From assembly GCA_950295325.1 (NCBI GenBank), contig OX485803.1, forward strand, positions 35,851,554-35,915,553: DNA of 64,000 nucleotides, given 5' to 3'. The stretch comes from Polytrichum commune. Lineage: Eukaryota; Streptophyta; Polytrichopsida; Polytrichales; Polytrichaceae. Position numbers and translations under genes: made by a program. The notes below the pieces were generated by a model. The model saw only the letters and a program-made list of their open reading frames with translations. It did not search any database and was not told where the DNA came from. Shown here one piece after another: positions 1-64,000 of the stretch (within the stretch, counting starts at the first letter, position 1; each line of letters starts with the position of its first letter).

Positions 1-2313
1 ATGTATACATGCTCTGAACAATCACATATTCTTGACAAAAACAATCACTATATTGGTTGCGGAAATTTGGCTAAAGATTCAAGCCACTCAAGTAAGTCGA
101 GTCGAGAATGTTGGGGACCCCTTATAGCATTGGGATATCCATTCTTAGGATATTTCACTATGTGGTTAGCATCATAGGGACTAGCAAAATTAAGATGGGA
201 TGAATCAATCATAGATTTATAGAACGAGAGGGAGTTGTTGCATATGAGCATATCTTTCATCCATCTATGCTAGAAACATGCTCTCATATGGTTGAGGTTA
301 ATTCGTTTCAATTGTGACCCAATAGACTAATTTGGGGGTCTTTGGAGTTGATTTCAGTGCTATTTCATCTTTAAAATAACAAATTTGGACCTGCATGTCA
401 TTCATAGTATTTTGTTGGATTTATGAGAGATATGCTCGTATGCAATAATTCTCCTTGACCAACTTATAGGGCGTATGTATTTCGTCAATCCACTTGCTCA
501 AGGGGCACAAATCCTAAGCCAACAATTAATTTTATGGACAAGTTATTGGGCACGTTGCCACAAAGGGAAACATGAGACTCAATGGAGGTGGGGTTACCAA
601 CAATCGAGGTATATGTGCCTTATGTGGTCATGGCTACACTTAACATCTAGTTCAATGTGGCATCGGGTTTGGTATGCGTGTAGATTATGATGGTCTCCAT
701 GATTTGTCAAAATGCACCAAGTATCATACAACACCCTCTCTAGTTGCCACCCTATAATAGATGGACGGATTTATCAAGGAACTTGTCAAATGGTCTATAA
801 CCATGTAATCAATCTTCTGTAGATCTAAAAACAAACCTTATATCATTGTAGTGTTCATGTATGCACCTTGAAAACAGCTACAATTACCTACATATATTGG
901 AAGTTCATAAAATCTATATATCAACAATGTACGAACATCACAGTCTTATTATATATTATTCACTATTAGTGCTCAACAATAGTTGCAATGCTCCATGATG
1001 TGCACGACCTTGTTGTAGTTTAAAGTTGGGGTTGGATACATGAATGTGGTCACCATGTAGTTAACCTTGCATAGATACATGAATACATGATGCTTGTGTT
1101 TGTAGTATAGTCATTGGCGTTTCCTCCCTATAATGGCTTTGGAGCACATCTTAGGTTAGTTGGAGCAAGTGTCTTGCAAGTGTCTTGCAATTATGGGATA
1201 TTGGAGTGGAGCAATGTTGGTCAATTATGGTCATTATCGCACCATATCTCGGGTATGGAATTGCCGTAACATGGATGATGCAATACCCACCACAAGTGTT
1301 TGTACTCTCCCATTTATTCCTAAGTTTTGTAGTAAGTGCGTTTGGATCAATGCGAGAAGTTATCTTGGAGTACGGGGTGGTAGGGTGGGTGTATGAATGG
1401 GATTGAACTCAAACATGAGGAACAAAATCTAGGGTTTTGAAAGATAATTACCAACATTCCATAAACATAGATCCCTCATGATTATGGAGTTGAAAACCAA
1501 CAATTTCCAAATTTAATACTTGATCCCAAAAGATGATGATGCCAATCGTTACTTATAAGTATTTGCCCAATTAGAAACATAATTCTTCTTGCTCCATGTC
1601 ACAAATTGATTGATGACCGGGGTTCACTCTTCGTTGGAATTCCAAAAGGTGCGCGTGGTGACTATAAAATAAAACCGCTATATACAAAAAAAAAATTGTA
1701 AAGAAAAACAAAGGCATACATACTATACATACTCACCTCCAGAGAAAATCATAGCACCCTACTTATTTGTACAGATCTAGGTGAAACCCTATATATACTT
1801 TTTAATTCTCAATAGTAGCCCTAGTTGTTAGAGTGAAGTGTATGTTAGTTGTGTTTGTTATATGTTGGGTTGCTAGATTCAAGCATGTATGATCATGTGA
1901 AACACAAGTTATTTATCAAAAAATAAAGTTTATGACATGTGAGGCCAAACCACCCACCCTTAAGCGTCCTAGTCCGGGTGAGGGAATGGATATCACATTC
2001 ATGTTTCCACAACTCCATTTGACCAAATTCGTGAGAATCCATTACATCTCCCATCAATCATTGCACACCAATCCATTCCACAATAATATTACAAGCGTTG
2101 ACAAACGCTCTTCTCTATTATCCCAATCATAACACCCCCTATTGCTACCCCAATATCATTCACACCCCAAATTCAACTGCTAATTCTACCATCCAATACT
2201 TTTTGTTTTCCTAGCTTATTAACGAACTAATTATTTAAACTAATATTAAGTGACAACCTAATTAACTATCTATTACCAAGTCCAATGTGGCACCACGGCA
2301 TTCCCATGTAAGG
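1..2313. other. AT-rich stretch without a supported gene
   Basis: I see no gene here. Open frames are short (under 80 codons), without recognisable motifs. Near 411-470 lies one copy of a motif (TGTTGGAT, then GAGAG, then a CAATAATTCTC-like end) that recurs near 28,033, 34,246 and 50,870, so part of this stretch is probably old transposon sequence. A small direct duplication of GCAAGTGTCTT sits at about 1165-1190. Confidence 0.5.
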
Positions 2314-2800
2314 CCGGCAGCTGCCTCCTTACACCAGCTAACCTTTGAAGTTCTTTCCCACTGCATCGGCAGCTGCCTCCTTATATCAGCTAACCTTTGA
2401 AGTTTTGTCCCACTGCCTCTTTATATAAGCTAACCTTTGAAGTTTTGTCCCAACTGCCTCAGCAGCTGCTGCCCTATTATATCAGCTAACCATTGAAGTT
2501 CTGTCCCACTGCCTCGGCAGCTACTGCCTTATTATATCAGCTAACCATTGAAGTTCTGTCCCACTGCCTCGGCAGCTGCCTCATTATATCAACTAACCTT
2601 TGAAGTTCTGTCCCAACTGCCTCGGCAGCTGCCTCATTATACCAACTAACCTTTGAAGTTCTGTCCCAACTGCCTCGGCAGCTGCTGCCTTATTATATCA
2701 GCTAACCATTGAAGTTCTGTCCCACTGCCTCGGCAGCTGCCTCCTTATATCAGCTAACCTTTGAAGTTTTGTCCCACTGCCTCGGCAGCTGCTGCCTTAT
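2314..2800. repeat. Minisatellite, about 9.5 copies of a 52-55 bp unit
   Basis: The unit runs: palindrome GGCAGCTGCC, a CCTTATATCAGC segment, CTAACCTTTGAAGTT, then TGTCCCACTGCCTC. Copies differ by substitutions and by expansion of the palindrome to CAGCAGCTGCTGCC; the third copy lacks the palindrome. Two variant classes (CTAACCTTTG and CTAACCATTG) are interspersed, suggesting that blocks of units were duplicated. It is not a CRISPR array: there are no unique spacers and the context is plant nuclear DNA. Confidence 0.93.
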
Positions 2801-3006
2801 ACTAGGTAAATATTCAAATCCTAATTAACCACACTAATCCCCTACTTGACCTCACTAATTCCCACAAGACCCTCTTACTAATCTTCCTACCTAATCACAC
2901 TAAATCCCCTAATAACCTCTTCCTAATTCACACATTTTTTCTAACTCTAAGAGCTCAAAATCCTAGAGAGGATGGGGAGAGAGAGAGAGAGGAGAAGAAG
3001 AGAGGA

Positions 3007-3122
3007 AAATGTTAGCTTCCCCATGTCCTGTGGACATCGGGTTGTTGGCATTACGAACGGACACTCTATTCACGCCGGCCCCTCAAAGGGACCGGAGTTT
3101 CTATCTATCTATCTATCTATCT
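3007..3122 (+). mobile_element. Short retroposon (SINE-like) with a TATC-repeat tail, longer copy
   Basis: A 116-bp segment ends in about seven TCTA/TATC units and is flanked by an exact 11-bp direct repeat, AGAAGAGAGGA (2996-3006 and 3123-3133). It contains two hairpins: ATGTCC-TGT-GGACAT near its 5' end, and a stem formed by CCGGCCCCT and AGGGACCGG with a three-base loop just before the tail. Its 3' two thirds recur at 33,956-34,016. Direct flanking repeats, a simple-repeat tail and 5' truncation of the second copy are hallmarks of target-primed reverse transcription. The flank is purine-rich, which weakens the 11-bp repeat slightly. No clear tRNA-type A or B box was seen, so the promoter class is unknown; it could be the 3' end of a LINE rather than a SINE. 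Confidence 0.7.
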
Positions 3123-3133
3123 AGAAGAGAGGA

Positions 3134-5700
3134 GAGGAGGAGGAGGAGAGGGCACCCAAGACCATAAACCCCTTAACATTCTCCTACTTAATAGGACCTT
3201 ATCCTATCCACTAAATCCTCACCCTCTAAACCAACAAGAACATGTTCTAATTCAAACATTTAAATCCAAGGCCCTTCCCCTTGCTTCATCAAACACTACT
3301 CACTTAACCAAAACACTCCCTAATGTCACTAAGCTTCTAATTAACCACACAAAATAGGCTTAAGGCCTAAAACATAAACCACACCAAGCCTCACTCTTTT
3401 TATACTTTTGATTGTTTCAATAACACTGCAAATGCAATTCTAAATAGATTCTAAACATAAAACAAATATGAGCACTCATTTTGGGCTCATATGACAACAA
3501 CAATGTGCCACAAATTATGTCTCGTGCACTATCTAAGTAACAATAGGATCAATGAAATTGAGAAAAATAAAATGATGTTATGTATAATTATGGGGTACAT
3601 TCAAATGAAGACTATGTACAAAATACTACCAAATAATTACCTTCATTACATCTGACCCTCACAACACTTCCCAAGGCTTTGGAAGCATCCTTGAAAAATT
3701 TCCAAGTCTTCAAAATTATGCCCTTGCTTGGGGAGGTGACTATTGGAATTTTAGAAAACCACATGAGATTAAAAAAGAAGGGACAATTTAATTTTTTTAT
3801 GGTAAAATTTATAATTTTGTTAGATCTACCATAGCATTGGAAATATGTCCCCTACATGATTATATGTAAAGTAGGGTGGTGAATAATTCCTTCATTTTAG
3901 TAATCAGTAGGAAAAAAAATAAGGTCACAAACATAGAATCCCCCTAAAAGTGTGTACTAGTATTAATAGAATAATTATGGGTTTGATTTATTGGATGAAG
4001 AAGTGTGTAATTTTTTGTCCGAATTTGAATCAGGCACGTTAGTATGGAGGAAAGTGTTGTGGGATTGTTTCTGGAGAGAAAATATGTTGGCACTCTTCAA
4101 CGGCCGTTGGACATGTGGGACCTCATTGGATGCTTAGAACCTAACAACCTCCATCATCACCCTCAATTGCTTCTTGCGATCGGTTTTGGTTTTGTCACAA
4201 CCTCAGTCCTTGATCGTCGAGCTCATGTTCTTTTCTGAGCATTTTCTAGGGTTTTTCATGCATATTGATGGTGCATAGTGCCCACTTCCTTTGCAATGTT
4301 CTATGTGTGTATTTGGTTTAAGATTTAACTTTCATGGTTCGAATCTTCTTTGTTGGTTTTTTATTGCGAATTATTTTGGGGGTTTTGGGAATGGTCTTGC
4401 AAGGTATGAATTTAGAGTTACAGTTTGGCATGAGAATGAAGAAGATCAAGGTGTATACACTCACTGATGAATGAACATCTCCAAAGTGCATTGGAACTAT
4501 GAAAGGAGAGGATGGAGAATCTTTTGTAAACCTAAGAGTGTGCCTAGAAAAAAATATTTAAAGTTTGAACTCCAATATTGAAATCTAGATGAGTGTTGTA
4601 GACTGATAGCCAATCTTGAATCCCTTAATGACCTTGAGGATAAGGTTTTCATGATCCTTGCCCTTTACAAGGAAATTGAAGATTTGGCTTACAAACGACA
4701 ACACCTTGGAGGTGAGTACCACTTCATGGACACAGTTCAGAGTAATGAAGTTGAGGACATGATGTCACAAACTCCCACTGTCGAGACTGGTGGATACAAT
4801 GAAATCCGTGCAAATCCATCCTCTTGTTCTTTGAATTATTTTAATTCAATAGTTGAATCCGCCAACTCATTCCTTTTAAAAAAAACTTAAAAGAAAACAT
4901 CTAGGAACAATAGGGTTAGTGGTCCAAATGGAAAATGTTTGCTACAACCACAAATTGTGTCAATTGAGCTCATGACAATGTATATGGAGGGAGAGGTGAT
5001 ATTGCGCAAAACAAGAATTGAAAGAAAGTCATGGTGAGAGTTTAAAGGATTTCATGCAAGCAATGGACATTTTGTTGAAGACTCATAGCAAATGATAAAG
5101 AGGATGTTTTTTGAGTGGATTGCACAAAGAAAGAGAAACTTTCCCGTAAATGAATTGTTGCAAGAGTTCGAGCGGCATTTTATAATATTGTCGGTATCCA
5201 AAAAGATGACATTTATATTGAAGAAGACAAAATTGTTTGTACAAGCGGCGGATCTTTGGTTGTAAGTAATGATCGAATATCTTTTAGAGGATTGCAATGA
5301 ATAGCGAGGCATAAAGAAGGATTGGAAGGACGTTAAGGAGCGGTAAAAGAGACAACAATGTCAAGATAAAACAATTGTGAGTGATGATGTCGCTTTTGCT
5401 TTCTCCCCTTACAAGCAAAGTCTTGATAAACCTTGCAATGTAATTCCGAAGAGTTGATGATTTGGATTTAGATGTATTAATCAAAAGCACAAGAAATTTG
5501 AAGTTAAAATTTGCTTGACGTGAAGAGAAAGGTCAAACATCTGATCACTTGGCAAAACCAACTTAAGATCAATGGAAAGAAAATGTATTGTTAAATGTGA
5601 TGTGATAGTATGGATCAAGCACGAAGAAAATATGATGATTTTACAAACGTATTGTGCAAAAATATTGGTTTTTTTTAAATAAAAATAAAAATGAACAATT
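3134..5700. other. No supported gene; pyrimidine-rich flank, then AT-rich DNA
   Basis: Positions 3134-3160 continue a GA-rich tract. The rest has only short frames. The largest, at 4651-4890, shows no motif I recognise. The region from about 4400 onward might be the upstream part of the decayed retroelement suggested at 5740-6705, but I could not identify gag. Confidence 0.4.
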
Positions 5701-5739
5701 CATGTGAAGGAAAGTGGAACACAATTAAAGACAAATGTT

Positions 5740-6705
5740 GGCAAAGGTGTAATGAAGACATTAGTGGATGGTATTTTAGATATGGGTGCATCTACATATG
5801 CTATTGGATTGGTATATGGTTCAAATTTTGAATCATGAGGTATTCAATTCTTTGAGGCCATATGCTTTAAAATGCACATTCTTTAAATAAATATTATTAA
5901 GTGCCAATGAATTTATTCACCAAACAACGAAATGGGTGATCCAGTTCATAGTTTGTTGGTTCATCCTTACATTGCGAGATCACAACATGAAGCAATGTTT
6001 GAAGATAAACAAAAAACTATATATATATATATATGAAGGAGGTGATGGATCATCTAAAAGATGTACTCGAGGTGATAAAGGGTGGCAACAATCAAATCCA
6101 TGACGTGAGGGACAATGGAGGAGGCAATATTTTCCACAAAGTAGAAAGCTATGGATATTCTAAAATGAAAAGATAAGGCTTATGCTTACAAATTACATTC
6201 AAACATTGAAAAAGACACTAGAAGAACAAATTTTGAATGGAAATGTAGAATTCACCGTGGGAGAGATTCTAGGCATTGCAAAGCGTGAATTTCATGAGGT
6301 CATTATTGATATCATTAAGAGAATACATCAAGTGCCGTTTGAAAATGATATTGCCAAATAGTTAAGAAATGAGATGCATGAGGGATGATGATATTGACAA
6401 TCCGTCATTAAGATAAGTGTTTCGAGTAAAATTTGAAAATGATGGATATGAGAGGTTGGATTATTGCCCAAGCCATTATTCATGGAAGCATTGATGGTGG
6501 TTTGGATATGGGTGCATTCACATTGAGGGTGCAATGTGAGTTTAGCGAAGATGAAAGCATTTGTGGAGTGGTGGATGAAATATGTTTTAGAGATACTATG
6601 GGCGAAATAAAATATTTGTTAGATTATGAGTGTGATGGAGATGATGGAGTAATCAATATTCGTTTTAAGGAATGTTATGATAAAAATAAGGCTTTCATTG
6701 ATTAA
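5740..6705 (+). pseudogene. Possible decayed retrotransposon gag-protease remnant
   Basis: Two stretches read like a retropepsin active-site region: near 5756-5800 the plus strand reads LVDGILDMGAST, and near 6495-6515 it reads IDGGLDMGAF, comparable to the D-x-GA-S/T core of LTR-retrotransposon proteases. Between them a stretch with ILNGNVEFTVGEILGIAKRE resembles the leucine-rich segment preceding the protease in Ty3/Gypsy polyproteins. The longest open piece is 6433-6705 (90 codons). Stops and frameshifts are frequent and no reverse transcriptase motif was found. This is weak evidence based on short motifs; chance similarity is possible. Confidence 0.25.
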
Positions 6706-9700
6706 AAAAGTCGATTCAAGATGTGAGGTTTTAGTTTTAAATATTGGATTACGTGGATATTGCAATCCATTGAATTAGTATCCAATTTATAAGAAAAAAC
6801 TATATTTAATGAAATCAATTTAGTTTTGTGAATAAAATGACTTGTTAGAAACTAACTTGTTTTTTTTAACACATTTAGATTACAAAATTTATACTACTAA
6901 AAGCCATGTGCTTCTAGACAAACACAAATAACAAGACTCCGGCCAAAGACCCACCCTCTATAGTATAGTTTGGTGATCTTGGTCTTTATAGACTTAATTT
7001 AGAAGTTAAAACTAAACATGCTAGATCAATGAAGGAAAAAGTGTATAATCACAAGTCCAAGGGTTACAATGCTACTCGTATAAGAGGGAGTAAATAAATA
7101 GTCACATCATATTACTAGTACAAAGACAGGATCATAAGTAGCTCAAGTTATGAGATACCATCTTGGTACTACATTATGACTCTCGACTGGTATGAAGGGG
7201 TGGTTTATACTAATATTACCTTCAAGGATATCATTGTTAACATGGTATTAATAACTTCTAGGTAGTAGGGCAATGTACACTAGAAGGGGTACCTTACAAG
7301 TGTAGCAGAGAGAGAGAGCTCCAATTGAGCTACTGACCTTTTTTTATCACAATATTGCATAAATGCAATTTAAAGCAATTGTGCCCATGAAGAGGCGAAC
7401 GAGAGAAAGATCTAAAGCCTTTGTAATTTATAATAGAGGTGTTGACTAAACTTATATTAAGATATCAATGCTCATGCATCTACAGTAGAATAAATGTAAT
7501 ATTTATCATAAGCACTCAACTCTAATGTATGATATATGGCCATTTATTGTGGATTTCAAACACTACATATGATCTCTGTGTCTATTTGGATTGCATGTGC
7601 ATCAATTTATCTTAGCCGGTGTAGTGGCGCTACCTCATTGCATTCAAGGGACAATATGTCATATTTGATGTTGCGGTGGCACCATCACCTGATACTACAC
7701 CCTCACATCATGGTGGTGGCTCAATGGCAACGATGATCTACCTCAATGATGATAAGGTGCCTATACGGAAAGTTCCTAGGGGATCTCGATAGACTGTGTA
7801 AGTTTGCCATTTGTTTCATGTTTGTTTGATTTTAAAGCCATACAGCATGTTATTCTCCAATAATGAGTACTACTCATCTTAGTTTTGTTTCTAGATAATT
7901 AAAATACGTGATGTCCCCTCCTACTTGCACGATTATCCCATTATATGAAGAGGGGATTGAAAAGGCTAAGGTTGCAACTTTGCAACCTCAACACTGTTGC
8001 ACTGAAGTAGGTCATCAGTTTATGATTGTCATATCTTGCCATTTGTAGATGTCAAGGTGGAGGTGGTACCAAGGTACGGGCGTTTCTTTTCTTTTCTTTT
8101 TCTTTCAAGGTGGAGGTCCAATGTATTGAACATGCTATTGTTAGCGAGGTGGAAGAGGGAATAGAAGAAAATAGGGGTAGTTATGGAGCTTCTACGCATG
8201 GTTCTATGTAGGCTACATTGAATGTGCTCATTTCTTGGATTTGTGTGAGAATGTTTGGATATTTGTCTTTCTTCTAAATTACCACAACAAGTGAAATTTG
8301 TTTGTGTGAGCAATTTCTACTAAAAACTTGAATTGATGCTAAAAAAAACCTCAAGTTTCATTCTTTTGCAATGCCTCTATCAATTCATTTCTCAAATCTA
8401 CATGATTTCTATAAATATACTTTAGAGCATGCTCAATGCTTACAATGTGCTTACATTCTTTTGAGTGGAAGTGATTGATGAATCTAATGTTACGATTAAA
8501 ATCATATCTGAACACTTGTACCAAGCTTGTGGTTGTTGATTGCAGAAGTGAAGTAAGGTTCTTTTGCACTTTGTTTGCACTCCCTTTTCAAATTACTATA
8601 ACAAAGATGCTATTATTTATGCCAAAATACCACATGTATATTATACTAGTGGGTGTATTTCCAAATAATTTCCCTCCCTCCCTCATTGCTCACATATTAC
8701 CTTCCATTGCTTATTGCTCACATCATAGGATTCTACGATTGGTCAATGAAATCAATCCAAGGTGGACTTATAATCTAGGTAGAATTTATTTTCTCTCATT
8801 TTGCATCATAACATTATTAAGATATTGCAAGTTGTACAATGGGGCCCTTTATTAGTGAAAATGATTCCAGAATACTGGCCACATTCAATCTCAATGTGGA
8901 ATATACCCAGGTTGGCATGGTCTGCCGTAGTTGCATGTCAGCCCATCTACATAAAATGTTACAAAATCTACACTACATATGTAATTTAGAGTCACCATTT
9001 CTAATCGTCTTGCTCAATACCAAATTGTAAACCGCGGTATAGTGTCACAACCAATAAATGTTAACCCCACATTATTTGTCATTCCTTGTAAAAAAAAATT
9101 TGCAGACTATATATTTACAGTGTTGCAATTACTGTCACTTACATAATGGATTTTCATCCAATTTTAATTCATCCATGACAATATTTCATCACAAGTTGTT
9201 GACAAGAGAAGGTAAGGTTTTGGCCAATGGACGAACTCATTCATCATCCATGACAGTATCTGTTCACTCATCCATAAGAAGTGTCATTCAAAAAACATTC
9301 CATATGACTCTCAATATCACATTTAGTATAGAATTCACAAGCCTCGTTAACCGAACCTGTTGCCGGCCAATTCCGGGACCACATGACCGGCACCCAATTG
9401 CAAAAAATCATCTCTCAGACCCTCACAAGGAGAAGCTCATGAGCCACGATGATTATACGAACGAGAAATCTGGGTCTCGGAAGCAGATCACCCCACAAGA
9501 TTCTTTTTGTTCATTTCGCAATCCGTGAGACAGTGCAAGTGGTTTGATGCTTGATCCTGCTCTCACCTTCAAACAATATGGGCCGAGGATTCTCGGAGGG
9601 ATTATGTTGTGTACTCAATGGAAGGTATCTCAAAGAAGGGCCTCAGCAGCCTGTAGTTAAAATTTGCAATCTACTGTAGCTTCAAAGAAAATGCAACCCG

Positions 9701-10360
9701 AGTTATGTCTCGTAGCTAATCTATGCACTCGGCGGGTGGTTGGACGAATTCAATAGCTGCATGAAAAATGTATATCCTTGTGCTTGAAGGTTGATTTGGG
9801 TTCTAGATGCTATACAGTCGTTGATATTTTCTGTTTCATCCTTTGATGTCTGTTTGGCAACATTCGACTCCAAAGGCATTCGTAGATCGTCATGGGGGAC
9901 ATTCCACGGGGCCAGCTCTGTGGACTTGGTGGAAAGCCAACGGCAAGACATGACTTCTGTGGATGTGCAGTCTCGAGTACCAGATGTGGCAGACTTCAAG
10001 CTTGAATGGAAGGTTTTTGCCACTGACAACCACTTGAAGGCTAGCGATTCCGTCCTCTTTACCCAAGACCCTGGTCTCCAAGTCCAGATTCACAGTCCAT
10101 AATTTCAGCCGGCTCGGGGTGGAGTCGACCAACTGATCTTCCACAGATTCTGCCTCCCTTCAATTTAACCTTTCTTAACCTTCATAGCTTTGGGAGTCAA
10201 TGTTGGAGATATCGCCGACGAAAGGGCAGAGCGAGGAGTCAGACATAAGTGAATCTGACAACCCCCAAACATGATTCAATTTCCTTTCCGACACTTACAC
10301 AGACACAAGTGGCGGCTCTGATCCCTACATTGTTGGTTTCTTTCTGGCTCGTCAATTATG
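6706..10360. other. No supported gene; open frames without motifs
   Basis: Frames at 8475-8855 and 9058-9528 are long enough to notice, but their translations lack domain signatures and look compositionally like translated AT-rich DNA. Around 9,350-10,300 the base composition rises and a short acidic frame (MLEISPTKGQSEESD, from 10,200) reads gene-like for 24 codons, then stops. I cannot assign it. Confidence 0.4.
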
Positions 10361-10760
10361 GATTTCTATGTTTTGAACATAATAGAAATCCAGCATAAAG
10401 TACACAATGAAATGCCTCAACTTATACAAGAATGTGTTTAGTATCTACGTCAGTTGATATAGGAAAGCAACACGTTCTTGTAATGTATGCAGAAATCGTG
10501 GAAACAAATTCAAAGTAGCATGTAGTGCGTGTGACATTCTACTTGTTTTGCAGGGAGTTTCTGCTTCAATTTTTGTTTCGAACATAGAAATCCAGCATAG
10601 CATACACAAAAGGAATGCTGCAACTACAACTACAAGAATATTCTTAGTATTGGCGTTGGTTGATGAAGGTATTTCGGTTATGAAGCATGTAGGATAATCA
10701 CAAGTTTAGGTGTTGTCCATCGTACTAGCTAGTTCTTGACATTTTCGAAAAAGAAAACGT
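10361..10760. repeat. Degenerate tandem duplication, period about 202 bp
   Basis: GAAATCCAGCATA occurs at 10,385 and 10,587, each followed by a related sequence (acacaA..GAAATGC / ..GGAATGC, then CAAC..ACAAGAAT, then a TTAGTAT segment and TTGAT). The two halves are clearly related over at least 90 bp and then diverge. Confidence 0.7.
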
Positions 10761-11154
10761 TGAAGTTTGATCTCAATCTTCGATTTCGGAACTCACTCTC
10801 TGCAAAATGAGTGCCCTCTACCTCAGAAGCTCAAATCACATACACTGTCAAATATCGCTCGAATGTCAGACAATTTTGAACTATATTGGAAACCGAACGC
10901 TAACAGCTCTGATGAATAATGTTATGATAATGAATTACCACAATAATTCATTTAATGTAGATAATGGGATTGGCTTTTGGTTACATTTGGCTATGGCCGA
11001 GTGCAGTTTGCCCTTTGGGCCATATGTCTCAAGGAGGGACCATGCTAAATTGTTGGGGCTTGAGGCACCATGGGTTTTTAAGCCAAGGCATGCTTTTGTG
11101 CAACTTTCAAGAGATAATCGACTTCCGTTCATGTAGAACCCCCATCTTCTTTTG

Positions 11155-11437
11155 TTGGCTCTGTCTGTAGGACAGAGACTATGCATCAACTTCTTCGTTT
11201 CAAGAGCAAATTTCCTAACCACTTTGTGTTCACACTTGGACGTTACTTGTTCTTGTTATTGTTGGTCCACTTTATGTAATGTGGATGTTATCTATAGTTT
11301 ATTGGCACTGTCTGTAGGACAGAGACTATGCATCAACTTCTTCATTTCAAGAGCAAATTTCCTAACCACTTTGCATTCACACTTGGACGTTACTTGTTAT
11401 TGTTATTGTTGGTCCACTTTATGTAATGTGGACATTA
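11155..11437. repeat. Tandem duplication of a 147-bp unit
   Basis: Two nearly identical copies (11,155-11,301 and 11,302-11,437), each starting TTGGCWCTGTCTGTAGGACAG and ending near CACTTTATGTAATGTGGA. Because 147 is divisible by three, the duplication keeps a frame open and creates a 96-codon frame with repeated peptide, which should not be taken as a gene. High identity suggests a recent duplication. Confidence 0.92.
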
Positions 11438-12493
11438 AATAAAATTATATATGTGTGTGTATATATATAACACTATAATTGCTTCCTAAAATGCATTGAA
11501 AGAAATCTAGTTAACTATAGTTATTTCGGCAGATCTTGATTATGTATTCTAAAAATTTCGGGTAATAAATGGATAGCTTCAATTCTTGACCTGCATTTGA
11601 GAAGAAGGTGCACAAAATCCAAGAAAAGTTTTGTATAGTAAATAGCCATGGATTGGCATGAGCAAAGTAAACAACTATAATTGTGGTCTTTCATAGTAAA
11701 GGACAGAGCCTCACGGTTCTACCGTTTTCTTGTTTGGATTCCGAAGTTGAATCGTTGACTTCTACACATATGAAAGAAAAGGAAAAAGAGAAAAGAAAAT
11801 AATGTGAGTTTTTGAATTATTTGACGTGACTATGAGCCCATTCATCTTTCATAACCATGTTTGACCAAACTCCAAGGTAAGGTGTATATGACCTTCCTTT
11901 CGAAAGGTGGTCTCTATGGGTCCTATGTATTCGTTATCCTGTAGAACTTACAAGGTTGTGTGTTTAGTCACGGTGGTGGGTTTACCGGTGTTTCTTTTCT
12001 TCGTCTTCTTTTTCTTTTTTTGGCTCAAGTTTTCTATTGTTGGGGATTAGATGGGTGAGGACTTTATGGTGTTTTAGTGTATGGCCTTCGTCAAGTTCTT
12101 AATAGTAGGTTTTAGTAAGTTTCTGAGTTTTTGAGTTTCGTTATAGAGTGTTCTTGGATGGCTCCCCATACCCCCAACCGTGATGGTGATTAGTGGATTG
12201 ATGTTCCATCCCCTTGTTTTGGGATGTTGGTTAGTGGGTCGTATTTGTTATGTTTGGTTTTTATGCCCGTTTTGGAAATCGGTCATGATAGTATGTAAAT
12301 ACTATGAGTTGTATTGTGTACGCATGGTTTGGGGTTAAGGGGGGTTGGTTATGATTTGGGGCTCCTAGTATGCATTGTATGTCTAGTCTTAGTTTGGCCA
12401 TGCATTGACAAGTGGCGGTGGGGCATGTGCATGTGAGTAGCCAATCAAGTATAGTTGGGTTTGGGGATTTGTTGTTGATGGTTCTGGCATTTG

Positions 12494-13284
12494 TTAGTGT
12501 AAAAATTGCGTAGCTTCGTTGGCATGTATTGTTTCTAATACGAGGTGTATTGCTTTGTTGTGTCGGGCAATTCGTAGTTTTTTAATATATTGGTTGGTGC
12601 TGGTGGATAGGAGGTGTGGCCAAGTGTCTCTATCATTACTTGGGCATAGAGTGCAATTGGGGTTTAGCTGCGTAGTTGGCCAAAATATATGTTACAATGG
12701 TTGCCCATATATTTTGCGTATCTAGATTTTGATGTTTGAGTAACATTTACGTCAGATATACCAAGTATTTTTTAGGAGTTGAATATTTTGGGGCTTATGT
12801 CTTTGTTGGATAGCCATTTGTCCATGTGTGTGTGTTTATGTTTAGCCATGCTAGTTTTGTGTTACTGATGTTCTTTGCTAATAAAGGTGTGGAGGTTTCG
12901 GATTGAGCCATCGTGTGTGGCGGATCGTGCGCTACCAAGCTAGTACAAAATTGGGTGTGCCATGTGTATGTGGGGGTTGGAAGTTTCTTGGTCTTTGGTG
13001 GCTCCCTCATTTGCCAATTTCTCCGCTATTTCATTGCCAATGATTTGGTGTGTGCACTGACTATTTGTATGGTTATATTTTGTTTTGTCCAAAATATGTC
13101 TTGTATGATGGTTTGTATTAGTAGTTTGTCTGGGTGATTGTGTTGTTAGGATGGATGTTTGATGTGAATGTTGATTAGATATATGCTAGTGAGGTTGTTA
13201 GTGAAGATGTGGGTGTCAAGTTGTGTTGTTTGTATAGCTTTTAATGGCTAGTAATATGGCGTATAGCTTGACTCTAAGGATATT
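12494..13284 (-). mobile_element. Decayed LINE ORF2 3' end (RNase H plus zinc-knuckle-like tail)
   Basis: Reading the minus strand downward from about 13,284, several pieces of a non-LTR retrotransposon ORF2 appear in shifting frames. First is RVKLYAILLAIKSY (RNase H AELYAI region), then THIFTNNLTSIYLINIHIKH (the usual FTDS strand), then GNEIAEKLANEGA (13,000-13,038), the diagnostic RNase H C-terminal motif. Further on comes CTLCPSNDRDTWPHLL (C at 12,655 and 12,646), the C-x2-C...H knuckle of LINE ORF2 tails, then LRIARHNKAIHLVLETIHA and a stop at 12,494. The usual catalytic Glu is Lys and an Asp is Asn, and there are stops and frameshifts, so this copy is dead. About 500-600 bp of GT-rich (plus-strand) DNA at 11,930-12,493 is probably its 3' untranslated part. 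No reverse transcriptase was found upstream, consistent with 5' truncation. Confidence 0.88.
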
Positions 13285-13285
13285 C

Positions 13286-13307
13286 TAGTAGTAGTAGTAG
13301 TAGTAGT
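13286..13307. repeat. (TAG)n microsatellite
   Basis: About seven uninterrupted TAG units, directly at the point where LINE homology is lost. Confidence 0.95.
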
Positions 13308-13309
13308 TC

Positions 13310-14249
13310 TTTTCTTTTTCTTTTCTTGCTATTTGTAGGTTGTTGTAGGGGCTATATATACTCATGTTCCGGCTATGTTTCCTTTTGGCATTTCTAGTTG
13401 GTGGGGTGAAGGAACCATATGTATATATTACACATATGAACCTTCTCAAGCAATGGTCAAGCAAACAACTCAACACCATCATTGTCTATTACATCCATTG
13501 TATCAATTCTTGGGGACTGTTGATTGCACAACGCATGAGCAATGCACTTCAATATTTTGTGTTGAATTAACTGGAATTTTCTACAATGTGGTTTGTTAGG
13601 TATGTTTTGTGTGTTGTCAGTTGTAATTGTGTTTTGTCTAAAATATTGCTTGTGAATTATTAGGCAGTTGTTTGTCAAATCTTGGGATTCAACATATGCC
13701 TCTACAAATGGGGGCTTATATAACATGGAATTGAATGGTTGGTATGTTTTAGTGATGAACCACAAAGACCAAGAGATCTAATTTTTTTGTGTGGTGATGA
13801 TAAAGTTATAGCAAACATCAATTTTTAAAAAAAATGTGAATTTTAGTGTCAAGGAGATTAAATGTTGGTGGTTAATTTTCATTTTTTAAGCTACGTATTT
13901 TGCTACAAACTTGTAACTCTATAGAGGTGATAATTTTGTGTCTGCAAATAAGGTAGTTAAATGTGAGCATGATGCACTTTACATACCTTTGCGTGCACAT
14001 AAAATAATTGCAACAAAGAATTGTTGAAGGTCAAAGACTTTTTGAAGTGTGAATACCACACGATCGTGACGATGTCTACTAACTATTGATAAATGTCTTC
14101 AAATATATTATTGTATATAAGCCAAGGTCTATGTTAATTATAACTAGGATATTCTCTCTAGAAATATTTTTGATAAGATATATTGGGCTAACATGTAGTC
14201 AATCATGTTGTGCATTCTGCAACATGTTCGCGTTGACTTTGGGCATTGT
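13310..14249. other. No supported gene
   Basis: Several short frames on both strands (the largest at 13,457-13,765 on the minus strand) lack motifs. This could include more LINE sequence too decayed to read. Confidence 0.4.
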
Positions 14250-14257
14250 AGCCACAA

Positions 14258-14671
14258 CTCGGGGAGTGCACTTAAATTTAAGACTAGGAATCATGTGAGT
14301 GCGTACTTTTGACCCCCCTATGTATGTACTAAAAAATCATCTAAAAATTGTAAAAAAAAAATGAAGTTGTTAAACACAATCTAAAGTTCTTTTTGTATAA
14401 ATTTCAAAAAAAATCAATTATAAATATTTTTATATTGATTTTTGAAGCAAAAATCAACGCATTTTAGTTCAAACTTCTATCATTTTTTAAAAATAATTTT
14501 TAAAAACTTTTCGTCCTGAAATTTATACCAAGTGATAGATATATACGTAATGATTTGGCACTTAAAATTTCTTAATTTAAAATTTATTTTAAGGCCAAGT
14601 ATAGTAGGGGGTATGCCATTAAAATGCACTCACGTGTATTCCTAATCTTAACTTTAAGTGCACTCCCTGGG
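14258..14671. mobile_element. MITE, 414 bp, long terminal inverted repeats, 8-bp target duplication
   Basis: The left end (CTCGGGGAGTGCACTTAAA) and the reverse complement of the right end (CCCAGGGAGTGCACTTAAA) match, and similarity continues for about 60 bp through CTAGGAAT and GTGAGTGC. The element is flanked by exact 8-bp repeats AGCCACAA (14,250-14,257 and 14,672-14,679). An 8-bp duplication fits the hAT superfamily. The interior is very AT-rich and non-coding, so the element is non-autonomous. Confidence 0.9.
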
Positions 14672-14679
14672 AGCCACAA

Positions 14680-16952
14680 TGTTACGAAGTGACTCAAATC
14701 ATGATCCATTTAGGCAGGTAACCCGTATGGGTTTATAAGACAAATGATGTGAGCTTTTGAACTTGGCGATGATTGTTACCTCCCATGCTCCTTAGCATGT
14801 GAGTATTCTCCTCTTTGGAGTTTAGGTGTAGGTGTAATAGGTATGATGTAGCCACACGAGGGTTGGGAGGATCAAATAGGAATCACAATGGGAGTGGGAG
14901 CATGGCATCTTTTGCCATTATGCTAGAAAACCTTGCAAAGGTGTTTGGATCACCTTTTGCTTTGCCATATGTCCGCTCCAAACAATGCATTGTGTAGTAG
15001 CACCATGTGCGTCTCAAGGTCTTGGAAATCATCAATGTTGGCACAACAAATCGCGAAAGTAGGTTTTCTCTTAAATTAACCACTTTGTTTAGGATCTACT
15101 TCATAGGGATCTTCACATTACCAACAACACACAAATTTTGTAGTGTATTTGGTTCTAACCCATTGGAAGGCTCTTTGATCTAGAATAACATCGTAGACAT
15201 GATTGAACCTAAGCCTTTCTTCTTAAGTATATATGACAAATATATCACCGTAGAAAAGAAAAAGAAAAACATGTTTCTTGTTCACTTTTCCATGCTTGAG
15301 CCAAGCATCTTTGGACAGCAAGTTGGTGAACATGTGCTCAAGAATATTGCTAACCCATAAAGAGATTTGCCCCTTGGTCCGGAGTCTAGTCGACAATGTT
15401 AATTGTTGCTAAGTCTTGTTTGAACCTACAGATCTAGGTGCTTCCACACCATGGGCCACGGGTAGATCACTCCATTGTCAAGTTGAACACCACGTGCGAC
15501 CAAAAAAAATCTTCTTTTGGTAAGTTGCACCACCAAAATGGGTCAAAATTTTATCAATTTTTTTTCATGAGTAGATATACACAGTACCTATGACATAGTC
15601 AAAAGTGGTAACTAAATTTGATGATTTGTTTTTTTCATAAAACATACCATTTCTAACTAGAATGACACAAAATTGAACTAAAACAATTACTAAAAATAAT
15701 AAAGATGACTAAAAATTTCAAAAAAGTATACAAAAGATACTATCAATGGTTATGTATATGTTGAAAAAATATCATAAATTTTAAAATTATATATGGCATG
15801 TAATATAGGGGTAGCAAACTTTGTCCGCACGTGGTGTCAACTTGACAATGAAGTGGCCTCCCCGTGCCATGGGCTCAGTTAGTACACCATTGCCTTTGTA
15901 GCCATTTCTTGAACAAGTGACCATCGCATTCTCCCAGTGGCTTCCATTCAATCTTATTTGATTGCATAATACACACATTTGCAATACACACATGCCCCCT
16001 TCTTCCATGCAACTTTGATATCTTAGCGAGGTTTGGGAAAATGCAATGTGGAAAATCAACGATGAGTATGCGGTACGCCTTATTGCTATTGAAGACAAGG
16101 GTGACAATAACATCATGTCTCAAATATGAGATGAACCTAACCTTGACGACATAAGACCTATTTCAAGTTGTTCGACTATCCTAGTTGATTCATGTACACA
16201 ATGATGGGTGCGTGTGGATTGTTGCAGACTATCTTGGAGGGTTGAATTTTAGGTGGGGTGACCCAATTGAGTGAAACACAAAACTGTGATCGTGGGTGGG
16301 GCATCAACAAGTTGCATGCGTAATTTCCTATCAAATATGCCCTTATGACCTACATGTCCTTCATTCAACTCTACGTCTTCAAACTACAACATTTTCAATG
16401 ACAAACATTGTTGAATGATTGTTATACAATCAATGATATATTTGCCATTACTTTAGGTTTTTGATGTATTCGTCATAGTGTTGGCACTTTCATCTCCTCC
16501 TCCTTTTTTGAGGCACTCCCCCATCATAATGTTTCTCTTTCCAAAAGAATTACATTGTGCACAACGTTGGTTATCAAGTGGAGGAGGATGATATTATCGT
16601 CAACTTCAAAACCCATGGAATCCTAGCTCATGAATTAATATGTGTTGAAAAGAGGGCAGTGAAAAGGATCATACATTCATGCAAATTCTTATGGATGCTT
16701 TGACCAAGCTAGAAAGTGTTGTCATTGATGCCATTGCAACGATACGTACATATTTATTGTACATATCTTTACTATGTCATCAATTTCTCCCTACAATAAT
16801 ATTGTATTTTTAAAGTGTCCAACCGCAAGCACTTTCTATGTGTGTGTCAAGCTAGTGATAGCTATGTCATGGTGTTCAAGTATGATCCCATCATCTTCAA
16901 TGCCCTCTTTGCAAGCCTTTGAGATTCACTAGCTCGTTCACCTCATGTTGAT
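14680..16952. other. No supported gene
   Basis: Open frames near 15,787-16,123 on the minus strand overlap each other in different frames and have no recognisable motif. Nothing else stands out. Confidence 0.4.
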
Positions 16953-16960
16953 GTTTATAC

Positions 16961-18409
16961 CACAGTCCGGGGAGTTCTATACAAAATCGGTACATTTCCC
17001 ACCTTTTATAAAACGGTTCGGATTTTTTTTCTTTTCACTCGGAATCTACCGTAAGCCAAAAAAATTTCTCGGTTAAATTCCGAGATTTACCTTCACCATT
17101 CAGCAATTTTCCTAGTTTCTAGATTTTACTTTGGTATATTTCCGAAGTTAAGTATATTAAGTCATATTTTTTTATATAAAATAAAATTGGTGTTATGCTT
17201 TTAAGGGATTGAATTTGTGTTGAAAGATATCCTAAGTATCCCTGGAAGGAGTTGAACCTTGCCAAGCCCCCACTATCTTGGGGCCAAGAATGTAGCCTTT
17301 GAAAAATGTATCGATCCAAAGAGGGTGCATACATTTCTTAGAGGTTGGCTAGTACAACGATACATGCAACCTTGAAATTAATCGACACCTTTAGTATTGG
17401 GAACATAACGAAAGTTATTGAACAAAAAAGTCACTTGCAGAAGACATATAACATGAATGGTTGGCATATAGGAACCAATGCTTGGTTCCATTTTTCCACA
17501 AAGGAATTGCCTCTTCAATGATATTATCAAAGTTCTCATATGGCCCCTCCCAAGCAATTCTAAGAATAGCTACCAAATATTTGTTTTCAACCCAGCGGGC
17601 CTTGAATCACTCACAACCAACACCCAAATGTGATCCCCCAAACCACCATAAGCACCCACAACTTACAATCAACCCACCAACATGAAAATCCAACATAAAT
17701 GTTCCTCGAACCTCCATGCATCACCGAACATCATCACTCACCCTATAATCGATCTATTGTCAAGACACGGCCACAATCACCATAACTACTATTACCCACA
17801 ATTGCAAAACCAAAAGAAAAGATTAAAAAAAAAACTAGCATTTTAGCACTTCATTCAATGTACCCTTGAACGAGATTGACAAGTGGTGCAAGATCGGAAG
17901 CCACCCACTAAGCTTGAAAACATCAATTGAAAATACAAGAGTAGAAGCGGAAGCTTAGAGCAAGAATGGGGTGAAGAGAAAAACCCTAATGGAGGAGTTA
18001 GGTACTTTGCCCAAGGGGCTCAAACTCTTCTTATACTTGTGAGAGAGGGTCCCTGGTTGCTCAAAGCCTCAAAACCCTAATGGGCCTGATGACAACGGAA
18101 CCAACCATAAATTAGCCTCCATGGTTTTGACCTTATGAGTCATGACTCTAGTATTACCATAGTAACATTTCTGCCCTATCCCTAGTCTCTTTGGCTACCT
18201 GCCTAAAATTTAAAAATTGACTCGGTAAATATCCCGAACTATGATGCCTCAACCGGCCATATTGCCGGTCTATTCTCCCTTGAACCGGTTGATTTCCAAC
18301 CTTGACAATTCTACATTGGTACCTCATCCGAATCATTGCAAACTCATTCGGAAATCTCCAAAAAAATTCGGCTAGCTCGTAACTAAACGTCGGTACTCCC
18401 CGTACATTG
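16961..18409. mobile_element. hAT-like non-autonomous transposon, 1,449 bp
   Basis: The left end reads CACAGTCCGGGGAGT and the reverse complement of the right end reads CAATGTACGGGGAGT. Exact 8-bp repeats GTTTATAC flank both ends (16,953-16,960 and 18,410-18,417). Both the duplication length and the CA-starting termini fit hAT. No transposase reading frame is visible. The right terminus continues TACCGACGTTTAGTTAC, closely matching one end of the ~240-bp elements at 28,161, 28,422, 30,902 and 36,031, so those are probably small relatives of this element. Confidence 0.82.
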
Positions 18410-18417
18410 GTTTATAC

Positions 18418-20045
18418 GCACATGATGGCTGAAACCCAAGGCCTTTGCCCAAATCCCATGAGAATTTCAAGGTTAAGCCATCTAAGGTCGGAATGGTGCT
18501 ACAAAGGGTGGCTTTTTCTAGCACTTGATTTCCGGTATATATTTTCATAGTTTTCACTATGGTCTACCCAATCATAACGGAAATATATATATGAACTAGT
18601 TATTACAACCAATCATGTAGGAACCTAGGGTCTTGGTCTTGGAGAGATAGGTGTAAGTGTACTTGGCCATGCCTATTCAAGGTGTTTCACCTTTGAGGTA
18701 AGGCAATAATCTTTAAGGTTTTTTCACTTCTCTTAGTGTCCATTTTGAGATCACATATTAGTAAAATTAGACTATCTTGAAAGTGAAGCAACACCACAAG
18801 CAACTTGTGGCACTGTCAATTTCTACTTCTTCTTCCTTTGAATAGTAGTAATAAGAATTGTTATGTTTACCTAGAGGGGGGATTGGGGGAACTCACTATT
18901 GTCACTACTGGCCATAACATATTATTTAGCGTCTCATTGCACAACATATGTTTATAGACTAGTTGTGTATTCATCAAACCCTCCTCTCCAAGCCCACAAG
19001 ATCTTCCATGTTGCATTGAGGGCATCACTACAACCCTTGTAGTTGCACCCTCTCCCCCTTCATGTTGTAGGTGTTTAGTGCATGACCCACGTGTTTTCAA
19101 TTTCCTAGAGTTGTGGGCTAAGGAGGGTACACATGTTTCCACTATATCTAACAATTCAAGCAAGTGCTCCACAAAAGGATATGCTTTGCATAAACTAAGT
19201 TTGACATATACTCTTATTTCCTTCATAAATGCAAGGTATGTTGTTAAAGGAAAAGTAATTAGCCTTCCTTAGTTACCATGCGTAAATGTGTTTATTACTA
19301 AAACTTGAGGTTTTACCGGACTGAAGCACATGATAAGCAATAAGGCAAACCTCAACAAAGGTACATGAGCCACCTTAGGATGCCAATGCTAAGATGAAAT
19401 GAATATGTAAGCTTATCTAGGTTAGAGGCATGCAATCTTTTTGCAAACAATAGCATTGGCGAGTGGCCGCTACATCGATTTGTGCTTAGGCTCCTTACGC
19501 TATGCACTACGTTTTTGTTTCTATCCCCAATGGCGGTCCTACTTTTCCAAATAAAATAAGTGTGTATTGGTGTGCATTCTCGGTGTTGTATGTGGTGATA
19601 GCTAGTTTGTTGACTATAATTAGTGTTATGGTCCATCCTTGAATTATGTACCCTTAACATATACATACTACAACCACCGCTTCGTTTTTCATTCTATTCC
19701 ATCCACACTTCTCTACATGCATTTCAAGTCACATATTTCAAATCTCAATTGACATTCATGATTCCTCCCACCACTAGGATAGTTTGTATGCACCGCCTAA
19801 CCCATGGTCATAGGCCTCTACTTGGTACCAAAAACGATGACATCGTGCCAAATTATTGCTCACAAGTTAAAAGTCATTGCTTATCACTCACATTGACGGT
19901 CCCTTGTCCACACTTGCATATGCACGCTAGATCTTTGTGGTGACTACATAAGCATTGCGAAAGTGAAAGTGAGTGAACAATTATATAGCATTTAAAAAAA
20001 ATTGAATCCGAAAATGACGTTTGAAACCTTCAAAGTACCTTTGTT
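18418..20045. other. No supported gene
   Basis: Short frames only. The 119-codon minus-strand frame at 18,867-19,226 lacks motifs and overlaps other frames. Confidence 0.4.
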
Positions 20046-20235
20046 TGTCCTATTAATGTGGGTTACCATTTGGATTTATGCCTTGCTATAACATTCTACT
20101 AAGCATTTTTTTACTCAAGTTAATCAATATGCATATCAAAGAACATGATATAATTATCTTCGCAAAAAAAGGACAATGCTAGTAAAAAGTTATAACAACA
20201 CGTAAATCCAAATAGTAAACCACGCTAATAGGACA
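20046..20235. mobile_element. MITE, about 190 bp, with near-complete inverted repeats
   Basis: Left arm TGTCCTATTAATGTGG, then TTACCATTTGGATTTA; the reverse complement of the right arm reads TGTCCTATTAGCGTGG, then TTTACTATTTGGATTTA. The arms pair over about 65 bp each. The core GTAAMTCCRAATA...CACTAAT...GGAYAATT recurs at 30,740-30,800 and 51,418-51,624, so this belongs to a family. The target duplication is not clear. Confidence 0.82.
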
Positions 20236-21490
20236 ATTCGGTGTAGTTATCAAGTAGGGTCCAATTGAAATGAATCGAACCTCAACCTATACGGGGTTTG
20301 ATCTTCCTTGAGCTACCCTATCCATGAGAAGCCCCAACCACATAACAAAAGATGCTCCACGTTTTTTGTACGCACCATTAAAGAACGTTGGAAAACTTTC
20401 CTTTTCTATTTTCTAGGTGTTTTTGTTTCTTGGAATCCGTACACCATAAATAGTTGGCATTCCACCATTTCGAAATTACCTTCCCCAAAGGTACAAAGTA
20501 TTTTATCACATACAACGCCCTCCTTGATTCATGGGCTTGGAATAATGGGAAGCTTACGTTTTCCCCCTTGGGTTCCTTGTTCACGAGGCGCCTGCTCCTA
20601 TTGAGTGGTCTTGAATCTTCAAGCCTTTGCCCCTTGGGCTCCTCACTACAAATAAGTTACACAAATGTTCGTTCTACAACAATCACAACACCCATATGTC
20701 TGGTTTGTGACATATCATAACAAGTAAACACAGACATCTTTTCCGCTTTTCAAGGATGTGCCTGTATATAGTGGCAAATTCAAAGCCATCATCAATGTAT
20801 CTCCCCGTTCCTCCCGATTCAGCTTCCTAACAACTACTGAGGGAACAATAGTAAAAACAGGCCCGTATAGCTTTAAATGGGTTGACTAGATGAGGTCACA
20901 AGATGTTTTCATAATTCCATCTGGTCTACATAAAATATCTTGGGTTTTGCAGTATTAATCAACGATTTCATCTTCCCCCTTCCCCAATTCGCCCTCCGAC
21001 TCAGCAGGTGTTGTGAACATTCACCCCTTCCCCCCACCCAAGTTGTGCAACTTTAACCACACGCAAATCCGCCGCCCCCATTATTTCATGACATCCAAAC
21101 CGATGAAGATCCTTCGTCATTTACTTAAGGCATGATGAATCCCTTGATCTTATCGAACAACTTTGAATTTGTGTGCCCTTAGCTCGGGCTACGGTCACTA
21201 GGAGAGAGACCTTGCATGTTGGGACACTCCCATGAACAAATGCATCATCAAAGCTAGTTGATAATTATCTTGCCACAAAGCTCGACAAATACTCCACCTC
21301 GAAATCCCCGATTGGCAATTAGACTCCCAAAACTGTCGGAGTCGGAGGAGAGGACAAGTCGTTGGGATGAACAAGAAACTCACCTTCCACTTGTACATAT
21401 GAAGATGCTCACATGTTTTTGCTCTTGTGTTGTGCTCTTGTGTGGCCACTAATAATCTTTGGTAATTAGCCATTTGGATTCTCAAAACAT
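20236..21490. other. No supported gene
   Basis: Frames at 20,308-20,720 and 21,198-21,485 overlap in alternate frames and have no motifs. Nothing else recognised. Confidence 0.4.
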
Positions 21491-21495
21491 GATTA

Positions 21496-21586
21496 GGGCC
21501 ACTTTACACACGGACCAAGAGCCGTGACCATGGAAAAAGGCCATCTTCCATGGTCTGACTTCATGGTCCATGGTGTAAACCAACCC
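21496..21586. mobile_element. Tiny Tourist-like MITE, about 91 bp
   Basis: Starts GGGCCACTTTACACACGG after TTA and ends with a sequence whose reverse complement reads GGGTTGGTTTACACCATGG. The centre is a further palindrome built from CCATGG. The start matches other TTA-flanked elements here (26,820 and 28,502). The right target copy is TCA rather than TTA, so the duplication is imperfect. Confidence 0.6.
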
Positions 21587-22683
21587 TCAGTCTATCTACG
21601 AAGCCCACCCCAATTTGAATGCCCTCCCACATATGCACACAAAGATGCTTATGTGTTTTTTGCACATTTAGTATGAGATTGCCCTCTTAACTGATATTTA
21701 AGTAAAATTGGACTAAGTCCAAGTTCAAAATTATAACATGATGAATTTTTTCATAAGATCCTATGATAAGATTATACGAGAAGATCCTCCAATAGAATGT
21801 GTGGATAATATTACAATTGTTTTTTGTTTATATTTTTAGTATTCAATGCATACATTATTTATATAAATTTAACATTAAAATGAGATATTTCATATTGTCT
21901 GTCATATTTAATAGTGCAATATTCAAGTAATCCCTAAGCATTTCACATGTCCCATAAAAGTTTGGTCAACCATAAGTGTATCGGTGGATCCATCGATAGA
22001 ATTGAAGCCACCCAACAATCTAGATTTTGAAAGTTCTTCCAAATTGACTTGATTGCATCATTCTTTATGTTTTCCATTGCTTGAGGGTAAAATAATGATT
22101 TTTCAAAACATACAATTAAGATATTTACTTACATAGGGAATTGGGGTTGAAGCAATATCTGATTAGGTAGGTTTAGGTTAATGAAAAACCATTGTAATAT
22201 GTATTTAATTTTACTACAAGGATCACATGGTCAAGTTAATGGCAAATCAACCAATTTTTGAAGATGGAATGGTGCATATTGCTGGTCCATTTCTATAGTG
22301 TTATGTAGCATAATACAATACAACAGTAAATTAAATAAGCTTGCATGCAATTACAATAATTATGTGCATTAAATCTACCAACTTAAACAACCCTTCCACA
22401 TTAATACATTAATGTCTAGTACCTAGACATGTCACTACACAATATGGGACCTACCTAGACATGCGCAATTGTGTTAGACATGAGACCTCACCTCAAAGAA
22501 TTGGCGTAGCTCGTGACACATGCACATGCACAAGTTATTAACCACTTCAATGATCATTTTATAGCAGCCATGACTAAATTGACATATCAAGGGGGCTACA
22601 AATTGAGATTCCGAACACAATGAGGTGTAATATTTTCTCTTATTAATGTCAACCATAATAATAATCCTACACAAACCTTCGTT

Positions 22684-22805
22684 GAGGTCCTCAAGTGAGC
22701 TAAAAAATGGTTCATGACCGCGGGAACTATCTTTGAGCTCACTCGAGCTCCTCAAATAAGCTCAAATGTGGTTCTCTATAGCGGGATTTCTTGTTTGAAC
22801 TATAT
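22684..22805. repeat. Degenerate tandem duplication, period about 61 bp
   Basis: GAGGTCCTCAAGTGAGCT, then ATGGTTC..GCGGGAACT at 22,684 is repeated as GAGCTCCTCAAATAAGCT, then GTGGTTC..GCGGGATTT at 22,745. Confidence 0.65.
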
Positions 22806-23464
22806 TTGAAGAGTTTGTGTGTATTCATAACATTTTTATTCACATTCTTATAAATATACCATGTAAACAATCATGTAATGTTATTCCATCACTACTTTTA
22901 TATTGGTATTGGCATGCTTGACCTCACGGGAGGGCCCCTAATTGGGCACCATGTAGCGAGGTCGCCTAGTTGTGCCATAAATCAAATGGACACGACATTA
23001 GCTTTGACCACTTTCTCCCCCTTCTGTTTGAAAATATTGCACCTCGGCAATGACCAATGGAGGATGATCACGTGTTCTTTGCAGTGATACAAAAATACAA
23101 TTACATAGGTAGGATGTGTATAAGTTATCTAAATTGCACTTTCAACCATAACTTTGTTGTATGTACATAAACTCATCCACTAGGAAGGTGGAAACACATT
23201 GAACCATCTTATGACCTTCAACCTTTTTGATGTTTTACCTATGGAAAAGACATATCAATGACTCCAGGTTACCTAATCAGGTGCCAAATTGGAAATGAAT
23301 AAGCCTCAACATGAAGGGGTGTTTCTTATGCTAGAGCTCTTTTTATCCACAATGAATGAGTTTACATAGACACCACGACAATCCAACCCTTACCTATTTA
23401 GCTTTTACCACCGAAACAAATGTGGTTTGATTGTATAACTAAAGAATAATTCTAAAAGGAGCAT

Positions 23465-23706
23465 ATGAACCTTACAATGGCGGGACACCAATGTCCCATA
23501 ATACACCGGTTACACCCTAAAGCCCACATCGACATAAAAATTGGTCAATCGCATGCGATCCAAGCAACGTGGAGATTATCTCGACGTCTTGTACACGCCT
23601 TGATGTTCGAGTTGGTTTCTACTTTCAATCACTTACAACCACAAAAACAATCATTAAGGAGGCTCTGATTTATTTGGGACACCGGTGTCCTGCCATAAGG
23701 TTCATA
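23465..23706. mobile_element. MITE, about 242 bp, inverted repeats containing GGGACACC
   Basis: The left arm reads ATATGAACCTTA..ATGGCGGGACACC and the right arm, reverse complemented, reads ATATGAACCTTATGGCAGGACACC. The inner right arm contains a perfect 14-bp palindrome GGACACCGGTGTCC. TA-rich boundaries suggest a TA or ATA target, not resolvable because the boundary itself is palindromic. The interior has a 67-codon frame without motifs, so it is presumably non-coding. Confidence 0.83.
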
Positions 23707-24548
23707 TATAGGGGAAATAAACACACATAGAGGGATGTAATCTCAACACGTCATGATATTCCAAAGTTGAATATATCCCTAAAGTTTCAATAGGCTAGGC
23801 CATTTTGGATCTTAAGCCATTGTATGGTTGTGTTTAACGTGTCACTTTAATACAATCCATGATATTGATTGACATGTTGTACACCAAATACCATTGGAGA
23901 TTATTCTAGGTCGATGACATTGAAGTTGTGGGTAAGCGTGTCATATTGTTGTCAACCCAAGGGCACACTTTACAACTAAGATGTACTACAAAATACGAGT
24001 TGCATTTCTAACTTGGAGCTTTGGGTTAATGTGAGGTAGTTTTGGACTACAACTCATAACATTTCAAGTAGACGATGAACTTGCATGGAATTCCACATGG
24101 CAAGTATAGGGATTTTTGAGCATGGTTGTAGGGGATTTTCCCGAGACAACTCTTGAATGTAGGTGGAGCGTAATGTGTGGCAAGCAAGACGGATAACCTA
24201 TCACAATTTGTTAGAAATATGTATTCTAATACCATTCATGTTTACTTTGTAATGTGACTATTGGAGCTATAGCAAAAGGTTTCTTTATGTGCATCTACTA
24301 TGCCATGGTTTTTCTTCTATGCAATACTTTTACTACACATTAAAAAAAATTCATGCAATAAGTTTATATTACATAGTGTACAAAGATGAATTTAATGATT
24401 CATACCCCATAAATAGAGATTAAAAAAAATCAAGAAATGCTAAATCAACATATACAAACATCAATACAAAAAATTACAAACACTTTCTTTCTTCTCTCGT
24501 CCAGAATGCACTCTCGTATCCAAATGAAAAATATGAGGTGTTTTTTAT

Positions 24549-24806
24549 GACTCATTTTGGGTTTACACTAAGGGCTTGTGACCTCCAAAGGAATTTGGGC
24601 TATATTCCATGGACTTCTCTATCTTTTGATCCAAAAAGTGGGCTACCATGGTCATTTAAGAGCCACAATCAAATACCTTGAGGGTATGTGTACACCAAAG
24701 CTCCTAAATGACCATGGTACCCCTCATTTTGGATGAGACCATAGAGAAGTCCATGGACGCTATAGCCCAAAGTTTTTTGGAGGGCACAAGCACTTAGTGT
24801 AAACCC
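24549..24806. mobile_element. Foldback element, almost entirely palindromic
   Basis: Left GGGTTTACACTAAGGGCTTG pairs with right CAAGCACTTAGTGTAAACCC, and pairing continues inward through TTTGGGCTATA, CCATGGACTTCTCTAT, then ACCATGGTCATTTA to a loop of about 35 bases near 24,665-24,700. A second terminus of similar sequence (ending GCCC before TTA) lies at about 25,057, so this may be nested in, or a part of, a larger TTA-targeting element. Confidence 0.8.
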
Positions 24807-25573
24807 AAGTTCATGCTACAAATTACATCATACATGTCTTCAAGATTCATCCCATAAAAATTCCTTAGAATCCCGGTCAACATCGTCCATACTTGCCACG
24901 TGGGAATCCATGTAGATTTTTCATACACTAATTTTTGTTGGGTTGTAGTCCAAAACTACCTTCATGTAAACCTAAAGCAGGGGGCCGTGGCACTCTCAAC
25001 CAGTGAGAATCAAGAGCCATGGCCTAATGGCTTTTGTGTAAACATGGCCTTAGTGTAAAAATGCCCTTAGAATCAACAACATTGTCATTAGTCTCCAAAC
25101 CAATTTAGAAGACTAGGAATTAGATTAGAAATTTACAAAAACAGAAACATAAACTAAATCCATTGTAATACTCTAGAGTTATTTGCAATGTCTCTCAAAA
25201 GGAGACGAAACTGTGGATTTGATCCTTCTTTGAGAAAAAATTCTATTAAAAATGTGTTGGTTTGTCATGTGTAATAGCACCAAGCGCAAGAGTGCCATGA
25301 GGAGGCAATAGAGATGACTATCATGAGGAAGTTGTCATCACAAACAGGACAAGGCGCAAACAAAGCGAAGGGTCCTGGTGGAGAAGTAGTTAAAAGAAAC
25401 TACTTAACCACCTAATGTTAATGGAAAATAGATGTCACAATATGACTAGACTCTAATTTTAGAATAGTATATTTATGATGTTACATATAGGAGACATAAA
25501 CACGGCCTTCTTGTATTTAGTAAAACAAAATTGTAGACGATTAGATTAATTCTAGATTTAAAAGACTACACAA

Positions 25574-25588
25574 GGGGGGGGGGGGGGG
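25574..25588 (+). repeat. Poly(G) run of 15
   Basis: Fifteen consecutive G. Similar runs occur at 33,862-33,872 (11) and 37,678-37,696 (19). Lengths in assemblies of such runs are unreliable. Confidence 0.9.
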
Positions 25589-25779
25589 ACTAAGAGGCTG
25601 TATTATACTTCATTTGGACCTACAAGATCACATATGAATGTCTCCTTGTACCAAAGCTCTCCCCAATGATAGAAGACTTTACTTGGAAGTTGGAAATGCT
25701 CCCTTGTTACCTTTGGAATGGATACTTGAAGCTTTCAACTCAAGGGCTTGAGAACTTGTGCATTTGAGAGCGGAATCTT

Positions 25780-25985
25780 GAGAATGTGAGGAACTTGGAT
25801 ATTTGGGAACTTGAGAACTCAAAACGTGGACACTTGAAGGATTTTGGAAACCGAAATATTTTGGGACTTGTGATAATTGTGAAGAGTATTGGAAATTGAG
25901 ATACTTTGAGACTTGAGACAAATGTGACGGACTTTAGAAATTGAGAGACTTGGAAACTTGAGGCAATTGTGAAGCATTTTTGGAG
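25780..25985. repeat. Degenerate tandem repeat, period about 57-60 bp
   Basis: Successive units share GAAATTGAG-A-ACTTTGAGACTTGAG-CAA-TGTGA-G with substitutions. The minus-strand frame through it therefore repeats a SQVPKY-like peptide; this follows from the repeat rather than a protein function. Confidence 0.65.
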
Positions 25986-26819
25986 GCGGTTAAGGACACA
26001 TGGAGACAGGAAAGAAGTTAAGGTTCAACACCAAATCAAAAATTGAAGTCTACCATGCAAGAACTTGAGAAATAAAGCAAAAAGAGAATTTAAATTGTTA
26101 CATAATCGATCGATCAAACCGGATCAATTTCAAGGAAAGGTACTTTAAACATTAAATTGTTTTTTGATCACATGGATCACTTGAAAGAGATTTCTCAAGG
26201 AATTGACCAATTGGATCAACTTAGAATAAATTCCTTGAAGAGTTGATCAACCGATTCAAATAAGCAACCCACAATTCGCGATCCAAATCATGGATGTGCA
26301 AATAGGAAATGACTCGATCGTAATTACATGAGATATTCAAATCATGAGGCATGGGTGCCTTAATTGGTTACCAAGATATGTGACACCTTCACATAAGAAA
26401 TTGAGAAGACAAGGCTAGATTAAATACCATAATCAAGACACCTAGATTTGAGGCCGCATCATTAAAAGCGTGATATAAGGGGTCGAATTGGTATGGGCAA
26501 ATAACAAGGGGATTCTTGGACCAATGCTAGTTGATGATTAGTGTAACGTGTCTTAGCTTCAAAGTATGTGGCTTTGATGCAATCATGGCAACTCGTGAGT
26601 TGAAATCTCAAAATCAAAATATTTTATTTTTCTTCCCCTTCCCCAAGTGTTTGTACTAATTTGTTCAATGGGTGATATAGCTAGGACATATTGCTACCAA
26701 TATATTTGTGGACAAATATCATACTCTCTATGAGTGATGCTATGAAATAGGAATCTTACTATGATGGTGAGCACCACCTTGGCTACTATAAAATAAAATG
26801 ATGAAACGTCCATTACTTA

Positions 26820-27317
26820 GGGTCATTTCACACACGAGCCAAGAGCCATGACCATGAAATTGTGAGAACCCAAAAGAAAGTGTCCAAAGGCCGTCCCCAC
26901 ACACCTCCAAAATCATGTAGTGTGGTCACGGACCCTCAAGTGGAGTGTGAAGCCACATGTGACCGGGCCCTCAACCAAATGATACTTCAACAAATTTCTA
27001 TTCATGCAGGCCTCACCCATGATAAAGTAGACTAGATCGACGGTTGTGAGCGTTCGGAGTGCCATAGTCTCTTGGTTTTGTGTTAGGCCTACCTCCATGA
27101 GGTGGTTTTTGAAAATAGTCCAAGTGACCATGAAACATGATCCATTCGGTGCCATGTAGGAATCCATGTAGACTTTACATCCATCTTGCATTCACATACT
27201 CGGTTGGTCCCTCAAGTGTAGTGTGAGGCGAACTTGGACCGGCTCCGCCTTTCCCACCAATGAGAGTGCTTGAAGTGCAACGGTCATGGGCTCTCAGTCT
27301 CATATGTGAAGTGGCCG
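26820..27317. mobile_element. Tourist-like inverted-repeat element, about 500 bp
   Basis: The left end after TTA reads GGGTCATTTCACACACGAG, then AAGAGCCATGACC. The right end, reverse complemented, reads CGGCCACTTCACATATGAG, then GAGAGCCCATGACC. Inside, a CCTCAAGTG-AGTGTGA-GC segment followed by GACCGG occurs twice (about 26,930 and 27,205). No transposase frame. Flank is TTA on the left and TAA-like on the right, so the target duplication is uncertain. Confidence 0.7.
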
Positions 27318-28160
27318 TAAGGTAAATGTTATGTAGCTCCGTCTATTGAGGAATTGGGTTGCATGATAGATTGGGTAAGTATCAATGATTGGTCTTGGGA
27401 ATTAGTGTAGATGTGTGGACCATACCATATCTAGGTTACACTATGTTCGGTGGAGCAATCATGATAAATTAAAATAGCCTATTCATGAGCCCGTCCCTTG
27501 AGAGCCGTTCGTGTATATTCAATTCATTGTTGTGGCCAAAGTGATGATCACCATCACAAGAATTTTCTCATTCCACGAAATCACTTGGATAGAATGTGAC
27601 ATTCGTTCCAAATATACTATTAATGATGATGATAATAAAATTTTATTGATTTCGTCCATTTGAAATTAAAATATTGGCAAATAAGATTCCATTTTGGAAA
27701 AAATATTATATTTTGAGATTTGAGATCGATAATTTGAAGAAGAATTTTTTTTTTCAAATAAAATAAAATACATTGCTCGGAAAGGAGACACTAACCTATA
27801 ATGCTACTTGGCAAAGTCCGATACACTATAAGACAAACATGCTCACATCAATATAAAGACGGGGAGAGGGAATTATCGTATATGAATGACATAAAGCGAT
27901 GAAATAGTATGCAACCCGGAGGTTGCTATTTTCAATCGACATGACTCTGGAATCATCTTCCAAGACCTTGAATTAGTGTACTCAAAATCAATTTAGATGA
28001 ATCGGCAACAAACCTATAGGGGAGCAAGGTTCTTATGTTGGATGAATAAGGGGTACACTCGTACACAATAGTTCCCTCTCTCCATCATAGTTTTTATTTT
28101 CTTTCTTTGTTGCAAGAGTTTACAAAATACACCAAATTTTGGTAAAAGTAGGGTACATAA

Positions 28161-28396
28161 CAATGCTCGGGGAGACCCAACGATTAGTTACAGATGAATT
28201 GGTTGAGTTTGAGAAATAATAAATGGTTGAAGTTGGAGACTTCATGATAATTAGCGATCGTTTTAGAAGAATCTATGGAAGAATATTCTCCAATCGAATG
28301 AAAGCAAAACCGGAAGATGTCAACATGTAACCGGTTGAATTTAGAATCACTAGGATCTTGACCAACTATATATGCCCAAAAACTTCCCAAGCACTG
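28161..28396 (-). mobile_element. hAT-like MITE family member (236 bp), copy 1, intact length
   Basis: On the plus strand it starts CAATGCTCGGGGAG and ends CTTCCCAAGCACTG. Family termini are CARTGTCCGGGGAG-like. The sequence aligns end to end with the interrupted copy at 28,422-30,614 and with copies at 30,902-31,077 and 36,031-36,265 in the opposite orientation. Conserved internal landmarks are GGTTAGTTAC, AAAACCGGAAGATGTCAACA, ACCGGTT and AATCACTAGGATCTTGACCA. Target duplication not clear. Confidence 0.75.
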
Positions 28397-28501
28397 TGCT
28401 AAACATTTGAGCTTTGCAAACCTATGTCTGGGGAGAACCGGTGGTTAGTTACAAATGAACCGGTTGAGTTTGAAGAATAACTAGTTGAAGTTGGAGAATT
28501 A

Positions 28502-29030
28502 GGGCCGCTTTACACCTAGAGGCCAGGCCAATTCGTTGTGTAAGAGGCTTGAAATCATCACTTGTGATTGGCCAAAAGGTTGAAATCAGCCCCAACCCCT
28601 TTACACCTAGAGGCCGGGCCGATTTGATGGTATGAATTTTTTAATCGAAAAATGGCATGGTATGACACAGCCCGAGCGCGTTGATTTGGGTGCACCCAAA
28701 ATGGAGGGCCAATTCTTGGCCTCGAGGCCAATGTCACATTTCAATAAAGAAAACTTAAAATATGATTTTTCTCAGTGAACCATATCCATTGGATTATGTG
28801 GAAATATGAACGGCTCTATGCTAGATTATGCTAGATCCATTGGATTATGCTAGATTTATTGAATCGGCCTAGCTTCTTGGCCCTAAGGCCTTTACATATG
28901 GAAAAATTGGCCCCCATCATAATCTTATTACAATGTGTAGTTGAGGCCGGCCTCCAACCCAAAAAGGGCTTAAATTTCATGCAATTGACCTCAAGGGGAA
29001 TTAACCCGGCCTCTAGGTGTAAAGCGGCCC
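28502..29030. mobile_element. Tourist-like (PIF/Harbinger type) element, 529 bp, TTA duplication
   Basis: Starts GGGCCGCTTTACACCTAGAG and ends with its near-perfect reverse complement, continuing GGCC-GG inward for about 30 bp. TTA lies on both sides (28,499-28,501 and 29,031-29,033). Three-base TTA/TAA duplications with GG-starting termini are characteristic of PIF/Harbinger MITEs. A second internal copy of the terminus (CCCCTTTACACCTAGAGGCC) at about 28,598 suggests tandem or nested structure. No transposase frame. Confidence 0.88.
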
Positions 29031-29105
29031 TTAGGAGAATGACCGACCATTTTAGATGAATCTATAAAAGAATATACCTCAAACGAATGAAAGAAGCAAA
29101 ACCGA

Positions 29106-30519
29106 CAGTGTATATGTTTGACAAAGCTTTTGCAAGTTTTTCTCTTTTGACACGCAAAAACTTGCACAAAAAAAATGCACGTCAATTGACACGCACAATC
29201 TAGAAATTGACACGTACTGTGACTTGTGAAGAAAAAAACCACATGTCAATTGACACACTAGAAATTGAAATGACACGTTTTACTTGAGTACTATAAAGTG
29301 CAGCTCAAGTATCCGGAAAACATAACCCATAACAGTAGGAGAACTTCCTACACTCACTCACATACTTAAGTTCAACTTTGCTCTTGCAATTTCCTTTGTA
29401 ACCAAGAGCTAAGACGGTGATCGGAGAGCGAGACTAACTAGGAACATGGCGAGGCAAATGTTTGTATCACCGTGGTGCTTGCACATCCTCCACTCCATAT
29501 GAGTTTTTTCTTGCTTCCAACCAATATGAGTTTTTCTTGCTTTCAACCAAAGTTGTTTTGAGCAATTCCCTTTGAATCGCAAAGCTCCCATGTGGAAAGC
29601 ATATGAATCCCTTTGAGCTTTCTTGGAGCTGGAGAGGCTTCTTATTGCAAAAATGACGCAGAAGTGGCACGAAGATCAGCGCCTGCTTTCGGTTAGGATT
29701 GATTGTAGCGCACTTTGTTCCAAAGTGAATTGTTCTGTTGGGATAATTAACCCGTACTTATGAAGTTGTGATTGTGTGGTTGCTTTCCACTTCCCTTGCC
29801 TCTCTGGAAACACCTAGAACCAATTAATTCCCAACGATAATCAATATTCCTTCTTGTAACAACCTTTTGTTGGCCAGCGCACTATAAGTGTTTCTATATT
29901 TCACAATTCCAATTCAGAGACCTAGATCAGACCTCACCAATTGAACGACTTTTTATTTTTATTTTTTTACCACTAAAGGATATAATATGCTTCAAGAGGA
30001 TATCGGTTGATATTGATTGTTCAACAGATAGGTATATAGATAAATAGATACATTCAACTAGAATCAAGCAAAGGGAGGAGCATACGTAATTGTGAGCCTC
30101 AGAGCCTCCGTACCGAAGTGCAAGAGAGTCACCCATGTTGATCACCTTTGAGAGATTATGTCCGTTGCTTTTGGCAGTAGAGATAGCAGAGTCTGGCTGC
30201 AGATTCAGAAGCAAAAAGTGGAGAAAGACGCCTAAATTCAAGGCTCTTGACTTCTTTTCTATATGTCGTGCATTTCTCTCTAATCGCATTGCATAAGTCG
30301 AAAGGCATATGTGTTGAAGCCTGAAAGTTACAAATCAAGTTTGTTTTTTATTATTCAAAATATTAGTTTTCTAAAATATTGTGTAAGCCAAAAATTGAGA
30401 TGACATTTTGGAATAAAATGTAGATGTCAATTGACATTCATTTTTGTTTTTGAAAACATCACGTGACACTTTGGATTTGAAGTTGAATGTCACATGAAAT
30501 TTGTCAAACATACACACTG
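29106..30519. mobile_element. hAT-like non-autonomous transposon, 1,414 bp, with subterminal TGACA motifs
   Basis: Left end CAGTGTATATGTTTGACAAA matches the reverse complement of the right end (CAGTGTGTATGTTTGACAAA). The 8-bp flanks AAAACCGA and AAAACCGG differ by one base. Many TTGACAC / TGACA motifs cluster within about 180 bp of both ends, as expected of subterminal transposase-binding repeats. There is no transposase. The interior (about 29,280-30,340) reads like host gene sequence: a TATA-like CTATAAAGTGC near 29,290, and on the minus strand a frame MGDSLALRYGGSEAHNY followed by GTATGC, a possible splice donor. Gene-fragment capture is plausible but the source is not recognised. Confidence 0.83.
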
Positions 30520-30719
30520 AAAACCGGAAGATGTCAACATGTAACCGGTTGGATTTAGAATCACTAGGATCTTGACCAACCATATATGCCCCAAAACTAA
30601 CTTCCCGGGTACTGCTACATAAGCAGGCTCTATTGACCTAAGGGTTGAACTTCACTGGATGGATGATATGCTTATCTATTCATGGTCATGGCTCGTGCTT
30701 TGTGACCATGTTCAAGAAA

Positions 30720-31532
30720 AATAGTACGTTCTCATTAGATTGGTATAGCACCACGTAACTCCGAATAGATAATTAACGCCACTAATCGAGATAATTAGAA
30801 CGTCTAAGCCTACGGTCATGCACGATTGGTGGAATCACGGGTTCACTAAGCACTTTCCGTTACGAAACTTAATGTCATCCAAGATAAGTGTATCATCCAT
30901 CCAGTGCCCGGGAAGTGTTTCGGCATAGTGGCTCAAGATCCAAGTGATTCTAAACCCAGCCGCTTCCATGTTGACATCTTCCGGTTTTGCTTTATTTATT
31001 TGAGGTATATTCCTCTATAGATTCCTCTAGAACAATGGGTCCTTCTCCGGAAGTCTCCAAGTTCTACCCGGACATAGTTTCACAACATGCCCATGATTAT
31101 GACCTTGATTATTGAGGAAGGGGACTACACTAAATATCATATCTATTGTCACATGGTATTTTATGCCACTTTGGTAACTTCCTCTAATCACACTTCTTGT
31201 GAGTAAGTTTAGTACAAGTTTGTCATCCCCAACTTGAATTTTCCATAGTTAAATACTCATAATCTTGGTGTATTCGACATTCCAACGTTTCTATATATAA
31301 TGAAGCATTGTTTTGAATGGTTGAAAGTTGGATGAAATTTCACTTAGTAAGCGACAATAATCACAACATTGTGAATCTATCTATGATGCCCAAAGCGTTT
31401 GTTTCCAAGGAACGGCAAGTGATGTTAGGTTTACATTGAGTGTTCATAACACTACACAGGCGGTTACAATTAGTGTTGAGCAAGACAAATAGGAATTGGT
31501 GACACTAATTACAACAATTAGTGTGTTGTTAT
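30720..31532. repeat. Dispersed element copy related to 51,548-52,163
   Basis: Colinear with 51,548-52,163 across GTACGTTCTCATTAGAT, CACTAATCGAGATAATTAGA, then GACTACACTAAATAT, GGTAACTTCCTCTA, GCGACAATAATCACAACATT, GTTAGGTTTA, and the final palindrome ACACTAATTACAACAATTAG. This copy carries the MITE copy at 30,902-31,077 as an extra segment. It is probably a larger non-autonomous DNA transposon; no coding frame. Confidence 0.7.
30902..31077 (+). mobile_element. hAT-like MITE family, copy 3, internally shortened
   Basis: Starts CAGTGCCCGGGAAG and ends CTACCCGGACATAG. It shares CAAGATCC-AGTGATTCTAAA, TGTTGACATCTTCCGGTTTTGC, and the CTCTAGA-CAATGGGT segment with the family, but lacks about 60 bp before the final terminus. 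Together with 30,520-30,614 it forms a 90-bp inverted repeat around 30,615-30,901, whose inner ends also pair as CACTGGATGGATGAT. Confidence 0.75.
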
Positions 31533-31539
31533 TAGTAAT

Positions 31540-33861
31540 ATGGGTGATGTGCTCCCTATCCCGACTTATCCTTTACGTATGAATAAGTACTATGAAGGAT
31601 ACATTGGACAAAGTAAGTCATGTATACGACAATGCCCGTAACATGAAAGACTTTGAGGGAAGGGATGTGGATGGTAATGCGCTACTCCTTGCGGATGTGG
31701 ACCGTGCTTGTTTTGTTGTTATACGATTGTCATTATAGGCGTAATATGTTATTATACTTATGCGTTAGTTGAGTTATTAGGTTTCATATTAGGAAACAAA
31801 TCAACACTTGTTTTCAAGATTCATAAGTAGCCATATGAACCCCCGAAAAAAAATTAAAAAAAATTAAAAAAATTTGATAGTTTGCTTATAATCTTGGGTC
31901 CCACTATGTGTTATGAGTAGTGCACTTTGCCATGTATGAAATAGACACGCTCCGAAATGAGTCATCAAGTTTCATCTCATGGAGTGCCATATTGTTATCA
32001 CAAACTCACAGAGATAAATATTTTGTGGATCTCCTCTTTCAAGCATACATGCATATCCAAAATTTTCATGTATAGTAATGACAATGGTTGTTTCAAACAC
32101 ATATTCTATCATCACCTCGACTTTATTGTAAGTTGAACCAACATACACAAGACATACACTGATACAAACCCTAATTTTGAAGCAAAAGAAAAACACCAAA
32201 TTGTGAAATCGAAAATATAAAAAAGCGAATGTTGAAGTCGAATGTTAAAATTGGGATGAAACCGCCAATGATGTGATGAGTGCGTCCATATGTGGATGAA
32301 CATGATTTATAACATCGATAAGTGGTGGCTTCATCATGCTAATGTTTGTTGCAATTTCGAATTTCTTAAAATTTTGCGAAAAAAGAAGGAGCGCCGTCTC
32401 AAGAAACCACCGTACCTCAAGTTAGCACGTGACCTATTTCCAATACACATGTAGCCTAGTAGAGCTTACTTATTAACAAGAAAATCTTGACCACTTCAAA
32501 GCCTTCAAGAGCTTCAACCTTGCCTACTAGTCTACAATAGGAAAACCGAAAACGGTGAATGATTGTTACCGGCGCACTAGACTAGGAGTAGAATGATTCT
32601 TTTGTGAACCCAAAATGGTCAGTTGGAAAATTGGTGGCTCAAAAAGGATCCAGTGTAGGTGGGATGCGCTTATCAAACAAATAAGTGTTGTTTCACACCA
32701 CTTGCGATCACTTTTGGGTGCCATTAAGTTAACTATTTTATGTCCATTTGTATGCTAAGTAGGATAGGTTGATGCTCAAATTGGGGAGACTCTACTATAC
32801 AAGTAGGGGTTTCGACTTACTAGACTCTTTGGGGAAAATGTAATTGATTACTTACATGGAATCTTTTTTATGAAACAACTTGCAATCCTCGTCATTTCCT
32901 CTACTCCAGCTCGGAAAAGAATATTGCACAAATTTCAAGCTAGTCTTCTTGGCCGAATCGGCTTATTTTCATCGTTTTCCGTATTTCTACGTTACACCGG
33001 TGTCCTTGCCGCTTGAGCTAACTTGATCCTTGTGCCCATGGTTGGGCTTGAGTTTTAAAGTGACAACTCCAATTAAAAATTAAAACTATAAACTTTACTG
33101 CACTTCTTTGAGTTGGGAAGGAATGGGCAGACGTAAATTTTCCCCGCCCGAACTTTGAGAGGAGGGGTCTCTGCCACAATCGGGGCCAAGGCTCGGGATC
33201 TGCCACCCTCGGGCAGCCCCGCAAATATGTCGCTAGAGCAAGATGTCCACCTCTTTGAGTTGGACCCCTATTATTGTTTGTTACCCAAGGTGAAAACACA
33301 TCTAATTCTATTACAATGTATATATTTTTATTATTTTTTACATATATTCATATTATTTTTTCCTTCTAATCAAATGCCTTAAATTAGCATATAAAAATAC
33401 TCACTTGGGGTGAATAAAGCACAAACTTTTGGGGATCATTGTTTTTACTAAACAACCTTTACTTTGGTATTAGTGATGGGGCCCAGATGAAAGGATAGTG
33501 GGAATTGGGATATACGAATAAACCTCTCATTCATCCGACAAAAAAACCCATAATTGGATGCGTTCCCAAAGTTACTATTCGAAAGTTGATTTCACATCAT
33601 AATTAGTCCACTTAGATTATTTGAGGTTAATGAGCAACAACCCTATGAGGTATTGAGGCCTTAAAGCAATACTTTTATAAAAAAAATAAAAATAAAAATC
33701 TATTTCAAGCATGTGAAATACCTTAGAAAATCTTCGATAAACTCCATACCTTAGTAGTCTACATAAAATTTTAGAAAATAATATATTCAAATGCAACCTA
33801 CCAATATTCACAAAGTTGATTTTAGACCAAAAAAAAAAAAACAAGCATGTTGTTCTATATT
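31540..33861. other. No supported gene
   Basis: Frames at 31,972-32,303, 33,018-33,382 and 33,617-33,844 lack motifs. A segment near 33,145-33,215 (GAGGGGTCTCTGCC..GGGATCTGCC..GGGCAGCCCC) has a diverged relative at 34,320-34,390, so part is repetitive. Confidence 0.4.
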
Positions 33862-33955
33862 GGGGGGGGGGGAGTCCATTGATGTTGGATTGCTAAGGGA
33901 TAATTAACACAAATACAACCTTATTGTGGGTGAGAGTCTTTTGTGAAATGAAGGT

Positions 33956-34016
33956 AAACGGACACTCTATTCACGCCGGCCCCTAAAAGGGACCGGAGTT
34001 TCTATCTATCTATCTA
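33956..34016 (+). mobile_element. Short retroposon (SINE-like), 5'-truncated copy with 12-bp target duplication
   Basis: A 61-bp insertion matching the 3' part of 3007-3122 (about 93% or better before the tail): AACGGACACTCTATTCACG, the CCGGCCCCT/AGGGACCGG hairpin, GAGTTTC, then TATC repeats. Exact 12-bp repeats TGAAATGAAGGT flank it (33,944-33,955 and 34,017-34,028). The loop differs (AAA versus CAA) while the stem is identical in both copies. The 5' end lacks about 49 bp present in the first copy, as expected from incomplete reverse transcription. Confidence 0.83.
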
Positions 34017-34519
34017 TGAAATGAAGGTGTTGTGAGTCCCTTTTTTGTAGATCACTTCTTACACCGACACATTGAGCGGATAGGTCCCCCAATAGGCATT
34101 GTGATTGGCCAAAGTTGGTGCTCTTCTAAAAGTGTTCTTGTATCTTTCTTACACTCACTTGTTGGTGGTTAAAAGAATAAAATAAAGGTAGTGTGGAAAG
34201 ATATATTTATACTTTAAGACCTCAATACCTTAAGGGTCATGTGTTTATGTTGGATGGGTGAGAGGTATGCTTGTATACGATAATTCCCTCGGTGGATGAT
34301 AACCTCCCATGTGCAAACATTTAGTGGAGGGGCCTTTGACAAGATCAGGGTTGGGACCTGCAACTTGTGACCCTTGGGCAACCCCCAAAAATAAATTTCA
34401 AGCCCCCGCTAAAATTGTTGCATGTGTAGCCCGACTTCAAAAAAAAAGTTACCCTTGCATTCTTGAAAATTGTTTTCTCCACAAAGCCCATATTGAGTGC
34501 ACCTCGCCTTCAAGGCCCA

Positions 34520-34526
<7 letters not shown>

Positions 34527-34552
<26 letters not shown>
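34527..34552. repeat. (AT)n microsatellite
   Basis: Thirteen AT units in a row. Confidence 0.95.
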
Positions 34553-34559
34553 GTTTCAC

Positions 34560-35523
34560 TTCCACTTAATAAATAAGAAGTTGACTAAAATATAATTCCA
34601 GAGGTGAAACCATCAATAAAGCATGTAATTAACTTGAAAATTAAAAAAGTATAAAATTCCCATTAGCATCGAGGCTACGATTTTTGTGACTTACCATTTG
34701 AAAGGGCTTTGTCATTCTAAATTTGAACTTAAAATAAATAAATGTGATAATTTTAGCATAGTCATTTAATCATATTTTAATTAATGCCTTCTCCTTACAC
34801 AAGTATTCATACACAATCAAACTAATTAAGCATAATTAAGCACAAGGCCTAAGTTTCTACAAGTATTCATATACATTTGAACTAATTAAGCCTAATCAAG
34901 TGCAAGTAAGCACATTTAACCTAATTAAGCATGTGAAGCCTAAATAGCTCGTACTATAGTTTGACTGACTCCAAGTATGAGCTAAGTAAAATGCTAGACG
35001 TTGGATTCTTACAAGCTCTTAATCTTCATGATGTTATCAAAAATTCCATTTCATGAATTATATAACATAGAAAACTAAAGGGACATTGAGGTAGGTAGGC
35101 CCTCAAACAAACAATGACCTTAAATTAGCATACATGTACATATCAAAGCCTAAAATGCCCATACCAACTTACAACATGTTCAACATTATCAATACATACC
35201 CATGTCATTTAAACAAAATAGGCTTCCACGTGTCCTCATAATCATCATTTTAGAGGAGCTCTCTCCCTGGGATCTCTCGTTTAAAGTTTTTGCACCTCTC
35301 CAACTCTTCTACATGGGAATTACTATGAATACCTCACAATCTTTGATCGATCAAGATCTTAGTCTCAACTATTTCTATGTAAAGCGTTGTGTGTTGTAAG
35401 ATATTACTTTTGATTATAGATCCCACATTTTATAGAGGTCATATAGAGTGAACGACTGGGACATGTAAAAAAAACTACTCCCCTCTAAAATAATGTTACC
35501 CAATTTAACACTCCTTATGTTAG
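34560..35523. other. No supported gene
   Basis: AT-rich; ACTAATTAAGC-like motifs recur several times at 34,820-34,935 as a loose tandem array. No coding frame of note. Confidence 0.4.
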
Positions 35524-35915
35524 TGATCAGTGTACAATGTGGCCCCATGCTAGGATCACATTTTCATTCGGTTGGGCCTCGCCCCTCTCACACCTCCTTC
35601 ACTGCCCGGTCTTCCTGCCCACACATGCATGGGAACTCTTCCTCGTTGGGAACCAATGTGACAATACCCGGTAAAGAATTACAAACATTCAAGTTGACAT
35701 CAGTTCCATTATTCCCAAGTTAATTGATAGAGTTCCTTCACATGCCAAAGAAGCTCAATGACTTAAGTAACCGGGTATTGTCACATTGGTTCCCAACGAG
35801 GAAGAGTTCCCATGCAGGTGTGGGCAGGTTGACCGGGCAATGAAGGAGGCGTGAGATAGGCGGGACCCAGCCGAATGAAGATGCGATCTAGCCCGGGGCG
35901 TACAATGTGTGATCA
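35524..35915. mobile_element. Long inverted-repeat (foldback) element, about 392 bp
   Basis: Both arms are about 145 bp around a spacer of about 97 bp. The innermost 58 bases of each arm (35,615-35,672 and 35,770-35,827) are complementary with a single mismatch; the outer portions are more diverged. Outer ends read TGATCAGTGTACAATG and, reverse complemented, TGATCACACATTGTAC. No convincing target duplication. Transcription through it would give a long double-stranded hairpin. Confidence 0.88.
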
Positions 35916-36030
35916 ATGATCATGCTTTCAAAAGTAGACCTTGAACACTTCAAAAGTTATTCACTTACTTGAAGGTGAAATACGGGCGAATTGAATTGCT
36001 ATTGTTTGTAGTTCTTCCCCTTCTGGCAAT

Positions 36031-36265
36031 CAGTGTCCGGGGAGATTCTCGGGCATCACCGGTCAAGATCCTAGTGATCCCAAGTGTAACTGGTTACATG
36101 TTGTGATCCTTCGGGTGGTTTGTTTGTTTGTTTGTTCATTCGAGGTACATTCCCAGAGATTCCTCTGAAATGATGGGTAAATTTTCCTGAAGTCTTGAAC
36201 TTCAGCCAGTTATGCCTGAAGCTCAACCGAATTGTCTGTAACTAGCGGTCGGCGGTTCTCTCTGT
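36031..36265 (+). mobile_element. hAT-like MITE family, copy 4
   Basis: Starts CAGTGTCCGGGGAG, then GGTCAAGATCCTAGTGAT, ACTGGTTACATGTTG, a TTTG microsatellite expansion near 36,118-36,134, TTCGAGGTACATTCC, GATTCCTCTGAAATGATGGG, and ends CTGTAACTAGCGGTCGGCGG then TTCTCT. Same family and orientation as 30,902-31,077; the right terminus is diverged. Confidence 0.72.
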
Positions 36266-36269
36266 TCAC

Positions 36270-37677
36270 GGCTCGTAATGCAAAAGCTATTCGACTCTAG
36301 AAATAGCATGCTCAACTCCCCCAAATTCATCGTTCAGATTTGTGGATGTGTTCATGTGATTCTTGTTTTGGTCATAACGCCCTAGTTATCTTATCGACTA
36401 TGAAATATGCTCTACTATTAATGACACAATAAAGGGCCATCCACTTACCTTATTTGGATGCTTTCGTCTGCATCCAATGTCCATTTGAGCCTGAGCCACC
36501 TGGAGATTGAAGCTTAGGTCTTTTGCCAGTTGTTTTGTTGAATCCAAGTGGCTATGGAGTGTCCACTGTCTCAATTCCTGTCAACTGAATCCTCAGTTTA
36601 GTTTCTTCCAGCTTTCGAATCCTCAGAAACCATCACACGGGGATCAGCAGGGGAAATTCTCTCAGAATGTCTCCTCGATTGAATTTTGGGTTCAGTTTCT
36701 GACCGTCTTGCTCACTCTTTTACTCTGCTGGACTTTTAAGCTCCTCTCTTTCTCTCGCGTGATCTGGACATGGATGTTCTCCAACTCTTGCTTTGTTTCC
36801 TGTTAAGACAATCTTGAAAATTCTACTTGACCGGTGGATTCAGCGTGTCGACCACATCAGGCGTCCTAATGGTGTCGTCAACATAGAGAGTTTTGGACAA
36901 GAACCATGATATTCGTCTCGTCTGGATGCTTCTCGCAAATTCATCACAAGGTTAGGCAAACCCAACTCAAGCGGTCTCCTCTGGATTGTTTACATTAGCG
37001 TTTGATTTTTTGCTACAGATGCGAGAACTTCTCCTTCTCTACCTGGAAATAGTCCTCGGGGTTATGTTGGAATTAAAATGAGCTCGAGATGAATCTTCTC
37101 GCCAGTTCAGAGGTTATTTAAGTTGCTGTAGAGGACGTCTGGTTGAGAAGCATGTATGGTAGCTTTATGTGGCCTCCACATTGTGATCAGTCGCTAATGA
37201 TCCTTTTGTCCTATGACAACATGGGATTCTCCGGATGAAAAAAATCATTTTCGCCGACTTTGAGGTTTACTAAAGAACATCACTCCGACATCGCCGATTA
37301 GGAGAGACTCTCAGCAGGTTGAGTGGTCTTGAGAGCGTCTTCATTTTGTGGTCTTTTGATCCATTATACTGCAACTCTCTTGGATGTGTTGGGAATTTTG
37401 TTCTGATCGGAGGCCTCAGAGAAGACCTTGCAGACTTTCCTTTTTGCAGACAAGTTTCTTTAAGTCGAGTCATAGACAACATTTTGACGATGTCGGAGAG
37501 TCTTCATTTGTCAAGTGCGTGCACAAGTTCTTGCAGAGTCATATTTCTAGTTAGTAGCTGTTGGAGCTTCTTACTATCTCTTTCTGTTCTATAACCGTCT
37601 AGACCGGCAAAAGTGAGGAAGAGTTAACAGAGGAAAAAGCTTGCACAAAATCGAATAAAAACGATTAACGATAAACC
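36270..37677. other. No supported gene; possible upstream region of the ankyrin gene
   Basis: Mixed composition with short frames on both strands (such as 36,507-36,806 and 37,319-37,594) without motifs. Could contain regulatory sequence, but nothing specific is recognised. Confidence 0.35.
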
Positions 37678-37696
37678 GGGGGGGGGGGGGGGGGGG
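37678..37696 (+). repeat. Poly(G) run of 19
   Basis: Nineteen consecutive G, about 50-60 bp before the first possible leader exon of the ankyrin gene. Potential G-quadruplex former; length may be assembly-dependent. Confidence 0.9.
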
Positions 37697-37739
37697 TTCT
37701 TACTACCTTCAGAGCGAGTGAGCAGTATTTGCGTTTCCT

Positions 37740-37881
37740 GATTGCCAATATGTGCGTGCAGGGATTTTTCAGAGAGGCGAGTTACTGCGGCGGACGGCCA
37801 ATGCTGTCACCAGCAACAACAAATGAGAAGAGCTGAACAAATTTTTTCCTTGTACTTTCTCTGCAACTTCCTTTCTTACAG
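37740..37881 (+). other. Possible non-coding leader exon A of the ankyrin gene
   Basis: Ends GCAACTTCCTTTCTTACAG followed by GTATGTTCTCCTTGACT, a plausible splice donor. A similar block ends at 38,654 (GCAACCTCGTTTCTTGTAG, then GTATCTCTTCTCCTTGACT). An acceptor (CTTTCTGCAG) ends at 40,260, 22 bases before the ankyrin start codon, so either block could be spliced to it. This is inferred from splice-site texture and mutual similarity only; the 5' limit is arbitrary. Confidence 0.3.
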
Positions 37882-38529
37882 GTATGTTCTCCTTGACTAA
37901 GGGATACATGATCTCTACAATTCGAGTGATCATGAGAATCCCTTGTTTTTCTGAACTTTCTTGTCAGAAATACACTCGGCTGGGAGCTTGGAATTGTTCC
38001 AGAACTTGTTCTGATTGTCACGCATCAGATTGAGGCTTCGTAAAGTTTCTTGTTTCTTGTAAATCGAGACAAAGACACCACTTGCTTTAGGACTGTCTCA
38101 ACCGAATTGCTCAGTATCCAAGGTCCCTTGGGAGAATTGAGGGGATCTAAGGTAGCTCAACCCAACACCAACACCGAACCTACGACCACCCAAATGAATG
38201 AGAGGGCTTCATCTTAGATCGCAAAACTAGGACCTCCAGAAATCTCTCATTCGTTGACAGTCTCTCATATATGAGAGATCTTTGGACATCCTAGATTTGT
38301 GTTAAAAAATTCCCATTAGCGTTACTACAACAAGTACTTGTTATAAGAGGCGCCATTGCACAAAGGAGAGGAAGGGGAAATGTCTTTGTCCCTAAGCCAT
38401 GCTCCATAAACCCTCCCCGGTTTTACATTTGAGTTTGCGGCTTTGATAAAGGGTGAAGAGATACGAGGAGGGGAAAAATTTAGAGTCTTGAACCTTTGGT
38501 ATCGAGAAAAGAGTAGCCACTGATTTTTT

Positions 38530-38654
38530 CACAAGATTCATGGTGAACAGAATGATCCGTCAGAGCGGGTGAGCTACAGCTACGGCACCGGCAACATCCT
38601 CGGAGGAAGCAACCTACTTCCATCCGTTTGCTTCCGCAACCTCGTTTCTTGTAG
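38530..38654 (+). other. Possible non-coding leader exon B of the ankyrin gene
   Basis: Diverged duplicate of leader A: it shares the CAGCGGGTGAGCTAC / GGCGAGTTACTGC region, CACC-GCAACA, and the donor-end sequence. It sits about 770 bp closer to the coding exon. If both are real, the gene has alternative first exons. The 5' limit is arbitrary. Confidence 0.3.
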
Positions 38655-40260
38655 GTATCTCTTCTCCTTGACTTGGACACACAAGCTTATTACAACCGCA
38701 AATTTATTGTGAACCTAAAAAGGTTTGTTGTATAATTTCCTGGGTGGTTATCACATTTACGTACCTTTCTCTTTAAAGGAAGTTGATATTTTCTTATGAA
38801 AATTCATGAAATCTCTAGCCTGGAATAGCACTTCAACTTTTCTGTCAGTTTTATTTTCTTCGTTACTTTCCCTTTGAGATAAAGGACACGTGAACTTCCT
38901 TTGTGACCCCTCTCCCTTTGATGGGGAACGCTCCGATGCTTTTGTGCTAGAGTGGTTTGAAATAACTACTTTGACTACATGTTTGAGGCAAACAACTTGG
39001 AATGCGTGGTCGGATTACGTATGCTAAAACATTCATCTGCTCGGGATTGTCAACTATTTTGGCAATTACACTGTTCTTTCCGTTGCTTCAAGGCTTAAAT
39101 AATAGCTGGAGAGTCTTGCCATACATGATAATAAGTTGTCCTTCTACACTGATTTGGTGTGGGTGTCCAGCAAGGCTTGAAAAGTTCGAGGAGCACTCTT
39201 TGTAATGCTATGGATATGTTTGGTTGGACCAACCATGTTGCCATGTCTCCTGCGTACATAGTATACTGTGCGCCTTCGGTAATCAAATCCCAATGGCATG
39301 ACCACTAATTCTTTTCAAAGCTTTGAAGGACATTGTAGTGTGGATATTACACTAAATTTTAAATGTTCACAGTAATTCTTTGGTTTGACATGTGATTGTG
39401 ACCCACACGGATTTAGGTCCTAATATTTCTAAAAATTAAGGCATACTAAGACCACAATATTACAGTGTGAAAATGTAGATATTTTAATATTGCAATTTAT
39501 CAATCTGTGATGTATAAATCTGTCACATGATACCATAGTGTTTAAAAACCATTATCTTACACACAAAAGAACTTGTATTTAAATCGAATCGACTCTCATA
39601 TAACTAGTGTCACTCAACAATAAGTCGATATTATTTCTAGGTCAAATGAGTTACATGATGTAGCACATCTGACAATTTTCACTTGACTTTCAGTGATTAG
39701 TCTAGTGAGACTAAACTAATATGGTGGGACATTTGAGCATCTTGTTTATCTTGGTGATTGATTTCTACAAATTATCCTAGTGCAGTCGGAGTCGTCAAAC
39801 AAGAAGAATGAAGCATCTGAACAGATACTCAAGTAGATCAAAAAATCGAAATTGAATGAAAACCAAACCTACCTGAAGCTATTCTACCCTACTTTGTAAA
39901 AGTTCAAAGCTTATTTGAAGGCAATTAATACGTATGTTTGTAGCCCAAATTCTCAGTCGAGTGATAAACATTATACTTTTGCTACAGAAAATAGTTTCTT
40001 GATTTTTATTGCTTTCAGCTCCATGCTTTTGAGTAAGTAAAATCAGGGTGCCACCAGTTTAGAAAGTGAGAGCTCAATTGTTAATATTATGACAATTTTC
40101 TTAATTTCCTAATGAAGGCAGTCTATTAACTCCTTCGTGATTGTTGTTTTGTGACATGGTTCAATCGGAGCAGAGGACGTAAAACTGAACGTCAAGATCG
40201 TCGAATTTCAAGTATTAATTCTGTTGAAAGAACTATTTGAGCTGAGTCTGCTTTCTGCAG
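38655..40260 (+). other. Probable intron or upstream region of the ankyrin gene
   Basis: AT-rich, no supported gene. It begins with a GT donor-like site and ends with a pyrimidine-preceded CTTTCTGCAG acceptor at 40,260, so it may be the leader intron. Confidence 0.35.
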
Positions 40261-40282
40261 TGGCAGTGGCGGTTCGTTTACA

Positions 40283-43200
40283 ATGGCTACCCGAAGTATC
40301 AGTGTTTCAAACATAGATTCCCCAAATCGTGATGTTCCAAGCATGGATTTCCTAGATATTGATATCATCTCAGAGAAGGAATGGAAGGAGAAGTTTGCAG
40401 ATACTACACATATATACGATTACAAACGGTTCCTGACATGGGCTAAGCAATGGCGGAGTCCCGGAAGGTTGCGAAGGTTTCTTTCGAAAGGGAATATGTC
40501 GGAGTGGACTCTACACAAAGCTGCCAGACTTGGGGCACATGATGTGATAGGTTTTCTTCTGGAAATGGGCAGAGTAGATATCAACAAGGCTGATGACAAC
40601 AAGAAGACTGCACTTCACCACGCTGCTTGGGAAGGTCATTTGGACATTGTCAATGCGCTTTTGGATGTTAAAGACATAAATGTGAGTCTTGGCGATATGA
40701 GGGGAAACACTCCGCTTCATGCGGCTGCATTTAAGGGGCATGTCACAATTGTTGGCAAGCTCTTAGCAATCTCCAACTTGGATGTGAACAGCACCAATGA
40801 CCGGAAAGACACTGCACTCCATCTGGGGGCAAGGAAAGGCCATGACAGGATAGTTGACGCACTCTTAAAAGTACCGAATGTGGAGGTTCATGTGCAGAAT
40901 AACCTTGGCAATACTCCATTGCATGAATCTGCGAGGCTTGGTCACGGGGTGATTGCGAAGATGATCCTAGCAACATCAAGAGTGGATGTTAATACCAAAA
41001 ACAGCGACAAATCATCGGCTCTCCACCTTGCCACTGCTGGTAGTCATGAGGATGTGGTGGATTTGCTCCTAAAAGAACCAACTGTGGATCCTTCTTTGCA
41101 GGACCATCGTGGAGACACTCCCCTCCACATTGCTGCATGGTATGGTAATGAGATCATTTTCGACAAGCTCTTGGACGCAATGCCAACAGCTGATGTAAAC
41201 AAATGCAATAATATGAAGAACACTGCGCTGCATTATGCGGTGTATACACATAAATTGAATGTGGTTGACAAGCTGTTGAAGGTGGAAAATGTGGATCCAT
41301 GTGTGAAGGGAGGAGCGCGTGACAACACTCCACTTCACATTGCTGCAATGGTGGGTGACATTGTGATCGTTGAGAAACTTTTAGCAACAGGGAAGGTGGA
41401 TGTGAATGCAACAAACTTGTATCAGCACACCACACTCCACTTTGCTACGTACTCGGGTCGTTTCAATGTGGTCGAAGTGCTGTTGGCAATACCAAATCTA
41501 GATCCTAGTATGCGGGATAAGGATGGTGATACTCCACTTCACGAAGCTGCAAGGTATGGCCATGGAGGTCTTGTTGACAGGCTCATGGCAATGCCATCCG
41601 TGAATGTGAACGCACCGAATGAAAAACAACAGACTCCAATGCACCTTGCGGCGGAAGGGGGCCATGAACATGTAATTGACTTGCTCTTGAAGGATCCAAA
41701 TGTGGACCCTTGTTTCAAGGATCATCATGGTAACTCTCCTCTTCATGTTGCTGCGAACACGGGTCATGAAACCATTGTTGAGAAGCTTTTGACACTACCA
41801 GGAGCGGATGGTAACCAAACGAATGAGGACAACATGACACCACTTCACTTGGGTGTCAAAGGAGGTCATGACAAAGTAGTTGACATCCTGTTGAATGAAC
41901 CAACTGTGGATGCAACGATGAAGGATTATTACGGTGATTTTCCACTACACCATGCCGCCAGAAAAGGGGATGGGATCATATTTGGGAAGATTCTGAGAGC
42001 ACCAGGAGTGGACGTGAATGGGGTCAATGAGCACCAGGACACCGCTCTTCATGTTGCTGCAAGGGAAGGTCATGTCGAGGTCGTTGACATGCTCTTAGAG
42101 GAGCTGGGTTTACGCGCAAGCATGCGAAATCGCGACGGCAATTGTGCTATTCATGTGGCAGCAAGAAATGGTGAGGAAAGCATCGTGGAGAAGATTTTGA
42201 GATGCAGAGGGGTGAATGTCAATGCCAAGGGTGAAGATGGTGCGACCGCATTGCACATTGCTGCACAAGAGGGTTATCTTCAAGTTGTCAATGTGCTCCT
42301 GAAGGTTCCGAATGTGGCAGCAAGCGGTCAGGACTATGAGGGGGTGTCTCCTCTTCATTATGCTGCACAAGAAGGGCATGTTGCCGTTGTTGAGAGTATC
42401 CTCGCACATGGAGTCGATGTAAATCAGACTTCTCGATACGAAGGTATGACGCCGTTGTTCTATGCTGCGAGTTCTGGACAAGTGAAAGTTGTTGAGGTGC
42501 TTCTCAAGTCACCCAAAGTGGATCCAAATCTAAGGAACCGAGAGAACGTTCACCCTCTCCATGTTGCTGCTTGGAAGGGCCACAAAGTGGTTGTCGAGAG
42601 GTTTTTGGCCGTAGGAGGAATTGATGTAAATGCGGTGTCCAACGGTCAAACTGCACTCCACCTGGCTGCAAAGTTTGGGAACGAAAAAGTCGTGAAGATC
42701 CTCCTTGAGATACCAGGTATAAATGTTCATATCCAGAACAATGCTGGTGAAACTGCTCTATTTCCTGCTGCTAGAGGGGACTACAAAACAGTATTGCAGG
42801 ATATCTACAATGCAAGTAAGGTGAACACAAGTGGTGGCGAGCATAGCGTTCGGGGCCGATTGGATGTGAATGCTCTGAACAATGCAGGCGAGGGTATAAT
42901 CCACATAGCTGCTCGCCTTGAGTGTCTGAACGTCATCGATTTTTTATTGGAGGTCCTCCATGAGGATGCCAAAAGTGTGGATGTGAACAAGAAAACAGTA
43001 CCTCCAAAGTCCGACTCAAAGAATGCCGAGTCACAATCCACATCAAGATTTGTTGGTGAATCTGCCCTTGAGATAGCTATTAGGATGAAAAACTATGCAA
43101 TCATCGAGAGATTAACAAAATTCAACAATGAAATCAGCGTCACCGTTGAAGATGCAGAGGGGATGACTATGCTTCAACGAATATTCGACGACAGTGAAAT

Positions 43201-43900
43201 GTGGGAGATTTTCAAAATTCTACGAAGGACACCTGAAGTCAAGGACTATATTGATGCACTTTACAAAGATCGTCAGGCCACTATAGATGCAGGAACCGCG
43301 ATCTTGGTGGGAGCAGCCCTTATTGCGAGTGTCACCTTTGCTTCTTGGCTGCAACCTCCTTTGGGGTACACAACATACTATCATGAAGAAATCGTGGACA
43401 CTTTACCAGCCCCGCCCGTTTCGTACCCCCAGTACGTTGCTTTTGATCATCACCCAATTTTGCGGATGTTTTGGGTGTGCAATAGCTTGTCATTTTTCTC
43501 TGCCATCGCTACCGTCATCTCAGGAGCTCGTAGTACGCTTCCCGCGCGCAAAGTCTTCATCAAGCAAGAAGTGTTGAACCTCCGACGCAACCTTCTCATC
43601 ACATCTATCTTACTGGGATTCTCCATGCTCTTCGTTCTGTTGGCATTCGCAATGGCTGGAATCGCAGTGCTCCCACCTGTCCAAAAATTCAGGGTAAATA
43701 TTTTCTCCACCATCGGCGTCGGAGGAAGTCTGTGCGTAGTGTTCTTATTCTTGTTCGGGAGAAACATCTATGAATTGCTCTACGATATCCTGCATTCCAA
43801 GAAAAATAAGGTTAAGAGCACTTATGAGTGGCTGCCGCGGCTCAGATCTTGGAATGGTTGGACAAGCAACTGTATTCGAAGAAAATCGGGCAATGAATGA
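40283..43900 (+). CDS. Ankyrin-repeat protein with C-terminal PGG membrane domain (1,205 aa)
   Basis: An uninterrupted single-exon coding region. The start sits in a good plant context (TTACAATGGC), and no upstream in-frame Met is needed. Residues 1-72 are a unique leader. From about 73 to 960 there are about 25 ankyrin repeats of mostly 34 residues (G-x-TPLH-x-AA-x-x-GH...VV-x-x-LL). The last ones are degenerate, with a polar insert around 915-935. From about 1006 follows a PGG-type domain: AILVGAALIASVTFASW, then PPLGY in place of the name-giving PGG, with four hydrophobic segments at about 1006-1024, 1064-1082, 1104-1130 and 1144-1158, and a basic tail. This is the layout of the plant ACD6/ITN1-like family, membrane proteins often linked to immunity and salt or ROS responses, but it has far more repeats than most members, which usually have fewer than ten. 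Ligand and role are unknown. Telomere-type motifs follow the stop. Confidence 0.96.
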   Translation: MATRSISVSNIDSPNRDVPSMDFLDIDIISEKEWKEKFADTTHIYDYKRFLTWAKQWRSPGRLRRFLSKGNMSEWTLHKAARLGAHDVIGFLLEMGRVDINKADDNKKTALHHAAWEGHLDIVNALLDVKDINVSLGDMRGNTPLHAAAFKGHVTIVGKLLAISNLDVNSTNDRKDTALHLGARKGHDRIVDALLKVPNVEVHVQNNLGNTPLHESARLGHGVIAKMILATSRVDVNTKNSDKSSALHLATAGSHEDVVDLLLKEPTVDPSLQDHRGDTPLHIAAWYGNEIIFDKLLDAMPTADVNKCNNMKNTALHYAVYTHKLNVVDKLLKVENVDPCVKGGARDNTPLHIAAMVGDIVIVEKLLATGKVDVNATNLYQHTTLHFATYSGRFNVVEVLLAIPNLDPSMRDKDGDTPLHEAARYGHGGLVDRLMAMPSVNVNAPNEKQQTPMHLAAEGGHEHVIDLLLKDPNVDPCFKDHHGNSPLHVAANTGHETIVEKLLTLPGADGNQTNEDNMTPLHLGVKGGHDKVVDILLNEPTVDATMKDYYGDFPLHHAARKGDGIIFGKILRAPGVDVNGVNEHQDTALHVAAREGHVEVVDMLLEELGLRASMRNRDGNCAIHVAARNGEESIVEKILRCRGVNVNAKGEDGATALHIAAQEGYLQVVNVLLKVPNVAASGQDYEGVSPLHYAAQEGHVAVVESILAHGVDVNQTSRYEGMTPLFYAASSGQVKVVEVLLKSPKVDPNLRNRENVHPLHVAAWKGHKVVVERFLAVGGIDVNAVSNGQTALHLAAKFGNEKVVKILLEIPGINVHIQNNAGETALFPAARGDYKTVLQDIYNASKVNTSGGEHSVRGRLDVNALNNAGEGIIHIAARLECLNVIDFLLEVLHEDAKSVDVNKKTVPPKSDSKNAESQSTSRFVGESALEIAIRMKNYAIIERLTKFNNEISVTVEDAEGMTMLQRIFDDSEMWEIFKILRRTPEVKDYIDALYKDRQATIDAGTAILVGAALIASVTFASWLQPPLGYTTYYHEEIVDTLPAPPVSYPQYVAFDHHPILRMFWVCNSLSFFSAIATVISGARSTLPARKVFIKQEVLNLRRNLLITSILLGFSMLFVLLAFAMAGIAVLPPVQKFRVNIFSTIGVGGSLCVVFLFLFGRNIYELLYDILHSKKNKVKSTYEWLPRLRSWNGWTSNCIRRKSGNE

Positions 43901-43918
43901 ACTCAAAGAAAGCACCAT

Positions 43919-43940
43919 GGTTTAGGGTTTAGGGTTTAGG
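43919..43940 (+). repeat. Three TTTAGGG telomere-type motifs 18 bp after the ankyrin stop
   Basis: GG(TTTAGGG)2TTTAGG, the plant telomere repeat, within the presumed 3' untranslated region. Such motifs are also known as telo boxes, usually in promoters or 5' leaders; a position after a stop codon is less usual. Confidence 0.95.
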
Positions 43941-45240
43941 ACGACTCATGGTCATACAACTAATGTCAATATGAGCTTAGCATTAGTGAGCGGTTAGTCA
44001 CAAGAGTGCTCCACCCTTTTATTATCATGGACACGTGGCCTATGTATAACGTTCAAGGTAATGAGATAGCGTTTACTTTTATGTAGAGTAAGAGTATGGT
44101 TTTCACTTAATTGACCTATATTTAACTCCTTAAGAATAGAGGTCAAACTCTTTAACTTATTTCATATGCATTAAGTCTCATCCCCACATGATAAAACCAT
44201 GTAATTGATCTTACAGCCAACGAGTGATGGATGGTACCAGACTAGCTATCACAAATCAAGAAGTGCGTTAATGTCACACAAGGGACCATCCTACAAAACT
44301 GGGAATATTGTAATCTAGCAATAAAACATATCTAAGGTTTTATCCTTAAATATTTCCCCCTTATCTAAGATTCTAAGTTATATTGTGTTGGGTATGAGCA
44401 AGTATAAGAGTGAGCTTTTTAATGTACGATATACAACATGTAGTTGAGGTTGGATAAGGTGAAGCGAGTGACTATGTAGTACCATGAGGGCATGTTTGGC
44501 CCCTTTTGTAGCTAAAAAACTTTATTTTATTTGTAACATTGTGCTTTGGCTAATTAATAAGAATAATTTTTTTAAAGTAATATTTTGTGTTAGTTCATAT
44601 TTATTTATACTTCCATAAGTTTGGTGTTTCCGAACATGTTTAAAACACTTATGAGCATGTCCAAGGGTTGCAGTAAAATCCATGGCTCAAATCAAGAGCC
44701 ACTTAAGACAAGTGGGTCTTCCAAGCTCATTTTTTTTAAAGCAGACAACTATATTTGAGTGGTGCATGGTTTGGGTGTGGATTTGAGAACGAACACCAAC
44801 AAGAAATGTACTTACAAGTGATTGCACTATGTGTCAAAATAAGCTTGAGGGGATCTATATGACCATACACTTTCCACGAGGATCTTCACTTTGACAATGA
44901 ATAATAAAATATTCACATAAGCTCAAAAATTAATGAGGAAATTGTCCACACACAGTTGCAAATTGGCAATCATTTGCACTAATTGCATCTTTTCCAAACT
45001 ACAAGAAGTGGATGCAAAGCATAAAGTGTCCATTTAAGAACCACATAGTCTTCAAAACCTTAGTAAAACCACAATGTCTTGAGACCCCTTTTGTTTTGGT
45101 GAACTACATAACTTTACTCAAGTACTAACAACAACTAAGAAAGTTCATTACGACTGGAACTACCATGAAGACAAAAGGTATCCAGGCCTTAAAGCCACAC
45201 TTTGATAAAGAAAAAGAAAAAAGAAATTCAAGCAAGTTAA
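43941..45240. other. No supported gene; 3' flank of the ankyrin gene
   Basis: Short frames only. AATAAAACATA near 44,321 could serve as a polyadenylation signal, but is far from the stop; no closer canonical signal is obvious. Confidence 0.35.
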
Positions 45241-45250
45241 ATAGCTTGGA

Positions 45251-45436
45251 ATATATATGTGTATATGTATGTGTATGTGTATGTGTGTATATGTGTATAT
45301 ATATGTGTATATATATATTTATGTATATATATATGTTTATATATTTATATATTTATGTATATATATATATGTATATATATATATGTGTATATGCGCATAT
45401 ATATATGTGTGTGTATGTGTATATGTATGTATATTT
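45251..45436. repeat. Compound TA/TG microsatellite, about 185 bp
   Basis: Interleaved TATA, TGTG, TATG and TTTA units. It leaves frames open on the plus strand with Tyr/Ile/Cys/Val-only peptides, which are artefacts of the repeat. Confidence 0.95.
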
Positions 45437-46339
45437 AGGAAAAAATTAGTTCATTTAGCATTTAACCTAGAAGAAAGAATGTCAAAATAAAAACTAAGTG
45501 GGGCTAGAAAATAGTGAAGCAGGAAAAATATGTTAGCTAGTAAAAGCAACTAGCTAAGATTTAAGTTAGTAGATGTTAGCTAAGTAAATATTAGTTTATT
45601 AGTCAATAGGGGCCACACAAGACTATTGGAGGTGTTTGGCGTAAGAAGACGAAATTGGCTTGAAGACTTTTGAAGAAAAAAAAAACAAAAGAGGTTACTT
45701 GTCCACTTGTCTCCGTGCCAACTCGATGGCAAAAATTTAGAAAGATTTCTAAGGTTTCATGTCGGAACCACCTCGACGAGAGGGTGACAATCTCAAGTGG
45801 AAAAACCCCCGAACCAAAATTGGGAAAAAAATTTCGAAGAATGGACCCGGTAGCGAAGGGGTCCAACCATTTTTTTAGAGGGTTTAAAAATCCCCTCCCA
45901 CTTTGTTCATTATTTCTTCCTCTAATGTTTGGGCGAAGCCCTGCTTCACTATAGTTAGAAACAAATCCTTATCTTGCATTATCAAATGGCCTAATAGTAA
46001 GGCTTAAGAAAATCCTCTACTATATCTCACAGTTAGAATGTGTGTTTGTTAACATAAAAAAAATTCTTCTTTTCTTTTGTAGAGGTAGGTTGCATTGTAG
46101 GATTACAAGTGAAGGCATTATAGACCTCAGCTGGTAATGCCTTAAAAACTTAGTTCATGATCTAAAACAAAATACTTATCATTTTCTCTTATAAAGATTT
46201 CTTATAGCTACTTGTAGCATTTTCCATTTATAATTTGGTTCAGGTGGCAATTAGTTATGAATTTTCAAAGATGGAATACAAAGACTCGGTGTTTTTTTGG
46301 GTAGCGGCTGCTGGATCAAATTTGCTAGCCCACTAACAA

Positions 46340-46840
46340 TTTAAATTTTGAAAAATTATATTTTTCCAAATAGATGTGTTGTCTAGCTTTCCAATGCTAT
46401 TTAAAAAATGTGATTGGAATAAGATATGAATTAGATATGAATTTTTTAAGGCGGGATATGTAGTTTGAGATTTCTTGGTTGATTGATGCATTACAGAGAG
46501 TATGCTGTATTCATCTTGGCTTAACTTAATAATCACATATTTTTCTCAAATAGATATTTTTAATATATTTTTGTGGTTATTTAGAACGTTTGGTTTGAAT
46601 AATTATTGAATTAGATACAAATTTCTAAAGATAGGATACATAGTTTAAGACTTCATAGTTGATTGTTGTGTTACAAGGAGTCTGTTGGATTCATCTTAGT
46701 TTAACATGCTGATATTAAATTTTTCTCAATTGGATACTGTTATCAGTTTTCCAATGGTGTAAGGAAATCCCAAATCAAAGTAGTAATGAATTTACTATGA
46801 ATGTTTGAAGTCAGAAGTTGGATAGGTGGATTGGAAAGAT
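46340..46840. repeat. Degenerate tandem array, period 180 bp, about three copies
   Basis: TTCATCTTGGCTTAAC at 46,510 recurs as TTCATCTTAGTTTAAC exactly 180 bp later (46,690). Other landmarks repeat in phase: TTTTTCTCAAATAGATA / TTTTTCTCAATTGGATA, GAATTAGATA-GAATTT / GAATTAGATACAAATTT, GGGATATGTAGTTTGAGA / AGGATACATAGTTTAAGA. A fainter part-copy starts near 46,250. Non-coding. Confidence 0.8.
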
Positions 46841-49763
46841 CGGTTAAATCAACCTAGCACTTCCAATCCTTATAACTTTTACATTTCTTATCCGATTAAA
46901 GTGATTTTTAGATCATTGGAAATATAATTATGTGCACTAAATAAATTTATTATGATGATGCCTAAATTATAGTGTCAAAGAAATAATTGATGTTTTACTT
47001 GTTAACTAATATAAACTTTACAATCAAACTAGTTACAAAGAAGGAGACAAGGTCGACGTCCGGGAAGTGAAGCAAAAAAAAGATCGCAGTTTGACCTACA
47101 TCTAGTCTAATCAACCGAGAAGAAGTGAGATATCCTAATTAACCTTAGCCTTTCATTTAGGGTTGGAGGGAGCGCGGGCAAGGTACGCATTCCTAAATCC
47201 ACTCACTTATCTCGTAAGGTCAAGTGGCTTGACCACTTGACCACTAAGGAAATATCCAACTCCATTATCTTCGGGCCCTTTGGTATGTTCTATGGTAGTA
47301 ACATTATTTATTAGCAAGTTTCGTATGTGGTAAGTTAGATTAATCACCAACACGACCACTCTAAATGTTGTTGATGGAAATGTGAAATTAATGACCCGTA
47401 AATTATTATTATGTTGTTGGTTCCATGGATTGGGAATAATGGCCCAATTTATGAAGATTGTGCAACAAGTTGAACCTACGGGTAGTCCGTCACCCTAGTC
47501 CCATTAAGTTGCATTTCGTGGTCTATCAAGTGTAAACATACTTAACAATTAAAAACATACAAAACAAATCGTAAACCCTTGTTGACAAGAGACCCGAATC
47601 GGAAATTTAACTCGGTAAAGTGACACCACCTTTCGGACCATTGAAGTCCGAAGGGCTTGAGATATCACTCGACCTTCAAAGGGCTTGCACGAGGCCTTAG
47701 AAAGTTCCGAGCTAAGGGATGCACCAACCAGGTAAGGGATGATGCCTAATATATGAATGTAGTGAGCTAAAATGTGCAAACGAAATTAACTAATTAAGAA
47801 GGAATTTTTGTAAAGGGTGGGACTTAGGCCAAGTTCCCCCACTTAGGAAATTAAATATAACTAAGTAAAAAAATAAGAAGATTTAAATGATCCATCAAAT
47901 TGTCGTTATTCCGTTCATTGAGCTAGGGTGGTATGAGTCACATCCGATTAATGTGTATCAGAACCATCCCAATTCACAAATTAGGATTGTCTTGGTTTCA
48001 AGGCTGGTATATCTGCGTTTAGAATAGGTTGTAAGTTAAGGTTAGAACCGTAGATATGAAATTGATTAGTGGAATTTAGAGCCACAATAGTAAAATACTA
48101 AGGTCCAACCTTCGGAGGTTCTACGATGCATATTTAATTTCCATTAAAAATTTAAATACTCACGTTATACACCTATTATTCGGGTTCAATTTGGGCACCT
48201 GCAAGTGCAGGCCACCTTCACCGAAGGGCTTATGTGATATTTTTAGGCTTCCTCCATGGGGGGTGACCCAAAAGTACCACAATGGAGACCAAGAAATTGA
48301 TGTCCATACATCTGCAAAAGTAAGATCCATCTACTCTGTACTTCTTTGTATTTTGAAAGTAAAAAACTCTTGCTTGCACAATGTTGCATTTACCAACGGC
48401 GGAAGGACTTGAACTCCTTGCATTTTTTGTATACCGTATTGCTGCGACAACCTATCCAACTCCACAACACCCCAAGAAGCCAAACCTACTTGTCTACGAG
48501 GCATGTGTAAATGATTAGGAAATTTAAAACAATCTATAATGTCATTATCAACAAATCTTGCCTCTAAAGCACTACAAACCGCTTCAGAATAATATTTTGA
48601 ATTCCAAAACACTCTCTAAGTCACGACCCAAAGGATCCCGAATCAAGTCTATAGAATGAAACTTAGAACCTCTAATTTCACTTGATAAGCGTTGTAGATA
48701 TCCAGATGGAGGCCCAAATTAAGGTAGTATAACCTATCTCAGTGGTCTGCTCATTTTCAATAGTGTGGCTTTTAGCCTACTATATGAGGTGTATGTGAGA
48801 GTGTGATCGCAACAAGAGTGTGATCGCAATAAGAGATTAAGCTAAAAACGGAAAACAATTGAGGCAATCAGGCAGGCAAAGGAATTACCAGATGTGGTGC
48901 ACAATCAGAATGCAAATTTTTTAGCAAGAGTGATGAGAAGGTTCTTCAGGAGGTCCGCTTTGCAGAAGGTGCGCAACACGACGATGAGCAAGTGACGAGA
49001 TCCAACGCGATGTGAGCAAGTGAAAGAGTGAACAAATCTGATACTCCAATGCAGTTTTGTGAGCAGAAGGTTGTGCAGGGAGTCCGCTCTTCGCGCTAAA
49101 CAGGACGAGCAAAATGTGAAGGTCAGAAGTCGGGGAGCAGTTGGAGCACTATGGTGAAGGACGGAGGCGGAGGCGAGGAACATTGTGCAGATTGCGGAGG
49201 ACAGAGGCGGAGGCGAAGCGCACATTGGGCGAAGCAACGGAGGATGGAGGCGCCGCCGCGGAGCAAGTTGTCGTTCATCTTCGAAGCCCTGACCTACATC
49301 CCTCGATACATGCATGCACTCAGATACCCATTCTCATGACCCGGAGGGTATCGGTTAGCATTTCCCGAGTATCAGCCAGTATTTGAAAACTTCTTCCGGC
49401 TAAAATCCAATAACTCGCAAAAAGAATCGGCTACATTTCCGGGACATTTTCTGGTCCATCGGCTAATTGCCAGAGGATTGAAATTACAGTCGGATTGCCA
49501 TCCGATGGTTGGAAATTTGGACCAGCCATGAGGGGAAATCCATCAGATGATAATGAACTAGCCGTCGGTTTTCCCCGACCATTGCTCCCAATATTTTATG
49601 TCTCTTTCACATGTGACATGTTGTTCTTCATAGAATGCACAATTTATTGCCCTCTCTTCTACTTGGTGATCAAACGCAATTTATTGCTCGTTGAAGGACT
49701 TCATGTTGGACATAGTGGTGATGGTGTTAAAGAAAACATTGGAGAATGTCCTCTATTTGATTA
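46841..49763. other. No supported gene; GC-rich patch at 49,090-49,330
   Basis: A purine-rich short tandem (GGACRGAGGCGGAGGCGA twice, 49,161-49,220) makes long frames on both strands, including 48,905-49,315 on the minus strand, with low-complexity translations. I do not support them as genes. Positions 49,350-49,570 have several CGGCTAA-like motifs. Confidence 0.4.
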
Positions 49764-50722
49764 TCATGAGGATTCATCATGACCTTCCCTATCGACACCG
49801 CACGTCTCACATCCATGCTTGGGGACCTCAATGGAATGACCCATGTCGGATTCATGGTAAAATTGCCTGATCTTGCACGTGTGAAACAAAGTGCTGGCAA
49901 GAGTAACTCCCAAATACCTCTTCATAGGAAATCGCGTCCATTGGTGAGCCCTTTGCAATATGTTGATATGAGAAAGGCTCACATGATTTTTCAAACCAAC
50001 CTTCCCGGACTTCACGTACTCCATCTTGCCGTCATTAATGTTTTCAATTGGTACATTATGATGAACAAATTCAAAGTAGTCCTCCCCATTGTCCTCCGTA
50101 CAACACCCAATCATGCCCTTGAGGGCATGCAAACCTTCATCCCTCAACTTCTTGCAAGACACTACTAAGCCCCATGGGCAGACTCTCATCCCATCCCAAA
50201 CAAACTTTGATTTTCTTATTCGAATATTGGAAGACTTGTAAAATTTCCCTTCATCACCATTTGAAAATATTTGTGCGTCAAAGCCCATCCCCTGTCCACG
50301 AAACAGGTCCTAGCAACACATTCATCCTCAATGAATTTCCCCAACTTCACAAATAATGCAATATCAACATCCATACCATCCACTGCAATGGTGGCCAATG
50401 CCTCAATATACTTTAAACATGCACAAATCCTCTCTTGCCCTTGAGATCGAGCAAGAGCACACATATCTGCGGAGCCATACCACAAACACCAATTGCAATG
50501 AAATAATATGAGCTACAACAAAGGGAGCCGACAAAGTCTAGTGACTCAAACAGAGCATAGACTAACATCCAGAATGTGAGATTTCAGGTCCTACACAGTG
50601 TTGCCGCAGTCGTAGAAATGCCTCCCTCCCTTACCAAAATGGAAATCGTTGCATGTGACCTCTAGTTTACTGGAGGGTGGCATGTAAACTGCACATGTCT
50701 CTTCCAGTTGGCTTCCGGCCAT
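49764..50722 (-). pseudogene. Broken gene of unrecognised family, two or more exons
   Basis: On the minus strand, an ATG at 50,722 opens MAGSQLEETCAVYMPPSSK... for 42 codons to a GTGTAG donor (50,596). An acceptor (TTGTTGTAG) ends at 50,513; exon 2 rejoins in the same phase and reads through ICACLKYIEALATIAVDGMD, DIALFVKLGKFIEDECVART and FVDRGWALTHKYFQMV to LPIFE and a stop near 50,243. Coding then continues in other frames: KIKVCLGWDESLPMG, then GLVVSCKKLRDEGLHALKG, MIGCCTEDNGEDYFEFVHH, DGKMEYVKSGKVGLKN, NILQRAHQWTRFPMKRYLG and TLASTLFHTC, ending at 49,764. So there are at least two frameshifts. Cysteine-rich, well-structured text and a phase-consistent intron argue for a once-real protein. 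I do not recognise the family; it may be host or transposon-derived. Confidence 0.65.
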
Positions 50723-51417
50723 GGTGTATATACACAACAAGTAAACCATCTCGCTAGTTGCTCAATGACATCAATATAAATCAACAAATTTTAGTTGATT
50801 TGATATGACTATTAAAGTGAAAGACCATGATGACTCATAAAGACCCAATCATAATCACAAATTCTTAGTATGCATTAAATGGATGAGAGGTACACTTGTA
50901 TGCAACAATTCTCTTTTGCCAATCTTAGGCGTAAGTTTCACCTTGACCAATTTGATTGATCAATGTTGTATTTTGATATCAATAGCTTTGTCCCCATTTC
51001 TATGTGTTTAAAGAAAAGAAATAAGCGAATTTGGTGGAATCTTGCAAGGTCCATTTTTGAAGGTGTGCGGTGAGGCGGCAAGCTTTATTACTTTGGTATC
51101 CAAAGAAAAAACATTACCACAGTAAATTGTGTACATAGTGTCACTTACTACTTCAAATTACAAAATGCTATTACCATTAAATGTGTATCTCATCTTTTGA
51201 GGGCAAAGGTCAAATTGGTTGTTAGAACATTAACATCCTTACTTGATAAAAACTTGCATGCGCACACACACATATATAGCTTGTGTAACTTCAAATAGCA
51301 AGTGACACTAAATGTAATATTTATTGTACTTATTTGATTAACTTTTTTCAACCTTGCATGGGTTGGGGAGGTTCATTTTTTAGAGCAGCTTAGCCAGTTG
51401 CCTTGAACACTACACCG
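50723..51417. other. Upstream flank of the broken gene; no gene
   Basis: A GTGTATATACA TATA-like sequence lies 3-13 bp before the 50,722 ATG on the minus strand, which is too close to be a normal promoter TATA. A copy of the dispersed motif seen near 411, 28,033 and 34,246 lies at about 50,874-50,920. Confidence 0.35.
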
Positions 51418-51624
51418 ATTATCCCCATTAATGCGTGCTATTATTGGGAGTTATGAAGTGGAATAACGTCTTACTCAAGAGTTCAATTTTTATCAACAAA
51501 AGTTCAATAGGTTGTTCGGACATTATAGAACATATGTGACTTTGCTTGGTAAAATATTACATTCTCATTAAATAAATATAGCACTCTGTAACTCCAAATA
51601 ATAATGCACACTAATTGGGATAAT
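51418..51624. mobile_element. MITE, about 207 bp, same family as 20,046-20,235
   Basis: The left arm ATTATCCCCATTAATGCGTG, then CTATTATTGGGAGTTATG, pairs with the right arm (reverse complement ATTATCCCAATTAGTGTGC, ATTATTATTTGGAGTTAC). The right arm is also the left part of the longer repeat at 51,548-52,163, so the small element may be a terminal piece or a derivative of the larger one. GATTATCCCAATTAGTGTGG recurs again near 52,634-52,653. Confidence 0.78.
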
Positions 51625-52163
51625 TAGAGTGCAGGCTTTTGGTTGCCAAGATTGGAGTGCATTGCATCACAATTGCATTGATCTTATTTATATAAGAGTT
51701 AAACATTCTCTAAGATGTTCACCAATTTTGGTATAGATTGGTGGAAAGTTGCAAGGATAAGATGACTTTGAAGGGACTACATTAAATATTATATATATAT
51801 CACATGATATTTTATGTCAGTATGGTAACTTTTCTAGTGACACTTCTTATGAATAAGTTCAAAAGTATAGTCATCCCAACTTACTTTTAGTTCATCCAAA
51901 GTTTGACATATTTTGCATCCTAACATTTTGTGATGAAATATTGTCATGAATTATTGAAATTTAAACTAAAAAATTACTTAATGAGTGACAATAATTACAA
52001 CATTGCGAATCTATAATGCCCATAAAAGTTCACAAACAACTACAAATAATGTTAGGTTTAATTTTAGTGTTGGTGACACTACACGGGCGGTTTACAATTA
52101 GTATTGAGGAATGCAAGTAGAAATGGTGACACTAAATACAATATTTAGTGTAGTGCTGCTTGA
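51548..52163. repeat. Dispersed element copy related to 30,720-31,532
   Basis: Colinear with the 30.7-31.5 kb copy over about 600 bp, and ends with the palindrome ACACTAAATACAATATTTAG followed by TGTAG. Non-coding. Ends are not defined by target duplications. Confidence 0.7.
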
Positions 52164-53200
52164 GGTGCAAGTGCTTCACGAGGCATAGAGGAGAACCATA
52201 CATGAAAACGTATGATCAAGCTTTTTGAAGTGATAGACATTTTCAATAACCACATCGGAGGAAGAGAGCTTGGTAAAACATAGCACATTCTAAGACAAGA
52301 CCAATCATTTGTTTGAATTGGAGAATCCCATTTTCAACGAGATGTTGACTTCATTTGCATAGACGTGCCTAAATCTAACATACCAAAAATACGGATACCT
52401 ATATTTGATTGGTATGTGTGGATATGAAAACGGAAACCAAAAAGACATTTGTTTAGAAGAGACTACACTACGTGCTCAACATTTTAGAGTCAATATTCGA
52501 TATCATTGGGAGGATGTGCATGACCTTTTAATGAACAAGAGGATCTTCAGTTTGATAATGATAAGATATTCATATGAGCTCTGAAAATGAGGAGGCAAAT
52601 TGCTACAGGCACATCATGGATTTGCTAAATTGATTATCCCAATTAGTGTGGAAGGGTTAATAATGAGTGTGGGAAATTAGTGAAAGTGATACTACATTTC
52701 TTTACGCTATGAAATTAGTGCCACCAAAAGATATAGGAATCGTTGTTCATCCCGACACTATTCATTAACAATATCATTCATAAGCATCATTACGATGTGA
52801 ATGTATTGGTACTACCACTTTGGCACCTATTAAGCTATTTTAGGGAACCAATTTTAGGGAAATTGTATTTTATTATATAAAGAATTCATATGAAAAATGC
52901 ACTTTCCTTAAAACTCGGGATTGATGAATTTAGAAATAAAAACAATAATAATTAGTAACCTATAAATAACCCACGTGGAAAAGGTAATACAATATTCATC
53001 ATGGCACTATTCAGTTTTACATTTAAATTTTCTTTATCACCTTAGAGCACACACTAGTTGTCTTGGAATGTATGGTAAATAGGCATGTATTCATGAGTTC
53101 AAATATCATCCAATAAAATTTAAGCCTCATTGATTTTGAGACTTGGCAAAATAGTGCATGCTTAATGAATTAGTACCACATGCACTACTTGTGAAAATCA
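52164..53200. other. No supported gene
   Basis: AT-rich with very few open frames. A terminus-like GATTATCCCAATTAGTGTGG at about 52,634-52,653 is the inverse of the 51,605-51,624 end and might mark the far end of a 1-kb element. Confidence 0.4.
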
Positions 53201-53408
53201 GGGTTGCTTCACACTATGGTTGTCCAAGTTAAGAGGCCGTGGGATTGGATGGCCAAACTTTGTTCAGAGTCCAAAGTAATGGGCTGAAAATAGCCCATAA
53301 AATATAGGAATTGGAGCCTTCGGCTGGGCATAGTGTGAAGCCACCAAAGGTCAAGCCCAAAGTCCAAACCTTTGGCCATGATTTCTCACGGCCATAATGT
53401 GAAGCCTC
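53201..53408. mobile_element. Inverted-repeat element with GCTTCACACTATGG termini
   Basis: Starts GGGTTGCTTCACACTATGG; matching reverse-complement ends occur twice, at 53,346 (GGTGGCTTCACACTATGCCC) and 53,408 (GGAGGCTTCACATTATGGCC). The internal sequence has further short palindromes (GGGCTG..TAGCCC). The termini resemble the TTTACAC/TTCACAC ends of the Tourist-like family elsewhere in the window, but no TTA duplication is evident. Confidence 0.65.
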
Positions 53409-53439
53409 CAAAGGCTAAGCAGAGAGAGAGAGAGCTGAC

Positions 53440-55840
53440 TTAATCATGTCTTGATTAAATTCATGTTACAATAGGTTATGTCAAACCTAGTGTAAAGTCA
53501 TGTTATGTAAGGTAATAGACAACATACATCCCTGTTGGAATAGGGTCCTGATAATTTCATGGTATAGTTTTTATCATCTCTTCTAATTATATCCCTTACT
53601 CAAGTAGAAGTTGGGACAATTTAGATGAGTGTTCATTACTTCCTATCTGCAGAATTAGTCATATACAATAAGTTCTTCTGCCATACTCGAACCCACTGTC
53701 GTAGATAACGTCAAGCTTTTTCTACGTATGTTCGGGGTTATTCAGATAACCTTTCACGTTTATCATCCAACCACTCCTGATCGGGATATACAAGCATCTA
53801 AGTATTGCTTTCTTCCCTGAGCTGTTAATTCCTTGTAGGGTTACAGAGAGTATCCATAACGGGACCCCTATTGTATTTCGAAGTGAATAAGTTGATCAAC
53901 AACTTACTGACTCAATGACCCAAGCTCTCTTAAGAGGTTAAGTAAGATTTCGCGTGGAACACCACTGATCCCTTGCTGCAGGGTTTAATAAAAGAACGAA
54001 GGACATTCTCTTGACTAATTTCGCACAAGCATACCCAAACTAATCTTCATAGGAACACTTCTTGTCATATCGTTATTTTCAGTTTCTGAAGTTTGACCTT
54101 GAAATAACAAGGGTCGTAAGACTTCATAGGACTTTTATACATTATCCAGAGCTTCTTATCTCAAATGGTTTTTTATGACGAATCACTCATGCGGTAGCCG
54201 GTGATTCGCTTGACCTCGAAAGAGTGATCAGCGTTCCAGAGTCGTACCGCAGATCATCTATATATTTCATCTCATAACACCGAAGATTCTTCGACAGCTT
54301 TTTCCTCTTTTTGCTAAGGTAGAACATATTTAAATGATAGGTTCTTAAATGGACCTTAAGAGTACTCACCGTGTTTCTTTATAAGCCATCCTTCTGGATC
54401 TGTTTAAAGTTATACAGATCTTGTAAGTTCCTCACATAACATCTTTCCTGGTATGCTCTAGTTTTATATCAAAAGACTATGAGCATATACATACTATAAG
54501 GCAGTTTGTAAGACTTTTTTCTCAGAGACACTTATTGCGAACAGAACCTCTGAGACTATCCTTATTTATGAAGTGCTTTCCTCCTGTACATTCTTCAGGT
54601 GTTCACTTCAAGAATTGTAGAGTTAAAACTCCTTCTACACTCTTTCATATAGTGGACAGTATCAATCAGCTAACTCTCGACTAGTCAGCAGAAATGAGTA
54701 AGGTTTGAATATAATCAAGAACTGCGTCTTCAGTGAGACATTCTGCTAACTTACTCTCATTTGGTTAGTTCAATAGAGTAAACTTAGAACACTGCTCATG
54801 CGATTACTCTCCAATCTGTTTTCTCAGCATACTCATCCCTTCGAATTATTGATAGAATCAGTAGACAGTCAGCATATGTGCATCTTATGTCAGGCAGAAA
54901 ATCTTGATAGTAAAGTCATATCCTCGCAATAGAGGAGCAGTCTAACTGTAAATTATCTGTTGTATATGAGTTATAACCATATGTTCATGTTATCTGGCTG
55001 TTTTTTCGCCATTCAACAATTGCAGGTATCACCCATTTTATAGAGTATGTAAAAATTACTTGTCAAGTAAGAAAATACTCATCATCAATCTTCTAAGTTT
55101 CAAAGAGAAATTGCTAGAAAATATGTGATGAGTGGACAATTTCTTCGCAAGGTGCGCAACACTTGTAGAAGAGGTCCTCACCTGTGCCCATGCTCCCCAC
55201 AAAAAAAGTTAGTAGAGCGTACAACAGGTGTCAAAGGACCTCTTACTTGTTATCGATGTCAACAAGGCCATATCACCTTTCTTGGAAATAAGTAATAGAT
55301 ATATATCATATTCTTGAATAATATGCAATCTTCAATCAAGAATTGGAAGTATTCTTAAGTCATAGGTAAATTATCCCATGTACTCCTAATTCATAATAAG
55401 TGTAGTCATTGCTTTGAAACAATTTCCAAATCCACACCTTGAAATCCTCCTGTGGTGAACTATTCTTGTTCATCCTGACAGTTTTTTGGGATTAAAGAAC
55501 AGTGTATATAAAATGGTAATACAAGACCGACACTACACTCAGTATGTTTCTGCGCTGTGTCAGTGTGAAGCAAAGAGAGCTTAGACGGTCTCTGTGGCCA
55601 ACAGACGTTGCAACCTCACTTGCTAACAAGACTCTTTGTAGTCTGTCTATCACGCTCAGTAGAGACTACTCATAGCATAGTTCATAGGAGCAGCTATCTA
55701 CAAGGGCTACTTCACGTAATTGAGGCGAAACTGTCAGGGATACTGTTCAGTCTGCGCTTCACAATTTTATACTGATATTATTTTTTTTGACGGGCAGCCC
55801 GCAAGCATCTTTTGTGTGGAGCTCGTCGTTCTAAAATTTC
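53440..55840. other. 2.4-kb stretch with almost no open frames, unlike its flanks
   Basis: Bounded by GA-repeat tracts (53,421-53,434 and 55,848-55,869). Its base composition is more even than the AT-rich flanks, with almost no frame over 60 codons. I found no tRNA, primer-binding site, protease or reverse transcriptase signature. It might be an LTR or other non-coding mobile DNA, but no terminal pair was found. Confidence 0.35.
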
Positions 55841-55847
55841 AAGAAGT

Positions 55848-55869
55848 AGAGAGAGAGAGAGAGAGAGAG
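55848..55869. repeat. (AG)n microsatellite
   Basis: About eleven AG units. Confidence 0.95.
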
Positions 55870-56319
55870 CATCCCACTTTATTCCTTGCCCAAAACAACC
55901 CCTCCAATCTAACGGCCAAGATCTTGTCATTTTTTTATATTGTTCTATGAAAAAGAATTGACGGCCTCTCAACCATAGTTTGGGTTCCAATCCTGACCGA
56001 CCCAAACTTCCTTCGAGAGTCCATCGCCTTGGTGCAAAAAGTACTCCCCTGTAGGCATTTTAAAGAGCGATGGCCTTTGGACTTTGACCTCTAGTGTGAA
56101 GGGTCGATGAGGTTGAATTCTTGGTTTCTTGCAATCTGATTGGTGGAAATCAACGGCCTCTCGACCTTTGGCCCTCAGTGTAATTCTCCCACATGAATTG
56201 TGTGTTTCATGTTCCTATAAGAAGTGCGAGTGCAGGGCTGGGAAAAGTATCCGAATAACACACACACGTCTACCTTAAAGGGTTAACTTTGAGAGGTCCA
56301 CTTTAACTCTTGGAGCAAT

Positions 56320-57013
56320 GCGCACGACGGCGAGTTAGCGACGGCGACTGCGTTGAGCCTTTGTCGTCCCGAGTTGCCGCGAACGATGTGCTAGCGCCTG
56401 GGCGGGCGACTGCGACGGCGACGGCGTGGCGCTCCGTTGGTGTGGCTCCGTGGCAGCCTCCACACTAGTGAGAGTAAGAGCGACGCTGTTGCTCAGATCC
56501 CCTTCTCCCCATCCCCGATCTGCAATGCCCCGGGCGAGCCCGTCTCGCATCCCTAATTCGAGCTATTGGCATACATAGTGCGCGAATTTTATTGCGCTAT
56601 CTTTCGAGACGAGTGTTACCAATTTTGGTTCGGAGGTCCCGGAGATAGCTAGGGTTGAGGTGCATGCAAGCCCTGTGAAGGTTCGCGGTGTAGTGCGGGT
56701 TTTCAGAGTGCTGGAATTGAGGAGCTTCTGTTTGCGGGAAAGAGATGGAAGAGATTGAAGACGAGTCTCGCTTGATCTTTCTTTCTAAGATGAGATCAGG
56801 AGTAGTTTAGATTTTTGGTACAAACGGGACGTTGCTGGTGGCAGTTGTATATTTGATAGCGAGTCTGCGGGGACGTGGCAGAAGAGTAGGAAGGATGCGA
56901 AGGATTAGGATACTTGTAAAGGAAAGAATTGATCTGGCGAGATTTTAGTAGCAAGTTTGTTTAGGAGGCGAAAAGACTACTGTATGTGGGGGTGAATTAG
57001 GAATTAGGGTTGG
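56320..57013 (+). promoter_or_regulatory. GC-rich upstream region of ELM1 with a possible upstream ORF
   Basis: CpG dinucleotides are markedly enriched at 56,325-56,560 (repeats of GACGGCGA-like sequence), the only such patch near ELM1, consistent with promoter or leader sequence. A 21-codon frame (MEEIEDESRLIFLSKM...) runs from 56,745 to its stop at 56,810; if transcription starts upstream it would be an upstream ORF. The transcription start is not known from sequence. Confidence 0.4.
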
Positions 57014-60000
57014 ATGAGAGACGAAATGAGGTCCATAAAGCTGCCAGAGCCTCCCAGTAGCAATAACACAGGTATGCCGGAGATTTTCGATCGAGGAATA
57101 TCATGTGTGGTGCGGCGTGCGGTTATTATTGGCAACGGAGCGGCAGGTGCTGAGCATCAGTGTTTGGGGCTTGTGCGCGCACTTGGTCTCTCAAATTCCT
57201 ACACTTTACATGTGAGGCTCATCATCTCAAGCTCCTTGTAAATGTCATTTCTATATTGCTATTTACTCAAAGGAAATACTTCAAATATTTTTGTAGACTT
57301 GGGAGAGCTGCATCAATAAAATAATATAAATACAGCTCCTCAGAATTTGGAATGATCTCTTTGGTTGTCCAGTCCACTATTTTGCGGCCATGGTCGAGAT
57401 CTCTACGTATTTGAAACCCATGGTGAAGGTGAGAGGAAAATTGAGAGCTTAAAAAAATGTGCAAAAATTTGTAGGTCCTTCGTATGCGTCGATGATGTCC
57501 TCTCAGTGGATCGTTTCTTGGTTAGGACAAGGGTGGTCTCTGTGTAGGTCTCTCTCATTCGAATTGGTCTCCAGTTGTCATTCTTATCTTAATATAACCT
57601 GAATGAATTGGTGAGAATAGCATAATCTCTGAAACTGTGACCTCCTAGATTTGGCTGCCTTGGATCAGTCCATAGACTGCAAAGCTCGATATATTGTGGC
57701 ATTGTGATATTCCTCTCGGTTTAGGACACTATTGAATAAGAAAAACATAGAAGCAATGCTTCTGCAATTGAGTTCTGCTTGTTCTGGAGCGATGAAGAAG
57801 GGCGCATCCTTCTGTTGATTTGCAAAGGTGGATAGTTGTAAGATGGGTGCGTGAAATTATTAATATTGCGCCCGTGAGATTTTGAGAGTGCCATTTGCAG
57901 AGCCTTGGTTGTCCTTTAGAGAATAGTAATCAGCACCAAAGTTGGTCACTTCACATCGTCCTGTCCAGCTGTAGTTATGTGCTATTAACTTGCACCTGTG
58001 TCTCACAGTGAGTTGGATGTGGCCTGACTTGTCCACTTCTCTAGCGATGTTGCAAATTTCTGAGGTAACAGCTTTTGTGTAGGATGCAGCCACAAGATAT
58101 CTTCAGTCAAGAAGAGATTTTCATAGATTTAGAAAAGATTCTGAGTTTTGTACCTGATCGATCATGTTTGCAGCGAGTAAGCCGTCCTAAAGGAGGGCCT
58201 ATCAACGTGTACCTCAGGTGGCTACCAGTTCCATTTCACAAGCAGCTGGATTGCCTCCTCAGACACATACAGTCAGATTGGCGCCGATTTCCTCTCCCAA
58301 GTGTTGTTACTCGTTACTTAACTGACGCAAGTCAAACATCATCAGACCCCAGACCTCCTATGCCTAGAGGAGAGTATGGGCTTCGTGCATTGATGCTTGA
58401 TGATAGGCCTGTCCCTGAGGCTGATGCAGCTCGAATTGCAGCCCTTGCGAAGGAAGATGTAGACAGGTATCTTTCCATTCTCTAAACTGAAATTCACCTG
58501 CTTTGATTCTGAACCTTTTATTCCTCTTTAGTTCATCAAGTTGTTGCCAAAGCAACTCTCAGGATTTTCATGATTTTGCTCTCTGCCTTGTAGGCCGGTG
58601 ATAACCCTTTTAAGCTTAAGCATTTTTGAAGAAAGTCCTTGAATCTTTTCTGCTGTCACTGTTATTAGGTGGCATGCAACCTGTACTCCAGTAACAACAC
58701 TTGAACATTTTATCATGATTCACTTGACGAATTACAAGTTCTGAATGGGTGGCATGTGAAAACCATGCACTATTGTGAACTTGAAATTCACACTGTGAGA
58801 AATGCAGATGACCTCAGTGCAGGATTATTCAAACTGCAAGATCTCAATAACCACACTTTCAATCATGCTTTGTCTGTCCTGTCAAATAAGTTGTCTTTAA
58901 TCTGTCTTGTATACATACAGGGATGGACCACTGCTAATAGTAGCATCAGGTCGTGATACAATCTCAGTAGCAGCAGCTGTGAAGAGATTGGCTCCAGAAG
59001 CTACTTTTGTTGTCCAGGTGTGAGGATCTTTCCATTTTTATTTATCTCAATGTCAACAATTTGCAAATGGCAATGGCCCATTCTGTTCCTGCACTTGACT
59101 GCAAGGGAATAGTGTGTATGCCACAGCCATGACTATATAGAGGACTTGCATTTTATACCTCATCTAATTAATCAAGAATGCATGAAAATAACATTAGAGA
59201 AAATGATGAGAAGGTCAATGCAATCAACCATAGTCCGTACTCAGGTTGGGTGCTGGGGGAAACTTCAAACTTAAGAAGATCCAGCTCACTCTCAAGTATG
59301 TCAACAGATATAGATCTCATATATCTATGTGCAGATGAGGTGTTTAAAGAGGGTAATTTCGTTTCTATTTCAGCACATAAACATGACTCCTGGTATTTCC
59401 ACAGATTCAACACCCAAGATGGGGTCTAGACCAATTTGACATGATAATTACTCCGCTTCATGATTATCATGCATTAAGTCCTGCTGCCCGTCAAGAAGTC
59501 CCTAAGTTGTTACTTCCATGGCTTACACCTCAACAGCCCCCTGATAAACATGTGGTATGTGCCCTCCATGACCTTGTCTGCAGCATTTCTATCACTTATA
59601 TCTCAACCACCTTAGATGTTTGCATTGTTTAAGGTCGTCTATGTCTTATATTCCACATAGTCCATAAACAACTGTGGTGTGCATGACATTGCATAAACAA
59701 ACGAAGTTGCACAGAGGATCAGACATTTTGGCATAGGGATCTGTCTTGGAGCTTATTTCAGTTGGGTCCAAAACAAGTCCTGAGAATGCCTACCTTATCA
59801 TTGAATGTTTTCACAGGTGCTCACTGTTGGGGCTTTGCATCATGCTGATGCATCAATGTTGAGGGCTGCTGCTAATTCCTGGCAATCTGAGCTGGCACCT
59901 TTGTCAAAACCTCTCCTTATAGTAAACCTTGGTGGTCCAACAAGTAAGTTCTGTGTTAACTCTAAACGAGTTAACATCTTCATAATTATTAGGGACTAGA

Positions 60001-61749
60001 TCTTTTCTCATACTTTGGTAGCATGATAGGCAAGTTGAGGATGCTATCTTGAAGACAACATTCTCTACTAGCGTTTATCTTGTTGTACAGGATGTCTAAC
60101 TATGTGATACAAATGCTTCTGGGACTGTGGTTTACACTTTGGCCTTATACTATAATTGGGCGTTTCAGGGCACTGCCGGTACGGTGAAGATTTAGCTGTG
60201 GAGCTTGTGTCAGCTCTGAAACTAGTACTTACAACTTGTGGAAGTTGCCGAATAACCTTTTCACGTAGAACCCCTTCTCAGGTACTCGTGTACTGAATGA
60301 CTGATTTTTACATTCGTCACTTGATATGTGATGGATTGTACTGTTGTGAATTACTTTGACAGCCTCTTCAACTTTCTGACTACTAACAAAAATGATTTCA
60401 ACATTATTGCAGATCATGAAGTTGGTGATTAGAGAATTAGGGCAACACCCAAAAGTTTACATCTGGGATGGCAGAGGTACAATTCCTTAGAGTTACGATT
60501 CTAATCTTGTGAGGTGGTTTTGTTGCTGGCTCACTCCAAATACTACCTTGCTATGGGGCTTGTATTAGAACGAATCATATTTTGCTGACATGTGATAAGT
60601 GATATGTAGTCCTCTTTCAAAAACAAGGCTGTAGTTTTTTTCGTTTTTTTAATGGAAGTAATGATTTTCTTTTGTATGCACATATGGTTGGTGTTTTCCA
60701 GGTCCGAATCCTCACCTTGGGCATCTCGCTTGGGGTGATGCATTTGTCGTAACAGCTGATTCTGTCAGCATGTTGAGCGAAGCATGCAGTACAGGGTGTG
60801 TAGAATTTCTCCACTTATGTGCACTAGCTTCCGGCTACACATGTTCTTCCTTTTGCTGAGCGAATTGTGAAGGATTGTTTTTTCTTGTTTTAAATTGGCA
60901 TGATGGAGAAGGGCCATTGGAAAACTGGAGATAGTAACATCGAACTCCACATTTTAGCTTGCTGCTCTTTCAAATCAATTGCTGAGAGTCATGTCTGTTT
61001 ACAACCAAACCTAAGAGCAGTAAGCTAAAAGCACCTAAGAGCAGTTTTTTAGGTTTTGTCTAGTACTTATCTAGTTTTGTCTTGCATAATGTAAGGTAGT
61101 GAGCCTCATATACTCTTTGATTATTTAAACATCTCAGAAAGAGAACCTGGTAAGTCACTGTACTTAATTGGTATTATTGGGAGGTGTGGACCATGATATA
61201 CTCCCTCTAGACTGCTTTGTGAATTGCCAGGCAAAGGCTACATATTTGAGGGTATAGGATCTTCCTTGGGTCATTTGCATTCCTAACAAAGCTTCTTGAT
61301 GTCCAATTGGCTCTTGGTAACATTTTAGCTTTTCTGAACAGGAAGCCTGTATATGTGATTGGAGGGGAGAGATGTCGATGGAAGTTTGTTGACTTTCAGA
61401 AGACTCTACGCCAAAGAGGTCTTACTCGAGCTCTAACAGGAGGAGAAGATGTGAGCATCTCTCTCTACACATGTTGGTTTGATCTTTTTGGCTGGCCTGT
61501 TTCAGCAACTCTTGGTGCACATTTAATGCACAGTTGCATTCCACATTGGAACAGAAGCAGATTCGAAGTCCCTAAAAAGGTTCCTGTAATCAAGAGTGAA
61601 GAATTTTAATGTCAACCCTCATTCATCCTCCTTTTCTTTCTTTTTTGCAGATGAGAGATAGTTGGAGCTACCCTCCTCTGAATGATACATATGAAGCAGC
61701 CAAGAGAATCCGTGGAGCACTTGCAGAACGGGGGTGGAGCTTAAATTAG
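57014..61749 (+). CDS. ELM1: Mitochondrial fission protein ELM1-like, ten exons, 447 aa
   Basis: In plants ELM1 sits on the outer face of mitochondria and recruits dynamin-related DRP3 proteins for division; its domain (DUF1022, Elm1 family) resembles GT-B glycosyltransferases. Exons, all with GT-AG introns and consistent phases: 57,014-57,211; 58,174-58,466; 58,921-59,017; 59,405-59,554; 59,817-59,943; 60,169-60,281; 60,413-60,476; 60,702-60,795; 61,342-61,450; 61,651-61,749. The spliced protein shows family landmarks in order: RSIKLPEPP, RRAVIIGNGAAGAEHQCLGL, RVSRPKGG, LLIVASGRDTIS, FVVQIQHPRWGLDQFDM, HVVLTVGALH, VNLGGPTRHCRYGEDL, PKVYIWDG, HLAWGDAFVVTADSVSMLSE, ACSTGKPVYVIGGERCRWK and a C-terminal SWSYPPLNDT...ERGWSLN. 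Length is close to Arabidopsis ELM1 (about 427). The Met at 57,026 aligns with the Arabidopsis start and may be the true one (443 aa). No frameshift or missing segment; it appears functional. Confidence 0.95.
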
Positions 61750-62995
61750 GAAAAGTGGTTGTCATTGGCCACTGCAATTTTTGTACCCTATGAATCTCTT
61801 CGCAGATTTCACTATTGCTGCTTAGAATTTCTGTTGTGAAGTGAAGCATTGAGATACACACTTCATTGATGTCTTGCAAAAGAGCATTCCCTGTTGAGCT
61901 GGTTTGTCTGTTCTTTTTGTTCTCTTCTTTTGACACACAATACAATCAATTTCTAGGACTCTTTGTAAGCACAACATTAGATGCTGGCAGTGAGCAATCT
62001 TGCTCAAGGCTTGTATCATTGTATATCATAACTCGAGGTGCTTCACCACATGCTGTAAGATGTATAAATCCTGTTAGTAATATCTACTGAAAAAAAGATG
62101 CTACTAGCCTGCTTGTGGCCTCTTTCAAATCAATTGCTGAGAGTTATTTCTGTTCACCACCAAATATATGTTCACAAAGTAGGTATAATATCAGTGTTGT
62201 ATATTTGTGCAATAGATCAATTGCACAAATTTTCTTAATGACCGACCAAAAAGCAAACTGCATATCTTCTATCCACAACCTTTTTGGCACCATTGAGGTC
62301 CATAACTTCCTGTCATTGTTGCAAAAACTATGGAGAATGAAGTGTTGGCGTTTCCCACTAAATTGTCCAGTGGCAACATTATAGATTCAGCTACTGCATC
62401 TAGTCATCTTTATCACTCAAAGTAATTGTAGGGTTTGAATCAATTCTCTGTGAACATTATTCTGAAAAAGAGGTGCTGTGAAACAAAGAGGAAACGATTG
62501 CAAGGCTACAAATTCTAACATATTGGTAATCAGAAGGATTCTCGACTTGGTTTCACATGAGCAAAGCAGGTATTGCAACCCACTCGTTGACAAATCACAA
62601 TACATCTGCTCAACAAATATGAGAAGGCAGTAAAGTACTCTTGCTTTGCAGTTTATCCAATGACATTTCCCCATCAGGTATGCGAGTGTTATTAGGATCA
62701 TTATTTCGACTTCTCTATCTTTTATTGGTCACATTTATGTCTTCAAAATTGTTTTGTGTTACCAAATCTAACATGAAACACCAACAAAAACCAGACCTCC
62801 TCTCAGTTAGTTATGCTTATGAGAAGTGCATGTTTGTTAATTCTTGAATTGAATACATAGGTCCTCCCAACTGTGCTCACTATTGAGTATGGAGTAGTTA
62901 ATTAAATTTGAAGATGCAATCCAATCTCTTTTATGCATGTGCTTGTATGGTGTTTGTTCTTCAATCCTCACCTAACCACACACCAATCAAATATT
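61750..62995. other. ELM1 3' flank, no further gene
   Basis: Contains the presumed 3' untranslated region. At about 62,121-62,160 there is a near copy (TTTCAAATCAATTGCTGAGA...) of a sequence inside ELM1 intron 8 (60,967-61,006). Other frames are short. Confidence 0.45.
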
Positions 62996-63139
62996 GTAGA
63001 GGCTCCCTATTCTGACACATATTAATTATTTTGCCCTCAAAATTTGCCACATGTCATGCTCACATTCACCAAGACCACTTGCATTGCACATGGAAACTAC
63101 ATTCCGGCACATGTAAAGATGGAATAGGGAGCCCTCTAC
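62996..63139. mobile_element. Small MITE, about 144 bp
   Basis: Left GTAGAGGCTCCCTATTC and right, reverse complemented, GTAGAGGGCTCCCTATTCC. Interior non-coding. Target duplication not clear. It lies 50 bp from the mariner-like element. Confidence 0.75.
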
Positions 63140-63192
63140 CATATAGGTGTCTGATGAAGTAACCAAATAATACCCATATACCTTAATGCATA

Positions 63193-64000
63193 CTCCCTCC
63201 GTTTCATATCAAAAGTTACGTTTCACTAAATATGTGGGATTAAGGTCATTTTTCGCATTTTTAGCACGAAATTGTGTGCGTTGTATAGCTCTCACTAAGC
63301 ACTTTCTGGTGAGCTAGGGGTGTCCAAAAAAAAATCAATTTTTTTTAACACCAATTTCATTGGAAGCCCGTCATTTTGGGCGGATGGCACCGAAGCTCAT
63401 TTGCTAATGAGTAGTGAGGTTCAGACTCGTGCTCCTTAAGGTTTGTGTTTAGGGTTAGGGTTTTTGAGAAGAAACGGCATGGCGATGTCCATTTCTGATG
63501 AAATTGATGTTGACGGTGATGCTCACGGAGTGGAGATGGAGCCCATTGTGAACAACAAGAAAAAGCCCAACCTGGGTAATGAGAACCGCCAGTTGATCTA
63601 CCAGAAGTTGTTCGCCAAGCAGAGAGACGATGGATCGCTCCCGAAAGGTGGTTTACTCAATGTTGGCAAGGAGTTCGGTGTCACACGTCAATCCATCTCG
63701 CGAATCTGGAATCGTGGAAAGCAATCACTTGCGGCTGACGATCGGTCGGCCAACATATTGAATCGCAAGCAGAAGACGGTCGCAAGAAGAAAATCATCGA
63801 CATGGATCGGATTAAGGCGGTTATGCTAAGACAACGCGAAACTCTGCGGCCGTTAGCAGCTACGCTTGGCGACGTGTCATCCACGACCATTCATCGTCGC
63901 ATTAAGGACAAGAGTCTCAGATTCAAGAGCCTTTCCTCACCGATGCGAACAAGTTGGAGCGGTTGAAGTTTTGCCTGTCCATGTTGACGTACGACACCTT
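63193..64000 (+). mobile_element. Mariner-like element (Stowaway-type terminus), left part only
   Basis: The terminus CTCCCTCCGTTTCATAT directly follows TA (63,191-63,192), the standard target and end of plant Stowaway/mariner elements. A transposase frame starts about 290 bp inside. The element runs past the window, so its right end and state cannot be judged. Confidence 0.9.
63479..64000 (+). pseudogene. Plant mariner-like transposase, N-terminal half, frameshifted, truncated by window end
   Basis: The ATG at 63,479 opens MAMSISDEIDVDG... followed by the plant mariner DNA-binding region: NENRQLIYQKLFAKQRDDGS, LPKGGLLNVGKEFGVTRQSI and SRIWNRGKQS (helix-turn-helix), then NRKQK. Here the frame is lost: GRKKKIIDMDRIKAVMLRQR and ETLRPLAATLG continue in the next frame from about 63,778, and LTDANKLERLKFCLSMLTYD in a third frame from about 63,936. 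Both shifts are in the same direction (equivalent to one base lost each). The catalytic DDD core lies beyond the window. Either a dead copy or two sequencing/assembly indels. The family normally cuts at TA and mobilises Stowaway MITEs. Confidence 0.88.

Follow-up and report, generated by a model that had tools for sequence, protein, structure and literature searches.

The LINEs of plants are described as L1 and RTE elements, both of which often encode RNase H (excerpts of PMC9033089), and in the available excerpts of a survey of SINE-LINE pairs the flowering-plant partners are almost only L1, with some RTE (PMC3747384). According to the same excerpts, RTE LINEs and the TS SINE of tobacco and potato have ~100 3’ bases in common and tandem-repeat tails, those of plant RTEs being (TTG)n or (TTGATG)n, while monocot L1 and SINE ends form a hairpin with compensatory changes (PMC3747384). 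Dualen/RandI LINEs, which encode an APE together with a PD-(D/E)XK-like endonuclease (PMC3636483, PMC4640811) and for which RNase H is reported (PMC4640811), occur in Chlamydomonas and its relatives (PMC8226300); the accessible portions of two compilations list Dualen/RandI from green algae only (PMC4438587) and SINE-LINE pairs with RandI for Chlamydomonas only (PMC3747384). Among the matches listed in a literature search whose scope lay outside Repbase and most subscription journals, none described Dualen/RandI from a land plant, mosses included; ‘Randi’ in conifer papers proved to be a person’s name.

We analysed a 64,000-nt stretch of the Polytrichum commune genome (the window), which holds two short insertions, copy 1 and copy 2 (Table 1). 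A moss host also fits contig C8, which carries psaA and psaB: its PsaA scored highest against 8htu (1723.8 bits) and 6l35 (1703.6), taken to be structures of the moss Physcomitrium, followed by 9lut (1698) and by 7wfd (1651), taken to be from a flowering plant. Both copies are very probably 5’-truncated LINE A insertions; LINE A is a non-LTR retrotransposon of 12 kb whose domains and sequence motifs give the Dualen/RandI architecture. More broadly, we consider it likely that a land plant harbours several abundant families of 12-kb Dualen-type LINEs that carry a PCIF1-like domain and a 2A-like break, and that the conserved 3’ RNA structure recognised by the RT of these LINEs has been captured by a SINE, giving a moss SINE-LINE pair outside L1 and RTE. 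If this is true, an abundant Dualen-type system, apparently a recent one, in a moss would mean that the lineage outlasted the move onto land, while several LINE families and a SINE with a common 3’ end would offer a direct test bed for 3’-end recognition by dual-endonuclease LINEs.

As far as the excerpts of the relevant papers go, a close match is Dualen/RandI with SINEX of Chlamydomonas (PMC3747384, PMC3636483, PMC4640811; Kojima and Fujiwara 2005 via citations), which is alike in combining an APE and RNase H with a restriction-like endonuclease (RLE), here a putative one, in SINEs that carry the LINE 3’ end, and in short-tandem-repeat tails such as (ATT)n. In contrast, the host here is a moss, the element measures 12 kb, the tail is (TATC)n or (TTTTC)n and the common block spans ~142 nt; moreover, those excerpts make no mention of the PCIF1-like domain and 2A-like NPGP found here. 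The tobacco/potato pair is likewise a SINE-LINE pair with a common 3’ end and a tandem-repeat tail, whereas here RNase H and RLE motifs form part of a LINE frame of 2,625 aa. LINE1-1_ZM with ZmSINE2/3 (excerpts of PMC3747384) likewise has a stringent-type common 3’ hairpin with compensatory changes, but belongs to the L1 clade, has SINE tails of (T)n and a related end of ~50 nt.

The sequence-only reading of the window had reported common 3’ ends, TATC tails and exact target duplications of 11 and 12 bp, all borne out by the window sequence, in which AGAAGAGAGGA (11 bp) and TGAAATGAAGGT (12 bp) each occur exactly twice. The hairpin that it placed before the tail, with a kept stem and a changed loop, is likewise there: CCGG-CCCC...GGG-A-CCGG lies directly 5’ of the tail in both copies, with the loop TCAAA in copy 1 and TAAAA in copy 2. 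Its folding energy of -12.6 kcal/mol compares with mononucleotide-shuffle means of -6.6 (copy 1) and -5.9 (copy 2), and was reached by 8/500 and 7/500 shuffles, respectively. The 18-mer GGGACCGGAGTTTCTATC occurred twice in the window with up to three mismatches, and 0.00 times on average in 100 shuffles. Copy 2 had been called 5’-truncated and copy 1 had been given the extent 3007-3122; copy 2 is indeed truncated, but so is copy 1, at another point (bodies of 47 and 88 bp, respectively, tail extra), and its recognisable element begins only after a 7-nt filler unlike the family. ARAGORN detected no tRNA in the 64-kb window, and an Rfam search with a window copy gave only matches below gathering scores.

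Table 1. Retrotransposon features of the 64,000-nt window, with the evidence for each.
Feature	Positions	Strand	Evidence
Copy 1, 5’ target-site duplication (TSD) AGAAGAGAGGA	2996..3006	+	Exact repeat at 3123-3133
Copy 1, 5’ junction filler AAATGTT between TSD and recognisable element	3007..3013	+	No match to LINE A
Copy 1, 5’-truncated LINE A 3’ end (very probable)	3014..3101	+	92/99 vs L063 (filler and first tail unit counted); class A
Copy 1, terminal hairpin	3075..3095	+	Sequence reading and folding energy
Copy 1, tail (TATC)5T	3102..3122	+	Sequence reading
Copy 1, 3’ TSD AGAAGAGAGGA	3123..3133	+	Exact repeat of 2996-3006
Copy 2, 5’ TSD TGAAATGAAGGT	33944..33955	+	Exact repeat at 34017-34028
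Copy 2, 5’-truncated LINE A 3’ end (very probable)	33956..34002	+	51/51 vs L063 (first tail unit counted); class A
Copy 2, terminal hairpin	33976..33996	+	Sequence reading and folding energy
Copy 2, tail (TATC)3TA	34003..34016	+	Sequence reading
Copy 2, 3’ TSD TGAAATGAAGGT	34017..34028	+	Exact repeat of 33944-33955
Decayed lineage D LINE coding remnant (RNase H and RLE regions)	12161..13425	-	tblastn with the protein of LINE A (E=1e-31); pieces 27-53% identical
3’ end of the same lineage D remnant	11798..11886	-	Covariance model R1, 18.2 bits, E=0.012

The same reading had proposed searching the genome for further copies, for duplications at their flanks and for a longer LINE with the same 3’ end, and all three were found. 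The last 20 bases, GGGACCGGAGTTTCTATCTA, had 900 exact matches (436 on the + and 464 on the - strand) in the 407.8-Mb genome, and the reversed control had none. For classification we took the 60 matches at the head of the list, which all lie on contig C1 and have an intact 20-mer; their target sites were examined together with those of the window copies, each locus being read with ~700 bases upstream (a body limit of 690 bp). Full SINEs of ~363 bp made up 27/60 and shorter SINE-type copies 9/60, while 12/60 were LINE copies exceeding the DNA read (10 A, 2 B); the remainder comprised shorter LINE copies (4 A, 2 B, 5 C) and one copy too short to place, class calls below ~60 bp being weak since few loop bases decide them. 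The shortest bodies were ~20 bp long, and the longest ran past the 690 bp that were read.

Most sampled copies lay between duplications of 8-17 bp. Flanking matches of at least 10 nt were present in 44/62 copies compared with 7/310 deliberately mismatched pairs, and matches of at least 12 nt in 30/62 compared with 0/310; two copies (L011, L037) had 8-nt matches only, and 16/62 had no duplication, 12 of them with the 5’ end outside the DNA read and four (L010, L012, L017, L059) unexplained. For 42/46 matched copies, the 5’ end given by the duplication differed from the homology-based one by no more than 5 nt; larger offsets occurred in L011 (6 nt), L046 (14 nt), window copy 1 (7 nt, the length of its filler) and L055 (371 nt, where the match is due to chance). 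For the target-site table (n=45) we took these 46 copies without L055, L011, L037 and the AT-repeat-like matches L009 and L033, and added four long LINEs. The first duplicated base was T at 44/45 sites, with window copy 1 as the sole exception, and was preceded by G (30), A (11) or T (4), never C, after an AT-rich run; the four long LINEs had T in 4/4, preceded by G, G, A and G. The exact insertion boundary is ambiguous because the tail unit also starts with T. LINE, SINE and truncated copies all occur at this type of site, an AT-rich run followed first by a base that is mostly G or A and then by T.

Four LINE A copies between exact 12-bp duplications measured 11,967, 12,490, 12,702 and 12,613 bp; the shortest begins 484 bp inside the 12,490-bp copy and may be slightly truncated. 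Over the first 1.9-2 kb, the two C1 copies among the four had only a 113- or 147-bp block (74-75%) in common with the 12,490-bp copy, one of them also sharing the last 34 bp of that region. Since the outer parts differ, the 5’ region appears to be variable or exchanged, as if 5’ ends had passed between subfamilies. Among L080, L082, L084 and L085, the outer 5’ regions (1-2 kb) differ and the 113-147-bp block is common to three of the four.

In Pfam, LINE A matched RVT_1 (8e-25), a PCIF1_WW-like domain (2e-10, above cut-off) and RNase H (PF00075, 4e-13). The APE region upstream of the RT carries the motifs QETK/GDFN/SDH by reading; one protein (P0003) matched PF14529 below cut-off (E=0.0013), and another of lineage A (P0002, APE region and RT start) had no Pfam match and in PDB matched only R2 (E=0.04), while the APE segment had no relative in PDB, where its one match (E=0.77) was a heat-shock protein. 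Two pieces of an ORF1-like 747-aa frame had no Pfam match over cut-off. R2 elements are not known to encode an APE and insert site-specifically in rDNA, unlike the dispersed copies here. The LINE RT found its best PDB matches among R2 proteins (2e-22; 9nl2, 8gh6, 8ibw and others) and matched chain 8c8j, which we take to be the human L1 RT, at 5.8e-9; NCBIfam and PADLOC gave generic RT matches and weak others.

RLE domains carry the motifs CCHC, RHN, R/KPD...E and K..KY. At the C-terminus of LINE A we read CPIC...H...C, RHN, RPD, IEF and K..KY, and RHN, PD, IEFTY and K..KY were invariant in 6/6 proteins (one A, one B, four D); of the CCHC in these proteins the H was invariant, the B fragment starting after the first two C and having Y for the last. 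A phmmer search of this region against PDB gave 0 matches, and the top match of a profile was R2 (CCHC-RHN region of 8gh6/8ibw) at a non-significant E=1.1, so that homology to an RLE is proposed at the level of motifs. Three of the best 150 of 5,048 RLE-segment candidates lie in one open frame of 2,625 aa. RTE elements are compact LINEs with an APE and an RT and are not known to carry an RLE. The partner LINE had been surmised to be RTE-like, a suggestion we abandon because RNase H and RLE motifs accompany the APE in this frame.

The PCIF1_WW-like domain lies between RT and RNase H (L067 584-4999, - strand, residues 718-813), and NPPF, the usual catalytic motif of PCIF1, is not evident there by eye; our literature search for PCIF1 with ‘non-LTR retrotransposon’ returned no paper. 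Before the APE, a 2A-like D.E.NPGP was present in 5/5 LINE A copies and, in the same pattern, in 1/3 lineage D proteins, which suggests a co-translational break within the 2,625 aa. GDIEPNPGP and variants of it precede the APE in L073, L074, L075, L076, L077 and L117.

From 26 full copies with duplications at 325-355 nt (L020 excluded) we derived a SINE consensus of 363 nt, to which the copies were 96.1-99.7% identical (median 98.3%). Its head had 831 genome matches with up to two mismatches, and the control none. The SINE has the features of a LINE-SINE pair: a 3’ end common with the LINE, the tail and target duplications. The Pol III consensus is TRGCNNARYNGG for the A box and GGTTCGANTCC for the B box; the SINE has TGGCTTGGTGGT at position 16, with 8/10 specified bases of the former, and GGTTCTATTCC at position 60, one mismatch from the latter, the two starts lying 44 apart. 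A tRNA origin is thereby only suggested, because neither ARAGORN nor Rfam detected a tRNA in the SINE. LINE A and LINE C (L063, L067, L072) carry an antisense B-box-like TCGAACCCGG in their 3’ UTRs, possibly from an old SINE insertion.

A 3’ block of ~142 nt, ending in the hairpin and (TATC)n, is common to LINE A, B and C and the 363-bp SINE. Compared in bins of 50 columns, the SINE was 82-92% identical to the three LINEs in every one of the three terminal bins and 24-34% in the next; the LINE families were 76-90% identical to one another within the block and 37-43% beyond it. LINE A and B were 82-90% identical there, yet synonymous sites of their RLE regions were saturated (pS 0.79, pN 0.18), and the block has therefore been held or repeatedly exchanged. 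Within the A/B/C/SINE structure, drawn from 13 chosen sequences with one hairpin arm fixed by the search anchor, a double change was seen in only 1/28 pairs.

The window also holds a decayed remnant of a more distant lineage, D (Table 1), with a T/C-rich tail at ~11797-11772 (minus strand); among the best 150 of 3,695 candidates scored, other genome matches were 57-65% identical to it. Lineage D and LINE A proteins were 33-43% identical by matched piece and 44-46% over the C-terminal alignment. All three D proteins scanned had APE and RT and the motifs QETK/GDFN/SDH, with PF14529 above cut-off in 3/3 (5e-8 to 2e-7) and PF03372 in 2/3; RNase H (PF00075) was found in 2/2 (1.5e-16, 1.9e-15) and a PCIF1-like stretch, below cut-off, in 2/2. 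At 21/25 loci (L087-L111 with the searched 3’ motif, without L092, L098, L099 and L107) the 3’ end has stem 1 joined by the linker AACGGGCTC..ATTCA to a terminal hairpin, with a T/C tail that is usually of the TTTTC type, and at the corresponding places LINE A shows, by eye, AACGGACAC...ATTCA, a hairpin and TATC.

Compensatory changes occurred in 11 of the 24 pairs of the lineage D structure, ten in stem 1 and one in the terminal hairpin, and 94.0% of cells were paired, compared with 23-40% for slid versions. Of 500 shuffles, none reached the observed pairing, covariation score or doubly changed cells, one reached the number of doubly changed pairs and 110 the number of pair types. With E values allowed up to 10, the lineage D model missed the A/B/C/SINE 3’ ends in L001, L002, L006, L013, L020, L067 and L071 as well as window copy 1; its match to window copy 2 was weak (E=0.074) and placed stem 1 in flanking DNA. 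Because the model misses most of these ends, the likeness of the D and LINE A ends is one seen by eye, and because of these misses and the 1/28 double change, covariation is established for lineage D only. In L020 the lineage D model marks another element end, at 563-657 (+), in opposite orientation to the sampled copy (E=4e-5), and at 27790-27877 (+) of the window there is a weak match to the D structure (E=1.2), an old truncated copy or chance.

A stringent-type LINE that works by target-primed reverse transcription would fit the common 3’ end, the graded 5’ truncation, the duplications and the T found at the primer position, a base that could pair with the tail. We propose that the LINE protein would bind the 3’ RNA structure and nick DNA at sites of the kind found here; the primer’s terminal A would anneal to the U of a UAUC unit, so that target-primed reverse transcription would start at the tail. 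Most likely, it is the RT that recognises the 3’ RNA end. Early stops would leave short 5’-truncated copies, and the SINE would parasitise the LINE machinery via its copied 3’ end.

What the two window copies are can be read in other ways. The sequence-only reading had seen in them a small retroposon family of 61-116 bp, which would be among the shortest, perhaps mobilised by an RTE-like LINE; retroposition, duplications, 3’ hairpin, short-tandem-repeat tail and abundance all stand, but no family with a length of its own emerged, and because sampled bodies go down to ~20 bp, 61-116 bp is one stretch of a series of graded truncations that extends beyond 690 bp. An independent ultra-short, SINE-like family would explain the tandem-repeat tail and why most matches listed start at one base when a truncated window copy is the query. 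However, we rejected a single common 5’ end, as the apparent start is where the query itself ends matching, and sampled SINE loci run to 363 bp and LINE loci to 690 bp or more; with LINE A as the best match of the window copies, and a partner LINE bearing RNase H and RLE motifs, such a family is hardly credible. It is also very improbable that the copies are truncated 363-bp SINEs, even though the 142-nt end is common to both, SINEs are the commonest class sampled, and copy 2 scores 49/51 with the SINE consensus, equal to its score with LINE A copy L067. With gaps, for example against the longer SINE loop, left out of the counts, copy 1 matches L063 at 92/99 and L067 at 91/99 compared with 84/99 for the SINE, and copy 2 matches L063 at 51/51; moreover, the hairpin loop and diagnostic positions are of the LINE A type, and the 27 full sampled SINEs include no subfamily with the LINE A diagnostic bases.

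Two further alternatives concern the LINE itself and its 3’ end. Its RT matches solved R2 proteins best and 8c8j as well, the element is unusual in its PCIF1-like insert and its length, and the assignment to Dualen/RandI is one of domain architecture, so that a different or unnamed clade, such as an R2- or L1-related lineage with gained domains, deserves attention; with motifs of both endonuclease types where they are expected, one at either end of the lineage A and D proteins, and RNase H present, we nevertheless regard it as unlikely. The 3’ block, in turn, might be alike through repeated exchange of 3’ ends by template switching or conversion rather than through selection for recognition. 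Its sharp boundary between families would be expected from exchange, 5’ regions also appear exchanged, and the D model fails to recognise the A/B/C/SINE ends; but exchange predicts neither the similar layout of lineage D (by eye) nor its compensatory changes nor its different tail, and repeated exchange would itself suggest that the 3’ end is needed. We judge exchange distinctly unlikely, and favour a 3’ end conserved for recognition by Dualen-type LINEs. The misses of the D model and the variable LINE 5’ ends make the main reading, with the window copies as truncated LINE A, slightly less sure, and exchange and the SINE origin of the copies slightly likelier.

Elsewhere in the window, positions 11151-11432 form a 147-bp tandem duplication (1.9 copies, 95%) that resembles the LINE B 3’ UTR (L071 4473-4613) in inverted orientation, and positions 40241-43900 (+) hold a single open frame of 1,219 aa that reads as many ankyrin repeats followed by a hydrophobic C-terminal region.
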